The position numbers and the translations under genes were made by a program. Shown one piece after another: positions 1 to 64,000 of a DNA stretch of 64,000 nucleotides. Below the pieces are notes generated by a model, which was not told the DNA's origin, ran no database searches, and worked only from the letters and a program-made list of their open reading frames with translations. The stretch covers positions 1 to 64,000 of the forward strand of contig JAACUH010000062.1 of the NCBI GenBank assembly GCA_009993005.1, in the 5' to 3' direction. The first letter of the stretch is position 1. Each line of letters starts with the position of its first letter. The stretch is from Rhodobacterales bacterium. GTDB taxonomy: Bacteria > Pseudomonadota > Alphaproteobacteria > Rhodobacterales > Rhodobacteraceae.

Positions 1-286
1 CGCGCCTTGCCGTCGCGCCCGCGCCCCTACCGCCGCTTGCCCCGCACCCCGCATGCTGCGGCGTGGTCCCCCGGCCCTGCCCGCGACGGCAGCCGCGAAT
101 CGTCCCATCACAGGATCAGCCTAAGCCAACAACCCGCAAGCCGCAAATGCGGCGCCGCCTTGCAGACCAAGGTGTTAGAGGGTGTGCTTGATCTTGGGGT
201 GCGGCCTGATATGAGGCTGATCGGGGCGGCTGCGTCCCGCCTCTCGCCCCGCCGCCGTTCATTCGGCTGACAAAGGATACCCGCCC
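1..286 (+). other. Non-coding leader upstream of tkt with a series of hairpins
   Basis: I see no convincing gene in this stretch; the reading frames that cross it lack family resemblance. It contains four local inverted repeats: CCGCA/TGCGG at 49-61, GCCGC/GCGGC around an AAAT loop at 140-153, CCAAG/CTTGG at 167-197 and a 7-bp stem at 223-243. A ribosome-binding site AAAGGA (272-277) precedes the tkt start. The hairpins could belong to a 5' leader of tkt or to a separate small RNA; I cannot assign a known RNA family. Confidence 0.35.
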
Positions 287-2305
287 ATGGACATCGCCAC
301 CCTGCGCCAGCGCCACCCCGATCACTGGATGCGCGCCGCCGCAATCCGCACCTTGACGCTCGACGCGGTGGCTGCCGCCAATTCGGGCCACTCCGGGATG
401 CCCATGGGCATGGCCGATGTCGCCACGGTCCTGTTTGCCAATCACCTGCGCTTTGACCCGCGCGATGCGCTCTGGCCCGACCGCGACCGGTTCATCCTGT
501 CGGCGGGGCATGGCTCGATGCTGCTCTATTCCCTGCTCTACCTGACCGGCTACGCGGGCATGACGCTCGACCAGTTGCGCAATTTCCGCCAATGGGGCGC
601 CAAGACCGCGGGCCACCCCGAATACGGCCATGCCGCCGGGATCGAGACGACGACCGGGCCGCTGGGTCAGGGCATCGCCAATGCGGTCGGCTTTGCCATG
701 GCCGAAGAAGTGCTGCGCGCCCGCTATGGCGCCCGAGTGTTCGACCACCACACCTATGTCATCGCCGGCGACGGCTGCCTGATGGAAGGGGTGAGCCAGG
801 AGGCGCTGACCCTCGCGGGCATGCAGCAGCTTGGCCATCTCATCGTGCTGTGGGACAACAACAACATCACCATCGACGGCCCCGTGGACATCACCGACAC
901 CACCGATCAGGGCGCGCGCTTTGCCGCTTCGGGCTGGCATGTGCAGGCGATCGACGGGCATGACCCCGTGGCGATCGACGCCGCGATCACCGCCGCAAAG
1001 GCCGACCCGCGCCCCTCGATGATCGCCTGCAAGACGCATATCGCGCTGGGATCATCGGCGCAGGACACGTCCAAGGGGCATGGCGCGCTGACCGATGCCA
1101 AGCTCATCGCCGACACCCGCGCCGCCTATGGCTGGACCCATGGCGCCTTTGACATCCCCGCCGGGATCAAGGCCGAGTGGGAGGCGATGGGGGCCAAGGG
1201 CGCTGCGTCGCGCGCGCTCTGGCAGGCCGAATTCGACCGCCTGCCCAAGGCCCGGCAAGAGGACATCACCCGCGCCTTTGCGCAGGACGCGCCCAAGGCG
1301 CTGGCCGGACGCATCCGCGCGCTCAAGAAGCAGATCAGCGATGCCGCGCCCAAGGTCGCCACGCGCAAATCGTCGGAAATGGTGCTCGAGGTCGTCAACC
1401 CGGTGATGGTCGAGACGCTGGGCGGCTCGGCCGACCTGACCGGGTCGAACAACACCAAGACCGCCGATCTGGGCGTGTTTTCGCCGAAAAACCGCAAGGG
1501 GCGCTATGTCCATTTCGGCGTGCGCGAACATGGGATGGCGGCCGCGATGAATGGCATGGCGCTGCATGGCGGCATCCGGCCCTATGGCGGCACCTTCATG
1601 TGTTTCACTGATTATGCCCGCGGCGCGATGCGGCTGTCGGCGCTGATGGGCATCCCCGTCGTCTATGTGATGACCCATGACAGCATCGGTCTGGGCGAGG
1701 ATGGGCCGACGCACCAGCCGGTCGAACACCTTGCCATGCTGCGCGCGACGCCGAACCTGCATGTGTTCCGCCCCGCCGACACGGTGGAAACAGCCGAAGC
1801 CTGGGAGATCGCGCTGACCGCGAAAACCACGCCGTCGGTGCTGGCCCTGTCGCGCCAGAACCTGCCCACGGTGCGCCGCAGCCATACCGCGCGCAACCTC
1901 ACCGCGCAGGGCGCCTATGTGCTGGCCGAGGCGGTGGCGAAACGGCAGGCGATCCTGATGGCGACGGGGTCCGAGGTCGAGGTGGCACTCGCCGCGCGCG
2001 ACCTGCTCGAGGCCGAAGGCATTGGCACCCGTGTCGTATCCGTTCCCTGCATGGAGCTCTTTGCCGCCCAGGACGAGGCCTATCGCAAGCGCGTGCTGCC
2101 CGCCGGGCCGGTGCGCGTCGCCATCGAGGCTGGCGTGCGGCAAGGCTGGGACGCGCTCTTGCTGGGCGAACGCGGGCGCGAGGCCAAGGCGGGCTTTGTC
2201 GGGATGGAGGGCTTTGGCGCCTCTGCCCCTTCCGACGTGCTTTACGAGAAATTCGGCATCACCGCTGCCGACACCGCCGCCAGGGTCAAGGCCTTGCTGC
2301 AATAA
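287..2305 (+). CDS. tkt: Transketolase
   Basis: Thiamine-diphosphate enzyme of 672 aa that moves two-carbon units between sugar phosphates in the pentose phosphate and Calvin pathways, in the cytoplasm. The length is typical. The N-terminal region carries the SGHSGMPMG stretch, and the thiamine diphosphate motif [13 protein letters not shown] ends in WDNNN about 30 residues later. The pyrimidine-binding domain has the FGVREHGM motif and the C-terminal domain is complete. The start ATG has AAAGGA nine bases upstream. It is followed by a small membrane protein gene and gap, so this is a central carbon metabolism cluster. Confidence 0.97.
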
Positions 2306-2326
2306 CCGCCTGAAAGCCCGCGCAAC

Positions 2327-2470
2327 ATGACCAACACCATCGCCATATGGATTGTGGTCCTGATCGCGGGCTTTTTCCTGCTCGACCACTTCGTGCTGCA
2401 CCTCGACGCCGCGCTGTTTCTGGCGCGCAAGGGGCTGCTGGCTCTCGACTATCTCGCCTTCTGGCGGTGA
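2327..2470 (+). CDS. Small hydrophobic membrane protein between tkt and gap
   Basis: A 47-aa reading frame starting 22 bases after tkt. It begins MTNTIAIWIVVLIAGFFLLD and ends LDYLAFWR. One transmembrane helix spans about residues 5-24, followed by an amphipathic tail with an ARKGLL segment. Short proteins of this form, ending in a similar aromatic/arginine tail, sit between tkt and gap in related Rhodobacterales as I recall them, so it is probably a real gene co-transcribed with tkt. Function is unknown. The start has no strong Shine-Dalgarno sequence and translation may be coupled to tkt. Confidence 0.75.
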   Translation: MTNTIAIWIVVLIAGFFLLDHFVLHLDAALFLARKGLLALDYLAFWR

Positions 2471-2475
2471 ACGGC

Positions 2476-2487
2476 GTTAGCGCTAAC
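2476..2487. promoter_or_regulatory. Perfect 12-bp palindrome GTTAGCGCTAAC upstream of gap
   Basis: The palindrome lies five bases after the stop of the 47-aa gene and 103 bases before the gap start. Its form, a perfect palindrome with a central CG, is that of LacI-family operators. In alphaproteobacteria the LacI-type regulator CceR controls central carbon genes including glycolysis, which makes this a plausible operator. I recall the CceR motif only in outline, so the regulator is an inference. Confidence 0.5.
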
Positions 2488-2589
2488 TGGCGCGACACAG
2501 TTGCCAGTTGACCTTTGGTCCGAAATCGCAAGATTGGCGCAACAGGCCGGGTCACACCGGCCATCATTCAAAGTCCCGGAGGAATACCC

Positions 2590-3594
2590 ATGGCAGTCAA
2601 AGTGGCAATCAACGGCTTTGGCCGGATCGGGCGCAACGTGTTGCGCGCAATCATCGAATCCGGGCGCACCGATATCGAGGTCGTGGCGATCAACGATCTG
2701 GGCCCGGTGGAAACCAACGCCCATCTGCTGCGCTACGATTCGGTCCATGGCCGTTTTCCCGCGACCGTGACCACCACCGAGACGACGATCGACGTCGGCC
2801 GCGGGCCGATTGCCGTGACCGCCATCCGCAACCCGGCCGAACTGCCCTGGGGGCATATCGACATCGTTCTGGAATGCACCGGCATCTTTACCGACAAGGA
2901 CAAGGCCAAGATCCACCTCGAAAACGGCGCGAGCCGGGTTCTGGTCTCGGCCCCCTCGGCCGGCGCGGACAAGACCATTGTCTATGGCGTCAACCACGAC
3001 ACGCTGACCGCCGAGGACCTGATCGTGTCCAATGCGTCCTGCACCACGAACTGCCTGTCGCCGGTGGCCAAGGTGCTCAACGACACGATCGGGATCACCA
3101 AGGGCTTCATGACCACGATCCACAGCTATACCGGCGATCAGCCGACGCTGGACACGATGCACAAGGACCTCTACCGCGCCCGCGCCGCGGCCCTGTCGAT
3201 GATCCCGACCTCGACGGGGGCCGCCAAGGCCGTGGGTCTGGTGCTGCCCGAACTCAAGGGCAAGCTTGACGGCGTGGCGATCCGCGTGCCCACGCCCAAT
3301 GTGTCGGTGGTGGACCTGACCTTTGAGGCCAGCCGCGCGACCAGCGTCGAAGAGATCAACGCCGCGATCCGCGCCGCCGCGACCGCCGGCCCGCTCAAGG
3401 GGATCCTGGGCTTCACGGACGAGTCGCTGGTGTCGTCGGATTTCAACCACGACCCGCATTCGTCGATCTTCCACATGGACCAGACCAAGGTGATGGATAG
3501 CACGATGTGCCGCATCCTGACCTGGTATGACAACGAATGGGGTTTCTCGAACCGCATGTCTGACACCGCCGTCGCGATGGGCAAACTGATCTGA
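2590..3594 (+). CDS. gap: Glyceraldehyde-3-phosphate dehydrogenase, type I
   Basis: Cytoplasmic enzyme of 334 aa that oxidises glyceraldehyde 3-phosphate to 1,3-bisphosphoglycerate with NAD in glycolysis and runs in reverse in gluconeogenesis. The start at [16 protein letters not shown] has CGGAGGAA upstream and gives the Rossmann motif GFGRIG at residues 9-14; a longer frame upstream lacks homology. The catalytic cysteine is C151 in [13 protein letters not shown] terminator hairpin follows the stop codon. The gene lies in the tkt cluster and has a candidate LacI-type operator upstream. Confidence 0.97.
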
Positions 3595-3621
3595 TCTGGC
3601 GTTTCAGCGTTGAATAACACC

Positions 3622-3660
3622 AAGGCCACCCTGATCGGGTGGCCTTGTTGCATTTTCAAC
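3622..3660 (+). terminator. Rho-independent-like terminator after gap
   Basis: Perfect 10-bp stem AAGGCCACCC / GGGTGGCCTT (3622-3631 with 3637-3646) around the loop TGATC, followed by GTTGCATTTT. It lies 27 bases after the gap stop. Confidence 0.8.
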
Positions 3661-3764
3661 CATGCGCCAGGCGCATGGCCGTTAGCGCAATCATGGGCAT
3701 TGTGCTGCACTGCAGCATCACTAGATTGCAATCAACGAAACGGACCATCACAAAGGAGATGCAC

Positions 3765-3923
3765 ATGACCGTTCTGTCGAATATCCGCGTCGCCGTTCAA
3801 AAGCACGCCGCCTACATCCGCACCCGCAACGAAATTGCGGCCATGCCGCAGGATGTGGCCATCGACCTCGGCCTGTTCCGCGAAGATGCGGACAAGATTG
3901 CCTGGCGCGCCGTTTACGGCTGA
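3765..3923 (+). CDS. DUF1127-like small protein
   Basis: A 52-aa basic protein beginning MTVLSNIRVAVQKHAA with AAGGAG six bases before the ATG. The C-terminal half (RTRNEIAAMPQDVAIDLGL) follows the DUF1127 pattern of Arg-rich helix, acidic turn and DLGL/DIGL segment. DUF1127 proteins of alphaproteobacteria are small, often stress-induced and in some cases bind RNA, for example CcaF1 in Rhodobacter; that role is not shown here. It has its own promoter region after the gap terminator and a strong terminator behind it, so it is probably a single-gene transcript. Confidence 0.85.
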   Translation: MTVLSNIRVAVQKHAAYIRTRNEIAAMPQDVAIDLGLFREDADKIAWRAVYG

Positions 3924-3946
3924 CCCGCCACCATGCACAGGACCAG

Positions 3947-3974
3947 GGCCGCCCGGGGAACGGGCGGCCTTTTT
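3947..3974 (+). terminator. Strong intrinsic terminator after the DUF1127-like gene
   Basis: Perfect 9-bp stem GGCCGCCCG / CGGGCGGCC (3947-3955 with 3961-3969), loop GGGAA, followed by five T. The T run touches the stop codon of the convergent diguanylate cyclase gene. Confidence 0.92.
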
Positions 3975-4783
3975 CATGACTTGGCGCCTGCGCTGCGCAA
4001 ACCGCGGCGCGCCATCGCTGGTGGCGCCTCCGCGGCCTGTATGGGCGGACCTGAGACAATAACGCGGTTGCGGCCCGCTTCCTTGGCCCGGTAGAGCGCC
4101 GCGTCGGCGGCCACGAGGGCGGCAACGACCCCTCCCTCCCCGGGTGCGAGGCGCGCGACCCCGATGCTGACCGTACAGGGGATCGCGGTGGCGCCATGCA
4201 TCACCGGCGCCCCGGCCACCGCCTGCCGCATCCGTTCGGCCACCAGCGCCCCCTCGACAGGATCGGCCCTCGGAATGAAGGCCGCAAATTCCTCGCCTCC
4301 GAGGCGGCCAAGCGCCGCAACAGGGCCGGCCGAGCGCCCGAGGCGCGCCGCCAGATCCACCAGCACCGCATCGCCCGCCGGATGGCCCCAGGTGTCATTG
4401 ACCACTTTGAAATAGTCCGCATCGAGCATGATCAGCACCCCGGCGGGAGATGCCTCTACAACCGCAAGAAAGGCGCGCCTGTTGAGCAACCCGGTGAGCG
4501 GATCGCGGCGCACCAATTCGTTGAGTTGCCGATTGAGCGCGATGATCCGCGCATTCTGCCGCGCCATCCAGGTCGAGACCGGCAGGGCGATCACCAGCGG
4601 GATGATCACCGACGTGAACATCCCCTCGTTCCAGCCAAATTGCCAATAGGTCAGGATGAACGAGGAAATCACCGAAACCGACGTGATCGACGCCACAAAG
4701 ATCACGTCGCGCCATGTCAACGGCACCCTCATCGCCCGCGCAGAGGGTGGGGGGACCGAGAAAAACGGTGTGATCTGGGACAT
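3974..4783 (-). CDS. Membrane-anchored diguanylate cyclase (GGDEF domain)
   Basis: Protein of 269 aa expected to make cyclic-di-GMP from two GTP. Two transmembrane helices lie in roughly the first 75 residues. The GGDEF domain starts at RRDPLTGLLNRR and has the active-site motif GGEEF near residue 162-166. No RxxD inhibitory site is seen five residues before GGEEF, so product inhibition through the usual I-site is unlikely. I prefer the ATG at 4783, which has GTGGAG eight bases upstream; an in-frame GTG at 4801 would add six residues but has no clear ribosome-binding site. No dedicated sensor domain is visible. Confidence 0.88.
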   Translation of the reverse strand: MSQITPFFSVPPPSARAMRVPLTWRDVIFVASITSVSVISSFILTYWQFGWNEGMFTSVIIPLVIALPVSTWMARQNARIIALNRQLNELVRRDPLTGLLNRRAFLAVVEASPAGVLIMLDADYFKVVNDTWGHPAGDAVLVDLAARLGRSAGPVAALGRLGGEEFAAFIPRADPVEGALVAERMRQAVAGAPVMHGATAIPCTVSIGVARLAPGEGGVVAALVAADAALYRAKEAGRNRVIVSGPPIQAAEAPPAMARRGLRSAGAKS

Positions 4784-4831
4784 CGGCAGCACTCCACTCA
4801 CGCAGTATGCCGGACAACCCTTAACAAGCCG

Positions 4832-5335
4832 TCAAGAACGCCTCAGGTGGAACCGTGCCTCGAGCGCTGATTTGACCGCAGGCGGCACGAATTTGGTCAC
4901 ATCGCCGCCCAGCCGGGCGATTTCCTTCACCAGTTTCGAGGCAATCGCCTGATTCTTGGCATCCGCCATCAGGAAAACCGTCTCGATGGAGTTGTCGAGC
5001 GACCGGTTCATGCCGACCATCTGGAATTCATACTCAAAATCCGCCACCGCGCGCAGCCCCCGGATGATGACCCCTGCGCCCACATCCCGCGCGCAGGAAA
5101 TGAGCAGGTTTTCAAAGGGATGCACCACAATCTCGCAGCCGGTGTCTGCCGCGATCGGCGCCGTTTCGGCCGCAAGCATCGCCACACGTTCATCGAGGGC
5201 AAAAAGCGGGCCCTTGTCGCGGTTGATCGCCACGCCGATCACCAGTTTGTCCACCAGCGAACAGGCGCGGCGGATGATGTCGATATGCCCGTGGGTCACC
5301 GGGTCAAAGGTGCCGGGGTAAAGTCCTGTGCGCAT
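4832..5335 (-). CDS. coaD: Phosphopantetheine adenylyltransferase
   Basis: Cytoplasmic enzyme of 167 aa for the fourth step of coenzyme A synthesis, transferring AMP to 4'-phosphopantetheine. It begins MRTGLYPGTFDPVTHGHIDII, which carries the nucleotidyltransferase motif with T/H-G-H. The IRGLRAVADFEYE segment that binds substrate and the C-terminal SSxxVKE-like segment (ASKLVKEIARLGGDV) are present. GAGGAA precedes the ATG. Length matches the family. Confidence 0.96.
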   Translation of the reverse strand: MRTGLYPGTFDPVTHGHIDIIRRACSLVDKLVIGVAINRDKGPLFALDERVAMLAAETAPIAADTGCEIVVHPFENLLISCARDVGAGVIIRGLRAVADFEYEFQMVGMNRSLDNSIETVFLMADAKNQAIASKLVKEIARLGGDVTKFVPPAVKSALEARFHLRRS

Positions 5336-5411
5336 GGCGTTCCTCGCGTCTTCATTGCAACCGCAAGCAACAATATTACCGGCGCCGAGGCAAGCCGCCT
5401 GTGGCCCGGGG

Positions 5412-5846
5412 TCAATACCCCATGATCATCCCTTCGAGCGCCGATTTCTCGACCTCGAGTTCCGACAGCCGCGCCTTGACCACATCCCCGATCGAGATCA
5501 GGCCGATCATCCGCCCCTCCTCGACCACCGGCAGATGGCGGAACCGGCCATCGGTCATCTTTTGCAGCACGCCATCTGCGGTCTCGCTGCTGGTGCAGGT
5601 GACGAGCGCCCGGGTCATGATCTGGCTCAACTGGTCGGTCAGGCAGACGCTGCCGCGCCGCCCGACCTCGCGCACGATGTCGCGTTCCGACAGGATGCCT
5701 TCTGCATGGACCCCGTCCGACGACACGACGAGTGACCCGATCCGCTTTTCCGACAACATCGCAGCCGCATCGCCGATCGTCATGTCCGGCGAGACTGTCA
5801 TCACCTTGTCGTCAGCCTTGGATCGCAGGATTTGTTGCACGAGCAT
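5412..5846 (-). CDS. CBS-domain pair protein
   Basis: Stand-alone protein of 144 aa with two CBS motifs (about residues 10-65 and 75-130). The first includes MTVSPDMTIGDAAAMLSEKRIGSLVV and ILSERDIVRE; the second MTDGRFRHLPVVE and GLISIGDVVK. Such proteins bind adenine nucleotides and act as energy or redox sensors, but the partner is unknown. The reading frame stays open far upstream of the true start; I place the start at the ATG at 5846 because GGGGAGGA precedes it and the CBS fold begins there. Confidence 0.9.
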   Translation of the reverse strand: MLVQQILRSKADDKVMTVSPDMTIGDAAAMLSEKRIGSLVVSSDGVHAEGILSERDIVREVGRRGSVCLTDQLSQIMTRALVTCTSSETADGVLQKMTDGRFRHLPVVEEGRMIGLISIGDVVKARLSELEVEKSALEGMIMGY

Positions 5847-5901
5847 GATCTGTCCTCCCCGACATTGCATGGAATCAAGGTCGGGCCATCCAGCGGACCT
5901 G

Positions 5902-6804
5902 TCAAGCCATCGTTGCGGACCCGCCTTGCGCCACCTCCGCCTCGCGCCGCGCGACCTCGGCCCGCAGGCCGGCCAACAGCGCCGCGGCAAAACGGTTGAT
6001 GCGGTCCGACCGGCGGTCTGCGGCATGGCGCACCAGATAGAAGGCGCGGGTGAGGCTGACCTGCGACACCAGAACCCGGTGCAATTCGGGCGCAAAGGGC
6101 AATGCAAAGTCATGCACGATCCCGACACCACCCGCGCGCAGCATCTGCAACTGCACCGCGACCGAGTTTGACGCCATCTGCACCCCGCCCATCCCCAGAT
6201 CGCCCAGGTAATCAAGCTCGCGGTCAAAGATCATGTCGGGGATATAGCCGACCATGGCCTGCCCGCGCAGGTCGCCCAATGTCTGCGGCACCGGACCGTC
6301 GCGGCGCATCGCCAGATGCAGGTGGTAGTCGGTGATCTTCTGCACGGTGAGACGCCCGGCATCCGGTGGGCTCACGGTCACGGCCATGTCGGCCTCGCGC
6401 TTGGAGAGGTTGACCACGCGCGGCAGCGCCAGCACCTGCACCTCGAGCCCCGGATTGTCGGCCCGGATCGCGGCGCAGACCCGGGGCAGCAGGAAATTGG
6501 CGCAGCCATCCGGCGCGCCGATGCGGATCTGCCCGGTGAGCCCTGCCGCACCCTGCCCTTCCTCCACCGCCTGCGTCAGCGCCTCTTCTGCGCGCGCGGC
6601 ATGCTCGCGCATCCGCAGCCCCCGGTCGGTCAGCGCATAGCCTTGCGGCGATTTGACGAACAGCGCCGCGCCCAGCCGGTCCTCCAGCCGCGCAATGCGC
6701 CGCCCGACGGTGGCCGGATCCATCCTGAGCCCCGGCGCCGCGGCAGTCAGGCTTTCGGCGCGGGCGACAGCCAGAAACACGCGCAGGTCGTCCCAGTCCC
6801 CCAT
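5902..6804 (-). CDS. LysR-family transcriptional regulator, divergent from mmsA
   Basis: Protein of 300 aa with an N-terminal winged helix-turn-helix (residues 1-65, including FLAVARAESLTAAAPGL and ATVGRRIARLEDRLG) and a periplasmic-binding-type effector domain (about 90-290). It is transcribed away from mmsA with a 90-base shared promoter region that holds an inverted repeat of CTTGCAA. By position it is likely to control the valine degradation genes, sensing a pathway intermediate; the effector cannot be read from the sequence. Confidence 0.92.
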   Translation of the reverse strand: MGDWDDLRVFLAVARAESLTAAAPGLRMDPATVGRRIARLEDRLGAALFVKSPQGYALTDRGLRMREHAARAEEALTQAVEEGQGAAGLTGQIRIGAPDGCANFLLPRVCAAIRADNPGLEVQVLALPRVVNLSKREADMAVTVSPPDAGRLTVQKITDYHLHLAMRRDGPVPQTLGDLRGQAMVGYIPDMIFDRELDYLGDLGMGGVQMASNSVAVQLQMLRAGGVGIVHDFALPFAPELHRVLVSQVSLTRAFYLVRHAADRRSDRINRFAAALLAGLRAEVARREAEVAQGGSATMA

Positions 6805-6813
6805 ACCGACATC

Positions 6814-6863
6814 CTTGCAAGATGATTTTGGAATACTGCCGCTTTCAAGTTGGTTTTTGCAAG
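6814..6863. promoter_or_regulatory. Inverted repeat in the lysR-mmsA divergent promoter
   Basis: CTTGCAA at 6814-6820 and TTGCAAG at 6857-6863 form an inverted repeat with 36 bases between arms; each arm contains the palindrome TTGCAA. Placement between a LysR gene and its divergent neighbour suggests the two operator sites of the regulator. That assignment is an inference. Confidence 0.45.
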
Positions 6864-6894
6864 GCTACCCTGCGCCAACCCAAGGGAGGATACC

Positions 6895-8394
6895 ATGCGC
6901 GAACTCACCCATTACATCGGCGGCGAGCACGTCCGCGGCACGTCCGGCCGTTTTGCCGACGTGTTCAACCCCGCAACTGGCGAGGTGCAGGCCCGCGTGC
7001 CGCTCGCCGATGCGGCCGAGATGGACCGCGCCGTGGCGGTCGCCGCCGCTGCGCAGCCGAAATGGGCCGCGGTCAATCCGCAGCGCCGTGCCCGCGTGAT
7101 GATGAAATTCGTCGATCTGCTCAACCGCGACATGGACAAGCTGGCCGAGGCGCTGTCGCGCGAGCATGGCAAGACGCTGCCAGATGCGGCGGGCGACGTG
7201 CAGCGCGGCCTCGAAGTGGTGGAGTATTGCATCGGCGCGCCGGAACTGCTCAAGGGGGCGTTCACCGACGGCGCCGGTCCCGGCATCGACATGTATTCCA
7301 TGCGCCAGGCGCTGGGTGTCTGCGCCGGCATCACGCCCTTCAACTTTCCCGCGATGATCCCGATGTGGATGTTTGCCCCGGCCATCGCCTGCGGCAATGC
7401 CTTCATCCTCAAGCCGTCAGAGCGTGACCCCTCGGTGCCGCTGATGCTCGCCGAACTGATGGAGGAAGCCGGCCTGCCCAAGGGCATCCTGCAGGTCGTG
7501 AACGGCGACAAGGCCGCGGTGGACGCGATCATCGACCATCCGGTGATCCAGTCGATCGGCTTTGTCGGCTCTACCCCCATCGCCGAATATATCTACGGGC
7601 GCGGCTGTTCCATGGGCAAGCGGGTGCAGTGTTTTGGCGGCGCCAAGAACCACATGATCGTCATGCCCGACGCCGACCTCGACCTGGCCGCCGATGCGCT
7701 GATCGGCGCTGGCTATGGCGCGGCGGGCGAACGCTGCATGGCAATCTCGGTTGCCGTGCCGGTGGGCGAGGCCACCGCCGATGCGCTGATCGCCAGGCTG
7801 ATCCCGCGGATCGAAAAGCTGAAAGTGGGCCCCTATACCTCGGGCAAGGACGTGGACTATGGCCCGGTCGTCACCGCCGCCGCCAAGGCCAATATCCTGC
7901 GGCTGGTGGAAAGCGGCGTGGCCGAGGGCGCGAAACTGGTCGTCGATGGCCGCGATTTCAGCCTGCAGGGCTACGAGAACGGGTTCTTCGTCGGCCCCCA
8001 CCTCTTTGACCATGTGACACCCGAGATGGAGATCTATCGCAAGGAGATCTTTGGCCCGGTCCTGTCCACCGTGCGCGCGGCGAGCTATGAGGAGGCGCTG
8101 AAGCTCGCCATGGACCACGAATACGGCAACGGCACCGCGATATTCACCCGTGATGGTGACGCCGCGCGCGATTTCGCGGCGCGTGTGAATGTCGGCATGA
8201 TCGGGATCAATGTGCCGATCCCGGTGCCCCTGGCCTATCACACCTTTGGCGGCTGGAAGAAATCGGCCTTTGGCGATCTCAACCAGCACGGGCCCGACGC
8301 CTTCCGCTTCTACACCCGCACGAAAACCGTCACCTCGCGCTGGCCCTCGGGGATCAAGCAAGGCTCTGCCTTCAATTTCAAACCGATGGAGTGA
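6895..8394 (+). CDS. mmsA: Methylmalonate-semialdehyde dehydrogenase (CoA-acylating)
   Basis: Enzyme of 499 aa converting (methyl)malonate semialdehyde, NAD and CoA to propionyl-CoA (or acetyl-CoA) and CO2, the last step of valine degradation. It is an aldehyde dehydrogenase family member: the oxyanion asparagine is N150 in TPFNFP and the catalytic cysteine C281 in GAAGERCMAIS. The start ATG has GGGAGGA immediately upstream; an in-frame ATG at 6850 lacks homology. Downstream genes encode other valine steps. Confidence 0.95.
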   Translation: MRELTHYIGGEHVRGTSGRFADVFNPATGEVQARVPLADAAEMDRAVAVAAAAQPKWAAVNPQRRARVMMKFVDLLNRDMDKLAEALSREHGKTLPDAAGDVQRGLEVVEYCIGAPELLKGAFTDGAGPGIDMYSMRQALGVCAGITPFNFPAMIPMWMFAPAIACGNAFILKPSERDPSVPLMLAELMEEAGLPKGILQVVNGDKAAVDAIIDHPVIQSIGFVGSTPIAEYIYGRGCSMGKRVQCFGGAKNHMIVMPDADLDLAADALIGAGYGAAGERCMAISVAVPVGEATADALIARLIPRIEKLKVGPYTSGKDVDYGPVVTAAAKANILRLVESGVAEGAKLVVDGRDFSLQGYENGFFVGPHLFDHVTPEMEIYRKEIFGPVLSTVRAASYEEALKLAMDHEYGNGTAIFTRDGDAARDFAARVNVGMIGINVPIPVPLAYHTFGGWKKSAFGDLNQHGPDAFRFYTRTKTVTSRWPSGIKQGSAFNFKPME

Positions 8395-8472
8395 CGCGCG
8401 CGGCAATTTCTGGTTTTCTCGGGTGGCCCGGCGAATCCCTTGCCGGGCCGCATGGCGTGAACGGGGGCAACC

Positions 8473-8886
8473 TTGCCTGTTGTCTTTCGCATCCTGCCCG
8501 AACATGGGCTGATCCGCGTCCGCTACAGCGGCACGGCCGGGATGGACGAGACCCTGCGCGCGATGGACGCCTGCGCGAACCACCCCGATTTCCGCCCGCA
8601 TTTCCGCCATCTGGTCGATTTCCGCGCGATCGACGCGATCGACGCGGATTACCCGGCCTTTCTGGCGATCCAGGCCCGCGCCATCGATCAGTTGCTGCCA
8701 CAAGACATCGCCCCCTTCGTCATCTACCTCGCCGACAGCCCCCTGTCGCAAAAGGCCGCCCGCATGGCGATGCGGTCATGGGAAGGTGTGACCAGCATCG
8801 TCGCCATGATCCTCGAGGACGAAAGCGCCGCCTTTGAACTGCTTGGCGTCACGGGGCAGAGCCTCGATCCGCTCGGAGCCGGGTAA
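8473..8886 (+). CDS. Uncharacterised 137-aa protein in the valine locus
   Basis: Begins with a TTG codon; the only nearby in-frame ATG (8452) runs into a stop. The sequence starts with a beta-strand-like PVVFRILPEHGLIRVRYSG, then alternates predicted helices and strands (HLVDFRAIDAI, APFVIYLADSP, MRSWEGVTSIV). The layout resembles small SpoIIAA-like/STAS-type proteins that keep a strand-helix repeat, but I do not recognise it with certainty. No signal peptide or membrane segment is visible. Codon use matches the neighbours. A catabolic role is not implied by its position alone. Confidence 0.6.
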   Translation: MPVVFRILPEHGLIRVRYSGTAGMDETLRAMDACANHPDFRPHFRHLVDFRAIDAIDADYPAFLAIQARAIDQLLPQDIAPFVIYLADSPLSQKAARMAMRSWEGVTSIVAMILEDESAAFELLGVTGQSLDPLGAG

Positions 8887-8896
8887 GCCGCCCCGG

Positions 8897-8932
8897 CTTC
8901 ATCTTGCCCCAAATATCCCCGCCGGAGGCTCC
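8897..8932. repeat. Copy of a dispersed intergenic repeat (CATCTTGCCCCAAATATCC type)
   Basis: An intergenic segment of about 36 bases that combines CATCTTG, AAATATCC and CGCCGGAGGC. Diverged copies or parts of it occur at 37781-37801, 45247-45283 and 51463-51490, and its CGCCGGAGGC end is shared with the long inverted repeat at 43229-43312. All copies lie between genes near stop codons. Confidence 0.65.
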
Positions 8933-9018
8933 CCCCTCCCCGACCGCAGAGCGCGGGGTGGATTGCGCCGGACATCCGCGCCACCTAAACCAGAGAGACC
9001 GGCCCGGCGGAGAGCCTC

Positions 9019-9345
9019 ATGGATTTCGCACTCAGCCCTGAACAACAGGCGCTATTCGACCTCACCGCGGCGCGTCAGGTGCTGCGGCATGCCGCATGGC
9101 CCTTTGACAAGGATGCGCCAGAGGCGACGGTTTCCTGTGCCATGGCACAGCGCCACGTCTCCGGATCCGCCAGCAGCATCGCCGACGGCGGCCTGCAACC
9201 GCACGGCGGCCGTGGCGGCCCGGCCGATTGCGGGATCGAAAAGAGCGTCCGCGACCTGCGCGTGCACCAGATCCTGGAAGGGACCAACGAGATCATGCGC
9301 CGGATCATCGCGCGCGCCATGGTGGGCCGATGCGCGATGTGCTGA
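9019..9345 (+). pseudogene. Remnant of isobutyryl-CoA dehydrogenase with a large in-frame internal deletion
   Basis: A 108-codon frame whose first 16 residues (MDFALSPEQQALFDLT) match the N terminus of acyl-CoA dehydrogenases and whose remaining residues match their C-terminal domain, ending in CGIEKSVRDLRVHQILEGTNEI. About 270 codons of the family's usual 380 are missing, including the FAD- and substrate-binding middle domain and most of the helical core, so no dehydrogenase activity is expected. The join lies near codon 16 and keeps the frame. The frame overlaps the next gene by 16 bases. Its place before the hydrolase and mmsB genes is where isobutyryl-CoA dehydrogenase is normally encoded in valine operons. 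Confidence 0.8.
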
Positions 9346-10391
9346 TCCGGCAGGAGGGCCGCACCGGGCGCATCACGCTCAACCGGCCCGCGGCGCTCAA
9401 CGCGCTGACGCTGGAGATGATCGGCGCCATCGACGCGGCGCTGCGCGACTGGGCGCGCGATGATGGCATCGCCATGCTGGTGATCGACGCCGCAGGGCAG
9501 CGGGCCTTTTGCGCGGGCGGCGACCTGACGCAATTCCATGGCAGCGGCGCCGACCCGGCCCCGGGCCGCGCCTTCTGGCAGCAGGAATACCGGCTCAACG
9601 CCCGGCTCTTTCATTTTCCCAAGCCGGTGGCGAGTTTCATGCAGGGCCATGCGCTGGGCGGCGGGGTCGGCATCGGCTGCCACGGGTCGCACCGGGTTGT
9701 GGGGGCCGGCACGCGCATCGCCTTGCCGGAATGCTCCATTGGCCTTGTCCCCGATGTCGGCAGCACGCTTCTGCTGGCGCAGGCCCCGGGACGGCTGGGC
9801 GAATACCTCGGGATCACTGGCGACAGGATGGCTGCCGCCGACGCTCTGCATTGCGGCTTTGCCGACTACCACATCCCCGAGGCCGCCTGGCCCGCCCTGA
9901 TCGCGGCATTGTGCGACAGCGGCGACTGGACGCTGATCGACGCCGCGCATGTCCCGCCGGGGCCAAGCCGTCTTGCCGGCTGGCAGGGCGATATCGACAC
10001 GGCTTTTGGCGGTGAGACGCTGGGCGACATCTACCGCGGTCTGCCCCCCGCCCAGCCCCCCGACCTGCCTCCCGCCCTGCCCCCCGCCCTTGCCCATGCT
10101 CTGCCGCTGATGGCGCGCAATGCGCCGCTCGCCATGGCCTGCACGGTCGAATTCATCCACCGCGTCCGGATGCGCCCGACGATCGAGACCGCGCTGGGCC
10201 TGGAATACCGCTATGCGCACCGCGCGCTGGCGCAGGGCGATTTTCCCGAAGGCATCCGCGCCGCGCTGATCGACCGGGACGGTGCCCCGCGCTGGGCCCA
10301 TGCCGACTGGACCCGCCTGCCCGCGCGTGATGTCCTGGCGATGACGCTGCCGCTGGGCCCTGACGCCCTGAACCTGGAGGATGACGGATGA
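9330..10391 (+). CDS. 3-hydroxyisobutyryl-CoA hydrolase (enoyl-CoA hydratase/isomerase superfamily)
   Basis: Crotonase-fold enzyme of 353 aa expected to release CoA from 3-hydroxyisobutyryl-CoA in valine degradation. The oxyanion-hole region is FCAGGDL (60-66) and GHALGGGVGI (about 107-115); the hydrolase-type segment PECSIGLVPDVG lies at 133-144. I chose the ATG at 9330, inside the preceding dehydrogenase remnant, because homology begins there. A proline-rich stretch (PPAQPPDLPPALPPA) near residue 235 is a local low-complexity insertion. The stop overlaps the mmsB start (ATGA). A plain enoyl-CoA hydratase is the alternative, but length and C-terminal domain favour the hydrolase. Confidence 0.9.
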   Translation: MRDVLIRQEGRTGRITLNRPAALNALTLEMIGAIDAALRDWARDDGIAMLVIDAAGQRAFCAGGDLTQFHGSGADPAPGRAFWQQEYRLNARLFHFPKPVASFMQGHALGGGVGIGCHGSHRVVGAGTRIALPECSIGLVPDVGSTLLLAQAPGRLGEYLGITGDRMAAADALHCGFADYHIPEAAWPALIAALCDSGDWTLIDAAHVPPGPSRLAGWQGDIDTAFGGETLGDIYRGLPPAQPPDLPPALPPALAHALPLMARNAPLAMACTVEFIHRVRMRPTIETALGLEYRYAHRALAQGDFPEGIRAALIDRDGAPRWAHADWTRLPARDVLAMTLPLGPDALNLEDDG

Positions 10392-11254
10392 AGATCGGCT
10401 TTGTCGGGCTGGGCAACATGGGCGCGCCGATGGCGGCAAACCTTGCGGCTGCGGGACATGCGGTGACGGGCTATGACCCGGTGGCGAGGCCCGATGGATT
10501 GCGCATGGCTGCGTCGGCTACCGCAGCGGCGCAAGGGGCGGATGTTGTCATCACCATGCTGCCCGACGGGGCGATCCTGCGCGCCGTGGCGGCCCGGATC
10601 CACCCCGCGATGCGCACCGGTGCCATCCACCTCGACTGCTCCACCGTCGATGTGCAAAGCGCCCGCGCCGTCGCGCAGGCCGCTGGCGCCCTGCGCCTCG
10701 GCGCCATGGATGCGCCCGTGTCAGGCGGGATCGGTGGCGCGACGCAGGGCACACTCACCTTCATGGCAGGAGGTCCGGCGGAAACCTTCGCCACCCTCGC
10801 GCCGCTCTTTGACACGATGGGCAGCCGCGCGATCCTCTGTGGCGCGGCGGGCGCCGGACAGGCGGCCAAGCTGTGCAACAACATGATCCTGGGCGTCACG
10901 ATGATCGCCACCTGCGAGGCCTTCGTGCTGGGAGACAGCCTTGGCCTCGACCGGCAGGCGCTGTTTGACGTGGTCTCGACCTCTTCGGGCCAAAGCTGGA
11001 GCCTGACAAGCTATTGCCCCGCCCCCGGCATCGGCCCTGCGAGCCCTGCCGACAACGGCTATAGGCCCGGTTTCGCCGCCGCGCTGATGCGCAAGGACCT
11101 CGACCTTGCGCAGCAGGCGGCAGCAGAGGGCGGTGCCGAGACGCCTTTGGGGGCGCAGGCCGCCGACCTCTACCGGCAGTTCGTGGCAGAGGGCGGCGGC
11201 GGGCAGGATTTCAGCGCCGTTCTGCCCTGGCTTGCACGACGCAGCCGCACCTGA
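10388..11254 (+). CDS. mmsB: 3-hydroxyisobutyrate dehydrogenase
   Basis: Enzyme of 288 aa oxidising 3-hydroxyisobutyrate to methylmalonate semialdehyde with NAD. The N-terminal Rossmann motif is GFVGLGNMG (4-12), the substrate-binding segment DAPVSGG (108-114), and the catalytic lysine K161 lies in AAKLCNN. It overlaps the preceding hydrolase gene by four bases, so translation is probably coupled. Together with mmsA and the hydrolase it supplies the lower half of valine degradation. An imperfect inverted repeat (CGCCTGAC/GTCAGGCG, 11259-11302) follows the stop. Confidence 0.94.
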   Translation: MKIGFVGLGNMGAPMAANLAAAGHAVTGYDPVARPDGLRMAASATAAAQGADVVITMLPDGAILRAVAARIHPAMRTGAIHLDCSTVDVQSARAVAQAAGALRLGAMDAPVSGGIGGATQGTLTFMAGGPAETFATLAPLFDTMGSRAILCGAAGAGQAAKLCNNMILGVTMIATCEAFVLGDSLGLDRQALFDVVSTSSGQSWSLTSYCPAPGIGPASPADNGYRPGFAAALMRKDLDLAQQAAAEGGAETPLGAQAADLYRQFVAEGGGGQDFSAVLPWLARRSRT

Positions 11255-11393
11255 CCCGCGCCTGACTTGCGCCAGACCTGCGTCAGGGGGGTGCGTCAGG
11301 CGGTGCGACATCGCTTCACGCAGACGCGACGTGACACACGGCGCAAAACATGCTAGCTTTGCAATATATCAACCCGAGCATCGGAGTTTCATC

Positions 11394-11597
11394 ATGTTCG
11401 CCAAGAATGTCGGCTCGATCGACCGTATCCTGCGAATCGTCATCGGCCTCGCCCTGATCGCGGGCTTTTTCCTCAACACCGATGGCAGCTATCGCTGGCT
11501 CTATCTGCTCGGCGTGATCCCGCTGGCCACCGGGCTGATGTCCACCTGTCCGCTCTATTCGATTTTCGGCTTCTCAACCTGCCCGATGAAGCGCTGA
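11394..11597 (+). CDS. DUF2892 (YgaP-type) small membrane protein
   Basis: Protein of 67 aa starting MFAKNVGSIDRILRIVIGLA with two transmembrane helices (about 13-29 and 35-52) and ending in a cysteine-containing tail (STCPLYSIFGFSTCPMKR). This matches the DUF2892 family, inner-membrane proteins often found with rhodanese or sulfur-metabolism functions. A rhodanese gene lies about 3 kb away on the same strand but beyond uvrA. The start has CGGAG upstream. Specific function is unknown. Confidence 0.88.
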   Translation: MFAKNVGSIDRILRIVIGLALIAGFFLNTDGSYRWLYLLGVIPLATGLMSTCPLYSIFGFSTCPMKR

Positions 11598-11606
11598 AAC
11601 ATCAAG

Positions 11607-11634
11607 GGGTTGCGCGTTAGACTTCGCGCAACCC
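11607..11634. terminator. Hairpin between the convergent DUF2892 and uvrA genes
   Basis: Perfect 10-bp stem GGGTTGCGCG / CGCGCAACCC (11607-11616 with 11625-11634) with an 8-base loop. It touches the uvrA stop codon. A T run is weak on either strand, so it may act as a bidirectional but inefficient terminator or as an RNA-end stabiliser. Confidence 0.6.
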
Positions 11635-14516
11635 TATTCCGCCGCCACCTCGCGCGGTTTCAGCATCTGGGCCAGATAGCGCCCGGTATGGCTCGCCGCG
11701 ACCTTGGCCACATCCTCGGGCGTGCCGACCGCCACAACCTGCCCGCCGCCATCGCCGCCCTCGGGGCCGATATCGACCACCCAGTCGGCGGTCTTGACCA
11801 CGTCGAGGTTGTGTTCGATCACGATCATCGAATTGCCCTGGTCAACCAGGTGGTGCAGCACCTCGAGCAGTTTCTTCACATCCTCGAAATGCAGCCCCGT
11901 CGTGGGCTCGTCGAGGATATAAAGCGTGCGCCCCGTGGACCGGCGGGCGAGCTCTTTTGACAGCTTCACGCGCTGCGCCTCGCCCCCCGAGAGCGTCGTC
12001 GCCTGCTGGCCGACCTTGATATAGCCCAGCCCCACCTGCACCAGCGCGTCCATCTTTTCGCGGATCGCGGGCACGGCGCGGAAAAACTCCTGCGCATCCT
12101 CGACCGTCATCTCAAGAACGTCTGATATGTTCTTGTTCTTGAACTTTATTTCCAGGGTCTCGCGGTTGTAGCGTTTGCCCTTGCAGGTCTCGCAGGTGAC
12201 ATAGACATCGGGGAGGAAGTTCATCTCGATCTTGAGCACCCCGTCGCCCTGACAGGCTTCACAACGCCCGCCCTTGACGTTGAAGCTGAATCGCCCGGAC
12301 TTGTAGCCGCGCGCCTTGGCCTCGGGCAGCCCCGCGAACCAGTCGCGGATGGGGGTAAAGGCGCCGGTATAGGTCGCGGGGTTCGACCGGGGCGTGCGGC
12401 CGATGGGGCGCTGGTCGATGTCGATCACCTTGTCCAGATGTTCGAACCCCTTGATCGTCTCGCAGGGCGCGGGTGTCTCGCGCGCGCCGTTGAGGCGCAT
12501 CGCGGCATTCTTGTAAAGCGTCTCGATGGTCAGCGTCGATTTGCCGCCGCCCGACACGCCGGTCACGCAGACGAACTTGCCCAGCGGGAAATCGACCGTG
12601 ATGTCGCGCAGGTTGTTGCCCGTGGCCTTGACCACGCTCAGCACCTTGCCGTTGCCACGGCGCCGCTGTGCCGGCACCGCGACCTCGCGCGCGCCCGACA
12701 GGTATTGCCCGGTGATCGAGGCCGCATCGGCCATGATCTGCGCCGGCGTGCCATGCGACACCACATGCCCGCCATGCACCCCGGCCCCCGGCCCCATGTC
12801 GAACACATAGTCCGCCTCGCGGATCGCCTCTTCGTCATGTTCGACCACGATCACGGTATTGCCTTGATCGCGCAGGTTTTTCAGCGTGGTGAGCAGCCGG
12901 TCGTTGTCGCGCTGGTGAAGCCCGATGGAGGGCTCGTCGAGCACATAGAGCACGCCGGTCAGCCCCGAGCCGATCTGGCTCGCGAGCCGGATGCGCTGGC
13001 TCTCGCCGCCTGACAAAGTGCCCGCGTTGCGGCTGAGCGTCAGGTATTCGAGGCCCACATTGTTGAGAAAACCCAGCCGCTCGCGGATTTCCTTGAGGAT
13101 CGCGCGCGCGATTTCATTCTTCTGGTTGGTCAGCGCCTCGGGCACGGTGAGGCACCAGTCATAGGCCTCCCTGATCGACATCCGCACCACCTGCCCCGCA
13201 TGCAGCAGCGCCTGCGGCCCGTCCTTGGCCACCCCGATCTTGACCGCGAGCGCCTCGGGCCGCAGCCGGTAGCCGCCGCAGGCGCCGCAGGACCGGTTGT
13301 TCTGATATTGCTCGAATTCCTCGCGCACCCAGGCGCTGTCGGTCTCCTTGTAGCGCCGCTCCATGTTCGGGATCACACCCTCAAAGGCGCGGCTGACCTG
13401 ATAGACGCGCCCGCCCTCGTCATAGCGGAACTGGATTTCCTCGGTCCCGGACCCGCGCAGGAACACCTCCTGGACCGCAGGGTCGAGGTCTTTCCACCGG
13501 GCGTTCTTGTTGAAGCCGTAATGTTTGGCGATGGCTTCAATCGTTTGCAGGAAATAGGGCGACTTGCCCTTGCGCCAGGGCGCCAGCGCCCCATCCGCGA
13601 TCTTGAGCGTCACATCCGGCACCACGAGCCGTTCGTCGAAAAACAGCTCGACCCCAAGCCCGTCACAGACCGGGCAGGCCCCAAAGGGCGCGTTGAAGGA
13701 AAACAGCCGCGGCTCGATCTCGGGGATGGTAAAGCCCGACACCGGGCAGGCGAATTTCTCGGAGAATGTAATGCGCTCCGGCTCGCCCTCCTCCGGGGCG
13801 GTTTCCAGATGCGCGATGCCATCGGCGAGGTCGAGCGCGGTGCGCAGGCTGTCGGCGAGCCGCGTCTCGATCCCCTCGCGCACCACGATCCGGTCCACCA
13901 CCACGTCGATGTCATGGCGCAGCTTCTTGTCCAGCGCGGGCGGCTCGTCGAGCTCGTAGAACTGCCCGTCAACCTTGACCCGCTGGAACCCCTGCTTGCG
14001 CAGGTCGAGGAATTCCTTGCGGTATTCGCCCTTGCGGTCGCGGATGATCGGGGCAAGCAGATAGCCGCGCGTGCCCTCGGGCAGGGCCATCACCCGGTCC
14101 ACCATGTCCTGCACCTGCTGCGCCTCGATCGGCAGGCCGGTCGCGGGGCTGTAGGGGGTGCCGACGCGGGCGAACAGCAGGCGCAGGTAGTCGTAGATCT
14201 CGGTCACGGTGCCGACGGTCGAACGGGGGTTCTTCGACGTCGTCTTCTGCTCGATCGAAATCGCGGGGCTCAGACCCGTGATATGGTCCACGTCCGGCTT
14301 TTCCATCATGTCGAGGAACTGGCGCGCATAGGCCGACAGGCTTTCGACATAGCGGCGCTGCCCTTCGGCATAGATCGTGTCAAAGGCAAGCGAGGATTTG
14401 CCCGAGCCCGACAGGCCGGTGATGACGACAAGCTGGTCGCGCGGGATATCCACGTCGATGTTCTTGAGGTTGTGCTCGCGTGCGCCGCGCACCGAGATCG
14501 TCTTAAGCTCTGCCAT
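11634..14516 (-). CDS. uvrA: UvrABC excinuclease subunit A
   Basis: Damage-recognition ATPase of nucleotide excision repair, 960 aa. The first ABC module has Walker A GLSGSGKS (34-41) and the following [16 protein letters not shown]; the second has GVSGGGKST and signature [11 protein letters not shown]. Zinc-binding cysteines occur in [10 protein letters not shown] and [10 protein letters not shown] / [10 protein letters not shown]. The start is set at [16 protein letters not shown] because homology begins there. A LexA-type box lies 65-80 bases upstream, so SOS control is likely. It forms complexes with UvrB, which is not encoded in this window. Confidence 0.97.
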
Positions 14517-14581
14517 CGTCGCCCCCACACACAGTGATGAACAGATAGTGGACGGTGCGCCGCGCGCCAATCGAAAAGTGA

Positions 14582-14596
14582 GAACGTTGCATGAAC
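14582..14596 (-). promoter_or_regulatory. LexA (SOS) box upstream of uvrA
   Basis: The plus strand reads GAAC-N7-GAAC (GAACGTTGCATGAAC), equal to GTTC-N7-GTTC towards uvrA. This direct repeat is the established LexA site of Rhodobacter and other alphaproteobacteria, where uvrA is a known SOS gene. The site is 65 bases upstream of the uvrA start codon. Confidence 0.85.
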
Positions 14597-14696
14597 ATAT
14601 GTCAAACCGATCAAATAAGCCGAAGCGCGCCCCTTTACATTACGCTTTTCTAATGTATCTTCAGTTCAATTCCTCCGTTCAGACAGGACACCTGCA

Positions 14697-15059
14697 ATGC
14701 TCTCGATGTTTTCACGCTCCCCCAAGCCTGCCGCCCTTGACGCCCGCGCCGCGATCCCGCTGGTGGCACAGGGCGCATTGACCCTGATCGACATTCGCGA
14801 CCCGGCCGAAATCGCGGCCTCGGGAAAGGCCAAAGGCGCGCTCGCCATCCCGCTCTCGGTCATCCGCATGAAGGCCGACCCGCGCAGCCCCGAGTGCCAC
14901 CCCGACCTCAAGACCGACAGGCCGGTCGCGCTCTATTGTGCGTCGGGCGCGCGGGCCAACATGGCGGCGCAGATGCTGCGCGAGATGGGCTACGGCGAAG
15001 TGCACAATCTCGGCGGTCTGATGCACTGGCAAATGGCAGGCGGCGAAGTCATCCGCTGA
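14697..15059 (+). CDS. Rhodanese-like sulfurtransferase domain protein
   Basis: Single-domain protein of 120 aa. The fold starts at [23 protein letters not shown], and the active-site loop CASGAR has the persulfide-forming cysteine C81. It ends with [13 protein letters not shown], typical of the family. No signal peptide is evident, so it is probably cytoplasmic. Such proteins carry sulfane sulfur or detoxify sulfide and cyanide; the substrate is not known here. The upstream region shared with uvrA also contains the imperfect inverted repeat CATTACGCTTTTCTAATG (14638-14655). Confidence 0.9.
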
Positions 15060-15149
15060 CCGGTCTGGTATTCCAGACCACGCGACGGCTAGCCAGAAGC
15101 GCAAAGCTATGATTACCTTTGGGCAATTCAAACCAAAGGGGATTGACCC

Positions 15150-17588
15150 ATGCGCATGCTGGCTGCCGCAACCGCTGTTTTCCTTGGCCTGACGGGTTTT
15201 GCCGTCGCGCAGGAACGGCCCAACACGATTCTCGTGCTCGACGCCTCCGGCTCCATGTGGGGCCAGATCGACGGGGTCAACAAGATCGTCATCGCCCGCG
15301 AAGTGATCGCCGGCCTGCTCGCGGATTTTCCCGCCGACCAGAATCTGGGCCTGACCGTCTATGGCCATCGCACCCGTGGCGAATGCACCGATATCGAGAC
15401 GATCATCGCGCCCGGACTCGACAACCGTGACGCCATCGCAGCGGCGGTCAACGCGATCAACCCGCGCGGCATGACGCCGATGACGGATTCGGTGATCGCC
15501 GCTGCCGAGGCGCTGCGCTTTACCGAACAGAAGGCGACGGTGATCCTCGTCTCGGACGGGATCGAGACCTGCAACCCCGACCCCTGCGCCGCCGCCCGCG
15601 TGCTCGAAGAGGCGGGTATCGATTTCACGGCGCATGTCGTCGGCTTCGACGTGACCGAGGCCGAGGCGCTGCGCCAGATGCAATGCCTCGCGGATGAGAC
15701 CGGAGGGCTGTTCCTGACGGCCTCCAATGCCGATGAACTCACCTCGGCACTGGAACAGGTCGCGGCCGCAGAGCCTGCCCTGCCGTTCCAGATCACGCAC
15801 CGCGCCTATCTGGGCGACACCAGCAACGAGATCACCGCCGATGTGCTGTGGGATCTGTCGTTTGACAACGTCGCCTACAACACCGACATGCGGGGCGATC
15901 CGCTTGTCATCGACCTCTTTGCCGGAGACTACAGCGCCACCGCCTATTACCTGATCGGCGAGGTTGAAGCCTCGGTGGACTACACCGTCGATGATGCCGA
16001 CATGACCGTCACGGTGATCTTTCCAAAGCCGGAGCCGGCGCCGGGGCCGATGACCTTTGTGGCGGCCGTCGGCCGCAATGGCCCCGCAGAGACCCTCGAT
16101 CTGGCCTGGACCATTACCTCGGATGGCGGGGGATCGCAGCTCAGCTTCAGCGGCAATACCTTTGACGTCGATCTGGCGCGCGGAGCCTATCAGGCGCAGG
16201 TCACACGCCCCATCGACGGCGCCACCGCCGCGGCACCCTTTGTTGTCGTGGGGCCGGCACAGACGATCACGCTGGTCCTGCCGCCGTTCCAGCCCGCCGC
16301 CAGCCTGATCGCGCAATCGAGCGCGCCACTGGGCGCCACCATCCCCGTGGGCTGGGAAGGCCCGAACGAGCGCGGCGACTACGTCGCCGTGGCCCGGCCG
16401 GGTGAGGCGCGCTATATCAACTACACCTACCTGCGCGACGGCAACCCGGTCGGCCTGCAAATGCCCGCTGCCGCCGGCAGCTACGAATTGCGCTACGTGC
16501 GCCAGGACGGGACAGTGACGCTGGCCACCCTGCCGATCGAGGTGACGCCCCTCACGGTTACGCTCACCGCACCGGCGACGGGTGTCGCGGGGGCGACGAT
16601 CCCGGTAGGCTACGAAGGGCCGAACTATCCGAGCGACTACATTTCGGTCGCCCGCCCCGGCGATGACCGCTATGCCAACTACACCTGGACGAACAGTGGC
16701 AACCCGGTTGACCTCGTCCTGCCGACCGAGACGGGCGAGTGGGAAATCCGCTACATGCTCAATCAGGGGCCGACCGTGATGGCGACCACCGCGATCACCG
16801 TCACCGATGTCACGGCCAGCCTGACCGCGCCCGAGACCGCTGCGGCGGGGTCCACGGTGCAGGTGGTCTGGGACGGGCCGAACTATCAGAGCGACTATAT
16901 CGAAGTCGGCCGCCCCGGTGAGGAGGGCTATGTCAACTATACCTGGACCAGGGAAGGCTCACCGCTCGGCCTTGTGATGCCGACCGAGCCGGGCGAGTGG
17001 GAAATCCGCTATGTGGTCAATCAGGACCGGTCGATCCTCGCGCGGCGCAGCATCACCATTGTCGCAGTCGGCGCCAGTCTGAGCGCCCCGGCGCAAGCGC
17101 CTGCCGGCTCCACCGTCGAGGTCATCTGGGACGGGCCCAACTATCAGAGTGACTACATCGAAATCGGCCGGCGCGGAGAGGAAGGCTATGCGGAATACAG
17201 TCGGACCAGCGATGGCTCGCCGCTCACCCTGCAGATGCCGACCGAGCCGGGCGAGTGGGAAATCCGCTATGTGGTGAACCAGGACCGCAGCATCCTTGCG
17301 CGCCATGCGATTACGGTGACGCCGGTCTCGGCGCAGCTTGTCGCGCCGGCCAGCACGCCACTGTCGGGGGGCGCGGTGCTCGTGGGCTGGGACGGGCCGG
17401 GCAATCAGCGCGATTATATCGGCATCGCGGCACCGGGCGAGAGTGGCTATCAGTCCTACACCTATGTGCGCGACGGCAACCCGCTGAGCCTGCGCCTGCC
17501 CGATACCGCCGGCACCTATGAGCTGCGCTATTTCCTTCACGATGGCACCGTGATCGGAACCGCAGCGCTGGTCGTGTCGCCGGACTGA
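15150..17588 (+). CDS. Secreted VWA-domain protein with five tandem repeats
   Basis: An 812-aa protein with a signal peptide (residues 1-20, cleavage after AVA). A von Willebrand factor A domain follows (about 25-210) with a complete MIDAS start D31-A-S-G-S. A linker domain covers about 210-380. From about residue 384 to the end there are five repeats of roughly 86 aa; their shared core is W-x-GPN, DYI, PG, Y-x-YT, P-x-x-G-x-(Y/W)-E-(L/I)-RY. Repeats 3 and 4 are nearly identical in DNA over long runs, which indicates recent duplication. Likely a periplasmic or surface protein binding a ligand through metal. No partner genes are adjacent. A strong terminator follows. Confidence 0.85.
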   Translation: MRMLAAATAVFLGLTGFAVAQERPNTILVLDASGSMWGQIDGVNKIVIAREVIAGLLADFPADQNLGLTVYGHRTRGECTDIETIIAPGLDNRDAIAAAVNAINPRGMTPMTDSVIAAAEALRFTEQKATVILVSDGIETCNPDPCAAARVLEEAGIDFTAHVVGFDVTEAEALRQMQCLADETGGLFLTASNADELTSALEQVAAAEPALPFQITHRAYLGDTSNEITADVLWDLSFDNVAYNTDMRGDPLVIDLFAGDYSATAYYLIGEVEASVDYTVDDADMTVTVIFPKPEPAPGPMTFVAAVGRNGPAETLDLAWTITSDGGGSQLSFSGNTFDVDLARGAYQAQVTRPIDGATAAAPFVVVGPAQTITLVLPPFQPAASLIAQSSAPLGATIPVGWEGPNERGDYVAVARPGEARYINYTYLRDGNPVGLQMPAAAGSYELRYVRQDGTVTLATLPIEVTPLTVTLTAPATGVAGATIPVGYEGPNYPSDYISVARPGDDRYANYTWTNSGNPVDLVLPTETGEWEIRYMLNQGPTVMATTAITVTDVTASLTAPETAAAGSTVQVVWDGPNYQSDYIEVGRPGEEGYVNYTWTREGSPLGLVMPTEPGEWEIRYVVNQDRSILARRSITIVAVGASLSAPAQAPAGSTVEVIWDGPNYQSDYIEIGRRGEEGYAEYSRTSDGSPLTLQMPTEPGEWEIRYVVNQDRSILARHAITVTPVSAQLVAPASTPLSGGAVLVGWDGPGNQRDYIGIAAPGESGYQSYTYVRDGNPLSLRLPDTAGTYELRYFLHDGTVIGTAALVVSPD
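16299..17588 (+). repeat. Five tandem ~258-bp coding repeats in the VWA protein gene
   Basis: Units begin near 16299, 16551, 16810, 17068 and 17325. Unit length is about 252-260 bases (about 86 codons). Units 3 and 4 share long identical blocks, for example GAGTGGGAAATCCGCTATGT near 16995 and 17255. Confidence 0.85.
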
Positions 17589-17644
17589 TCCCCGGTCACA
17601 GTCCCCCGGTCACAGTCCCCGGCCACATACCCCGGACAGACGAA

Positions 17645-17670
17645 AGGCGCCCCACTGGGGCGCCTTTTTT
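17645..17670. terminator. Intrinsic terminator after the VWA protein gene
   Basis: Perfect 9-bp stem AGGCGCCCC / GGGGCGCCT with loop ACT, followed by a run of six T on the plus strand. It separates the gene from convergent lpdA. Just upstream (17591-17636) a short CCCCGGTCACAGT-like unit is repeated about three times. Confidence 0.9.
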
Positions 17671-17701
17671 GCGTCAGCGCGTCAGCCGCGGCGCGGCGGG
17701 A

Positions 17702-19096
17702 TCAGAAATGCAGCGCGCGACCATAGGCGTCGAGCACCGCCTCGTGCATCATCTCGCTCAGCGTGGGATGCGGGAACACGGTGTTCATCAGGTCTTCTTC
17801 GGTGGTCTCGAGCGTGCGGCCGATGACGTAACCCTGGATCAGTTCTGTCACCTCGGCCCCCACCATATGCGCGCCCAGCAATTCGCCGGTTTTCGCGTCG
17901 AACACCGTCTTGATCATCCCCTCGGATTCCCCCAGGGCGATGGCCTTGCCATTGCCGATGAACGGGAAGCGGCCCACACGGATCTCATGCCCGCGCTCCT
18001 TGGCCTTCGCCTCGGTCAGGCCGACGCTGGCGACCTGCGGCTGGCAATAGGTGCAGCCGGCGATGCTTTCGGGTTTGACCGGGTGCGGATGGCCGCCCGC
18101 GATCAGTTCGGCCACCATGACACCCTCGTGACTGGCCTTGTGCGCGAGCCAGGGCGCGCCGGCGATGTCGCCGATGGCATAGAGGCCGGGCACGCCGGTG
18201 CGGCAATATTCGTCGGTCACGACATGGGTGCGGTCGATCTTGACCCCCAGCGCCTCGAGCCCAAGGTTTTCGACATTGCCGACGATGCCCACCGCAGAAA
18301 TCACCGTGTCAAAGACCTGCTGCGTGACAGTCCCGCCAACCTCGATATGGGCGGTGACGCTGTCCTTGGCCCGGTCGAGCTGCTTGACCGTCGCCTTTTC
18401 GAGAATGGTCATCCCCTGCTTGACGAACTGCTTTTTCGCGAAGGCGCTGATCTCGGCATCCTCGACCGGCAGGATCCGGTCCATCACCTCGACCACCGTG
18501 GTCTTGGCGCCCAGCGTGTTGTAAAAGCTGGCGAATTCGATGCCGATGGCGCCGGAACCGATCACCAGCAGGGACTTGGGCATATGCGGCGGGACCAGCG
18601 CATGGCGGTAGGACCACACCCGCTGGCCGTCGGCGGCCAGGCCGGGCAATTCGCGGGCGCGCGCGCCAGTGGCGAGCACGATGTTCCTTGCGACAAGCTC
18701 TTCGCTGCCCTTCTCGGTCTTGACCGCGACCTTGCCGGGGGCGGTCAGCGTCGCCTCGCCCATCACGACCTCGATCTTGTTCTTCTTCATCAGATGGCCG
18801 ATGCCACCCGAGAGCTGCTTGGCCACCCCGCGCGAGCGTTTGACGACGGCGTCGAGGTCATAGCCGATGTTGCCGGCCGACAGCCCGAACTCCTTGGCGC
18901 GGTGCATGAGGTGGAACACCTCAGAGGACCGCAGCAGCGCCTTGGTCGGAATGCAGCCCCAGTTGAGACAGATACCGCCGAGGTTTTCCCGTTCGACGAT
19001 GACGGCCTTGAGGCCCAGTTGCGCGGCGCGGATGGCGGCGACATAGCCGCCCGGCCCGGCCCCGATCACGATCACGTCAAACTCTCTCGCGGCCAT
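17702..19096 (-). CDS. lpdA: Dihydrolipoyl dehydrogenase (E3)
   Basis: FAD enzyme of 464 aa that reoxidises dihydrolipoamide in 2-oxoacid dehydrogenase complexes and the glycine cleavage system. FAD-binding GAGPGG is at 12-17, the redox-active disulfide is C43/C48 in GGICLNWGCIPTK, the NAD-binding motif is GSGAIGIEFA, and the C-terminal HPTLSEMMHE supplies the catalytic His-Glu pair. Start at the ATG at 19096 with AAGGAGGA upstream. No E1 or E2 gene is adjacent, so which complex it serves cannot be decided from context. Confidence 0.96.
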   Translation of the reverse strand: MAAREFDVIVIGAGPGGYVAAIRAAQLGLKAVIVERENLGGICLNWGCIPTKALLRSSEVFHLMHRAKEFGLSAGNIGYDLDAVVKRSRGVAKQLSGGIGHLMKKNKIEVVMGEATLTAPGKVAVKTEKGSEELVARNIVLATGARARELPGLAADGQRVWSYRHALVPPHMPKSLLVIGSGAIGIEFASFYNTLGAKTTVVEVMDRILPVEDAEISAFAKKQFVKQGMTILEKATVKQLDRAKDSVTAHIEVGGTVTQQVFDTVISAVGIVGNVENLGLEALGVKIDRTHVVTDEYCRTGVPGLYAIGDIAGAPWLAHKASHEGVMVAELIAGGHPHPVKPESIAGCTYCQPQVASVGLTEAKAKERGHEIRVGRFPFIGNGKAIALGESEGMIKTVFDAKTGELLGAHMVGAEVTELIQGYVIGRTLETTEEDLMNTVFPHPTLSEMMHEAVLDAYGRALHF

Positions 19097-19198
19097 ATGA
19101 TCCTCCTTGGGCGCTGGAATTAGTTTGACATTAAACCAATCCGTATCGCGCTGCCAGTGACCTTGCGGTATGGCAGCCATCGCGCCCGTGCATTCCGG

Positions 19199-20707
19199 CT
19201 AGGGGGCCTTTGCCCCCTCGACGCGGTCGCGCCCGCCATCCTTGGCCAGATAAAGCGCCTCGTCCGCACGTTTGAGCAATTGCTGCGGATGGCTTCCGTG
19301 CCGGGGAAAGGAGGCGACGCCGGCCGAAATCGTGACCCGTGGCAAGGTGCCGTCGCCGTAGCGCACCTGCGTGAGCGACACCGCCTCGCGCAGCTTTTCG
19401 GCCAGCGCCATCGTCTCGTCCTGCGAGGCGCCCGGCACCAGCACCGCGAACTCCTCTCCGCCCATCCGGCAGGCCACTTCGCCCTTGCTCATCACATCCC
19501 GCACAGTTTCGCTGATCGCGCGCAGGACCATGTCGCCCGCGTCGTGACCATGGTTGTCGTTGAAGGTCTTGAATTTGTCGGCATCAAAGGAAATCAGCCC
19601 GAAAGAGGCGTCGCGCCGGGCGGCAATCGCGATTTCGCGGCGGATGGCATCCATGAAATAGCGCCGGTTGTAGAGCCCGGTGAGCGGATCGCGGATCGAC
19701 TGGTCATGCAATTCGTCACGCAGTTTCACATTCGCGATCGCCATCGAGATATGCTCGCCGCAGCGGATCGCGAACTGGCTGGAATTGCCGATCCGCGCGG
19801 CCGACTCGTGTCCGGCGACAAAGCGCACATGCAACAGGCCCACGGTGTCGCCATGGGCGATGATCGGCACGCAGATATATTCATTGACAGGCACGGTATG
19901 CTGGTGCGCGGCAACATGGTCGCACACAAAACACAAGCCTTCGCTGTCGAACTCATAGGACCGGCCCCGGCGCAGCGCCCAGCAACTGTCGGGGGCGATG
20001 GTGTCGTGCAGATCGACCGTATTCCAGTTGCACATCCCGTCGAGCACATCGCGGGAGTTGGAGTAGATATAGAGCTCGCCCTTGCTGTCGGGCAGCAGCT
20101 TGGCCATGAAGGTCGCCACGATGGTGAAAAGCTCGCCCAGCGACTTGCACGATTGCAGCCATTCGTCGAGCTGCGAGAGCAACTTTTCCTCGTGCTGGCG
20201 GGCGCGCTCCTGCGCGAGCACCGCATGCGCCCGCGCCTCGGCCGCTTCGGCATCGACCTTGGCCTGCACAAGATCGCGCGCGGCCTTGCGCGCCTCGGTC
20301 ACGTCGGTGAACGTGACGACATAGCCGCCGCCGCGCGTGGGCCGGCCATGGGTCAGCACCACCCGGCCCGAAGGCAGCACCCGGTCAAAGGCATAGGGCC
20401 GCTGCACGGCGATCTGCTGTTCGGAATAGCGGTTGTTCTCGGGGCTCATCTCGCCCAGCGACATCGCTCGGGCGCGAAAGGTCGCACGGGTCATCCCGAC
20501 CTCGATATCCCCGCCCTTGAGGTCGAGGACATCGAAGATCCGGGTGTTGAAATACTCGCAGACCCCGTCCGGCGACCACACGAGGATGCCCTGCTCCATG
20601 ATGTTCATCACGTCAGCCGCAAGCGGGCCCGCCTGCGTTTCCTCGCCGGCGGGGCGTGACGCCTGAACCGCCACCGAGAGCGGCATCTTTTCGTGTTTCA
20701 CCGACAC
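19199..20707 (-). CDS. PAS-GAF-GGDEF diguanylate cyclase
   Basis: Cytoplasmic signalling protein of 502 aa. A PAS-like domain covers about 30-140, a coiled-coil segment 140-180, a GAF domain 185-330 and a GGDEF domain 335-498. The active-site motif GGEEF is at 416-420; no RxxD I-site precedes it. The GAF domain contains several cysteines (MCNW, SCWAL, LCFVCDH), which could bind metal or sense redox state. The first codon shown is GTG at 20707; a GTG two codons later has better spacing (GTGGAG, eight bases), so the true start may be 20701. Predicted to make cyclic-di-GMP in response to a soluble signal. Confidence 0.88.
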   Translation of the reverse strand: MSVKHEKMPLSVAVQASRPAGEETQAGPLAADVMNIMEQGILVWSPDGVCEYFNTRIFDVLDLKGGDIEVGMTRATFRARAMSLGEMSPENNRYSEQQIAVQRPYAFDRVLPSGRVVLTHGRPTRGGGYVVTFTDVTEARKAARDLVQAKVDAEAAEARAHAVLAQERARQHEEKLLSQLDEWLQSCKSLGELFTIVATFMAKLLPDSKGELYIYSNSRDVLDGMCNWNTVDLHDTIAPDSCWALRRGRSYEFDSEGLCFVCDHVAAHQHTVPVNEYICVPIIAHGDTVGLLHVRFVAGHESAARIGNSSQFAIRCGEHISMAIANVKLRDELHDQSIRDPLTGLYNRRYFMDAIRREIAIAARRDASFGLISFDADKFKTFNDNHGHDAGDMVLRAISETVRDVMSKGEVACRMGGEEFAVLVPGASQDETMALAEKLREAVSLTQVRYGDGTLPRVTISAGVASFPRHGSHPQQLLKRADEALYLAKDGGRDRVEGAKAP

Positions 20708-20829
20708 AACTCCACTGCGGCGGACACAAGATGTCCGGCACCGGCAGGATGCCGCGAAACCTTTGCGATATCATTAACGGCTGTCAGACCCGCGACACGA
20801 TTCGCTGAACGCCCGGTTACAATCTGGCC

Positions 20830-20884
20830 GCTACGATCAGGCGGCTACGATCAGGCGGCGCGACCAGGCAGTCGCGATCAGGCG
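20830..20884. repeat. Four ~14-bp tandem units overlapping the DUF924 gene stop
   Basis: Units of the form GCTACGATCAGGCG repeat four times (two exact, two diverged). The last unit contains the stop codon of the DUF924 gene. The remaining intergenic bases up to the GGDEF gene show no further feature. Confidence 0.6.
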
Positions 20885-21462
20885 GTGGCGGCGCTGACCT
20901 CAAGTGCCCGCAGGGTTGCACCATAGCCGCCCGAGGCGAGCCAGGCTGCTTCGGCATCCTGCGTCTCACGGCCCAATGCGGCATTGCGGAACGGAAACTT
21001 GCCAAAGGTGCGGATCACCTCGCGATGCGCCTGGGCGTGGCGCAATGTGTCGGTTTCGCCCGGCATGCGGCTTGCGACAAGCCGCACGCAGCGGTCCTGG
21101 TCGATCAGGTTTTCGGAATGCATCAGCGGCAGGTAGAAGAACTGCCGCGCCACCCCGTTGATGGTGAGGTCCCAGTCGCGGCCCACGGCCACCTTGGCTG
21201 CGGCCCGTGCCTGCCTGTCGCTGGCAAAGGCGCGCGCCTCGCCGCGGAACATGTTGCGCGGGAACTGGTCGGTCAGGATGATATAGGCGAGCGTCCCCGA
21301 GGGATAGGTGAGCCAGAGGCCATGCGCCCCCTCCATCGCCTCGTCCCAGGCGGTGCCGAACCCCTTGCGCACACGCTCGTCGAGCGCTTCGGAGGCGTTG
21401 TACCAGCCGGCGGGGCCGACCTCGTCCAGCCAGAAGGAAAGCACCTGCTCGGAGGTTGCCAT
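20878..21462 (-). CDS. DUF924 family protein
   Basis: Soluble all-helical protein of 194 aa. It starts MATSEQVLSFWLDEVGP and has the family segments DQFPRNMFRG and FFYLPLMHSENLIDQ. The function of DUF924 is not established; some members have a TPR-like fold. AAGGAG lies seven bases before the ATG at 21462 (a GTG one codon earlier is also possible). The end of the gene runs into a short tandem repeat that provides the stop codon. Confidence 0.88.
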   Translation of the reverse strand: MATSEQVLSFWLDEVGPAGWYNASEALDERVRKGFGTAWDEAMEGAHGLWLTYPSGTLAYIILTDQFPRNMFRGEARAFASDRQARAAAKVAVGRDWDLTINGVARQFFYLPLMHSENLIDQDRCVRLVASRMPGETDTLRHAQAHREVIRTFGKFPFRNAALGRETQDAEAAWLASGGYGATLRALEVSAATA

Positions 21463-21544
21463 CACTCATCTCCTTCCCGGCCGTTACACTCCGGTTACAC
21501 CACGCTATGGCGAGAGCGGCCCAGAACGCAAGCCATTCACGCGA

Positions 21545-22807
21545 TCAGGCCGGGTTTGTCGCGTCCTTCGCATCGGCCTCCATATAGACCTCCTGCGCGA
21601 CAGAGGCCGCGACCGGGGTCGCTGCGGCCGAAATCGGCGCATAGCGCACGAGGTCGGCCACGGCGGTCGTGGTCCTGCGCCGGGTCATGCGCCAGGCTGC
21701 ATAGCCGCCCAGACCCAGCATCAGCACCGCGATGAACACCCAGAACCCGCTCGCGCCGGTGTTGTCCATCATCCAACCCAGAATCAGAGGGCCCGCGATC
21801 GCGCCCATGCCGTTGATGAACAACAGCCCACCCGAGGCCGCCGCCATGTCGGACCGGTCGAGATAGTCGTTGGCATAGGCGATCAGCAACGCATAAAGCG
21901 GGTTCGACGTGCCGCCCACCGCAGCGGCGCTGACCAGGATCAGCCAGAATTGGCCTGGAAAGATGAACGACATCAGCGCGCCGAGACCGCCGGTGATGGA
22001 CAGGCCCAGGATCAGCACGCGGCGGTCCATCCGGTCGGACACCCAGCCGATGGGATATTGCAGCACCAGCGCCGCCGAATAGGTCGCCGAAACCATCAGC
22101 GAGATCTGCCCGACACTGAGCCCCGCCCGCGTGCCATAGACCGCCGACATGCCGAACTGCGCGGCAAAGACCCCGCCCAGCAGGAACATCCCCACGCAGG
22201 CCAGCGGCGAGGCGGCGATGAGCCTGCGGATCGGCAGCGGCTTGGTCGTGGCAAAGGCGGGCGACGGGCGCACCGACAGCAGGATCGGCGCAAAGGCGAG
22301 GCTCACCAGCACCGAAGGCACGATGAACAGGACAAAGCCCGACACATCGCCCAGCACGAGGATGTATTGCGCCAGGATGATCCCCGCCATCTGCACGATC
22401 ATGTAAAGCGACAGCGCCTTGCCGCGGTTCTGGTTGTCGGCGGCATCATTGAGCCAGCTCTCGGCCGTGATGTAGACCCCGCAAAAACAGAACCCGATGA
22501 TGACGCGGCCCAGCGTCCAGGCCCAGGGTTCGGTGAGGGTGGGATAGAGGATCAGCACCGCCGAAATCGTGGACCCCAGCGCCGCGAACACCCGCACATG
22601 GCCGACGCGGCGGATCATCCCGGGCGCGATGCGCGAGGCAAAGAGAAAGCCCACGAAATAGCCCGACATCACCACCGACATGGCAAAGGTCGAAAACCCC
22701 TCCACATCGCCACGCAGGCCCAGCAGCGTGCCTTGCAGCCCATTGCCGATCATCAGCATGAACATGCCGAGCAAGAGCGCCCAGGAGCTGCCCAGAACCT
22801 GAATCAT
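21545..22807 (-). CDS. Major facilitator superfamily transporter
   Basis: Inner-membrane protein of 420 aa with about 12 transmembrane helices. The loop between helices 2 and 3 has the MFS-like SRIAPGMIRRVGHVRVF, and the second half repeats it as GWVSDRMDRRVLI. Helix 4 has LGRVIIGFCFCGVYITAESWLND, a segment typical of the YcaD-like subgroup. The substrate cannot be inferred. It is followed by the DUF924 gene on the same strand and preceded by queA with about 100 bases between. Confidence 0.9.
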   Translation of the reverse strand: MIQVLGSSWALLLGMFMLMIGNGLQGTLLGLRGDVEGFSTFAMSVVMSGYFVGFLFASRIAPGMIRRVGHVRVFAALGSTISAVLILYPTLTEPWAWTLGRVIIGFCFCGVYITAESWLNDAADNQNRGKALSLYMIVQMAGIILAQYILVLGDVSGFVLFIVPSVLVSLAFAPILLSVRPSPAFATTKPLPIRRLIAASPLACVGMFLLGGVFAAQFGMSAVYGTRAGLSVGQISLMVSATYSAALVLQYPIGWVSDRMDRRVLILGLSITGGLGALMSFIFPGQFWLILVSAAAVGGTSNPLYALLIAYANDYLDRSDMAAASGGLLFINGMGAIAGPLILGWMMDNTGASGFWVFIAVLMLGLGGYAAWRMTRRRTTTAVADLVRYAPISAAATPVAASVAQEVYMEADAKDATNPA

Positions 22808-22906
22808 GACTCGGCTTCCCCTGTCTGCGGATGTCCTTTTCTAGCCACATGCGCGCGGCGCGGCCATGGCGGAAACGACACAAGCCCGTGCACCAGCGGC
22901 GCGCGA

Positions 22907-23959
22907 TCAGTTGTCCGGCAGCAAGAGCGACGCATCGCCGTAAGAGAAAAACCGGTAGTCCTGTGCGATGGCATGGGCATAGACCCCGCGCACGCGGTCC
23001 ACGCCCATCAGCGCCGAGACGAGCATCATCAGCGTGGATTTCGGCAGGTGGAAATTGGTCATCAGCCCATCCGCCACGCGAAAGCGAAAACCCGGGGTGA
23101 TGAAGATGTCGGTCGGGCCCTGCCAGGGCTGCACGCCACTGTCCGTCGCCGCACTCTCGATCAGGCGCAGCGCGGTGGTGCCCACGGGGATCACCCGACC
23201 GCCGGCCGCGCGGGTCGCGTTGATCTCTGCCGCGGCCTGCGGCGTGACCTCGCCCCATTCGGCATGCATGCGGTGGCTGGCGATGTCATCGACCTTGACC
23301 GGAAGGAAGGTGCCCGCGCCCACATGCAGCGTGACATGCGTGACCTGCACGCCACGCGCCAGCAGCGCGGCCATCAGGCCGGCATCGAAATGGAGCGAGG
23401 CGGTGGGTGCGGCCACGGCGCCGGGACGCGCCGCCCAGAGCGTCTGATAGTCGGTCTTGTCCGCCTCATCGGGCGCGCGCAGCGCCGCGATATAGGGCGG
23501 CAGCGGCATCGCGCCCGCCTGCGCCAAAGCCGCGTCAAAATCATCGCCCGCAAGGTTGAAGCGCAGCACCGCCTGCCCCTCTTCGCGCGCGACGAGCGTC
23601 GCGGCAAAGCCGTCGGAGAACGCGATCACTTCACCATCGCGCAGCTTTTTCAACGGCTTGACCAGCGCCGACCAAAGCCCGCCGGGCCGCGGCGCGAGAA
23701 GCGTCACCTCGATGCGCGCCGCCGTCTCGCCCGCCTCGCCGCTGCGATGGCGCAGGCCCGACAGTCGCGCCGGGATGACCTTTGTGTCATTGAGCACGAG
23801 CCGGTCGCCGGGGCCCAGAAGGCCCGGCAGGTCGCGCACATGCAGATCGCGGATCGTGTCCCGCCCCGCCACCAGCAGCCGTGCCGCCGTGCGCGGCCGC
23901 GCGGGGCGCAGCGCGATCAGCCGCTCGGGCAGGTCGAAATCGAAATCCGACAGCTTCAT
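22907..23959 (-). CDS. queA: S-adenosylmethionine:tRNA ribosyltransferase-isomerase
   Basis: Enzyme of 350 aa that transfers the ribosyl moiety of AdoMet to preQ1 at the tRNA wobble position, giving epoxyqueuosine. Family signatures are the N terminus [45 protein letters not shown] and [17 protein letters not shown]. Its ATG overlaps the stop of the upstream AsmA-like gene by four bases, so the two are co-transcribed and translationally coupled. Confidence 0.96.
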
Positions 23960-26900
23960 TGCCCCACCACGGGCGCCGGGCGGCGAAAGATCTCGCGGAA
24001 CATCCCCGGCGTCAGCACCGAGAGCGGATTGACCCCCACGCGCATGTCATCCACCCGCCCGCGCAGGGTAAAGTTGAAGCCGATCAGCCCCTCGCCCCGG
24101 CGCGTCAGCACCGCGCCCACGGCATTGATGAGATAAAGCGGTGACACCACGCCCTGAAAATCCATGTTTCGCGTCGCGGTCGTGTAGATGCCATCGGCGG
24201 AAATGCCAAGCGATGCGCCGACGGCACTCGAGCGCGTCACGATGATCTGGTCGGGGGTCAGGCGGAACTCGGCCCGCACGTCGTCAAAGGACAGCCCCTG
24301 CCCGTCCATCTGCTGCAACAGCCCGATCACCGAGATCGCGCTGAGCAGCGAGGCCAGGGCGGGAGCGCGGCGCACGCGCAGGCCCTCGATGCGCAGATCG
24401 CCGTCATAGCTGCCCGCACCGCCGGCCGGCAGCAGCGTCAGGTCCATCGCGCCGCCGGTCGCATTCTCGAGCAGCCCCGCATCGCGCAGCACGCCGCCCG
24501 CCTGATCGCTGGTGATCCGCACGGCAGACCTGTTGCCCTGCGGCACGACCCGTCCCTGCACCGCCGCACCGCCGTTGACATTGCCCGCAAAGGTCCCCGC
24601 GAACCCTTCCGCCGCATCAAACTCGCCCCGGAAACCGGTCAGCGCAATGCCGTCGGAAATCTGCAACCGGTCGAGCGCGATGGTCATCGGCCCGCCCTGC
24701 CCGCCGCCTTCGCCAAAGGCCGCGCGCCGCAGATCGAGACTGCCACCGGCGATCACCACCTGCGCGGCCCGGTTGGCGCCCCGTCCCACCAGATCGACCG
24801 GCGCATCGAGCCAGCCACCCAGCCGCACCCGGCTGAACCGCGCCCGGTCGAGCCCGCCACCGGCGTTGAGCGTGATGCTCCCCTGCGCCTCCAACCCGGC
24901 CGCGTCGAGAGCGATCCGTTCGATCCGCGGCACCGGCCCCAGCGTGCCCGCCACCTCGAGCCGGCCGCGCGCCGATGCGGGCTTGGCCCAGCCGAGCGCG
25001 GGCAGGCGCAGGCCGATCCGGTCGAGGTCAGAGGTCAACGCAAAGCGCGGCGGCGCCCCGCGCGCCAGATCGACCGTGATCTGCCCGCTGCCCGCGCCGT
25101 TCAGCGTGCCGGGGGGCAGGCCTATGTTGAAGGTGTCCACAAAGCGCTCTGACAGTTCGATGCGCCCCTCGACCCGGCTGTGGCCGCGCGCATCGGGCGC
25201 AAAATCCTGGGTCCAGGCCGCATCGACCGGCACTGTCCCGATGCGCATCGGCCCGGCGATGCGCAGCCCGGCATTGGTCGCGCGCAGGTCGATCGCGCCA
25301 GCCGACAGCACCTGCCCCGGCACCAGAGCCGTCGTGCGCACATCGCGCAGGGTCGCGCCAAAGTCATAGACCACCGCCCCCGGCGGCAGGTTCGGCGCGA
25401 GCGGCAGCGCGATCCGCCCCACCGCGCGCACGCGACCATCGGCGAGCGTCACCGGCAGATCAGAGGCGGTGATGAAGCCAAAGGGCGGCTGGTCGAGGAT
25501 CGACATCGCGGCGGTGATCGTGCTGTCGATGGCCAGCGTGATTTCGGCGGGCGGCTGCGGGATCGTGGTGTCGGGAATGTGCAACACCGTCCCCGCCATC
25601 GCCATCGCGCCACCCTGCGGCGCGGTCACCGTGCCCGCCTCCACCACCAGCGTCATCGCGCGCCCGTCATGGCTGACATAGCCTTCTGCCCCGGTCAGCG
25701 GTGGCATCGTCGGCATGAAACGCACCGCTGTGTCGCGAAACTCATGCGTCAGGAAGAACCGCGGTGCTGTGCCGGGCGCAAGGCGAAAGGCGGTCTGCAG
25801 GTTAAAGACCGTGGCCTGCGTGAGGTTGCTGTCAAACCATGAGCGGGTCACGGGTTTGTAGCTCTGCGGCCAGAGCGCCATCAGCCGCGCGCGGCCGATC
25901 TGGTCAACCGACAGGTCGGCCGCCACGCTCCACCCCTCGGGCGAGGCCGTGATCTCGCCCCGCCCGTCGAGCCGTGACGGCTCTGCGCTGCCCGTATCCG
26001 TGACGGAAAACCGGCCGAGGTCGAGCCGGAACGGCGAAAGGTGCAGCCGGAAATCGACATCCGCACCCCCCAGTTCGACCGGCGCGGGATACAGATCGGG
26101 CGGGTTGAGCCGCACCTGCGACAGCGCCAGTTGCCCGATCAGCACCTCCGGCCAGCCGGATGTGAGCTCCTGGAGATAGGCGCGCCCTTCGCCGCGCACG
26201 GCGCCCCAGTCGCTTTGCACCTCGATCTGGTTGAACCGGATCAGGGCGGCGACGGGGTCGTAGGTCAGATAGGCCTTGGCCGCGTCAAAGGCGATCGGCC
26301 GCGCGCCGGTCTCAGGCCGCAGCGCGCCTTGCCCGACCTTGAGCGCGGCCCCGAACGGCCCCAGCGCGCCGTCCGCGTCGATCTCGAGCCGCATGGCGAC
26401 CGACAGCGGCGCGTCGATGACCGCCAGCCAGGCCAGCGCCTGGCTCTGCGAGGCGATGTCGGAGGCCGCCGCATCCTGCACCGTCAGCGCGATGCGCGCG
26501 GCGCGGCTGGCCTCCGGGCTGTCATAGGACAACATCAGCGTCGTGACATAGGACCGCCCCGACAAGAGCGCCAGCGCCGCGCGCAGACGGGTCTGGCCGC
26601 CGCGCAGATCGATCGACAGGCTGCCGTCATCGACCGTCCAGCTTCGTCCGGCGCGGGCGTCGTCGAAGTTGACGATCAACCCGTCGGCGCGCACCGTCTC
26701 GAGCGCGGCGAGCGCCGGGCGCTCAAAGACGGCGTCGAACTGTTCGAGAAGCTCGGCCAGGCTGCCCGCCTGCCCCGCCGGCAGCGCCGCGCCGGCAAAG
26801 GCGATGGCGACCGTGCCATCCGCAGCACGGCGCAACCCGATCTGCGCGCCCGACAGGCTGATCTCCTGCAGCAGGATCTCGCGGCGCAGCAGGAGGCCGC

Positions 26901-27351
26901 GTGGCGACAGGGTGCCGGTCATCTCGGGCACGCGCGCCAGCATGGCCCCTTCGGCATCGCGCAATTCGGCGTCGGTGAGGCGCACCAGCGGGTGCAGGTC
27001 GCGCCCCAGGGTCAGCGTGATCGCACCGAAACGCAGCGACCCGCCGTCAAGCACCGCTTCGGCCTGGGCCTCGATCCGCGCCTTGATCCAGCTTGGCGCC
27101 GTGATCTCGGTGCCCAGCATCAACATGAGAGAGATCGCCGCAAAGACCAGCGGCGACAGCAGCAGCAGCCAGGTCAGCCGGCCCAGATGCCCCGCCACGC
27201 GACGCGCCACCCGCCCCGCCACCCGCCCCGCCACCCGCCCCGCCACCCGCCCCGCCACCCGCCCCGGGCCGCGACGCGCCACAGGATCACCTGCGCGCTG
27301 TGGCGCGGGCGGGGACAGGTCGGCTGTCTGGTCTGCGTGGGCCTCGGTCAT
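23956..27351 (-). CDS. AsmA/YhdP-like (DUF3971) giant envelope protein
   Basis: A protein of 1131 aa with a cytoplasmic N-terminal tail, one transmembrane helix (about 60-80) and a very long periplasmic region. Its beta-rich, repetitive sequence and the AsmA-like C-terminal part fit the YhdP/TamB/AsmA group, bridge-like proteins implicated in phospholipid transfer between inner and outer membranes. The N-terminal tail contains a GRVA repeat (residues about 30-50) encoded by five exact 12-bp units, an oddity not expected of the family. The gene overlaps queA by four bases and is divergent from bcp. Function is assigned by architecture only. Confidence 0.82.
27205..27264. repeat. Five exact 12-bp tandem copies inside the AsmA-like gene
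   Basis: The unit CGCCACCCGCCC is repeated five times without change on the plus strand. On the coding strand it encodes Gly-Arg-Val-Ala repeats just before the transmembrane helix. Because 12 is a multiple of 3, copy-number change would alter tail length without breaking the frame. Confidence 0.92.
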
Positions 27352-27481
27352 GTCCGTCTTGTCTGCCGTGGGGCCATTGGTCCCCTTCGGCGTTGCGGCG
27401 CGTCTGATGTGGCTTTATCTTGCCCTCTCGCGCCCTAAAACAAAACCACTTTCCCGTTTGCCAATCCAGAGGACCAACCAG

Positions 27482-27955
27482 ATGACTTCCGTGACGCTTG
27501 CCCCCGGCGATGCCGCCCCCGATTTCACGCTGCCGCGCGATGGCGGCGGCACGCTGTCGCCCGCCGATGTCGCGGGCAAGCCGGTGATCCTCTATTTCTA
27601 CCCCAAGGACGACACGCCGGGTTGCACCAAAGAGGCGCAGGGCTTTACCGAACAGGCCGAAGCCTTTGCCGCGTCGGGCGCCAGCGTGCTGGGCGTATCA
27701 AAGGACAGCGTCAGGAAACATGACAAGTTCCGCGACAAATACGGGCTGCGCATCGCGCTGCTGTCCGACGAGCAGGGTGATGTCTGCGAACGCTACGGCG
27801 TCTGGGTCGAGAAGAGCATGTATGGCAAGACCTACATGGGGATCGAGCGCGCCACCTTCCTGATCGACAGCGCCGGCCGCATCGCGCGCATCTGGCGGCA
27901 GGTCAAGGTGGACGGCCATGTGGACGAGGTGCTCGCGGCGGTGCGGGCGCTCTGA
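27482..27955 (+). CDS. bcp: Thioredoxin-dependent thiol peroxidase (peroxiredoxin Q/BCP)
   Basis: Protein of 157 aa reducing hydroperoxides with thiol donors. The peroxidatic cysteine is C48 in FYPKDDTPGCTKEA. The resolving cysteine found five residues later in E. coli BCP is absent (Q/G there); the only other cysteine is C102 in GDVCERYG. It therefore acts either as a 1-Cys enzyme or with C102 as partner. The start ATG has AGAGGA upstream; the long open frame before it is antisense to the AsmA-like gene. The DUF455 gene follows after five bases. Confidence 0.95.
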   Translation: MTSVTLAPGDAAPDFTLPRDGGGTLSPADVAGKPVILYFYPKDDTPGCTKEAQGFTEQAEAFAASGASVLGVSKDSVRKHDKFRDKYGLRIALLSDEQGDVCERYGVWVEKSMYGKTYMGIERATFLIDSAGRIARIWRQVKVDGHVDEVLAAVRAL

Positions 27956-27960
27956 GCGGC

Positions 27961-28776
27961 GTGCAGACGCTGAGCGACATGGCGGTGGCGGTGCTGGTCA
28001 CGGCCGATGGGCGGGCCAAGACCGCGCTGTCACGCGCCCATGCCGCCCGCTGGCAGGCCGCGCGCGCGGCGGGTGAGACGATCGCGCTGGGCGACACGCT
28101 GCCCCCCGCGCAGCCCGCACGGCCCGCGGCGCCAGTGCTCGTCGATCCGCGCGACGTGCCGCGCCGCAGGCCCGGCACCCCGGCCGGGCGCATCGCGCTC
28201 TTGCACGCGGTCGCGCATATCGAGCTCAACGCCGTCGATCTGCACTGGGACATCATCGCGCGGTTTGCGGGCACGCCACTGCCGCTGGGGTTCTTTGACG
28301 ACTGGGTCAAGGCGGCGGATGAAGAGTCAAAGCATTTCAACCTGATGTGCGACTGCCTCGAGGCGCAGGGCAGCCATTATGGCGCCCTGCCCGCCCATGC
28401 CGGCATGTGGCGCGCCGCCGAGGACACGGCGCATGACCTGCACGCGCGGCTCGCGGTGGTGCCGATGGTGCTCGAGGCGCGCGGGCTCGACGTGACGCCG
28501 GGGATGATCGAGATCTTCCGCGCGGCGGGCGATGCGCAGGCCATTGCCGCGCTCGAGACGATCTATGCCGAAGAGGTCCACCACGTCGCCTATGGGTCGA
28601 AATGGTTCAATTACCTGTGCGGCCGCGATGGACTTGACCCGACGCCGACCTTTCATGATCTGGTGCGGCGGCATTTCCACAGCAGTCTCAAACCGCCCTT
28701 CAACGCGGAAAAACGTGCCGAGGCCGGGCTGCCGCCCGATTTCTACTGGCCCCTGGCCACGTCCCACCCGGGCTGA
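27961..28776 (+). CDS. DUF455 ferritin-like protein
   Basis: Protein of 271 aa starting with GTG, five bases after bcp, so probably in the same transcript. Conserved acidic/histidine motifs of a ferritin-like diiron fold are visible: HAVAHIELNAVDLHWD, DDWVKAADEESKHF and IYAEEVHHVAYGSKWF. DUF455 members resemble tRNA-modifying MiaE and rubrerythrin-like proteins, but their activity is not established. The pairing with a peroxidase suggests a role in oxidative metabolism; this is inference. A CGGCAA/TTGCCG hairpin lies about 25 bases after the stop. Confidence 0.88.
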   Translation: MQTLSDMAVAVLVTADGRAKTALSRAHAARWQAARAAGETIALGDTLPPAQPARPAAPVLVDPRDVPRRRPGTPAGRIALLHAVAHIELNAVDLHWDIIARFAGTPLPLGFFDDWVKAADEESKHFNLMCDCLEAQGSHYGALPAHAGMWRAAEDTAHDLHARLAVVPMVLEARGLDVTPGMIEIFRAAGDAQAIAALETIYAEEVHHVAYGSKWFNYLCGRDGLDPTPTFHDLVRRHFHSSLKPPFNAEKRAEAGLPPDFYWPLATSHPG

Positions 28777-28992
28777 AACCGGCAGGGCATCGTCATTTTA
28801 TCGGCAATTTCTTGCCGGTTTGGCCGATTTGTCAGGGCGCGAGGTTAACGTCCGTTCATAAATGTTGCGGCTTTGGCCCGCGCTCAGTAACACGGTCGCG
28901 ACCGCAGGGCGCCGCGATGCTGGCCCCCTCACGAGAGCGCGGTTGCCCGGCCCCATGGCTCGGCCGCGCCACAAGAACAAAGGACCAGACGT

Positions 28993-30309
28993 TTGCGAAA
29001 CCGGATCTCCCTTGCCATTCACCAGGCTCTCGAACGCCGCTTTCCCGAAAAACGCCTCTTTCTGCGCTCTGACACCGAGACCCGCTTTATCCGGCTCAAG
29101 CCCGAAACGCAGCTTCTCGCCTGGACCGGAGGGGGTCTGCTGGTCGCCTGGACGATCATCGCGACCGCCATCCTGCTGATGGACAGCATCGGCGCGGGCA
29201 ATTTCCGCGCGCAGGCGCAGCGTGACAAGATGATCTACGAAGACCGGCTGAACGCCATTTCCGCCGAACGCGACCTGCGCGCCAACGAAGCCATCGCCGC
29301 GCAGCAGCGCTTCAGCGCCGCGCTGAACCAGATTTCCACGATGCAAAGCGAACTGCTCGCCTCCGAGGACCACCGCCGCGAGGTGGAAACCGGGCTCGAC
29401 GTCGTGCAGGCCACGCTGCGCCGGGTGATGGTCGAACGCGAGATGGCCCGCAACGAGGCTGAAACCCTGCTCGCCGCGATGGAAAACGGCGAAGGCCCGG
29501 CCGGCCTTGCCGCCACGGACGAGCTGTCGGGCACGCTCGACATTCTGGCCGACGCGCTGGCCGATACCGCCGAAGAACGCGACACCATCGCCGCCAATGC
29601 GGCATCGGCCATCGAACAGGCGGCGGAACTGCAGCTTGAACTGCGGCTGATGGAAGAGCGCAACGACGAGATCTTTCGCCATCTCGAAGAGGCGATGATG
29701 GTCTCGGTCGAACCGCTCGACCGGATGTTCCGCGCAGCGGGGCTGAACACCGACACACTGCTCGCGCAGGTGCGGCGCGGCTATTCGGGCACCGGCGGCC
29801 CGCTCACGCCGCTGAGCTTTTCCACCATGGGCGGCGGGCCGAACCCGGACGGGGAACGCGCCAATGCGATCCTCAATTCGATGGACCGCATCAACCTTTA
29901 CCGTATCGCCGCACAGCGCGCGCCCTTTGCCGTGCCAGTGCGCGATGCCTATCGCTTCACCTCGGGGTTTGGCACCCGCTGGGGCCGCCTGCACGCCGGA
30001 ACCGACTTTGCCGCGCCGATCGGCACACCGATCTATGCGACCGCCGATGGTGTGGTGACAGAGGCGGGCTGGCATTCGGGCTATGGCCGTCTGATCACCA
30101 TCCAGCACGAGTTCGGGATCGAAACGCGATACGCGCATTTGAACGCGATGCGGGTTTCGATCGGTCAAAGGGTCTCGCGCGGCGACCGGATCGGTGATAT
30201 GGGAAACTCAGGACGCTCGACCGGACCCCATCTTCATTATGAGATCCGCGTGGGCGGCACCCCCGTCAACCCCATGACTTACATAAGAGCTGGAACCGAT
30301 GTTTTCTAA
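28993..30309 (+). CDS. M23 family peptidoglycan endopeptidase with coiled coil
   Basis: Inner-membrane-anchored protein of 438 aa. A transmembrane helix lies at about 40-63, a long coiled coil at about 70-245, and a LytM/M23 domain at about 310-430. Zinc ligands are in H334-AGTD and the final H413-LH415. It starts with TTG, supported by AAAGGA nine bases upstream. The 3' end overlaps the bactofilin gene by 11 bases. Pairing of an M23 peptidase with a bactofilin is a known arrangement in cell-shape control, where the bactofilin scaffold positions the hydrolase. Confidence 0.93.
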   Translation: MRNRISLAIHQALERRFPEKRLFLRSDTETRFIRLKPETQLLAWTGGGLLVAWTIIATAILLMDSIGAGNFRAQAQRDKMIYEDRLNAISAERDLRANEAIAAQQRFSAALNQISTMQSELLASEDHRREVETGLDVVQATLRRVMVEREMARNEAETLLAAMENGEGPAGLAATDELSGTLDILADALADTAEERDTIAANAASAIEQAAELQLELRLMEERNDEIFRHLEEAMMVSVEPLDRMFRAAGLNTDTLLAQVRRGYSGTGGPLTPLSFSTMGGGPNPDGERANAILNSMDRINLYRIAAQRAPFAVPVRDAYRFTSGFGTRWGRLHAGTDFAAPIGTPIYATADGVVTEAGWHSGYGRLITIQHEFGIETRYAHLNAMRVSIGQRVSRGDRIGDMGNSGRSTGPHLHYEIRVGGTPVNPMTYIRAGTDVF

Positions 30310-30805
30310 GAGCAAGATCAACGAACCCGGCCCCAAGGCCAACGAAGCCCCCGCGGCACCATCGGCCAGCAGTCCGGTTCCCGGCGCGGCCCCGTCCTAT
30401 GCGGCCACGGCGCCCAAGCCCAAGCCGCCCGCCTCGATCCTCTCGGCGGACCTGCATATCAAGGGCAACGTCAAGACGACCGGCGATATCCAGATCGAAG
30501 GGCAGATCGAAGGCGACATCCGCGCGCATCTGCTCACTGTCGGCGAAGGCGCCACGGTCAAGGGCGAACTGGTCGCCGATGACGTGGTGATCAACGGCCG
30601 CATCGTCGGCCGCGTGCGTGGCCTCAAGGTGCGTCTGACCTCGACCGCCCGCGTCGAGGGCGACATCATCCACAAGACCATCGCGATCGAAAGCGGTGCG
30701 CATTTCGAAGGCTCGGTCCAGCGGCAGGATGACCCGCTGAACACCACGGGCGCGCAGAAAACCCTGCCCAAGCCGATGCCGCCCGCGGCTGACGGCACGG
30801 CCTGA
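30299..30805 (+). CDS. Bactofilin
   Basis: Polymer-forming cytoskeletal protein of 168 aa. A proline/alanine-rich N-terminal tail (1-45) precedes the beta-helical bactofilin core (about 46-145) with repeating segments such as ADLHIKGNVKTTGDIQIEGQ and VVINGRIVGRVRGLKV. A short C-terminal tail follows. Its start lies inside the M23 peptidase gene, which implies coupled translation and a shared task in shaping the wall. Confidence 0.94.
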   Translation: MFSKSKINEPGPKANEAPAAPSASSPVPGAAPSYAATAPKPKPPASILSADLHIKGNVKTTGDIQIEGQIEGDIRAHLLTVGEGATVKGELVADDVVINGRIVGRVRGLKVRLTSTARVEGDIIHKTIAIESGAHFEGSVQRQDDPLNTTGAQKTLPKPMPPAADGTA

Positions 30806-30830
30806 CCGCATCCGGACAACCGACCCTGGA

Positions 30831-30850
30831 ACGGGCGCCGCGGCGCCCGT
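30831..30850. terminator. Perfect 20-bp palindrome between bactofilin and DUF2189 genes
   Basis: ACGGGCGCCGCGGCGCCCGT is fully self-complementary and is followed by TT on the plus strand; on the minus strand it is followed by TCC. It probably serves as a shared terminator of these convergent genes, though the T tract is short. The repeat GGCTAGAGC occurs twice just after it (30865-30885). Confidence 0.6.
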
Positions 30851-30876
30851 TTGCATGTGTAGCGCGGCTAGAGCGG

Positions 30877-31659
30877 CTAGAGCGGATCGTAGAGCGCCCG
30901 GCGGTAGAGATGCCATGTGGCATGGCCCAGCACCGGCAGGACCACGAACAGACCCAGAAACCAGGGCACCAGCGCCACCAGCGTCAGCACCGCGATCACG
31001 ACGGCCCAGACCAGCATCACGACGACATTCTCGCGGACCACCGCGACGCTGAGAAGCATGGCGGTGACAAAGTCGATCTCCTTGTCCAGCAGCAAGGGCA
31101 GGCTCACCACGGTGAGCGCAAAGAGCAGAAAGGCCAGCACCGCGCCCACGGCCAGTTCGACCAGGATCATGCGCAGCCCGTCGCCGGACATGAAGGCGCC
31201 CCAGTCCTGCGTCAGGTTGGCCGTGTTCGACAGGCCCATGAAGAGCGCAAAGATCATATGCGCGAGAAAGGTCCAGAACAGGAAATAGATCACGATGATC
31301 GCGCCCAGCCAGGGCACCTGCCGGCCACGCTCGGCCCAGACGACGCCCAGGACCCCCGCCCAGTCGAGCGCCTGCCCCGCCTCGAGCCTGCGGCTGACCT
31401 CATAAAGCCCCACGGCGGCAAAGGGCGCCACCAGCGGAAACCCGAGCGAAGTGGCCAGTGTCCATGACACCGTCCCCGCGCCCAGCGTCACCAGCGCGAG
31501 GCCGCCCAGCACATAGACCGCACTGAAAAACAGGCCGTACTGCGGCGCGGCGCGGAAATCGCGCCAGCCGGCGCGCAGCACGATGCCCAGTTCGGACAGC
31601 GTGACCTGCCCGATCTCGGGGACCGGCGACGCCTCTGGCGCAGTCTGCGGGTCTGTCAT
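30877..31659 (-). CDS. DUF2189 integral membrane protein
   Basis: Protein of 260 aa with about six transmembrane helices. An N-terminal cytoplasmic segment contains the family pattern LGIVLRAGWRDFRAAPQYGLFFSAVYVL. Later segments such as FPLVAPFAAVGLYEVSRRLE are also family-typical. Function is unknown. It lies downstream of prfB on the same strand with 65 bases between, so it may be read through from it. Confidence 0.87.
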   Translation of the reverse strand: MTDPQTAPEASPVPEIGQVTLSELGIVLRAGWRDFRAAPQYGLFFSAVYVLGGLALVTLGAGTVSWTLATSLGFPLVAPFAAVGLYEVSRRLEAGQALDWAGVLGVVWAERGRQVPWLGAIIVIYFLFWTFLAHMIFALFMGLSNTANLTQDWGAFMSGDGLRMILVELAVGAVLAFLLFALTVVSLPLLLDKEIDFVTAMLLSVAVVRENVVVMLVWAVVIAVLTLVALVPWFLGLFVVLPVLGHATWHLYRRALYDPL

Positions 31660-31724
31660 GGGCGGCCTCCCTTGCGCCGATCATCACGCCGCGGCGCGAT
31701 CAGTCAAGCGTCTGGCGCGCCTTG

Positions 31725-32852
31725 CTACTCTTCGGCCATTGCCTCGGCCCGGCTCTTGCCGGCGACATCCTGCGCCAGTGTCGAGGCCATGAAGCCGTCA
31801 AGATCGCCATCGAGCACACCAGCGGTGTCCGAGGTCTCGTGCCCGGTGCGCAGATCCTTGACCATCTGATAGGGCTGCAGGACGTAGGACCGGATCTGGT
31901 TGCCCCAGCCGGCATCGCCCTTGCTTTCATGCGCGGCGTTGATGGCGGCGTTCCGCTTGTCGAGCTCCATCTGGTAGAGCCGCGATTTCAGCGCCTTCAT
32001 AGCGATGTCGCGGTTCTGGTGCTGCGACTTTTCCGAACTCGTGGTCACGATCCCGGTCGGCAGGTGGGTGATCCGCACGGCCGAGTCGGTGGTGTTGACG
32101 TGCTGCCCGCCCGCACCCGACGACCGGTAGGTGTCGATGCGGATGTCCTTGTCCTGCACTTCGATCTCGATGTTGTCATCGACCACCGGATAGACCCAGA
32201 CCGAACAAAACGACGTATGCCGCCGCGCCGCACTGTCATAGGGCGAGATGCGCACCAGCCGGTGCACGCCGCTTTCCGATTTCAGCCAGCCATAGGCGTT
32301 GTGGCCGCTGATCTTGTAGGCGGCGGATTTGATCCCGGCCTCTTCGCCGGCGCTTTCCGATTGCAACTCGACCGCATAGCCCTTCTTTTCGGCCCAGCGG
32401 ACATACATCCGCGCAAGCATGCTGGCCCAGTCGCAGCTCTCGGTGCCGCCGGCACCCGAGTTGATCTCGAGAAAGGTGTCGTTGCCATCCGCCTCTCCGT
32501 CGAGCAGCGCCTCGATCTCCTTGGCGGCAGAGCGTTCGCGCAGCGCCTTGAGCGCGCTCTCGGCCTCCTCGACGATATCCTCGTCGCCCTCGGCCTCGCC
32601 CATCTCGATCAATTCGACATTGTCCCGCAGGTCACGTTCGAGCGCGTCAATGTCGCCGATCTTGTCCAGCAGCACCTGCCGGTCGCGCATCAGCTTTTGC
32701 GCGGCCTCGGGATTGTCCCACAGCGTCGGATCCTCGACGCGGGCGTTGAACTCTTCGAGCCGGTAGCGGGCTGTTTCGCGGTCCATCCGCTGGCCGATCA
32801 GCCGGATGGATTTCTCGATGGCGGCGATGGTGATCTGCGTCTCGTTGCGCAT
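31725..32852 (-). CDS. prfB: Peptide chain release factor 2
   Basis: Release factor of 375 aa for UGA/UAA stop codons. The GGQ motif that enters the peptidyl transferase centre is at 248-250. The codon-recognition loop reads [13 protein letters not shown], with SPY at the place of the SPF tripeptide of E. coli. The frame is continuous, without the programmed +1 shift and early TGA found in many bacteria. It lies downstream of mrcA (79 bases) on the same strand. Confidence 0.96.
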
Positions 32853-32931
32853 TGTCTTGTCCCGGCTGGATGTTGCCCGTGGTCATAGCCCGCAGCAACC
32901 GCAGGGGCAAGCCGACGACCGGGCGCGGTTG

Positions 32932-35445
32932 TCAGTAAAGCCCGCCTGACGACAGCGAGCCAAAGGTCGCCTTGGGGCCGACGGTGGCGGTGTCGCCGGT
33001 GGCGGTGGTGACGTTGCGCGACGCGGCGCGCACCTCGTCAAAGAGCGGCAGGTCGCCCGCCATGGCAAAGCCGCCGTCAAAGGTGATGCCGAACACCGGC
33101 TCTTCGCCATCGCGGAAGCATTCAGCCACGACATTCTCGCCGCTCGCGTCATCCGGCAGGCGGGCGCCGGAAAAGCGGTCGATCCTGATAAAGCGGCAGC
33201 CCTCTGGCACGCGGAAGGCCGAGCCGCCATATTCGCGGATCGCCTCGCGCATGAATTCCTGGAACACCGGCGCACAGACACCGCCGCCCGACGCCCCGCC
33301 CATCGAGCGCGGCGTGTCATAGCCGATGTAGCAGCCGGCCGCGATATTGGACGAATAGCCGATGAACCACACGTCCTTGGCGTCGTTCGTCGTGCCGGTC
33401 TTGCCGGCAATCGGCACCGACAGGTTGACGCCGCGCCCGGTGCCGCGCTGCACCACACCTTCGAGCATCGAGGTGAGCTGATAGGCCGTGACCTCGTTCA
33501 TGATGCGGTTGCGGTTCGAGTTGACATGCGGCGCCGCGCCGGCGGCGAGGATCATGCTGTCGCAATCGGTGCAGAACCGCTGGTCATGACGATAGACGGT
33601 GTTGCCGTAACGGTCCTGCACCCGGTCCACCAGCGTGGGTTCCACCCGTTCGCCGCCATTGGCGAACATCGCATAGGCGGCCACCATCTTGTAGAGCGTC
33701 GTTTCCTCGGACCCCAGCGAGGCGGCGAGCACCTGGTTCATCCGGTCATAGACGCCGAACCGTTCGGCATATTCGGCCACGACATCCATGCCGACCTCTT
33801 GCGCGAGGCGGATGGTCATCAGGTTGCGCGACTGTTCGATCCCGGTGCGCAGGGGCGTGGGCCCATAGAACTGATTGGACGCGTTCTGCGGCCGCCAGAT
33901 GCCCTGCGGCGTGTTGATCTCGATCGGCGCGTCCACCACGATCGTGGCGGGCGAATAGCCGCTGTCGAGGGCCGCGGCATAGACAAAGGGCTTGAACGCC
34001 GATCCCGGCTGCCGGCGCGCCTGCGTGGCGCGGTTGAACACCGAATGCTGGTAGCTGAAGCCGCCCTGCATGGCCAGCACGCGGCCCGTGTTCACGTCCA
34101 TCGCCATGAAGCCGCCCTGCACCTCGGGCACCTGCCGCAAGGTCCAGCGGATGAAGGACCCGTCGGCATCGGCCGTCATGCGGCGCACATGGACCACCTG
34201 ACCGGGAGCAAAGGTTTCGGTGAAACTGCCCCGCGCCCAGTCAAAATCACTTCGCGGCACGACCTGGGGCTCGGCCTCGGTCTCGTCCACGCCCTCGATG
34301 CCGAGGCGCAACCGGTTCTCTCCGACCTCAAGCACCACGGCCGGAAACCATTGGCTTTCCAGAGAAATGTCGCGCGCGACACCGACCCCGGCCAGCGCCG
34401 CGCGCCAGGCCGCCTCGTCGTCCAGCGTTTCGACCGGGATGGTCAGGCCGGTGCCGCGCCAGCGCCCCAGCCTGCGGTCGAACTGTTCCAGCGCGCGTTG
34501 CAGCGCGTGGGCGGCGGTGATCTGCAGATCGCGGTCCACCGTCGCTCGGATCGACAGGCCGCCGGAAAAGAACTCTTCCTCGCCAAAGTTGACGCTCAGT
34601 TGCCGCCGGATCTCGTCGGTGAAATAGTCGCGCGGCGGCAGCGCCGAGCGGAACCCTTCGATCTCTCCGCCTTGCACGGTGCGCAGCGGCGCAGCCGTTT
34701 CGGACTCAAAGGTGGCGCGGTCGATATAGCCGTTCTCGAACATCTCGCGCAGCGTGTTGTTGCGCCAGAAGATCGCCACATCGCGGTTGCGCACCGGGTG
34801 GCGGTTGTTGGGCGATTTGGGCAGCGAGGCGAGATAGGCGGCCTCTCCCGCCGTCAGGTCCGACAGCGGCTTGTTGAAATAGGTCTGCGCCGCGGCGGCC
34901 ACGCCATAGGAATTCTGCCCGAGAAAGATCTCGTTGAGGTAAAGCTCGAGGATGCGCTCCTTGTCCATCACCTCTTCGATCCGCACGGCGAGCAGGATCT
35001 CGCGGATCTTGCGTTCGGCCGAGCGCGACCCGTCAAGCAGGAAATTCTTCATCACCTGCTGCGTGATGGTCGAGGCGCCGCGCAGGTTCTCGCCGCGCGA
35101 GAGCACCGCGTCGCGGATGGCAGCGCCCATGCCCATCACGTCAAAGCCGTTGTGTTCGTAGAAATTCTTGTCCTCGGCCGAGATGAAGGCGTGCTTGACC
35201 AGTTGCGGGATATCCTCGGCCGGCACGAAGAGGCGCCGTTCGGTGGCGAATTCGTCGATGATCTGGCCTTCGGCCGAATAGATGCGGCTGATGGTGTTGG
35301 GCGTGTATTGCGACAGGACCTCATAGCTGGGCAGGTCGCGGCCATACATGTAGATCACACCGCCCACGGTGAGGCCGGCCATCGTGAGGACAAGGGTCAG
35401 CATCGAAAAGATGCCGCCAAAGAAGGACATGACAAAGCGTAGCAC
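32932..35445 (-). CDS. mrcA: Penicillin-binding protein 1A (class A)
   Basis: Bifunctional peptidoglycan synthase of 837 aa. A short cytoplasmic N terminus and one transmembrane helix (about 10-33) precede the glycosyltransferase domain with EDKNFYEHNG and GASTITQQVMKNFLL. The transpeptidase domain has the catalytic serine in RRQPGSAFKPF, the SxN motif in EQSRNLM and the KTG motif in IAGKTGTTNDAKD. An OB-like insertion lies between. The length is typical. Gene order amidase-mrcA-prfB on one strand is shared with related species as I recall. Confidence 0.96.
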   Translation of the reverse strand: MLRFVMSFFGGIFSMLTLVLTMAGLTVGGVIYMYGRDLPSYEVLSQYTPNTISRIYSAEGQIIDEFATERRLFVPAEDIPQLVKHAFISAEDKNFYEHNGFDVMGMGAAIRDAVLSRGENLRGASTITQQVMKNFLLDGSRSAERKIREILLAVRIEEVMDKERILELYLNEIFLGQNSYGVAAAAQTYFNKPLSDLTAGEAAYLASLPKSPNNRHPVRNRDVAIFWRNNTLREMFENGYIDRATFESETAAPLRTVQGGEIEGFRSALPPRDYFTDEIRRQLSVNFGEEEFFSGGLSIRATVDRDLQITAAHALQRALEQFDRRLGRWRGTGLTIPVETLDDEAAWRAALAGVGVARDISLESQWFPAVVLEVGENRLRLGIEGVDETEAEPQVVPRSDFDWARGSFTETFAPGQVVHVRRMTADADGSFIRWTLRQVPEVQGGFMAMDVNTGRVLAMQGGFSYQHSVFNRATQARRQPGSAFKPFVYAAALDSGYSPATIVVDAPIEINTPQGIWRPQNASNQFYGPTPLRTGIEQSRNLMTIRLAQEVGMDVVAEYAERFGVYDRMNQVLAASLGSEETTLYKMVAAYAMFANGGERVEPTLVDRVQDRYGNTVYRHDQRFCTDCDSMILAAGAAPHVNSNRNRIMNEVTAYQLTSMLEGVVQRGTGRGVNLSVPIAGKTGTTNDAKDVWFIGYSSNIAAGCYIGYDTPRSMGGASGGGVCAPVFQEFMREAIREYGGSAFRVPEGCRFIRIDRFSGARLPDDASGENVVAECFRDGEEPVFGITFDGGFAMAGDLPLFDEVRAASRNVTTATGDTATVGPKATFGSLSSGGLY

Positions 35446-35552
35446 GGCGGCGCGGGTTCCTCGACAGAGCCTCTATATAGGCATGAACGCGGGCAGGGTC
35501 AAAAGCCGATCCGCGCCTTTCGGCACGAAAGCGCCGGGTTCGGCGGACAGGA

Positions 35553-36830
35553 TTACTGGCGCACCAATGCGGCGCGCGCGGCCTCGTCGGCCGCCCAGCG
35601 TTGCAGCGCCAGCACGATGCCCGCGACCAGCGGCGCGCGGCCCTCGGGGGTGGCGAGTGCGGCGCGGTCGCGCTCGCTCGACAGGAAACCGACCTCGACC
35701 AGCACCGATGGGAAATCGGCGGCATTGAGCACGGCCAGCGGACCTTCGCGGCGCGGCCGGGAGTTGAGCCGCGCGCCGCTGTCGCGCAGGCCCGCCACCA
35801 GCGCATCGGCCAACCGCGCGCCCTGCGGGCCGGTCTCGAGCCGGGCCATGTCCATCAGGATCATCGCCACGGTGTCGTCCTGCCCGCTCAGGTCCACGCC
35901 CGCCAGAAGATCGCCCCGGTCATGGCGTTCGGCCATCCGCGCGCTGGCCTGATCGACCGCCTCGGCCGAGAGCGTATAGACCGAGGCGCCAGAGGCCTGA
36001 TCGGCCTCAAGTGCGTCGGCGTGCAGCGAGACCAGCACATCCGCCCCCGCGGCGCGGGCCAGCGTCATGCGGTCGGCCAGCGGCACAAAGATGTCGGCCT
36101 GCCGCGTGAGCACCGGGCGGATGCCATCCAGACGCCCCAGCGCCTCGGCCACCTCCTGCGCCAGTTGCAGCATCACCTGCGCCTCGACCATGCCGTCGCG
36201 TTCGGCGCCGGGGTCGATGCCGCCATGGCCGGGGTCGATCACCACGACCAGCGGCCCGTCCTCGGCAGGTGGCGGCGCGGGCAGGGTCACGTCGAGCGCG
36301 GCCAGCATGTCCCAGCCGGCATCGGGCGGCGCGCCGGCGGCGGCGGCATGGGCTTCGGCGGTGGCCGGCCGCAGCACGACATGCAGCGTCGCGGTGCCGG
36401 TCACCTTGTCCACCGCCATCCCGGCCGCATCCAGCAGCATCGGCCCGGCCAGATCGACCACCATCCGCGACCAGCCCGGCCGCAGCACGCCAAAGCGCAG
36501 GTCGGTCGCGCCATCGGCGTTCAGCATCGCGGCCCGCGTCGCGCCGCGCCAGTCCACCTCGCGGAAATCGATCACCAGCCGGCGCGGATCGTCGAGGGTA
36601 AAGGCCCGGTAGGGCACCGGCTGGCTGAGGTAGAGCGTGAGGTCGAGCCTGCCCTGCGGCCCGTCACGCAACTGGCTCTGCGCCACGTCGAGCCGGGCCA
36701 ACCCGGTAAAGTCCTGCGCCAGCGCCGGCCGCGGCGCGACCAGCAGCAACGCAAGCACAAGCAGCGCGTGGCCGATCACGAATTGGCGAACACCCCGTCG
36801 CCCCCCGGCCCTTTGCCTTGCGCCCTGCAT
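35553..36830 (-). CDS. amiC: N-acetylmuramoyl-L-alanine amidase (AmiC type)
   Basis: Periplasmic amidase of 425 aa that cleaves the stem peptide from muramic acid during cell separation. The signal peptide (1-39) has two arginines before the hydrophobic core (RRGVRQFV) and may use the Tat system like E. coli AmiC. An AMIN domain (about 42-150) for septal targeting is followed by the Amidase_3 domain (about 193-415) with zinc ligands in DPGHGG (H202), E216 and SLHADA, and the catalytic glutamate in LVEVGF. It precedes mrcA on the same strand. Confidence 0.94.
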   Translation of the reverse strand: MQGARQRAGGRRGVRQFVIGHALLVLALLLVAPRPALAQDFTGLARLDVAQSQLRDGPQGRLDLTLYLSQPVPYRAFTLDDPRRLVIDFREVDWRGATRAAMLNADGATDLRFGVLRPGWSRMVVDLAGPMLLDAAGMAVDKVTGTATLHVVLRPATAEAHAAAAGAPPDAGWDMLAALDVTLPAPPPAEDGPLVVVIDPGHGGIDPGAERDGMVEAQVMLQLAQEVAEALGRLDGIRPVLTRQADIFVPLADRMTLARAAGADVLVSLHADALEADQASGASVYTLSAEAVDQASARMAERHDRGDLLAGVDLSGQDDTVAMILMDMARLETGPQGARLADALVAGLRDSGARLNSRPRREGPLAVLNAADFPSVLVEVGFLSSERDRAALATPEGRAPLVAGIVLALQRWAADEAARAALVRQ

Positions 36831-36990
36831 CGCCTGCCACCCTCTGTTTTGCAGATGTTTGACCCCGACACGGCGCGCAGGTCAATGCACAGTTGGCGGC
36901 CGCATGACACAGGGCCGGTGCGGCATGCCTCTTGGCAGGGGCGGCCGAATATGGTCATTAGCGATTGCATTCGCCCCGTGGAGAGACCCG

Positions 36991-37746
36991 ATGACCCTGC
37001 GTTACGCCCTGCCCCTGATGCTCTCGCTCGCCGGTTTCGTGACGGGGCCTGCCGCGGCGCTCGACCTCGCGGCGATGTCCGAGGCGGAACGCGCGGCGTT
37101 TCGGGCCGAGGTGCGGGCCTATCTGCTCGACAACCCCGAGGTGCTGATGGAAGCGATTGCCGTGCTCGAGGACCGCCAGCGCGGGGCCGAGGCGGTGGCC
37201 GATCAGGCGATGGTGCAGGCGAATGCAGGCGCGCTGTTCGACGATGGGTTCTCCTGGGTCGGCGGCAACCCCGAGGGCGACATCACCATGGTCGAATTCA
37301 TGGATTACCGCTGCAGCTATTGCAAACGCGCCTTTCCCGAGGTCGAGGACCTGCTGTCCGCTGATGGCAACATCCGCTTTGTCGTCAAGGAGTTGCCAAT
37401 CCTTGGCCCGCAGTCTGTGATGGCCGCGCAATTTGCCGTCGCGGTGCAGCAGTTGCATGGAGAGCAGGCCTACAAGGGCGTGCATGACGCGCTGATGCAG
37501 TTGCAAGGCGAGATCAATGCGCAAAGCCTTGGCCGGATGGCCAACGGCTTTGGCCTCGATGCGGCGCCGATCATGGCGCGGATGGAGGGGCCCGAGGTCG
37601 CCGCCGTGCTCGAGGCGAACCGGGCACTGGCACAGATGCTGCAGATCAGCGGCACGCCCACCTTTGTGATCGAGGACCAGATGGTGCGCGGCTATGTGCC
37701 GCTCGCGCAGATGGAGCTGATCGTGGCGGACCTGCGGGGGCAATAG
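36991..37746 (+). CDS. DsbA-family thiol-disulfide oxidoreductase
   Basis: Exported protein of 251 aa. A signal peptide ends at about residue 23 (GPAAA). A helical N-terminal region (28-80) resembling the extension of ScsC-like proteins precedes the thioredoxin fold with active site C108-S-Y-C111 and the cis-proline segment SGTPTFVI. It probably oxidises or isomerises disulfides in the periplasm. The ATG has GTGGAGAG upstream. It is divergent from amiC (160-base region with no clear operator) and convergent with ispG. Confidence 0.92.
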   Translation: MTLRYALPLMLSLAGFVTGPAAALDLAAMSEAERAAFRAEVRAYLLDNPEVLMEAIAVLEDRQRGAEAVADQAMVQANAGALFDDGFSWVGGNPEGDITMVEFMDYRCSYCKRAFPEVEDLLSADGNIRFVVKELPILGPQSVMAAQFAVAVQQLHGEQAYKGVHDALMQLQGEINAQSLGRMANGFGLDAAPIMARMEGPEVAAVLEANRALAQMLQISGTPTFVIEDQMVRGYVPLAQMELIVADLRGQ

Positions 37747-37780
37747 CCCCGGCTGCAGCGCGGGATGGCGCTGTCGCATG

Positions 37781-37801
37781 GATATTTATGGCCAAAAGAT
37801 G
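37781..37801. repeat. Copy of the dispersed GATATTT-GGCCAAAAGATG repeat
   Basis: GATATTTATGGCCAAAAGATG lies between the convergent dsbA-like and ispG genes. It is the reverse-oriented form of the repeat at 8897 and 45247 and closely matches 51470-51489. Confidence 0.65.
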
Positions 37802-37814
37802 TGAGGTGCCGGCC

Positions 37815-38987
37815 CTATTCGACGGCGGCGGCGCGCGCGGCAGCCTCGATTTCGGCGGTCTCGATTTCGGCGGCCTCGATTTCGGCGGCCTCGATTTCGG
37901 CGGCCTTGCGTTCGACCTGTTCGACGATGTGCTCGATCATCGCGTCATTGTTCAGCTTGTGGCTCTGCTTGCCGGCCAGATAGACCATGCCGGACCCTGC
38001 CCCGCCCCCGGTAAAGCCGACATCGGTCATCAGCGCCTCGCCCGGCCCGTTCACCACGCAGCCGATGATCGACAGGCTCATCGGCGTCTTGATATGCTCG
38101 AGCCGTTTTTCCAGCGCCGCGACCGTCTTGATCACGTCGAACCCCTGCCGCGCGCAGGACGGGCAAGAGATGATGTTGACGCCACGGTGGCGCAGACCCA
38201 GCGACTTGAGGATCTCGAAGCCGACCTTGACCTCTTCGACCGGGTCGGCCGAGAGGCTCACCCGGATCGTGTCGCCGATGCCCATCCACAAAAGCTGGCC
38301 CAGCCCGATGGCGGATTTGATCGTGCCCGAGACAAAACCGCCCGCCTCGGTGATACCCAGGTGGATCGGCGCGTCCGTCGCGTCGGCAAGTTGCTGGTAG
38401 GCAGCGGCGGCCATGAACACGTCCGACGCCTTTACGCTGATCTTGAAATCGTGGAAGTCGTTGTCCTGCAGGATGCGGATATGGTCGAGCCCGCTTTCCA
38501 CCATCGCATCGGGGCACGGCTCGCCATATTTGTCGAGCAGGTGCTTTTCCAGCGATCCCGCGTTGACGCCGATGCGGATCGAACAGCCGTGGTCGCGCGC
38601 GGCCTTGATGACCTCGCGCACGCGGGCGGCGTCGCCGATATTGCCGGGGTTGATGCGCAGGCAGGCGGCGCCGGCCTCGGCGGCCTCGATGGCGCGTTTG
38701 TAATGGAAATGGATGTCGGCCACGATCGGCACCGGGCTTTCGCGCACGATGTCGCGCAGGGCGCGGGTGCTGGCCTCGTCAGGCGTCGAGACGCGGACGA
38801 TATCGGCCCCCGCATCGGCGGCACGCTGCACCTGCGCCACGGTCGCCGCAACATCGGTGGTCAGCGTGTTGGTCATCGTCTGGACCGAGATCGGCGCATC
38901 GCCGCCCACGGGCACAGGCCCCACCATGATCTGGCGCGACTTGCGCCGGTCGATGTTGCGCCAGGGGCGGATCGGGTTGTGCGACAT
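37815..38987 (-). CDS. ispG: 4-hydroxy-3-methylbut-2-enyl diphosphate synthase
   Basis: Iron-sulfur enzyme of 390 aa for the penultimate step of the non-mevalonate isoprenoid pathway. The TIM-barrel part has [12 protein letters not shown] and GGDAPISV; the C-terminal part has the cluster cysteines in SCPSCARQ and [12 protein letters not shown] start at [11 protein letters not shown], where homology begins. The last 22 or so residues are a repeat of EIEAA encoded by four 15-bp units, outside the catalytic fold and probably a lineage-specific disordered or helical tail. Confidence 0.95.
37845..37904. repeat. Four 15-bp tandem units at the 3' end of ispG
   Basis: The unit CTCGATTTCGGCGGC (plus strand) occurs four times, three exact and one with a single change. 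It encodes the EIEAA tail repeat of IspG. The length is a multiple of three, so copy changes keep the frame. Confidence 0.92.
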
Positions 38988-39057
38988 GGAAAGACCTGTT
39001 TGACGTTTCCCGCGCAACCTAAGGCCGCAATGTGGTCAGGGCAACCGGCCTGCGGGT

Positions 39058-40302
39058 TTATTCGGTCGCAACCTGGCCGGTCTGCGCCTGCGCGACATTG
39101 ACGATCTGCGCCAGATCGGCATCGCGGCCCAGATCGGCAAGCGCATAGTTGGACGTCAGGCTGTCGGCAGAAAGCGCCACGTTCGACGTCACCATGCCGC
39201 GTGCGCCGACCGGGCCGTAATGCGTGCCATTGACCGCGAAATAGACGGCCCCGGATTCGCCCGTGCGCAGGGTCGCGGGTTCTTCGGTCACGGGCACGTC
39301 AAAGGTGTCGCCGGCGTTCATGATGCCTTCGTAGATCACGCTGCCATCCGACCCGCGCACGCGCACCCAGGCGGGGCGCACCGCGACGATCTGGAGTTCC
39401 GGGACCGGCCCGTTCGTCACCTGCACGCCGCCGGGCACATCCTGCACTTCGGCCAGAAGCTGATCGATATCCGAGGCGAGCGCGGCGTTGCCACCGCCAT
39501 CCGCCATATCGATCGTGCCACCTGCCGACACGAAGGCCCCGCTGCGCGCGGGATTGAGCGTCGCGATCGGGCCATCACGCGCCACAAGCACCGGCACGTC
39601 GAGCGCCTGCGGCCGGTAGAGCCGGTCGAGCGCATCGGGCGCGGGCGCCACAAAGGCGGTCAGATCACCGCCAGCGATGCTGCCGGCGCGGGTCGCCCCG
39701 GCCAGCCGATCAACATCGGCCAGCACGGTCGGCGCTTGTTCGACCGGGGCGAACTGCACCTTCTGCACCTCTTGCAGAATCGTCCAGCCGCCAAAGCCCA
39801 AGCCGCCGATCACCATGAGCAAGACGGCCACCGACCCCAGCGCACGCGGCTCAAGGCCGCTGAAAAAGCGGTCGGACGCGGGAATGAAGGGGGTCGAGGG
39901 CGAGGCAAAGATATCCTTGCCCAGACCGCTGCTGGCCAGCCGTTCCTCGCGCGTCGCTTTGACCGACGACGCCTCGGCGGACATGCCATGCGCGGTCACG
40001 AACCCGCTTTCGCGGCAGAAGGTCTCGAACGCCCAGTCGGGGTCCATGTTCAGATAGCGCGCATAGGACCGCACATAGCCCGCGATAAAGCCGGGCGTGT
40101 CAAAGGCGGTGGGATCGGCGTTTTCGATGGCCGCGATATAGGCGGCCTTGATCTTGAGTTCGCGCTGCACGTCCAGCAGGCTCTTGCCCAGCGTCGCGCG
40201 TTCGCCCCGCATCAGGTCGCCCAGCCGCAATTCGAAGGCGTCAAAGCCTTTGGCTTCGCCACCTTCAGCGGGTTTACCGCGCCTGAAGCCTCGCCCGATC
40301 AT
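39058..40302 (-). CDS. RodZ-like helix-turn-helix membrane protein (DUF4115)
   Basis: Protein of 414 aa. A cytoplasmic HTH_25 domain (about 22-95, with LGKSLLDVQRELKIKAAYIAAIEN and FIAGYVRSYARYL) precedes one transmembrane helix (about 153-173). A low-complexity periplasmic linker leads to a C-terminal DUF4115 domain (about 305-380, with WVRVRGSDGSVIYEGIMNAGD). This is the RodZ architecture; RodZ links MreB filaments to the elongation machinery. The intervening region is longer than in E. coli. ispG follows on the same strand 70 bases on. Confidence 0.88.
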   Translation of the reverse strand: MIGRGFRRGKPAEGGEAKGFDAFELRLGDLMRGERATLGKSLLDVQRELKIKAAYIAAIENADPTAFDTPGFIAGYVRSYARYLNMDPDWAFETFCRESGFVTAHGMSAEASSVKATREERLASSGLGKDIFASPSTPFIPASDRFFSGLEPRALGSVAVLLMVIGGLGFGGWTILQEVQKVQFAPVEQAPTVLADVDRLAGATRAGSIAGGDLTAFVAPAPDALDRLYRPQALDVPVLVARDGPIATLNPARSGAFVSAGGTIDMADGGGNAALASDIDQLLAEVQDVPGGVQVTNGPVPELQIVAVRPAWVRVRGSDGSVIYEGIMNAGDTFDVPVTEEPATLRTGESGAVYFAVNGTHYGPVGARGMVTSNVALSADSLTSNYALADLGRDADLAQIVNVAQAQTGQVATE

Positions 40303-40374
40303 ACTGCCGTCCCGCTGTCCCGTCGCCCGCCTGCGCGCCTCGATCCCCTGTCATTGATTCGTGAAAACAGGAGT

Positions 40375-40393
40375 TGCTAACTTTCGATTAGCA
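40375..40393. promoter_or_regulatory. Inverted repeat TGCTAA-N7-TTAGCA upstream of the RodZ-like gene
   Basis: A 6-bp inverted repeat with 7 bases between arms, 73-91 bases upstream of the rodZ-like start and about 30 bases beyond the hemA stop. Spacing of one helical turn between half-sites suits a dimeric regulator. No regulator is assigned. Confidence 0.35.
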
Positions 40394-40425
40394 TACACGC
40401 AGAAGTGCTGCATCCGCAGAAAACG

Positions 40426-41649
40426 TTAACCGACAAGCTCGGCGCGATTCAGCGCACATCGCGACCACAGGCTGTCGAGCGCGCCAATCAATGCATCCAT
40501 TTCACGCGGCCCGTGCACCGGCGAGGGCGTGAAACGCAACCGTTCCGTCCCGCGCGGAACGGTCGGAAAGTTGATCGGCTGCACGTAGATGCCGAAATCC
40601 TCGAGCAGCCAGTCGGACAGCATCTTGGTATGCACCGGGTCGCCCACGATCAGCGGCACGATATGGCTGCCATGGTCGCTGACCGGCAGGCCGAGCCCGC
40701 GCAGCCGCAGCTTGAGAATGCGCGCCTGCGTCTGATGCGCGTCGCGCAGCGCCTGATCGGTCTTGAGATGCGCGACCGACGCCGCGGCGCCGGCGGCAAT
40801 GGCGGGCGGCAGCGAGGTGGTAAAGATGAACCCCGGCGCATAGGAGCGCACCGCATCGGCCATCCGGGCAGAGGTCGCGATATAGCCACCCATCACGCCA
40901 TAGGCCTTGCCCAGCGTGCCGTTGATGATGTCGATGCGGCCCATCAGGCCCCGCGCCTCGGCCACGCCGCCACCGCGGGGGCCATACATGCCCACGGCAT
41001 GCACCTCGTCGATATAGGTCAGCGCGCCGAATTCCTCGGCCAGCGAAACGATCTCTGCGATCGGGCCGAAATCGCCATCCATCGAATAGACGCTTTCAAA
41101 GGCGATGAGTTTCGGTGCGGCCGGGTCATCGGCGGCCAGCAATTCGCGCAGATGGGCCACGTCGTTGTGCCGGAAGATCCGCTTTTCCCCGCCATTGCGC
41201 CGGATCCCCTCGATCATCGAGGCATGGTTGAGCGCGTCGGAATAGATGATGAGACCCGGAAACAGGCGCGGCAGCGTGCTGAGCGTCGCGTCATTGGCGA
41301 GATAGGCCGAGGTAAAGAGCAGCGCGGCCTCCTTGCCGTGCAGATCGGCGAGCTCGGCCTCGAGCCGCTTGTGCCAGACCGTGGTGCCCGAGATGTTGCG
41401 CGTGCCGCCCGACCCGGCGCCGGTGGCGTCGAGCGCCTCGTGCATCGCCGCCAGCACCACGGGGTGCTGGCCCATGCCCAGATAGTCATTGCCGCACCAG
41501 ACCGTGACCGGGCGTTCGGACCCGTCGGGGCGATGCCAGACCGCATGCGGAAACTGCCCCTTGCACCGCGCGATATCGATGAAGGTCCGGTAGCGGCCCT
41601 CTGCATGCAGACGTCCGATGGCGGCATCGAGCTGAGTGTTGTAGTCCAC
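40426..41649 (-). CDS. hemA: 5-aminolevulinate synthase
   Basis: PLP enzyme of 407 aa condensing glycine with succinyl-CoA, the first step of tetrapyrrole synthesis by the Shemin pathway of alphaproteobacteria. The PLP lysine is K248 in [10 protein letters not shown], the same number as in Rhodobacter capsulatus. I start at the GTG codon ([15 protein letters not shown]), which aligns with the family N terminus and has AAAGGGA eight bases upstream. An FNR-type box lies in the divergent promoter region, so oxygen-dependent control by FnrL is likely. Confidence 0.96.
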
Positions 41650-41795
41650 GGCGGCAGTCCCTTTTCGCTGGATGGCGTAGATATAGGCCACGGGCTGGCC
41701 TGACAACACGCTACATTTTGACGCCCTTTGCGACTTTACCCGGATGCGGACGTCGGCGCCTGTTGGCCTTGTCGCAAGCGGCGCCTATGCTTGCC

Positions 41796-41809
41796 TTGAT
41801 CCTGATCAA
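41796..41809. promoter_or_regulatory. FNR/FnrL box between hemA and the M20 peptidase gene
   Basis: TTGATCCTGATCAA is a perfect TTGAT-N4-ATCAA site. Its centre is about 153 bases upstream of the hemA start and about 19 bases upstream of the M20 peptidase start. FnrL control of hemA is known in Rhodobacter, which supports this reading. Confidence 0.85.
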
Positions 41810-41821
41810 GAAAGTCCCCTC

Positions 41822-43219
41822 ATGACCGCCCCGACCGCGAACGCCACGCTTGACCCTGTCCTCGCCCGTATCGACGCCGATCTGCCCGCCGCGCTCGACC
41901 GGCTGATGGCCCTGTTGCGCATCCCCTCGATCTCGACCGACCCGGCCCATGCCGCCGCCTGCGTCGCGGCCGCAGACTGGCTGGTGGCCGATCTGCAGAC
42001 CCTCGGCTTTGACGCGAGCCGCCGCGACACCGCCGGCCACCCGATGGTCGTGGCCCATGCCGGCGACAGCGGTCCGCATCTGCTGTTCTACGGCCATTAC
42101 GACGTGCAGCCCGTCGATCCGCTGCACCTGTGGGCGCGTGACCCCTTTGACCCGGTGGTCGAGAAAACCCCCGCCGGCGAGGTCATCCGCGGCCGCGGCA
42201 CCTCTGACGACAAGGGCCAGCTGATGACCTTTGTCGAAGCCTGCCGCGCCTGGAAGGCGGTGCATGGCACCCTGCCCGCCCGGATCACGCTCTTCTTCGA
42301 GGGAGAAGAGGAATCCGGCTCGCCCTCGCTCATCCCCTTCATGCGCGAGAACGCCGCCGAGCTGACCGCCGACATCGCGCTGATCTGCGACACCGGCCTC
42401 TTTGACCACGACACCCCCGCGATCACGACGATGCTGCGCGGCCTGCTGGGCGAAGAGGTCACGATCACGGGCCCGCGCATGGACCTGCATTCGGGCATGT
42501 ACGGCGGCGCCGCGATCAACCCGGCGCGCGTGCTCGCCCGCATCATCGCCGCCCTGCATGACGACAGCGGCCGGGTGACGGTGCCGGGGTTTTACGACGG
42601 CGTGCCCGAACTCAGCAATGCGCTGCGCGCGCAATGGGACGGGCTCGGCTTTGACGCGGAGGCGTTCCTGCACGACGTAGGTCTTTCGGTGCCCGCCGGT
42701 GAGGCCGGCCGCTCGGTGCTCGAGATGATCTGGGCGCGCCCCACCTGCGAGGTCAATGGCATCACCGGCGGCTATACCGGCGACGGGTTCAAGACGGTGC
42801 TGCCCTCGCAGGCCCGCGCCAAGATCAGCTTCCGCCTGGTGGGCCAACAGGACCCCGTAGCGATCCGCGACAGCTTCCGCGCCATGGTGCGCGCGATGCT
42901 GCCCGCCGATTGCGGCGTCAGCTTCCACGGTCACGGCACCTCGCCGGCGAGCACCATGTCCACTGAAAACCCCGCCTTTGACGCCGCACGCGCCGCACTT
43001 AGCGCCGAATGGCCCCGCCCCGCGGCCTTTGTCGGCTCTGGCGGTTCGATCCCGATCGCGGGCTATTTCAAGGATATCCTGGCGATGGACGCGATGCTGG
43101 TCGGCTTTGCCAAGGACGACGACCTGATCCACTCACCCAACGAGAAATACGACCTGCGGTCGTTCCACAAGGGCATCCGCAGCTGGGCGCGCATCCTGTC
43201 GGCCCTCAGCGCCAACTGA
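41822..43219 (+). CDS. M20 family metallopeptidase (dipeptidase)
   Basis: Cytoplasmic zinc peptidase of 465 aa. Metal and catalytic residues are visible: H92 and D94 in FYGHYDVQPVDP, the bridging aspartate in GRGTSDDKGQ, and the general base/ligand glutamates in FFEGEEESGSP. The dimerisation domain carries the MDLHSGMYGG histidine. The whole sequence fits the CNDP-like dipeptidase branch; substrate preference is unknown. Start at the ATG at 41822, 12 bases after the FNR-type box, which could therefore block or place its promoter. Confidence 0.92.
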   Translation: MTAPTANATLDPVLARIDADLPAALDRLMALLRIPSISTDPAHAAACVAAADWLVADLQTLGFDASRRDTAGHPMVVAHAGDSGPHLLFYGHYDVQPVDPLHLWARDPFDPVVEKTPAGEVIRGRGTSDDKGQLMTFVEACRAWKAVHGTLPARITLFFEGEEESGSPSLIPFMRENAAELTADIALICDTGLFDHDTPAITTMLRGLLGEEVTITGPRMDLHSGMYGGAAINPARVLARIIAALHDDSGRVTVPGFYDGVPELSNALRAQWDGLGFDAEAFLHDVGLSVPAGEAGRSVLEMIWARPTCEVNGITGGYTGDGFKTVLPSQARAKISFRLVGQQDPVAIRDSFRAMVRAMLPADCGVSFHGHGTSPASTMSTENPAFDAARAALSAEWPRPAAFVGSGGSIPIAGYFKDILAMDAMLVGFAKDDDLIHSPNEKYDLRSFHKGIRSWARILSALSAN

Positions 43220-43228
43220 GAGAGCGGA

Positions 43229-43312
43229 GCCTCCGGCGGGAGTATTTTTGGCACAGAGAAGCTGGGCGCACCGCTTTGACTTCTCTGTGCCCAAAATACT
43301 CCCGCCGGAGGC
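43229..43312. repeat. Near-perfect 33-bp inverted repeat between convergent genes
   Basis: Left arm 43229-43261 and right arm 43280-43312 are complementary at 32 of 33 positions with an 18-base loop. Each arm carries CCTCCGGCGGGAGTATTTT and CACAGAGAAG. It follows the M20 peptidase stop by ten bases and precedes the stop of the convergent small membrane protein gene. It may act as a bidirectional terminator, but its shared sequence with 61526-61548 marks it as a member of a repeat family. Confidence 0.9.
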
Positions 43313-43332
43313 AGCAACGGCGCCGCGCGCGA

Positions 43333-43557
43333 TCACGCCTGTCGCAGCAGCGCCATCCGGATCAGCTTGGCCAGCAGCAGCGCAAAGGGTGCCGCGTGCA
43401 TCAGCAGATCGAAGATGTCGATAGGAGCTCTCAGATTGCCTGCCGAGAGCAGTTTGAGTTTTTCCCACAGATGCGGCTCTGGAAAGAATGGTGCGAGGCC
43501 GAGGGTCAGGGCGGCGATCACGAGGAACGACAGGGGCAGTTGGTCGAGGAGGTGCAT
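43333..43557 (-). CDS. Small conserved membrane protein
   Basis: Protein of 74 aa starting MHLLDQLPLSFLVIAALTLG, with two hydrophobic segments (about 8-25 and 52-70) separated by FFPEPHLWEKLKLLSAGNL. Proteins of this size with a PEPH-x-x-EK motif are common in Rhodobacterales and are sometimes labelled as RND-transporter related in annotations; I find no basis for a transport function. The start is set at the ATG at 43557; the frame continues 19 codons upstream without resemblance. Confidence 0.78.
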   Translation of the reverse strand: MHLLDQLPLSFLVIAALTLGLAPFFPEPHLWEKLKLLSAGNLRAPIDIFDLLMHAAPFALLLAKLIRMALLRQA

Positions 43558-43640
43558 GGCTTTGGCCTTGTCCAATGTCAGAAAATGTCTACTCCCGACA
43601 CCACAGACAATCAATTACAAAATCGAAATGTATTTGAAAA

Positions 43641-43717
43641 TGGCGCGGTTGACGGGGCTCGAACCCGCGACCCCCGGCGTGACAGGCCGGTACTCTAACC
43701 GACTGAGCTACAACCGC
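43641..43717 (-). tRNA. tRNA-Asp (GTC), copy 1
   Basis: A 77-base cloverleaf including the encoded CCA. The acceptor stem is GCGGTTG/CAACCGC with discriminator G, the D arm GCTC...GAGT, the anticodon stem CCGGC/GCCGG with loop CTGTCAC (anticodon GTC), and the T arm GCGGG/CCCGT. Identical to the copy at 43746-43822. Confidence 0.97.
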
Positions 43718-43745
43718 GCATCACGTCCGGCAGAAAGATGGCAAA

Positions 43746-43822
43746 TGGCGCGGTTGACGGGGCTCGAACCCGCGACCCCCGGCGTGACAGGCCGGTACTC
43801 TAACCGACTGAGCTACAACCGC
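43746..43822 (-). tRNA. tRNA-Asp (GTC), copy 2
   Basis: A 77-base cloverleaf identical to copy 1, including the encoded CCA and the anticodon loop CTGTCAC. The two copies are 28 bases apart and transcribed in the same direction, with copy 2 upstream. Confidence 0.97.
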
Positions 43823-43942
43823 GCATCTGCCGTCTGGTCCTGCGACCGAACGTAGAGGGGGTCATAAGCGGCTCGTCCGCGCCCGTCAAGCGCCAAGCGG
43901 GCGAAACTTGCGATGATCGGCACAAGGTGGGCAATGGCGGGA

Positions 43943-44018
<76 letters not shown>

Positions 44019-44019
44019 G

Positions 44020-44646
44020 TCAGGTCGCTGCATTAGCCGTTGCGTCGCGCTGTGGCAAGCCGTCGACCGGCAAGATCCGGCTGACCCCGTCGCGGATTTC
44101 AAAGACGATTCCCTGCCCGCCCGGCAGATCGCCGATCCGGTCAAGCGCCAGCCCCATGGCAAGGGCGCGCAGGGCGCGCGACGTCATCCCGTGGGTCACG
44201 ATCACGGTCGGCCGCCTGATCTCGGCCAGCACCGCACCAACGCGCGCCCAGAGCGCGACAAACCCCTCGCCCTCCGGCGCGCGGCTATAGAATGCGACCA
44301 GACCTTCATCCGAAGGCCCTGGCCAGCGCGCGGCGATCTCGCTGCGCGCGAGACCGGCCCATTGCCCCATGGCGATCTCGCGCAGCCGGCTGTCCGCCTG
44401 CGCCTGCATCCCGAGCGGCCCCAGCGCAAGCGCGGCGGTGTCGCGGGCGCGCCCCTGCGGGCTGCACAGCGCATCATGGGTCTGCGGACCCACGCCCGCC
44501 GCAGCCAGTGCGCGCCCCATGGCCAAGGCTTGCGCCCGACCCAGCGGGGTAAGCGGGGAATCGAGCCCGCCCTGCATCCGGTCGGCCCGGTTCCATTCGG
44601 TCTCGCCGTGGCGCAGCACATAGAGGGGGGGCAGCATCAGCCTCAT
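44020..44646 (-). CDS. Histidine phosphatase family protein
   Basis: Protein of 208 aa in the phosphoglycerate mutase-like superfamily. The phosphohistidine motif is LRHGETEWN near residue 13, the second histidine lies in VIVTHGMTSRALRA, and the acidic residue is in REIAMGQW. Candidates are alpha-ribazole phosphatase (cobC-like) or a general phosphatase; the sequence does not decide. The start is ATG at 44646 or 44637 because upstream codons overlap tRNA-Val(CAC). It sits between two valine tRNA genes on the same strand. Confidence 0.88.
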   Translation of the reverse strand: MRLMLPPLYVLRHGETEWNRADRMQGGLDSPLTPLGRAQALAMGRALAAAGVGPQTHDALCSPQGRARDTAALALGPLGMQAQADSRLREIAMGQWAGLARSEIAARWPGPSDEGLVAFYSRAPEGEGFVALWARVGAVLAEIRRPTVIVTHGMTSRALRALAMGLALDRIGDLPGGQGIVFEIRDGVSRILPVDGLPQRDATANAAT

Positions 44647-44670
44647 TCCAGCCAGGTCAGACAGGAAGGA

Positions 44671-44745
44671 TGGTGGGTGATAAGGGATTCGAACCCCTGA
44701 CATCTTCGATGTGAACGAAGCGCTCTACCACTGAGCTAATCACCC
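44671..44745 (-). tRNA. tRNA-Val (CAC)
   Basis: A 75-base cloverleaf with encoded CCA. The acceptor stem is GGGTGAT/ATCACCC, the anticodon stem CTTCG/CGAAG with loop TTCACAT (anticodon CAC), and the T arm contains GGTTCGAATCC. It shares the anticodon stem with tRNA-Val(TAC), which suggests duplication and divergence. Confidence 0.96.
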
Positions 44746-44770
44746 TTGCGCGCGGTCTCTAACGCGCCTG

Positions 44771-45130
44771 TCACATCTCTGCAAGAGGGCGCGTGCCGTG
44801 TTCGTCATGTGCGGCCGGTTGATGCATCAGCCGCACCATCAACACCTTGCCGCGGGGATTGTCCTTGACCCGCGTGACCTTGAGCTTGCCCAGCGGCGGC
44901 AGGTTCAGCTCCTCGCCCGCGACCAGCATTTCAGCCATCAGCGCCAGCGCGGCCTCGATCGCCGTGCGCGTATCGGCCTTGCGCACACCAGAGCGGTCGG
45001 CCACCCGATCGACGAAATCCTTTTTGCGGATCTGGACCCGGCCAACAGGGGCGGGCTCGGGCGCCACCGCACTCTCCGGCGCGTCGTCCGCTGCCGCTTC
45101 CGATGCGCCTTTGCGCGGTCTGGCTGCCAT
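44771..45130 (-). CDS. HU-family DNA-binding protein with N-terminal extension
   Basis: Protein of 119 aa. Residues 1-30 form an alanine/proline-rich acidic tail absent from standard 90-aa HU. The HU/IHF core follows from about residue 33 (QIRKKDFVDRVADRSGVRKADTRTAIEA) and includes the beta-arm region LPPLGKLKVTRVKDNPRGK. It lacks the usual long DNA-inserting arm sequence with a conserved proline in full form, so binding mode may differ. Start at the ATG with GGAGGGG upstream (45130). It lies upstream of tRNA-Val(CAC) on the same strand. Confidence 0.85.
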   Translation of the reverse strand: MAARPRKGASEAAADDAPESAVAPEPAPVGRVQIRKKDFVDRVADRSGVRKADTRTAIEAALALMAEMLVAGEELNLPPLGKLKVTRVKDNPRGKVLMVRLMHQPAAHDEHGTRPLAEM

Positions 45131-45217
45131 CACTCCCCTCCCTTGTCCCGGCGCGCGATGCGCCCTGCCACGCGACCATCCCGCACGCGACCATCCCGCC
45201 TCGGCGCGTCAAGCGCA

Positions 45218-45245
45218 AGTGGCGCGGGTTGGTGCCCGCGCCACT
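45218..45245. terminator. 11-bp perfect hairpin between HU-like and lon genes
   Basis: Stem AGTGGCGCGGG / CCCGCGCCACT (45218-45228 with 45235-45245), loop TTGGTG. It lies downstream of lon on the minus strand. No T tract follows, so termination strength is uncertain. Just beyond it (45168-45197) the 15-mer ACGCGACCATCCCGC is present twice in tandem. Confidence 0.55.
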
Positions 45246-45246
45246 G

Positions 45247-45283
45247 CTTCATCTTGCTACAAATATCCTCGCCGAAGGCATCC
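45247..45283. repeat. Copy of the dispersed CATCTTG-AAATATCC repeat
   Basis: Matches the copy at 8897-8932 in most positions in the same orientation: CTTCATCTTG, then AAATATCC, then CGCCG-AGGC. It lies between lon and the HU-like gene, directly after the hairpin. Confidence 0.65.
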
Positions 45284-45322
45284 GACCTCCCGCAGCGGGT
45301 GCATCCGGCCGGCATGGGCGCC

Positions 45323-47734
45323 TCAATGCGCCGTGGCACCTGCCCCATCCTCGGGCAAGGTCCGCGCCTTGGCGGCAGCGGCGGCTTCCTCGGCCTCCTC
45401 GTCCCAGACGATGGGCTCGGGCTGGCGCACCAGCGCGTGGCGCAGCACCTCGGACACATGCTTGACCGGGATGATCGTGAGCCCCTCCTTCACATTGTCC
45501 GGGATCTCGGGGAGGTCCTTTTCGTTCTCCTCGGGGATCAGCACCGTCTTGATCCCGCCCCGCAGCGCGGCGAGCAGTTTCTCCTTGAGCCCGCCGATCG
45601 GCATCGCATTGCCGCGCAACGACACTTCGCCGGTCATGGCGATGTCGCGGCGCACCGGGATCTGGGTCAGCACCGACACGATGGATGTCACCATGGCAAG
45701 GCCCGCGGACGGTCCGTCCTTGGGCGTGGCGCCATCGGGCACGTGGACGTGGATGTCGATCTTGTCAAAGCGGGGCGGCTTCACCCCGATCTGCGGGCTG
45801 ATGGAGCGGACGTAGGACGAGGCCGCGTCGATGCTTTCCTTCATCACGTCGCCGAGCTTGCCGGTGGTCTTCATCCGGCCCTTGCCCGGCAGGCGCAGCG
45901 CCTCGATCGGCAGCAATTCACCGCCGACGCTGGTCCAGGCGAGGCCGGTGACCACGCCGATCTGGTCGTCCTGTTCGGCCAGGCCGTAGCGGTGCTTGGG
46001 CACGCCCAGATAATCGGCCAGCGTCGCCGGCGTGACCTCGACCGTCTCGACCTCCTTGCGCACGATCCGTGTGACCGCCTTGCGGGCGATCTTGGCCAGT
46101 TCGCGCTCGAGGTTCCGCACGCCCGCTTCGCGGGTATAGACGCGCACCATCTCGGTGAGCGCGGCATCGTCGATGGTGAATTCCCTGGCCCGCAATCCGT
46201 GGTTTTTCAGCACCTTGGGCAGCAGGTGATGGCGCGCGATCTCGCGCTTTTCATCCTCGGTGTAGCCCGCGAGGCTGATGATCTCCATCCGGTCGAGAAG
46301 CGGGCCGGGCATGTTGTAGCTGTTGGCCGTCGTCAGGAACATCACATTCGACAGGTCGTATTCCACCTCGAGGTAATGGTCCACGAAGGTCGCGTTCTGT
46401 TCCGGGTCGAGCACCTCGAGCATCGCCGACGCCGGGTCGCCGCGGAAATCCTGGCCCATCTTGTCGATTTCATCGAGCAGGATCAGCGGGTTGGTCGTCT
46501 TGGCCTTTTTCAGGGCCTGGATGATCTTGCCCGGCATCGAGCCGATATAGGTCCGTCTGTGACCCCGGATCTCGCTCTCGTCACGCACACCGCCGAGGCT
46601 GATGCGGATGAATTCGCGCCCCGTGGCCTTGGCGACCGATTTGCCCAGGCTCGTCTTGCCCACGCCCGGCGGCCCCACGAGGCACATGATCGGCCCCTTG
46701 AGTTTGGCCGAGCGCTGCTGCACGGCGAGGTATTCGACGATCCGTTCCTTGACCTTTTCCAGCCCGTAATGGTCGTCGTCGAGCACCTTTTGCGCCAGGC
46801 GCAGGTCCTTCTTGGTGCGCGATTTCACGCCCCAGGGCAGGCAGAGGATCCAGTCGAGATAGTTGCGCACGACCGTGGCCTCGGCGCTCATCGGGCTCAT
46901 CGACTTGAGCTTTTTCAGCTCGCCTTCGGCCTTTTCGCGGGCTTCCTTGCTCAGCTTGGTCGCGGCGATGCGCGCTTCGATCTCGGCCACCTCATTGGCG
47001 CCGTCCTCGCCATCGCCCAGCTCGCGCTGGATCGCCTTCATCTGCTCGTTGAGGTAATATTCGCGCTGCGTGCGCTCCATCTGGCTCTTCACGCGGGTCT
47101 TGATCTTTTTCTCGACCTGAAGCACCGACATCTCGCCCTGCATCAGGCCATAGACCTTTTCCAGCCGCTCCGCGACCGAGAGCGTCTCGAGCAGGTCCTG
47201 CTTCTGCTTGACCTCGATCCCCAGATGGCCGGCGACGAGGTCGGCCAGCTTGGCCGGCTCGGTCGCCTCGATCACGGCGGCGAGCGCCTCTTCGGGGATG
47301 TTCTTCTTGATCTTGGAATAGCGCTCGAATTCCTGCGCGACGGTGCGCAGCAGGGCCTCGACGATTTCCGCGTCGCCCGGCATCTCGGTCAGATATTCGG
47401 CGCGCGCCTCGAAAAAGCGGTCGTTCTTGAGGAATTCGGTGATGCGCACCCGCGCCTTGCCCTCGACCAGCACCTTGACCGTGCCATCGGGCAGCTTGAG
47501 CAGTTGCAGCACATTGGCCAGCACGCCGGCCTTGTAGATGCCGTCGGTGGCGGGGTCATCGACGCCGGGGTCGATCTGGCTGGACAGCAGGATCTGCTTG
47601 TCGTCCGCCATCACATCCTCGAGCGCGCGAACCGACTTTTCGCGGCCAACGAACAAGGGCACGATCATGTGCGGAAACACCACGATGTCGCGCAGCGGCA
47701 GCACCGGGTAGGAGTGGCTCAGGGGCTCTTGCAT
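45323..47734 (-). CDS. lon: ATP-dependent protease La (Lon)
   Basis: Homo-oligomeric AAA+ serine protease of 803 aa degrading misfolded and regulatory proteins. The N-terminal LAN domain (1-200) starts [18 protein letters not shown]. The ATPase has Walker A GPPGVGKT (354-361) and Walker [11 protein letters not shown]. The protease has the Ser-Lys dyad S676 (GPSAG) and K719 (GGLKEK). The start has AAGGAT upstream at seven bases. A heat-shock-type promoter is predicted about 75-110 bases before the start. Confidence 0.97.
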
Positions 47735-47810
47735 GGTCGTATCCTTATGCTTGGCAAGCGGCGCGGTCCCTGCACGAGGCAACCCTAGTTCCGCTTCCGG
47801 TTCAGACTGC

Positions 47811-47842
47811 TAGATATTGGGCGCCTGCGCCAAGGTTTCAAG
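47811..47842 (-). promoter_or_regulatory. Candidate RpoH (heat-shock) promoter of lon
   Basis: Read towards lon, the sequence has a -35 element CTTGAA (47837-47842 on the plus strand as TTCAAG), a 16-base spacer and a -10 element CCAATATCTA (47811-47820). This resembles the sigma-32 class consensus CTTGAA / CCATNTA. Lon is a classic RpoH target, which supports the call. Confidence 0.5.
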
Positions 47843-48006
47843 CGCCCTGTTTTCCGCCGACCATGCCTGCGCGGGCATTGGCCTGCAAGCAACTTATCGC
47901 GCCAATTGCCGCGACCCTGCCGCCTGACGGTCATATTCCACACCCATTTGCCTGCAACTCTCTTCAAAATCCGCACAGGTTGCGCCTTTCGAGGACAGTC
48001 ACGGCC

Positions 48007-48822
48007 ATGCTGAAACGCCTTTATCGCCAACGCCGCCGGATCATCCTGCTCGGGGCGGGCGCGCTCATGGCCGCCCTGGTGATGGAGGGGCTGACGCCGG
48101 TGACGCTGATGGCGGGTGCGGGTGGCGTCGTTCTGGCGGCGGTCCTGGTGGGGCTGGTGCCGCACCGCCGCCACTGGGCCGAAAGCCTGGCCCTGGGCGC
48201 GATCCCTGCCGCGCTGATGACCCTGCCGCCCATGCAGATGCCCCCGGCCCTGCTGCCCATTGCGGTCTCGGCCTGGGCCGTTCTGGCCCATTACCTGATC
48301 CATGGCCGCTGGAGCGATGTCGGCCGCCTGCGCCTGCGGGTGCAGAGCCGCCGTCAGGCCTGCGTGACAGGCACGCCGGCCCAGATCTGGCCGGTGCTGA
48401 TCCCCGGCGAAGGCCATCCCGACGATCACTGGACCGGCACCCTGACCGATTACGACAGCGACCCCGACGACGCGATGACGGTCTATCTGCGCTTTCGCGG
48501 CAGCAACGGTCTGCATGACGAAATGACCATGACCATCCTCGATCAGGATGCGCCGCATCATTGCCGCTACCATCTGGAACGCGCGGAGGGGGCGCTCAGC
48601 GATGATGCGGTGATGGAGATCCGCCTCACGCAGGAGGAGGACGGTCAGTGCCGCATCGACAGCCAGCTCACGCAGGACGACCTCGCGCCGCGGCTGGCTC
48701 TGGCACATTGGCTCGACGACAGTTTCGGCGATGAATGGGACAGCTTTGCCGCGACCCTCACCGCCCGGCGTGACTGGTCGCTGTCCGGCCTGCGCCACGG
48801 CGGCGCCCCCCTGACGACCTGA
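48007..48822 (+). CDS. Uncharacterised membrane protein with C-terminal soluble domain
   Basis: Protein of 271 aa. A basic N terminus (LKRLYRQRRR) is followed by two or three transmembrane helices (about 11-55 and 70-98). The C-terminal half (about 115-255) is soluble and acidic, with beta-rich segments such as MTVYLRFRGSNGLHDEMTMTIL and HHCRYHLERAEGAL that resemble a START/SRPBCC-like polyketide-cyclase fold; this resemblance is by eye only. It lies in the divergent region upstream of lon. I do not recognise the family and assign no function. Confidence 0.72.
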   Translation: MLKRLYRQRRRIILLGAGALMAALVMEGLTPVTLMAGAGGVVLAAVLVGLVPHRRHWAESLALGAIPAALMTLPPMQMPPALLPIAVSAWAVLAHYLIHGRWSDVGRLRLRVQSRRQACVTGTPAQIWPVLIPGEGHPDDHWTGTLTDYDSDPDDAMTVYLRFRGSNGLHDEMTMTILDQDAPHHCRYHLERAEGALSDDAVMEIRLTQEEDGQCRIDSQLTQDDLAPRLALAHWLDDSFGDEWDSFAATLTARRDWSLSGLRHGGAPLTT

Positions 48823-48835
48823 CCGAAACGCAAGA

Positions 48836-48862
48836 CGCCCGCCCCAGGCAAAGGGGCGGGCG
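48836..48862. terminator. GC-rich hairpin between convergent genes near ndk
   Basis: Stem CGCCCGCCCC / GGGGCGGGCG (48836-48845 with 48853-48862), loop AGGCAAA. It serves the end of the plus-strand unknown gene and lies beyond the ndk stop. No T run follows on the plus strand. Confidence 0.65.
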
Positions 48863-48865
48863 CCA

Positions 48866-48897
48866 CTGTCAGCGTGTCAGCGTGTCAGCGTGTCAGC
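48866..48897. repeat. Four 8-bp tandem units GTGTCAGC after ndk
   Basis: GTGTCAGC occurs three times exactly and once with one change, in the short gap between the hairpin and the ndk stop codon. Confidence 0.85.
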
Positions 48898-48914
48898 ATG
48901 TTGGCGCGGCAGGA

Positions 48915-49337
48915 TCAGCCGACCAGTTCGAGACCGGAAAAGAAGAAGGCGATTTCCTGCGCCGCGGTTTCCGGTGCATCCGACCCGTGGACCGAGTTTT
49001 CACCGACCGACTCGGCGAATTCGGCGCGGATGGTGCCGGGGGCCGCATCCTTGGGGTTGGTCGCGCCCATGACTTCGCGGTTCTTGACGACCGCATCCTC
49101 GCCTTCGAGAACCTGCACCACGACCGGGCCCGAGGCCATGAATTCGGTCAGTTCGCCAAAGAACGGCCGCGCGCGGTGCACGTCGTAGAACATCCCGGCC
49201 TGATCGACGGTGAGCTGGATGCGCTTTTGCGCGACGATGCGCAGGCCGGCATCCTCGAACTTGGCATTGATCTTGCCGGTGAGGTTGCGCCGCGTCGCGT
49301 CGGGCTTGATGATCGAAAGGGTGCGCTGGAGTGCCAT
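48915..49337 (-). CDS. ndk: Nucleoside diphosphate kinase
   Basis: Enzyme of 140 aa that equilibrates nucleoside di- and triphosphates. The phosphohistidine is H117 in [11 protein letters not shown]. The N terminus is [15 protein letters not shown], and the Kpn-loop and [11 protein letters not shown] segment bind nucleotide. The length is typical. It is divergent from the ABC-F gene. Confidence 0.97.
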
Positions 49338-49489
49338 GTTGTGCCTCTTGTGGTCAGGGTTTGATCGGGGGCATCGCGCCCCGGTGATTGCATAGGCGCG
49401 CCCCTAGCACGGCGTGTTGACAGAGAAAAGACACCGCCGCGCTGCCGCGGGCGATTGACGCCCCCCGCCCTGGCTGGCAAAGGGCGCCC

Positions 49490-51340
49490 ATGCTGCGCAT
49501 CACCGACATAAGCTATTCCGTCGAAGGACGTCCCCTGTTCGAGGGCGCGACCGCCGTCATTCCCGCCGGCCACAAGGTGGGCCTCGTGGGGCGCAACGGC
49601 ACCGGCAAGACCACGCTCTTTCGCCTGATCCGCGGCGAGCTCACGCTCGACACCGGCACGATCGAGCTGCCGCGCCTGTCGCGCATCGGCGGGGTCAGCC
49701 AGGAGGTGCCGGGCAACGAGGTGTCGCTGCTCGACACCGTGCTGGTTGCCGATGTGGAGCGCACCGCGCTTCTGGCCGAAGCCGAGACCGCCACCGACGC
49801 ACATCGCATCGCCGACATCCAGACCCGGCTTGCCGATATCGACGCCTGGTCTGCCGAGGGGCGCGCGAGCGCGATCCTCAAGGGGCTCGGCTTTACCGAC
49901 GAAGAGCAGCGGATGCCCTGCTCGGCCTTCTCGGGTGGCTGGCGGATGCGCGTGGCGCTGGCGGCGGTGCTGTTCTCGGAGCCCGACCTGTTGCTGCTCG
50001 ACGAGCCGACGAACTACCTCGACCTCGAGGGCGCGCTCTGGCTCGAGGCCTATCTGGTCAAGTATCCGCATACCGTGGTGATCGTGAGCCACGACCGCGA
50101 GCTGCTCAACCGCTCGGTCGGCGGCATCCTGCACCTGGAAAACCGCAAGCTGACCTACTGGTCGGGCAACTACGACGCCTTTGCCCGCGCGCGGGCCGAA
50201 CAGCGCGCGCTGCTGGTGTCCTCGGCCAAGAAGCAGGACGCGAAACGCGCGCATCTGCAAGCCTTTGTGGACCGGTTCAAGGCCAAGGCGTCAAAGGCCA
50301 AGCAGGCGCAGAGCCGGGTCAAGATGCTGGAGAAGATGGAGACGATCCGCGTGCCCGAGGATGCGGCGCGCACGGTCTTTACCTTTCCCTCACCCGAAGA
50401 GCTGTCGCCGCCGATCATCGCCACCGAGGATGTGGCGGTGGGCTATGGCAACCAGATCATCCTGCACAGCCTGAACCTGCGCATCGACCAGGACGACCGC
50501 ATCGCGCTTCTGGGCCGCAACGGCGAGGGCAAATCGACGCTGTCCAAGATGCTCTCGGGCCGGCTCGACGTGGCGCGCGGCAAGATGGTGGCGTCGTCCA
50601 AGCTGCGCATCGGCTTTTTCGCGCAGCACCAGGTGGACGAGTTGCGGGTGGAGGAGACGCCGCTGCAACACCTGCTGCGCGAGCGGGCCGAAGAGGGGCA
50701 GGCGCGGCTGCGCGCGCGGCTTGCGGGGTTCGGCCTGATGGCGGCGCAGGCCGAAACCGAGGTCGGCCGGCTGTCGGGCGGGCAGAAGGCGCGGCTGTCG
50801 CTCCTGCTCGCGACGCTCAACGCGCCGCATCTGCTGATCCTCGACGAGCCCACCAACCACCTCGACATCGAAAGCCGCGAGGCGCTGGTCGAGGCGCTGA
50901 CCGCCTATACCGGCGCGGTGATCCTGGTGAGCCACGACATGCATCTGCTGTCGATGGTGGCCGACCGGCTCTGGCTGGTCAAAGGCGGGCGGGTCACGCC
51001 CTATGAGGACGACCTGGATGCCTACCGGCGGATGCTGGTGACGCCCGACAAACCGGTGGAAAAGGCGAAACCGGTCGAGAAGGTGGTTCGCCCGACGCGC
51101 GAAGCGGTGATGGCGCTGCGCGCCGAGGTCCGCAAATGCGAGGAGCGTGTGGCCAAGATCAACGACATGCGCGACAAGCTGGCGAAAAAGCTGTCCGACC
51201 CGGCGCTCTATGAGGATGCGCGCAAGGGCGAGCTGGAAACCTGGAACCGCAAATATGCCGAAGTGATGGAGGCGCTGGAGCGCGCCGAGGCGCTCTGGGT
51301 CGCGGCGCAGGACAAGCTCGACCAGGCGGTCGCGGCCTGA
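49490..51340 (+). CDS. ABC-F family ATPase
   Basis: Soluble protein of 616 aa with two ABC modules and no membrane domain. First module: Walker A GRNGTGKT (34-41), signature FSGGWRMR, Walker B LLLLDEPTNYLDL. Second module: Walker A GRNGEGKS, signature LSGGQKARL, Walker B LLILDEPTNHLD. The linker between modules is the charged P-site tRNA interaction motif region. A C-terminal coiled coil (about 540-616) resembles Uup/YheS. ABC-F proteins act on stalled ribosomes; the exact subtype is uncertain. A terminator-like hairpin follows at about 80 bases. Confidence 0.93.
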   Translation: MLRITDISYSVEGRPLFEGATAVIPAGHKVGLVGRNGTGKTTLFRLIRGELTLDTGTIELPRLSRIGGVSQEVPGNEVSLLDTVLVADVERTALLAEAETATDAHRIADIQTRLADIDAWSAEGRASAILKGLGFTDEEQRMPCSAFSGGWRMRVALAAVLFSEPDLLLLDEPTNYLDLEGALWLEAYLVKYPHTVVIVSHDRELLNRSVGGILHLENRKLTYWSGNYDAFARARAEQRALLVSSAKKQDAKRAHLQAFVDRFKAKASKAKQAQSRVKMLEKMETIRVPEDAARTVFTFPSPEELSPPIIATEDVAVGYGNQIILHSLNLRIDQDDRIALLGRNGEGKSTLSKMLSGRLDVARGKMVASSKLRIGFFAQHQVDELRVEETPLQHLLRERAEEGQARLRARLAGFGLMAAQAETEVGRLSGGQKARLSLLLATLNAPHLLILDEPTNHLDIESREALVEALTAYTGAVILVSHDMHLLSMVADRLWLVKGGRVTPYEDDLDAYRRMLVTPDKPVEKAKPVEKVVRPTREAVMALRAEVRKCEERVAKINDMRDKLAKKLSDPALYEDARKGELETWNRKYAEVMEALERAEALWVAAQDKLDQAVAA

Positions 51341-51368
51341 GTGCTGCCGGATGTCGCGGCCCGAAGAC

Positions 51369-51421
51369 ACGGCCTGACAGCCACGATCCGAGGTCGCGGC
51401 CTGACGGCCGCGATCCGAAGG
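51369..51421. repeat. Two ~27-bp tandem units after the ABC-F gene
   Basis: Units CACGGCCTGACAGCCACGAT and CGCGGCCTGACGGCCGCGAT (first 20 bases of each) repeat in tandem, each ending CCGA(G/A)G. The second unit contains the palindrome GCGGCC-TGAC-GGCCGC. They lie in the 248-base gap before the MarC-like gene. Confidence 0.65.
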
Positions 51422-51439
51422 GGGGCTGTCTGCCCCCCT
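51419..51439. terminator. GGGGGG/CCCCCC hairpin after the ABC-F gene
   Basis: A-GGGGGG pairs with CCCCCC-T around the loop CTGTCTG. It ends with TCTGGG rather than a T run, so it may be a weak terminator. Confidence 0.5.
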
Positions 51440-51462
51440 CTGGGCCTGCGGCCCATTCACCC

Positions 51463-51490
51463 CCCGAGGATATTTCCGGCCAAAAGATGA
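51463..51490. repeat. Copy of the dispersed GATATTT-GGCCAAAAGATG repeat
   Basis: CCCGAGGATATTTCCGGCCA followed by AAAGATGA matches the copy at 37781-37801 and, in reverse orientation, those at 8897 and 45247. It lies about 100 bases before the MarC-like gene start. Confidence 0.65.
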
Positions 51491-51588
51491 CAGGCAGGGT
51501 TGCCCCAGGGCGTGAACTTGCGTCAGATAAGCGGGCCGGAGGCATCTGGCGGTGACCACCGCGTGTCGCGGCCGCACAGGGGAGCGCG

Positions 51589-52215
51589 ATGACCGAACTG
51601 CCGGCCCTGATCGCGGCCTTCACCACCATCTTCATCATCATCGACCCGCCGGGGCTGGCGCCGCTCTATATCGCGCTGACGCAGGGGATGGGCGCGGCGC
51701 AGCGGCGCGCGATCGGGCTGCGCGCCTGTCTGGTCGCGGGCGTGCTGATGCTGCTGTTTCTGTTTCTGGGCGAGGCGGTGCTGCGCTTTATCGGGATCTC
51801 GATGCCGGCGTTCCGCATCGCGGGCGGGGTGCTTTTGTTCATCACGGCGCTCGACATGCTGTTCGAGCGGCGCCAGACCCGGCGCAAGGGCAATGCCGAC
51901 GAGGGCGCGGACCCGGGCCATGACCCGTCGGTGTTCCCTCTCGCGATCCCGCTCATTGTCGGGCCGGGGCTGATCACCACGATCATCCTGCTGGCGGGAC
52001 AGGCCACATCGGCGGCTGATTTTGCCGCGATCACCGCCGTGATGGCGGCCAATCTGATCATTGTGTTCCTGTTCTTTCTCGCCTCGGGCACGATCGAGCG
52101 GATCCTGGGCAAGGTGGGGATCAACGTGGTCACGCGGATCCTCGGCATGCTTCTGGCCGCGCTGGCGGTGCAATTCATCCTCGACGGTCTGCGCTCTTTC
52201 GGTTTCTCGGGCTGA
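51589..52215 (+). CDS. MarC/UPF0056-family membrane protein
   Basis: Integral inner-membrane protein of 208 aa with six predicted helices. The first helix has IIIDPPGLAPLY, a MarC-family hallmark (DPxGxxP), and the third FRIAGGVLLFITALDMLF. The second half repeats the pattern with AIPLIVGPGLITTIIL. The activity of the family is not established. It precedes the retropepsin-like protease gene by 17 bases on the same strand. Confidence 0.9.
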   Translation: MTELPALIAAFTTIFIIIDPPGLAPLYIALTQGMGAAQRRAIGLRACLVAGVLMLLFLFLGEAVLRFIGISMPAFRIAGGVLLFITALDMLFERRQTRRKGNADEGADPGHDPSVFPLAIPLIVGPGLITTIILLAGQATSAADFAAITAVMAANLIIVFLFFLASGTIERILGKVGINVVTRILGMLLAALAVQFILDGLRSFGFSG

Positions 52216-52232
52216 GCCTTATATCCCCTCGC

Positions 52233-52811
52233 ATGAGTGGGGATGACATCGCGCGGATTGCCTATCTGGGCCTGCTGGCTGTGGCCATCGCGGGGTCGTA
52301 CCTCGTGCATAACCGTGACAATCTGGACCGCGTGGCGCAGCAGGCGGCAATCTGGGGGCTGATCTTTGTCGGCGCGATTGCGGCGGCAGGCCTCTGGGGC
52401 GATATCCGCCGCGATGTGGCACCGCGGCAGGCGGTGGTCGAGGATGGGCGCATCGTGATCCCGCGCGGGCCGGACGGGCATTACCATGTCACGCTCGAGA
52501 TCAACGGGGTGCCACTGCGCCTTGTCGTCGATACCGGGGCCACCGACCTGGTGCTGAGCCGGAGGGATGCGGCGCGCGTCGGGCTGGACCCCGGCGGGCT
52601 GGCCTATCTGGGCACGGCGCAGACCGCAAACGGGACGGTGCGCACCGCCACGGTGCGGCTCGACACTGTCGGGCTGGGACCGTTCACCGATCGCGGTCTG
52701 CGGGCGGTCGTGACGGATGGCGCGATGGAGGGATCGTTGCTGGGCATGGGCTATCTGCGGCTCTTTGGCCGGATCGAGATCGCGGACGGGCAGATGATCC
52801 TGACGCGCTAG
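52233..52811 (+). CDS. Retropepsin-like aspartic protease (TIGR02281 type)
   Basis: Membrane-bound protein of 192 aa with two N-terminal transmembrane helices (about 8-25 and 38-55) and a periplasmic clan AA domain. The catalytic motif is D100-TGAT in LRLVVDTGATDLVLS, followed by LLGMGYLRLFGRIEI as the second conserved segment. It is expected to act as a homodimer; its substrates are unknown. The start ATG lies 17 bases after the MarC-like stop, so the pair is likely one transcript. Confidence 0.9.
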   Translation: MSGDDIARIAYLGLLAVAIAGSYLVHNRDNLDRVAQQAAIWGLIFVGAIAAAGLWGDIRRDVAPRQAVVEDGRIVIPRGPDGHYHVTLEINGVPLRLVVDTGATDLVLSRRDAARVGLDPGGLAYLGTAQTANGTVRTATVRLDTVGLGPFTDRGLRAVVTDGAMEGSLLGMGYLRLFGRIEIADGQMILTR

Positions 52812-52821
52812 GCGGGCGCGA

Positions 52822-53301
52822 TCATTGCGGGGCGGGCTGGCCCGCCTGGGCCTTCATCTCCCAGCGGCCGCTTTCCTGGCTCCAGTATTTCGCGACGCAA
52901 CCGGCCGCGACGCAGGCTTTCCATAGCGCACGCGATTGCGCCAGCATTGCCGGATCGCCACCGTCGAACAGGATGCAGACGCGGGCGCGGTCCGCGATTT
53001 CGGCCGGGGTGATCGCGGCGCCGTCGATGGTCAGCACGCAGTCGCAGGGCGGGGCCGGGGCCTGCCCCGCCGCCGTGAGCAGCACCGGCTGCAACGCATC
53101 ATGCGGCCCGCCGCACAGGCCGTGCGGCAGGAAGGCGTCATCCGGGCCGCGCCAGAGCGCCATGTCCAGCTCTTGCATCGCCGCATTCCCGGTGCCGCGG
53201 ACCTCGACCCGCCAGCCGGCATCGCGGGCGCGCGCGATCAGCACCGGCAGCACCGCCTCGCGCGGGGTCCGGGTCAGGTGGTAGAAATGCACCTCGCCCA
53301 T
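52822..53301 (-). CDS. holC: DNA polymerase III subunit chi
   Basis: Protein of 159 aa of the replicative clamp-loader complex, contacting single-strand-binding protein. The family pattern is the N terminus VHFYHLTRTPREAVLPVLI, the ELDMALWR segment and the CILFDGGDPAML segment. It lies six bases downstream of pepA on the same strand, the pairing found in many proteobacteria. It is convergent with the protease gene, with only ten bases between. Confidence 0.93.
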   Translation of the reverse strand: MGEVHFYHLTRTPREAVLPVLIARARDAGWRVEVRGTGNAAMQELDMALWRGPDDAFLPHGLCGGPHDALQPVLLTAAGQAPAPPCDCVLTIDGAAITPAEIADRARVCILFDGGDPAMLAQSRALWKACVAAGCVAKYWSQESGRWEMKAQAGQPAPQ

Positions 53302-53307
53302 CAGACG

Positions 53308-54792
53308 TCAGCCCTCGTAGCGGTCCGCGATCAGCCGGTTGAGCGTCATCACGCCCCAGCCTGTCGCCCCCTTGGGCGCCAGCGTGCTGTCGGATTTCAG
53401 CAGCGCCGTGCCGGCGATGTCGAGGTGGCACCAGGGCACATCGGCGCGCACGAAGCGGCGCAGGAACTGCGCGGCGATGATCGCGCCACCGTCGCGGCCG
53501 CCCACGTTCTTCATGTCGGCGATCCGGCTTTTCAGCGCGTCGTCATAGCCCTGCCCCATCGGCATGCGCCAGGCGCCCTCGCCCTCGGCCGCGGCAGCGC
53601 CGAGCACCGCGCCCGCCAGCGCATCGTCGTTGGAAAAGAGCCCCGCATTCTCGTGCCCCAGCGCCACGATGATGGCACCGGTCAGCGTGGCGAGGTTGAT
53701 CATCGCGGCGGGCTGGAAGCGGTCCTGCGCATACCACATCACATCGGCCAGCACGAGGCGCCCCTCGGCGTCGGTGTTGATCACCTCGACCGTGTCGCCC
53801 TTCATCGTGCGCACCACGTCGCCGGGGCGGGTCGCGGTGCCCGAGGGCATGTTTTCGACCAGGCCGACCAGCCCCACGACATTGGCCCGCGCCCGGCGCA
53901 GCGCCAGGGTGCGCATCACACCCGCCACGACGCCGGCGCCGCCCATATCCATGGTCATCTCTTCCATCCCGCCCGGCTGCTTGAGCGAGATGCCGCCGGT
54001 GTCGAACACGACGCCCTTGCCGACCAGCGCCAGCGGCGCCCTGTCATCGCCGGCCCCGCGCCAGTGCATCACCACGACCTTGGTCGGGCTGGGCGAGCCC
54101 TGCCCCACCGCCAGCAGCGCGCCCATGCCGAGGCGGGCGAGGTCGGCCTCTTCGAGGATCTCGACATCGAGGCCGATGTCCTGCATCGCGGCAAGGCGCG
54201 CGGCAAAATCATCGGTCGTCAGGATATTGGCGGGTTCGTTGACCAGATCGCGGGTAAAGAACACCCCTTCGCACAGCGCCGCCAGCGGCCCGGACAGCCG
54301 CGCCGCCGCCTCGGGCGCGGCCGTCATGAAGATGACGGGGCCGGCCGGCGGCGGCGGCGTATCGGCCGCGGCCCCGGTCTTGTGCGCGCGAAAGGCGTAG
54401 CCGCGCAATGCGAGGCCGAGCGCGATGTCTTCGGGCCGCGCCGCGGCGCCTCCGGCCACCAGCAGCGCGCCGGTGCCGCGCGCGCGCGCCAGCGCCGCGC
54501 CCGCCTTGCGCGCCTGTGCCACCGTGGGCTTGCGCGGCAGCTTGACCACCAGCAGCGCCTCGGCGGCGAGGCCGGCGGGAAAGGCCAGCTCGACCAGATC
54601 GCCCGGCGCGCAGTCGCGCCAGCGCGCGCTCTCGGTGAGGCGTGCCAGCGCCTTGCGGGTCAGGACATTGATGCGCCGCGCGGCCGGGTCGAGGCGGCCA
54701 TCCTCGGGGACAAGGACCGCGACACGCCCCGTGGCCTGTGCCACTGCGCCCATGTCCATGTCCCGAAAGGCGATCTGCGCGACGTCGGTCAT
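53308..54792 (-). CDS. pepA: Leucyl aminopeptidase (M17)
   Basis: Hexameric metal-dependent aminopeptidase of 494 aa. Metal ligands and catalytic residues are in LVGKGVVFDTGGISLK, GGAGVVAGVM and the signature NTDAEGRLVLADV. The start is the ATG at 54792 with AGGAG upstream; the frame stays open further but without resemblance. It is divergent from lptF with a 136-base promoter region and is followed by holC. Confidence 0.96.
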   Translation of the reverse strand: MTDVAQIAFRDMDMGAVAQATGRVAVLVPEDGRLDPAARRINVLTRKALARLTESARWRDCAPGDLVELAFPAGLAAEALLVVKLPRKPTVAQARKAGAALARARGTGALLVAGGAAARPEDIALGLALRGYAFRAHKTGAAADTPPPPAGPVIFMTAAPEAAARLSGPLAALCEGVFFTRDLVNEPANILTTDDFAARLAAMQDIGLDVEILEEADLARLGMGALLAVGQGSPSPTKVVVMHWRGAGDDRAPLALVGKGVVFDTGGISLKQPGGMEEMTMDMGGAGVVAGVMRTLALRRARANVVGLVGLVENMPSGTATRPGDVVRTMKGDTVEVINTDAEGRLVLADVMWYAQDRFQPAAMINLATLTGAIIVALGHENAGLFSNDDALAGAVLGAAAAEGEGAWRMPMGQGYDDALKSRIADMKNVGGRDGGAIIAAQFLRRFVRADVPWCHLDIAGTALLKSDSTLAPKGATGWGVMTLNRLIADRYEG

Positions 54793-54928
54793 CTGTCTCT
54801 CTCCTCTGGCTGGTCGCTCCATAGCTAGACCCGGCCGGGACGGAAGGCCAGATACCGGTTCAATCCCCCGCGCCGATCGGCTAGTTTCCGGCAACCGCAA
54901 CACGGGGCAAGGGCAAAGGACGCGCGGC

Positions 54929-56071
54929 GTGGCACGATTCGACCGCTACATGCTGTCACAGCTGATGGTGCTGTTCGGCTTTTTCGCGCTGGTGCTGGTG
55001 ATGGTCTACTGGATCAACCGGGCCGTGGTGCTGTTTGACCAGTTGATCGCGGATGGCCAGTCGGCGGGTGTGTTTCTTGAATTCACGGCGCTGTCGCTGC
55101 CCAATATCATCCGCATCGTGCTGCCGCTCGCGGCCTTTGCGGCGAGCCTTTACGTCACCAACCGGATGACGGCGGAATCAGAATTGATCGTGGTGCAGGC
55201 GACCGGCTATTCGGCCTTTCGCCTCGCGCGGCCGGTGCTCGTCTTTGGGCTGATCGTCACGCTCCTGATGTCGGTGCTCACCCATGTCATCGCGCCGCTG
55301 AGCGCGGCGCGGCTGAACCTGCGGCAGGCCGAGATCGCGCAGAACGCCACCGCGCGGCTCTTGCGCGAGGGGCAGTTCCTTGCCCCCACCGACGGCATCA
55401 CCTTCTATATCCGCGAAATCTCGCCGCAGGGCGAATTGCGCGATATCTTTCTGTCCGACACCCGCTCTGCCCGCGACAGCGTGACCTATACCGCAGCCAG
55501 CGCCTATCTGCTGCGCGGCGAGAGCGGGCCGCAACTGGTGATGATCGACGGGCTGGCGCAGACGCTGCGGCGCGAGGGCAATAGCCTGATCACCACCCGC
55601 TTTGACGAACTGGCCTATGACATCGGCGCGATGGTGCGCCTGCCCGACACCACGCGGCGCAGCTCGCGCGAGCTGTCCACCCGCGAGCTGCTCTTTCCCA
55701 CGCCCGCCATCATCGCCGAGACGCGCAAATCCGAAGGCGCGCTGATCGTCGAGGGGCATGGCCGTTTCAGCGAGGCGATCCTCGCCACTGTGGCTGCGCT
55801 GATCGGCTTTGCCACGCTGCTGACGGGCGGGTTCAGCCGGTTTGGCGTCTGGAAACAGGTCGTCGGCGCGATCTTTCTGGTGATCGTGGTCAAGATGGTC
55901 GAGACGCTGTCGGTGGCGGTCGTGCGCGATGTGGCGCGGCTCTGGCCCGTCACCTACCTGCCTGCGCTGGTAGGCATCGGCATGATCTGGTTCCTGCTGT
56001 TCTGGGCGACACGGCCCTATCTGCTGCGCCGCCGTCCCCGGGCAGGCGCGGCCACCGGGGCTGCGGCATGA
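54929..56071 (+). CDS. lptF: LPS export ABC transporter permease LptF
   Basis: Inner-membrane component of 380 aa of the LptB2FG complex that extracts lipopolysaccharide for transport to the outer membrane. It starts with GTG (MARFDRYMLSQLMVLFG) with AAAGGA eight bases before. Six helices flank a periplasmic beta-jellyroll (about 130-270), as in the YjgP/YjgQ family. The stop overlaps the lptG start by four bases. LptB and LptC are not in this window. Confidence 0.95.
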   Translation: MARFDRYMLSQLMVLFGFFALVLVMVYWINRAVVLFDQLIADGQSAGVFLEFTALSLPNIIRIVLPLAAFAASLYVTNRMTAESELIVVQATGYSAFRLARPVLVFGLIVTLLMSVLTHVIAPLSAARLNLRQAEIAQNATARLLREGQFLAPTDGITFYIREISPQGELRDIFLSDTRSARDSVTYTAASAYLLRGESGPQLVMIDGLAQTLRREGNSLITTRFDELAYDIGAMVRLPDTTRRSSRELSTRELLFPTPAIIAETRKSEGALIVEGHGRFSEAILATVAALIGFATLLTGGFSRFGVWKQVVGAIFLVIVVKMVETLSVAVVRDVARLWPVTYLPALVGIGMIWFLLFWATRPYLLRRRPRAGAATGAAA

Positions 56072-57156
56072 TCCTGCACCGCTATTTCGCGCGGCGGTTC
56101 TTCGCCACCTTTCTGGGCGTGCTGTCCGTGTTCTTTGCCATGCTGGTGTTCATCGACCTGATCGATCAGGTGCGCCGCTTTGCCGGGGCGCCGCTGGCGC
56201 AGATCATCGGGCTGACGCTGCTCAACGTGCCGCAGGGCCTCTACCGGATCCTGCCGCTGATCATGATCATCGCGGCCATCGCGCTGTTTCTGGCGCTGGC
56301 GCGGTCGTCCGAGCTTGTGGTGACACGCGCCGCAGGCCGGTCGGCGCTGCGGGCGCTGCTGGCGCCTGTCGCCGTGGCGCTCGCCATCGGGGTCGTTTCG
56401 GTCGCCGTGATGAACCCGATCGTCGCCGCCACCTCCAAGGAATACGAGGCGCGGGCGGGGAACCTGTCGGGCCATGCCTCGGTGCTGTCGATCGCCAATG
56501 ACGGCTTGTGGTTGCGTCAGGGCAGCGACCGCAGCCAGACGGTGATCCGCGCCGGCCGGGCCAACCTCGACGGCACCGCCTTGCAGGATGTGAGCTTTAT
56601 CACCTTTGCGCCCGACGGCACGCCCGCGCGGCGGATCGAAGCGGCAGCGGCGCTGCTCACCCGCGGCGCCTGGGCGCTGACCGAGGCCAAGGTCTGGCCG
56701 CTTGCAGGCACCGACAACCCCGAGGCCATGGCCGAGCATCATGCGACCTTCGAAGTGCGCTCGACCCTGACGCCGGACCAGATCCGCGACAGTTTCGGCA
56801 CGCCCTCCTCGATCCCGATCTGGGAATTGCCCCGCTTTATCGAGCGGTTGCAGGCGGCCGGGTTTTCCGCGCGGCGTCATCAGGTCTTTTTGCAGATGGA
56901 ACTGGCGATGCCGGTGTTCCTTGTCGCCATGGTGCTGATCGCGGCGGGCTTTACCATGCGCCACCAGCGGGGCGGGCGCACCGGGATGATGGTGCTCGCG
57001 GCGGTGCTGCTCAGCTTTGGCCTGTATTTCCTGCGCAATTTCGCGCAGATCCTGGGCGAGAGCGGCCAGATCCCCGCCGCGCTGGCGGCCTGGGCACCGC
57101 CGCTGGCGGCCATCGGACTGTCGCTGGGTCTCCTGCTTCACCTCGAGGATGGCTGA
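56068..57156 (+). CDS. lptG: LPS export ABC transporter permease LptG
   Basis: Partner permease of LptF, 362 aa, with the same six-helix plus jellyroll plan; it begins MILHRYFARRFFATFLGVLS. The ATGA overlap with lptF and the one-base overlap (TGATG) with lptD show a translationally coupled operon. The dimer with LptF forms the lateral gate for lipopolysaccharide. Confidence 0.95.
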   Translation: MILHRYFARRFFATFLGVLSVFFAMLVFIDLIDQVRRFAGAPLAQIIGLTLLNVPQGLYRILPLIMIIAAIALFLALARSSELVVTRAAGRSALRALLAPVAVALAIGVVSVAVMNPIVAATSKEYEARAGNLSGHASVLSIANDGLWLRQGSDRSQTVIRAGRANLDGTALQDVSFITFAPDGTPARRIEAAAALLTRGAWALTEAKVWPLAGTDNPEAMAEHHATFEVRSTLTPDQIRDSFGTPSSIPIWELPRFIERLQAAGFSARRHQVFLQMELAMPVFLVAMVLIAAGFTMRHQRGGRTGMMVLAAVLLSFGLYFLRNFAQILGESGQIPAALAAWAPPLAAIGLSLGLLLHLEDG

Positions 57157-59282
57157 TGCGCGCCCTTCTGATGACCCTGTTTGCTCTGCTGCTGCTGCTG
57201 CCCACGCTTGCCCCGGCGCAGGGTGTCGCGACGCTGGTGGCCGACAGCCTCGAGGTCGCGCCCCCGGGGCCGAACGGCGCACGGCTGACGGCGGCGGGCA
57301 ATGTCGAGGTGTTCTATGATGGCACCCGGCTGACCGCCGCGGCCGTGAGCTATGACGCGGCCGCCGACCGGCTGACGATCACCGGCCCGATCCTGATCCG
57401 CGCCGCGGACGGCACGATCCTTGCCGCCGACAGCGCGTCGCTTGACCCGCGGTTGCAGAACGGGCTGTTGCGCGGGGCGCGGCTGGTGCTGGACCAGCAG
57501 TTGCAACTGGCCGCCAACCGGATCGACCGGGTCGAGGGGCGCTACAGCCAATTGAGCCAGGTCGCCGCGACCTCCTGCCATGTCTGCGCCGGCCGTCCGC
57601 CGCTGTGGGAGATCCGCGCGCGGCGCGTGGTGCATGACAGCGTCGCGCAGCAGCTTTATTTCGACAATGCCACGTTGCGCGTGGCGGGCGTGCCGGTGCT
57701 CTGGGTGCCGCAGATGCGCCTGCCCGACCCGACGCTGACCCGCGCGACGGGCCTGCTGATCCCGCGCGTCCGCACCACCGACCAGCTTGGCCTCGGGGTC
57801 AAGCTGCCCTATTTCATCCGTCTGGGCGACCACCGCGACCTGACGCTGACGCCCTATGTCTCGCCCGCCACCCGCACGATCGAGGCGCGCTACCGGCAGG
57901 CCTTTGCCAATGGCGACATCATTCTGCGCGGGGCCCTGACGCGCGACAGCATCCGCCCGGGCGGTGAGCGCAGCTATGTCTTTGCCGAGGGCGCGTTTGA
58001 CCTCGGCCGCGATTTCCGGCTCGACTTTGCCACCGAAACGGCGAGCGACCCCGCCTATCTGCTCGACTACGGCTATTCGGACAAGGACCGGCTGACCTCC
58101 TCGGTCCTGCTGACGCGGGTGCGCGCGGATGACCTGCTGATGGCGCGGATCGCGGGCTATGACAGCCTGCGCGCCGGCGAGACGGACGCGACGCTGCCGC
58201 CGCTGCTCGCCGAGGTCGCCTATGAACGGCGGTTCTACCCCGAGCGGCCGGGCGGCACGCTCGATCTGCGGGTGGATGGCGATGCCTTCTGGCGGACGGT
58301 CGATACGCCGGGCGATGCTGGCCGCGACTTGGGGCGGCTGGGGCTCGGGGCTGTCTGGCGGCGCGACTGGGTGACGGGGCCGGGCATTCTGGTGGGGCTG
58401 CGCGCGGGGGTCGGGCTCGACAGTTTCGTGGTCGCTGACGACCCGACCTATGCGCGCCAGAGCCTGCGCCTGCGCCCGGCCACCAGCGTCACCCTGCGGT
58501 GGCCGCTGATGCGGCAGTTTCCGGGCGGTGCCACGCATGTCATCGAGCCGCAGGTCGCACTCGGCTGGGCCGCGGTCCGGGGCGCGCGCCTGCCCAACGA
58601 GGATTCGGCGCTGATCGAGTTCGATGAGGCCAATCTGCTGTCGCTGTCCTATTTCCCCGGTCAGGATGCCGCCTCACAGGGCTGGCGCGCGGCGGCCGGG
58701 CTGCGCTGGACGCGGATGGGGCCGCAGGGCGCCTATGGCACGCTGACGCTGGGGCGGGTCTTTGCCGCAGAGGCCGAAAGCGGCTTTTCCGCCGCCTCGG
58801 GCCTTGACGGAACCACGTCGGACTGGCTCATCGCGGGGCAGATCGACCTGCCGGGCGGCTTTGCCCTGCGCGCGCGCAGCCTGTTCGATGACGGGCTCGA
58901 TTTCGGCAAGACCGATGCCCGGCTCGCCTGGGCCAATGACCGGCTGACGCTCGGGGCGGCCTATGTCTGGCTGCCCGCCGACGCGGACGAGGCGCGCGGC
59001 GCACCGATCTCGGAATGGACGCTCGACGCGGCCTATGCGATCGACACCCGATGGAAGATCAGCGCGGATGGCCGCTATGACATCGTGGCTGACCGGCCGG
59101 CCCGTGCGGGGATCGGCCTGGGCTGGCGCAGTGAATGCGTGACGGTGGACCTTTCGATCGGGCGCCGCTACACCTCGAGCACGGTGGTGGAGCCTTCGAC
59201 GGACTTCGATCTGGCGGTCAACCTCACCGGGTTTTCGGCCGGGCGCGCGTCGCGGGCGCAACCGGGCTCTTGCCGCAACTGA
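57156..59282 (+). CDS. lptD: LPS assembly outer membrane protein LptD
   Basis: Outer-membrane beta-barrel of 708 aa that inserts lipopolysaccharide into the outer leaflet. A signal peptide (1-22, ending APAQG) precedes an LptA-like jellyroll domain (about 25-140) and the barrel. Cysteines that may form the structural disulfides are in ATSCHVC (about 140) and near the C terminus (SECVTVDL and the final SCRN). It is encoded directly after lptG, and a SurA-like chaperone gene follows, which fits assembly of LptD by SurA. Confidence 0.95.
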   Translation: MRALLMTLFALLLLLPTLAPAQGVATLVADSLEVAPPGPNGARLTAAGNVEVFYDGTRLTAAAVSYDAAADRLTITGPILIRAADGTILAADSASLDPRLQNGLLRGARLVLDQQLQLAANRIDRVEGRYSQLSQVAATSCHVCAGRPPLWEIRARRVVHDSVAQQLYFDNATLRVAGVPVLWVPQMRLPDPTLTRATGLLIPRVRTTDQLGLGVKLPYFIRLGDHRDLTLTPYVSPATRTIEARYRQAFANGDIILRGALTRDSIRPGGERSYVFAEGAFDLGRDFRLDFATETASDPAYLLDYGYSDKDRLTSSVLLTRVRADDLLMARIAGYDSLRAGETDATLPPLLAEVAYERRFYPERPGGTLDLRVDGDAFWRTVDTPGDAGRDLGRLGLGAVWRRDWVTGPGILVGLRAGVGLDSFVVADDPTYARQSLRLRPATSVTLRWPLMRQFPGGATHVIEPQVALGWAAVRGARLPNEDSALIEFDEANLLSLSYFPGQDAASQGWRAAAGLRWTRMGPQGAYGTLTLGRVFAAEAESGFSAASGLDGTTSDWLIAGQIDLPGGFALRARSLFDDGLDFGKTDARLAWANDRLTLGAAYVWLPADADEARGAPISEWTLDAAYAIDTRWKISADGRYDIVADRPARAGIGLGWRSECVTVDLSIGRRYTSSTVVEPSTDFDLAVNLTGFSAGRASRAQPGSCRN

Positions 59283-59325
59283 GGGTGGCGGGCAAAATGG
59301 GATCAGGACGGGGAACCAGGGCAGG

Positions 59326-60552
59326 ATGCGACCAATGAGACCAATCGCCAAGCGGATCGTGCTGATCCTGGGCCTTGCCTGTGCCCCGTTTGTTGCCGCG
59401 GCACAGGGCATGTTCTCGCCCGTGGTCACGGTCAATGACAGTGCCATCACCCGCTACGAGATCGACCAGCGCGTGGCGCTGCTGGGGGTTTTCCGCACGC
59501 CGGGCGACCTGCCCAGGCTGGCGCTGGAACAGCTGATCGACGACCGGCTCAAGCTTCAGGAGCTCGATCGCGCCGGGCTGCGGCTGACCGACGAAGGGCT
59601 GCTCACCGCGATGCAGGATTTCGCCGGGCGCGCGAACCTGTCGCTCGAGCAATTCGTGGCGGTGCTCAATCAGAACGGCATCGAGGAGGCCACGCTGCGC
59701 GATTTCGTGCGCGCCGGGGTCAGCTGGCGCGACTTTGTCCGCTCGCGCTTTGGCAGCCGCACCGAGGTGACCGAAGCCGAGGTCGATCTGGCGCTGGGTC
59801 AGGCGGGCAGCGGGGCGAGCGGGCTCGAGGTGCTGCTGTCCGAGATCATCATCCCCGCGCCGCCGCCGCAGGCCGCGCAGGCACTGGCCACCGCGACGCG
59901 GATTTCGCAGCTCACCTCCACCGCCGCCTTCGAGGCCGAGGCGCGGCGGGTGTCGGCCCTGCCCTCGCGGGCCAATGGCGGGCGGCTCGATTGGGTGCCT
60001 GTGGGCAACTTTCCCGCCGGGTTGCGCCCGTTGCTGCTGGCGCTGGCACCGGGTCAGGTGACCGCGCCGATCCCGATCGAGAACGGTGTGGCGCTGTTCC
60101 AGATGCGCGGCGTCCGCGAGGTGCCGCGCGCGACCGTGGCGCCGGCGCTGATCGACTATGCAGCCTTCCTTATCGCGGGCGGGCTGTCCGAGAGCGCGCT
60201 GCGCGAGGCCACCGCGCTGGCCGCCCGGGTTGACACCTGCGACGACCTTTATGGCGAGGCCCATGGCCTGCCGGTCGAGGTGCTCGAGCGCGTGAACCTG
60301 CCGCCCGAGCAGATCCCGCAGGATGTCGCGATGGAACTGGCCAAGCTCGACCCCGGCGAGGTGTCCCATGTCCTGACCCGCGCGAACGGCGCGACGCTGG
60401 TGTTCCTGATGATGTGTGGCCGCACGCCGGTGGCGGCCGAGGGTGTGGACCGCGAGGCGGTGCGCGCCGAGCTGCGCAGCCAGCGGCTGGCCGGCTATGC
60501 CGATGCGCTGCTGGCCGACCTGCGCGCGGCCGCCGTCATCACCCGGCCGTGA
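59326..60552 (+). CDS. surA: SurA-like periplasmic peptidyl-prolyl isomerase
   Basis: Periplasmic chaperone of 408 aa. The signal peptide covers about 1-26. A SurA N-terminal domain follows (VVTVNDSAITRYEIDQRVALL, LIDDRLKLQE). One parvulin-type PPIC domain lies at about 165-275 (LLSEIIIPAPPP, GGRLDWVPVGNFP); the second domain region is degenerate. SurA escorts outer-membrane proteins, LptD in particular, which is encoded just upstream. A second ATG three codons later is also possible as start. Confidence 0.9.
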   Translation: MRPMRPIAKRIVLILGLACAPFVAAAQGMFSPVVTVNDSAITRYEIDQRVALLGVFRTPGDLPRLALEQLIDDRLKLQELDRAGLRLTDEGLLTAMQDFAGRANLSLEQFVAVLNQNGIEEATLRDFVRAGVSWRDFVRSRFGSRTEVTEAEVDLALGQAGSGASGLEVLLSEIIIPAPPPQAAQALATATRISQLTSTAAFEAEARRVSALPSRANGGRLDWVPVGNFPAGLRPLLLALAPGQVTAPIPIENGVALFQMRGVREVPRATVAPALIDYAAFLIAGGLSESALREATALAARVDTCDDLYGEAHGLPVEVLERVNLPPEQIPQDVAMELAKLDPGEVSHVLTRANGATLVFLMMCGRTPVAAEGVDREAVRAELRSQRLAGYADALLADLRAAAVITRP

Positions 60553-60559
60553 CAGGCGC

Positions 60560-61528
60560 ATGGTGATTGCGGTCAGTTGCGGCGAGCCTGCGGGCATCGG
60601 CCCCGAGGTCGCGGCCAGGGCCTGGGCGCTCCTGCGCGGCAGCCTGCCCTTTGTCTGGATCGGCGACCCGGCGCATCTGCCGGCCGGCACGCCCTGTGTC
60701 AGGGTGGCCGACCCGGCCGAAGCGCGGGATGTGGCGGCAGAGGCCCTGCCGGTGCTGGCGCGCGATTTCGGCCCGGCTGCGGTGCCGGGGCGGCCTGACC
60801 CCGCCCATGCCCGCCATGTAATCGAGGCGATTGCGACCGGTGTGGACCTCGTGACGCGCGGTGCGGCGCGCGCGCTCTGCACCGCGCCGATCAACAAGGC
60901 AGCGCTCAAGACGGGCGCGGGTTTCGCCTTTCCGGGCCATACCGAATACCTCGCGCATCTGGCGGGGGGCTGTGACGTGGTGATGATGCTCGCCTGCGAC
61001 AGCCTGCGCGTGGTGCCTGCCACGATCCACATCCCGCTGGCCGAGGTGCCGACAACCCTCACGCCGGACCTGCTGCACCGGACCATCGCCATCACGCGGG
61101 CCGCGCTGATGCGCGACTTTGGCCTGCCTGCCCCGCGCATCGCCGTGGCGGGGCTGAACCCGCATGCCGGCGAAGGCGGCGCGATGGGGCGCGAGGAGAT
61201 CGCCTTTGTCGCCGCGGTGGTCGAGGGGTTTCGCGCCGAGGGTTGCGACATCACCGGCCCCCTGCCCGCCGACACGATGTTCCACCCGGCCGCCCGGGCG
61301 CGCTATGACGCGGCGGTCTGCATGTATCACGACCAGGCGCTGATCCCGATCAAGACCATCGACTTTGCCGGGGGGGTGAACGTGACGCTGGGTCTGCCCT
61401 TTGTGCGCACATCGCCGGACCATGGCACCGCCTTTGACATTGCGGGGCGCGGGCTGGCGGATGCGACCTCGATGGTGGCGGCATTGCGCATGGCAGACTC
61501 CATGGCGGCCGCGCGGGCAGCGCCGTGA
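60560..61528 (+). CDS. pdxA: 4-hydroxythreonine-4-phosphate dehydrogenase
   Basis: Enzyme of 322 aa in pyridoxal 5'-phosphate synthesis (DXP-dependent route). Family segments are the N terminus [39 protein letters not shown] with a metal histidine, the [14 protein letters not shown] segment, and [11 protein letters not shown] with the second metal histidine. It starts seven bases after the surA-like stop. Its stop codon lies at the start of a copy of the GAGTATTTTTGGCACAGAGA repeat. Confidence 0.95.
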
Positions 61529-61548
61529 GTATTTTTGGCACAGAGAAG
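61526..61548. repeat. Solo copy of the inverted-repeat arm at the pdxA stop codon
   Basis: GAGTATTTTTGGCACAGAGA (61527-61546) plus AG is identical to the corresponding part of the left arm at 43229-43261. The preceding T completes the pdxA stop codon TGA (61526-61528), so the repeat supplies two of its three bases. Confidence 0.8.
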
Positions 61549-61562
61549 CCGAGGGCAGAGGG

Positions 61563-62414
61563 ATGAGCGGGATCGACAGCCTGCCGCCCCTGCGCGAGGT
61601 GATCGCCACGCATGGGATTGCCGCGAAAAAGGCGTTGGGGCAGAACTTTCTGCTCGACCTCAACCTCACTGCGCGGATCGCGCGGGCGGCGGGCAAGCTG
61701 GCGGAATGTGATGTGCTCGAGATCGGTCCGGGGCCCGGGGGGCTCACGCGCGGGCTTTTGGCCGAGGGGGCGCGGCATGTGCTCGCCATCGAGAAGGACC
61801 CGCGCTGCCTGCCCGCGCTGGGCGAGATCGCGGCGGCCTATCCCGGGCGGCTGACCGTGATCGAGGGGGACGCGCTGGCGGTCGATCCGCTGGCGCATCT
61901 GACGCCGCCGATCCGGGTGTCGGCCAACCTGCCCTACAATATCGGGACGGAGTTGCTGGTGCGCTGGCTGACGCCGCCGGACTGGCCGCCATTCTGGACC
62001 TCGCTCACGCTGATGTTCCAGCGCGAGGTGGCGCAGCGGATCGTGGCGCAGCCGGGTGACGACGCCTATGGGCGGCTCGCGATCCTTGCGCAATGGCGCT
62101 GCGAGGCGCGCATCGTCCTGGACCTGCCGCCGCAGGCCTTTTCGCCGCCGCCCAAGGTGTCGTCGAGTGTGGTGCATCTGGTGGCGCTGCCCGAACCCCG
62201 CTATCCCGCGCGTCCGGCGACGCTGGGCCGGATCGTGGCGGCGGGGTTCAACCAGCGGCGCAAGATGCTGCGGGCGAGCCTGAGGGGCGTCGCGCCGGAG
62301 ATCGAGGCACATCTGCGTGCGGTCGGCATTCCGCCGACAGAGCGCGCCGAGCAGGTCAGCATCGAAGCCTTCTGCGCGCTGGCGCGGTCGATCGACGGCG
62401 CGGCCGCGGGCTGA
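61563..62414 (+). CDS. rsmA: 16S rRNA dimethyladenosine transferase
   Basis: Methyltransferase of 283 aa (KsgA) that dimethylates two adjacent adenosines near the 3' end of 16S rRNA. The motif [11 protein letters not shown] near the N terminus, the AdoMet-binding [14 protein letters not shown], and the active-site [12 protein letters not shown] (NLPY) are present. Length fits the family. It lies 34 bases after pdxA, the usual surA-pdxA-rsmA order. Confidence 0.96.
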
Positions 62415-62420
62415 AACGGC

Positions 62421-62445
62421 GACCCCGGCCGCAGGGGCCGGGGTC
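62421..62445. terminator. Hairpin between convergent rsmA and DUF4167 genes
   Basis: Stem GACCCCGGCC / GGCCGGGGTC (62421-62430 with 62436-62445), loop GCAGG. It is perfect over 10 bp. No long T run follows on either strand. Confidence 0.7.
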
Positions 62446-62455
62446 AATGGTCAGG

Positions 62456-63262
62456 TCATTCGGCAGCTTCGGCCGGGCCCTCGGCGGCTGCCGCGGGCTT
62501 GGCGCGCGGCTTGCGCGGGCGCGGCGCGCGCGGCTTGTCCTCTGCGGGCGCGGGTGCGTCCTGCAACTGGGCCACGATGGCGGCGGGAGATTCAAAGCGC
62601 AACGGCGCAGCCTCGGCCGCGTCGGGATCGGTCGCCGTGTGGCGCGGGCCGCGGTCGGGGCGCGCGGGACGCTCCCGGCGCTCGGGCCGGGCGGCGCGGG
62701 CGCGGGCCTCGGGTGTCTCGACAAGACCGCTGTCGGAGGGGGTCTCGGCATCGTCGATCATGCCGATCAGATCGGGCTGCGGGGACATGCCGGGATCGGC
62801 GGCGATCTCTTCCTGCGCACGCAGGCGGGCCGCGCGTTCGCGGTCACGTTCGGACTGGCGTTCACGTTCGGCCTGGCGGTCGCGGTCGGGCTGGTTGCCG
62901 TTGTTGCCGTTGTTGTTGCCGTTATTGTTGTTCTGGCGTTCCATCTGGCGGTCGCGTTCGGCCTGACGGTCGCGGTTGAACTGTTCCTGCTCTTCGCGGG
63001 CGCGGTCCACCTCGCGCATCGCCTCGGCGAGCATCCGCGTGTAATGCTCGGCGTGCTGCGAGAAATTCTCGGCATTCACCCGGTCATTGGACAGTTGCGC
63101 GTCGCGGTGAAGCTGGGTGTATTTCTCGATGATCTGCTGGGGCGTGCCACGCACCTTGCCATCGGGGCCCGAACTGTCGAACACACGGTTGATGATATTG
63201 CCGCCCGAGGGACGGATCTGGCGGTTCTTGTTGCCCCGCGAACGTGACTTGGATGATCTCAT
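62456..63262 (-). CDS. DUF4167 domain protein
   Basis: Protein of 268 aa. The conserved DUF4167 segment is at the N terminus (NRQIRPSGGNIINRVFDSSGP, then KVRGTPQQIIEKYTQLHRDA, and residues to about 100). A highly charged RDRQAERDRQ-type region interrupted by an Asn/Gly run (about 115-130) and a Pro/Ala/Lys-rich tail follow; both look disordered. The start at MRSSKSRSRGNKN fits the family; the frame is open for 80 more codons upstream without resemblance. The basic N terminus suggests RNA or ribosome association, but the function is unknown. prmC lies upstream on the same strand. Confidence 0.9.
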   Translation of the reverse strand: MRSSKSRSRGNKNRQIRPSGGNIINRVFDSSGPDGKVRGTPQQIIEKYTQLHRDAQLSNDRVNAENFSQHAEHYTRMLAEAMREVDRAREEQEQFNRDRQAERDRQMERQNNNNGNNNGNNGNQPDRDRQAERERQSERDRERAARLRAQEEIAADPGMSPQPDLIGMIDDAETPSDSGLVETPEARARAARPERRERPARPDRGPRHTATDPDAAEAAPLRFESPAAIVAQLQDAPAPAEDKPRAPRPRKPRAKPAAAAEGPAEAAE

Positions 63263-63483
63263 GTGGTTCTTCGTGTCCAGCAATGGGTTCTGGTTGCGCT
63301 TGGGGCCACTGCGCGCTTCTTGCGCGACCTGAACTATGGATGCCCTGCGATGATCTGGCGACGTATCGGCGCGGAGGGTGGTCACCCTCTCCATCGACGA
63401 TAGAGGTGAGTAAGCACGCTCAGGGCGCGAGGGCAAGCATATTCTGTGATTGGCGCGTCGCAGGCCCGTGTTTTGCGGGTCTG

Positions 63484-64000
63484 TCAGGCCGTCTTGTCCC
63501 AATGGCAGACGATCACGCGGTCGCGTCCGTCGAGATCGGCAATCACGGCGACAGCCCCGAACCCCGCGGCGCGGGCGAATGTGGTGACGGCGGCCGCCTG
63601 GGTCGGGCCGATCTCGACGATCAGCCGTCCGCCCGGGCGCAGAAAGGGCGGCGCGCAGGACATGATCCGACGATAGGCGCCCAGCCCGTCGCCTTCGTCG
63701 GTCAGCGCTAGTCGCGGCTCCCAGTCGCGGACCTCGGGGGCGAGGGACAGCATTTCGTCCTGCGCGATATAGGGCGGGTTCGCGACGATCAGGTCATAGA
63801 GCTCTGCCACCTCGGCCGTCCAGTCGGACACGCGCAGGGCGGCCCGCGCGTCGAGCCCCAGCGCGCGGGCGTTGCGCAGCGCGACGCGGCAGGCGGCGGC
63901 CGAGAGATCCACGCCGAGGCCCCGCGCCGCGGGGTTTTCGGCCAGGAGCGTGAGCAGGATGCAGCCCGACCCGGTGCCGAGGTCGAGCACATCGGCAAAG
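63484..64000 (-). CDS. prmC: Release factor glutamine methyltransferase, 3' part
   Basis: C-terminal part (about 172 codons) of the enzyme that methylates the GGQ glutamine of release factors. The AdoMet motif DLGTGSGCILLTLL and the active-site NPPYIAQDE are visible. The gene continues beyond the right edge of the window, so the N-terminal helical domain is not seen. Its substrate gene prfB is also in this window, though far away. The gap to the DUF4167 gene (about 220 bases) probably holds that gene's promoter. Confidence 0.95.
   Translation of the reverse strand, partial: FADVLDLGTGSGCILLTLLAENPAARGLGVDLSAAACRVALRNARALGLDARAALRVSDWTAEVAELYDLIVANPPYIAQDEMLSLAPEVRDWEPRLALTDEGDGLGAYRRIMSCAPPFLRPGGRLIVEIGPTQAAAVTTFARAAGFGAVAVIADLDGRDRVIVCHWDKTA

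Follow-up and report, generated by a model that had tools for sequence, protein, structure and literature searches.

The frame at 9019–9345 (+ strand) of the window, the 64,000-nucleotide stretch of bacterial DNA analysed here, appears to be a pseudogene of isobutyryl-CoA dehydrogenase (IBD), a gene that is being lost at this locus before its neighbours, and we put the probability of this reading at roughly 0.83. The frame is open for 108 codons with a start and a stop, and fuses in frame the first 13–16 and the last ~91 residues of IBD. The gap amounts to about 272–275 codons (~820 bp, divisible by three), so that IBD has lost about 70% of its gene length here.

The ends of the deletion were defined by alignment with 27 intact IBDs of the same family. 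The remnant keeps columns 0–12 (by eye up to residue 16) and 288 to the end. This alignment and the comparison with L045, the locus of the closest relative found (G153), place the retained N-terminal codons at 9019–9066 (+) and the deletion junction near 9058–9066. Pfam finds only the acyl-CoA dehydrogenase C-terminal domain (PF00441) in the remnant, at positions 62–149 of 150, and neither the N-terminal nor the middle domain.

The top match of the remnant among solved structures is ACAD8 (1rx0, residues 303–391, E 1.6e-15), the human isobutyryl-CoA dehydrogenase. The intact L045 IBD also has ACAD8 as by far its best match (2.4e-124, against 1.7e-81 for the next). Hence Pfam, structure match and alignment all bear out the initial annotation in describing an in-frame fusion of ~16 and ~90 residues of an acyl-CoA dehydrogenase with the FAD/substrate core gone. 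Among plasmids, the best matches of the stump and mmsA come from Rhodobacteraceae, Sinorhizobium, Paracoccus and Pseudorhodobacter, which places the host probably within or close to Rhodobacterales.

The flanking valine genes had been called intact, and all three exceed their curated cut-offs. These are mmsA for the CoA-acylating methylmalonate-semialdehyde dehydrogenase (6895–8394, +; TIGR01722, 641.2 bits, cut-off 448.5), 90% identical to its G153 homologue, the 3-hydroxyisobutyryl-CoA hydrolase gene (9330–10391, +; NF004127, 324.4 bits, cut-off 274) and mmsB for the 3-hydroxyisobutyrate dehydrogenase (10388–11254, +; TIGR01692, 345.8 bits, cut-off 291.6).

The downstream genes remain constrained. 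The omega ratio of the hydrolase is 0.73–1.03, against 0.70–1.12 in four tested relatives, and that of mmsB is 1.01–1.44 (2dlnL up to 7.1), within the 0.69–1.97 of eight tested relatives. The window's hydrolase breaks one of 55 invariant columns (relatives' 0–3) and mmsB six of 116 (relatives 0–9).

Between mmsA and the remnant lies a small ORF without a Pfam family (8473–8886, +). By tblastn, four of the ten loci fetched (L046, L049, L052 and L053) carry diverged relatives of it (24.8–40.3%) after mmsA and before the place of IBD or the hydrolase, with two copies in L046. No structured RNA was found in 6000–12000 at gathering thresholds.

To find the orthologous loci, 61 genomes were searched for the hydrolase, among them 36 further members of the family. 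Its best matches yielded 27 same-family loci, taken with 1.5 kb flanks (L007–L033), and the other nine relatives gave no locus; two remote loci (30–38%) from the hydrolase-protein contig search were left out. A full IBD of 379–382 residues lies directly upstream of the hydrolase in all 27 loci read, the starts in L014, L015 and L022 (TTG, TTG and GTG) being assigned by pattern. Thus the stump has full-length orthologues at the same place, as a pseudogene does. One of two other-family loci carries IBD (L035) and the other gave no hit (L034).

The remaining sequence has itself decayed. The end of the remnant is 64% identical to that of L045, and among the matches listed only G107 and G078 are lower. 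It breaks seven of 42 C-terminal columns invariant among the 27 intact IBDs, whereas the intact ones, each left out in turn, break 0–3 of 42–45. Residues unseen in relatives occupy 24 of the 91 remnant columns, whereas no intact copy has more than 12 (L029).

Four of the seven broken columns fall within GYGYLADY (Y339R, Y341G, L342P and Y345C), a stretch with a putative role in the cofactor site, and the other three changes are milder (D to E, K to Q and T to S). ILEGTNEIMR is kept, with the EGTNE loop whose glutamate is the base in most acyl-CoA dehydrogenases. Of the features of a functional IBD, the remnant thus retains the EGTNE loop and lacks both a conserved GYGYLADY and the full set of N-terminal, middle and C-terminal domains.

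A codon model that ties the branch time to the species branch, with a length of 0.306 from the hydrolase fit or 0.431 from the protein tree, gives the whole remnant an omega 3.0–4.3 times the background (2dlnL 30–49). The rise is steeper, 4.6–6.6 times (2dlnL 42–61), in segment A, the 58 relaxed codons at 9058–9231 (+). None of the 27 intact tips rises above 1.56 for the whole (reached by L018), 1.52 for segment A (L021) or 2.98 for the following segment B (L018, 2dlnL 6.6).

The tied-branch 2dlnL values overstate significance, since the intact L032 deviates downwards by 20.1 over the whole and, in mmsB, the intact-operon relative L018 stands at a ratio of 1.97 with a 2dlnL of 30.0. When the branch length is free, the model is uninformative. 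The omega of the whole remnant is not significantly raised (2dlnL 3.52), synonymous sites are saturated, and the fit for segment A did not converge, falling 1.36 in 2lnL short of the constrained fit. Relaxation relative to the intact orthologues is therefore found with the tied branch and is not significant with the free one.

That the frame has stayed open says little about selection because only 27 of 819 single-base changes give a stop in the IBD end of L045, and 40 random changes leave this end open in 26% of cases. A clean in-frame deletion had been considered unusual for simple decay. That argument loses its force here, as a deletion stays in frame by chance one time in three, 91 GC-rich codons remain open easily and point decay followed.

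The frame probably no longer ends at its ancestral stop. The IBD of L045 terminates in an ATGA that also contains the hydrolase start, whereas the window reads ATGC at this position and the frame continues for four codons, reading through 9331–9345 (+) to a TGA within the hydrolase gene. This suggests stop loss, and the last 16 nt of the frame, from the hydrolase ATG at 9330 on, now also belong to the hydrolase gene. The start codon is preceded by GGAGAG, so what had been described as a retained start signal and stop stands for the former and probably fails for the latter.

Compared with an IBD of the ACAD8 family (1rx0), the remnant keeps both termini and the gene its place between mmsA and the hydrolase. 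It differs in that most of the N-terminal and the middle domain are gone, GYGYLADY is altered and the original stop is probably lost.

The decay is uneven along the remnant. Segment B at 9232–9330 (+), the last 32–33 IBD codons, breaks none of 19 invariant columns, against seven of 23 in segment A (Fisher p 0.011), and only two of its 33 residues are unseen in the 27 relatives (S at 350 and R at 369), against 22 of 58 (p 0.001). Its omega ratio of 0.92–1.28 equals the normal IBD constraint, and imposing the omega of A on B worsens the fit (2dlnL 20–21). The cut between A and B was set with the data already in view. Scanning all windows by permutation yields p 0.028, and the best hot window lies at columns 290–350, where 23 of 61 residues are unseen against one of 30 outside.

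Relaxation thus does not extend over the entire remnant, and the decay ends about 100 nt ahead of the hydrolase start. Pure neutral decay should hit segment B too, which counts against a plain pseudogene, and we regard the contrast as a suggestive but unexplained oddity. Ordinary bacterial in-frame deletion pseudogenes are likewise truncated, without a second copy, relaxed in their substitutions and flanked by intact genes, but here the last 32 codons are not measurably relaxed.

This preserved tail is also what a translated leader might leave. The stump would then serve ribosomes running into the overlapping hydrolase start, with its 3′ part selected and the enzyme gone, and the GGAGAG ahead of the start codon, the 16-nt overlap and the position of undecayed segment B just before the hydrolase all agree with it. 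So does the junction of IBD and hydrolase in the intact loci, where 13 of 27 have the 4-nt overlap typical of coupling, four overlap by 1 nt, one abuts and nine have gaps of 2–211 nt, the hydrolase starts in this count being set by rule. Tight coupling is thus frequent in these loci without being a requirement.

Compared with relatives, segment B has a somewhat high same-codon identity, with a mean of 0.60 against 0.54 for intact pairs, and exceeds that of the hydrolase in seven of seven relatives among those listed. However, the rise is small, rests on 23–25 codons per relative and is near that of the hydrolase itself (0.53 against 0.49), while segment A has 0.52 against 0.55. Coupling requires an open frame and not conserved amino acids, and in three relatives (G147, G168 and G104) the hydrolase is kept although no IBD precedes it. 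We consider the leader unlikely, and the earlier suggestion that the stump is kept for translation into the hydrolase gene names something not needed in general.

Still less likely is that the stump works as a small protein built from the C-terminal helices of an acyl-CoA dehydrogenase, purifying selection acting on its last 32 residues. The constraint on segment B and the open frame with start and stop are what it would predict, but relaxation covers most of the remnant, invariant positions carry radical changes, and even segment B has its two residues unseen in the 27 relatives.

Nor was the short form seen again. A search with the 91 C-terminal residues of the L045 IBD was run at 1e-22, a limit that would miss far more decayed remnants, against 149 genomes of the family, each of its own genus and drawn evenly from a larger group. 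IBD ends were matched in 115 genomes, namely the 113 that pass the IBD limit given below, the window's own genome (G000) and G170. Among the matches listed, the open frames around the IBD end have at least 341 residues except in G000 (118) and G170 (143), the latter a broken frame on a contig that begins inside IBD. No second stump, which would have spoken for a distinct family, was seen in the 149 genomes at this limit, G000 being the only member of its genus among the genomes compared.

G170 was rejected as an IBD loss, its IBD fragments lying at a contig end in an assembly 73% complete. In this locus (L061 1–1641), IBD and the hydrolase each lack 20–25 residues with a frame change at one point, probably errors of the fragmentary assembly. 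In G127, one of two IBD matches (C8:359864–360661) covers residues 1–266 only, in a 378-residue frame, and the other (C16:3–1016) is cut by the contig end.

An assembly collapse, in which the assembler skipped ~820 bp of an intact IBD, might be suspected from the 196 contigs and from the similar short losses and frame changes in G170, but is highly improbable because the remnant itself has decayed, with invariant residues broken, omega raised and the stop probably lost, and no detached piece with the missing core turned up in the genome.

The window's genome of 3.40 Mb is 99.6% complete, and a second IBD, which the initial annotation proposed to look for, was not found in it with PF00441, PF02770 or the intact L045 IBD as queries. 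PF00441 matches five places, one of them the stump, and PF02770 four places without the stump. The intact IBD finds the stump at 64% and otherwise paralogues at 27–35%.

The four intact acyl-CoA dehydrogenases of the genome are all of other types than IBD by their solved-structure matches. The one on C92 matches best 6es9, which is presumably methylsuccinyl-CoA dehydrogenase, and its third match, 8ciw, carries this name. The C90 one matches glutaryl-CoA dehydrogenase, and those on C138 and C134 are long types with best matches to 8png and 6ijc, the latter being DmdC. The proposal that another dehydrogenase does the step is thus weakened.

A further acyl-CoA dehydrogenase that is not IBD, scoring 169.7–175.4 bits with PF00441, is present in seven of nine compared relatives and absent from the window's genome; G104, G147 and G168 each have acyl-CoA dehydrogenases of 170–175 bits. 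As to leucine, this genome reaches 285.6 bits with the HMG-CoA lyase model (cut-off 246), five of nine relatives reach 396–467 bits and the other four stay below the cut-off. PF00676, the model for E1 components, has four matches in this genome.

In the pseudogene reading, the in-frame deletion would have taken the FAD/substrate middle domain together with most of the N-terminal and part of the C-terminal domain, and the point substitutions and probably the stop-codon loss would have come afterwards. The conversion of isobutyryl-CoA to methacrylyl-CoA would then probably be impossible, this valine route would be broken at that step and the organism may be unable to use valine.

The downstream genes would be kept because other sources give them work. 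MmsA would act on the semialdehydes of malonate and methylmalonate, MmsB on 3-hydroxyisobutyrate or acids related to it, and the hydrolase would take 3-hydroxyisobutyryl-CoA or 3-hydroxypropionyl-CoA. Of the three options raised initially (another dehydrogenase, a pathway starting at a later intermediate or a stump kept for translation), the second fits best, given the constraint on the hydrolase and mmsB and three genomes with mmsA and the hydrolase side by side but no IBD.

How common is such a state in the family? The 149 genomes were surveyed for IBD (query L026, E up to 1e-100) and, with the window's genes as queries, for the hydrolase (1e-50) and mmsA (1e-200). The limits are passed by IBD in 113 genomes, the hydrolase in 124 and mmsA in 140, so IBD is the least often kept of the three. 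None of the 113 IBD-positive genomes falls below the hydrolase limit, while 11 of the 124 genomes that pass for the hydrolase miss the limit for IBD. Neither IBD nor hydrolase passes in 25 genomes, 22 of them with mmsA, and three genomes pass for IBD and not for mmsA.

The hydrolase limit admits some matches of 36–43% identity that are partly paralogues. The 11 genomes comprise the window's own, eight whose loci were fetched, and G103 and G111 (hydrolase at contig end) outside that set. Clear cases of hydrolase without IBD among them are only G000, G104, G147 and G168.

In G147, G168 and G104, an orthologous hydrolase lies beside mmsA with no IBD hit. Reading names from the translations, the gap holds an inverted glycosyltransferase-like gene in G147, and a relative of the 8473–8886 ORF with an L,D-transpeptidase-like frame in G168. 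In G104 it holds several unrelated genes, and no mmsB appears in the fetched 9 kb. The three losses look independent because the replacing contents differ. The unrelated genes at the IBD position span L048 3094–4128, L049 4280–4849 and L046 1500–4000 in these three relatives.

The other fetched loci are of different kinds. In G118 (L047 3161–4297), a different acyl-CoA dehydrogenase, 34% identical to IBD, directly precedes the hydrolase, with no mmsA at the limit. G151 has no mmsA, IBD or mmsB in the 9 kb fetched, and the hydrolase matches of G109 and G008 look like paralogues (35–38%).

A similar gene grouping is described for the mmsA3 operon of Cupriavidus necator H16, which holds mmsA, 3-hydroxyisobutyrate dehydrogenase, 3-hydroxyisobutyryl-CoA hydrolase and an acyl-CoA dehydrogenase gene (PMC6572756). 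Valine and isobutyrate both support growth of the parent strain there, the removal of mmsA3 or hbdH abolishes this growth, and three MmsA enzymes apparently act on either semialdehyde (PMC6572756). The grouping of mmsA, hydrolase and 3-hydroxyisobutyrate dehydrogenase is the same in our locus, but the acyl-CoA dehydrogenase annotated as present there is a remnant here (PMC6572756).

A bolder combination of these observations is that the last ~32 codons are still selected, the relic having been taken over as a hydrolase leader or mini-protein in a family that repeatedly dismantles valine catabolism from the first committed dehydrogenase downwards. We hold it to be improbable as a whole, about as much as the leader.

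As a single gene, the IBD pseudogene is a case of ordinary pseudogenisation, and the family pattern is more useful. At the limits used, IBD is the least kept of the three genes and no genome passes for IBD and not for the hydrolase, therefore the presence of mmsA or the hydrolase should not be read as a capacity for valine use. The window appears to catch a lineage in which the IBD step is already lost and the next gene is still kept. Plausible substrates for the products of the remaining genes are 3-hydroxyisobutyrate, 3-hydroxypropionate or semialdehydes, and the locus makes what feeds these enzymes a testable question.
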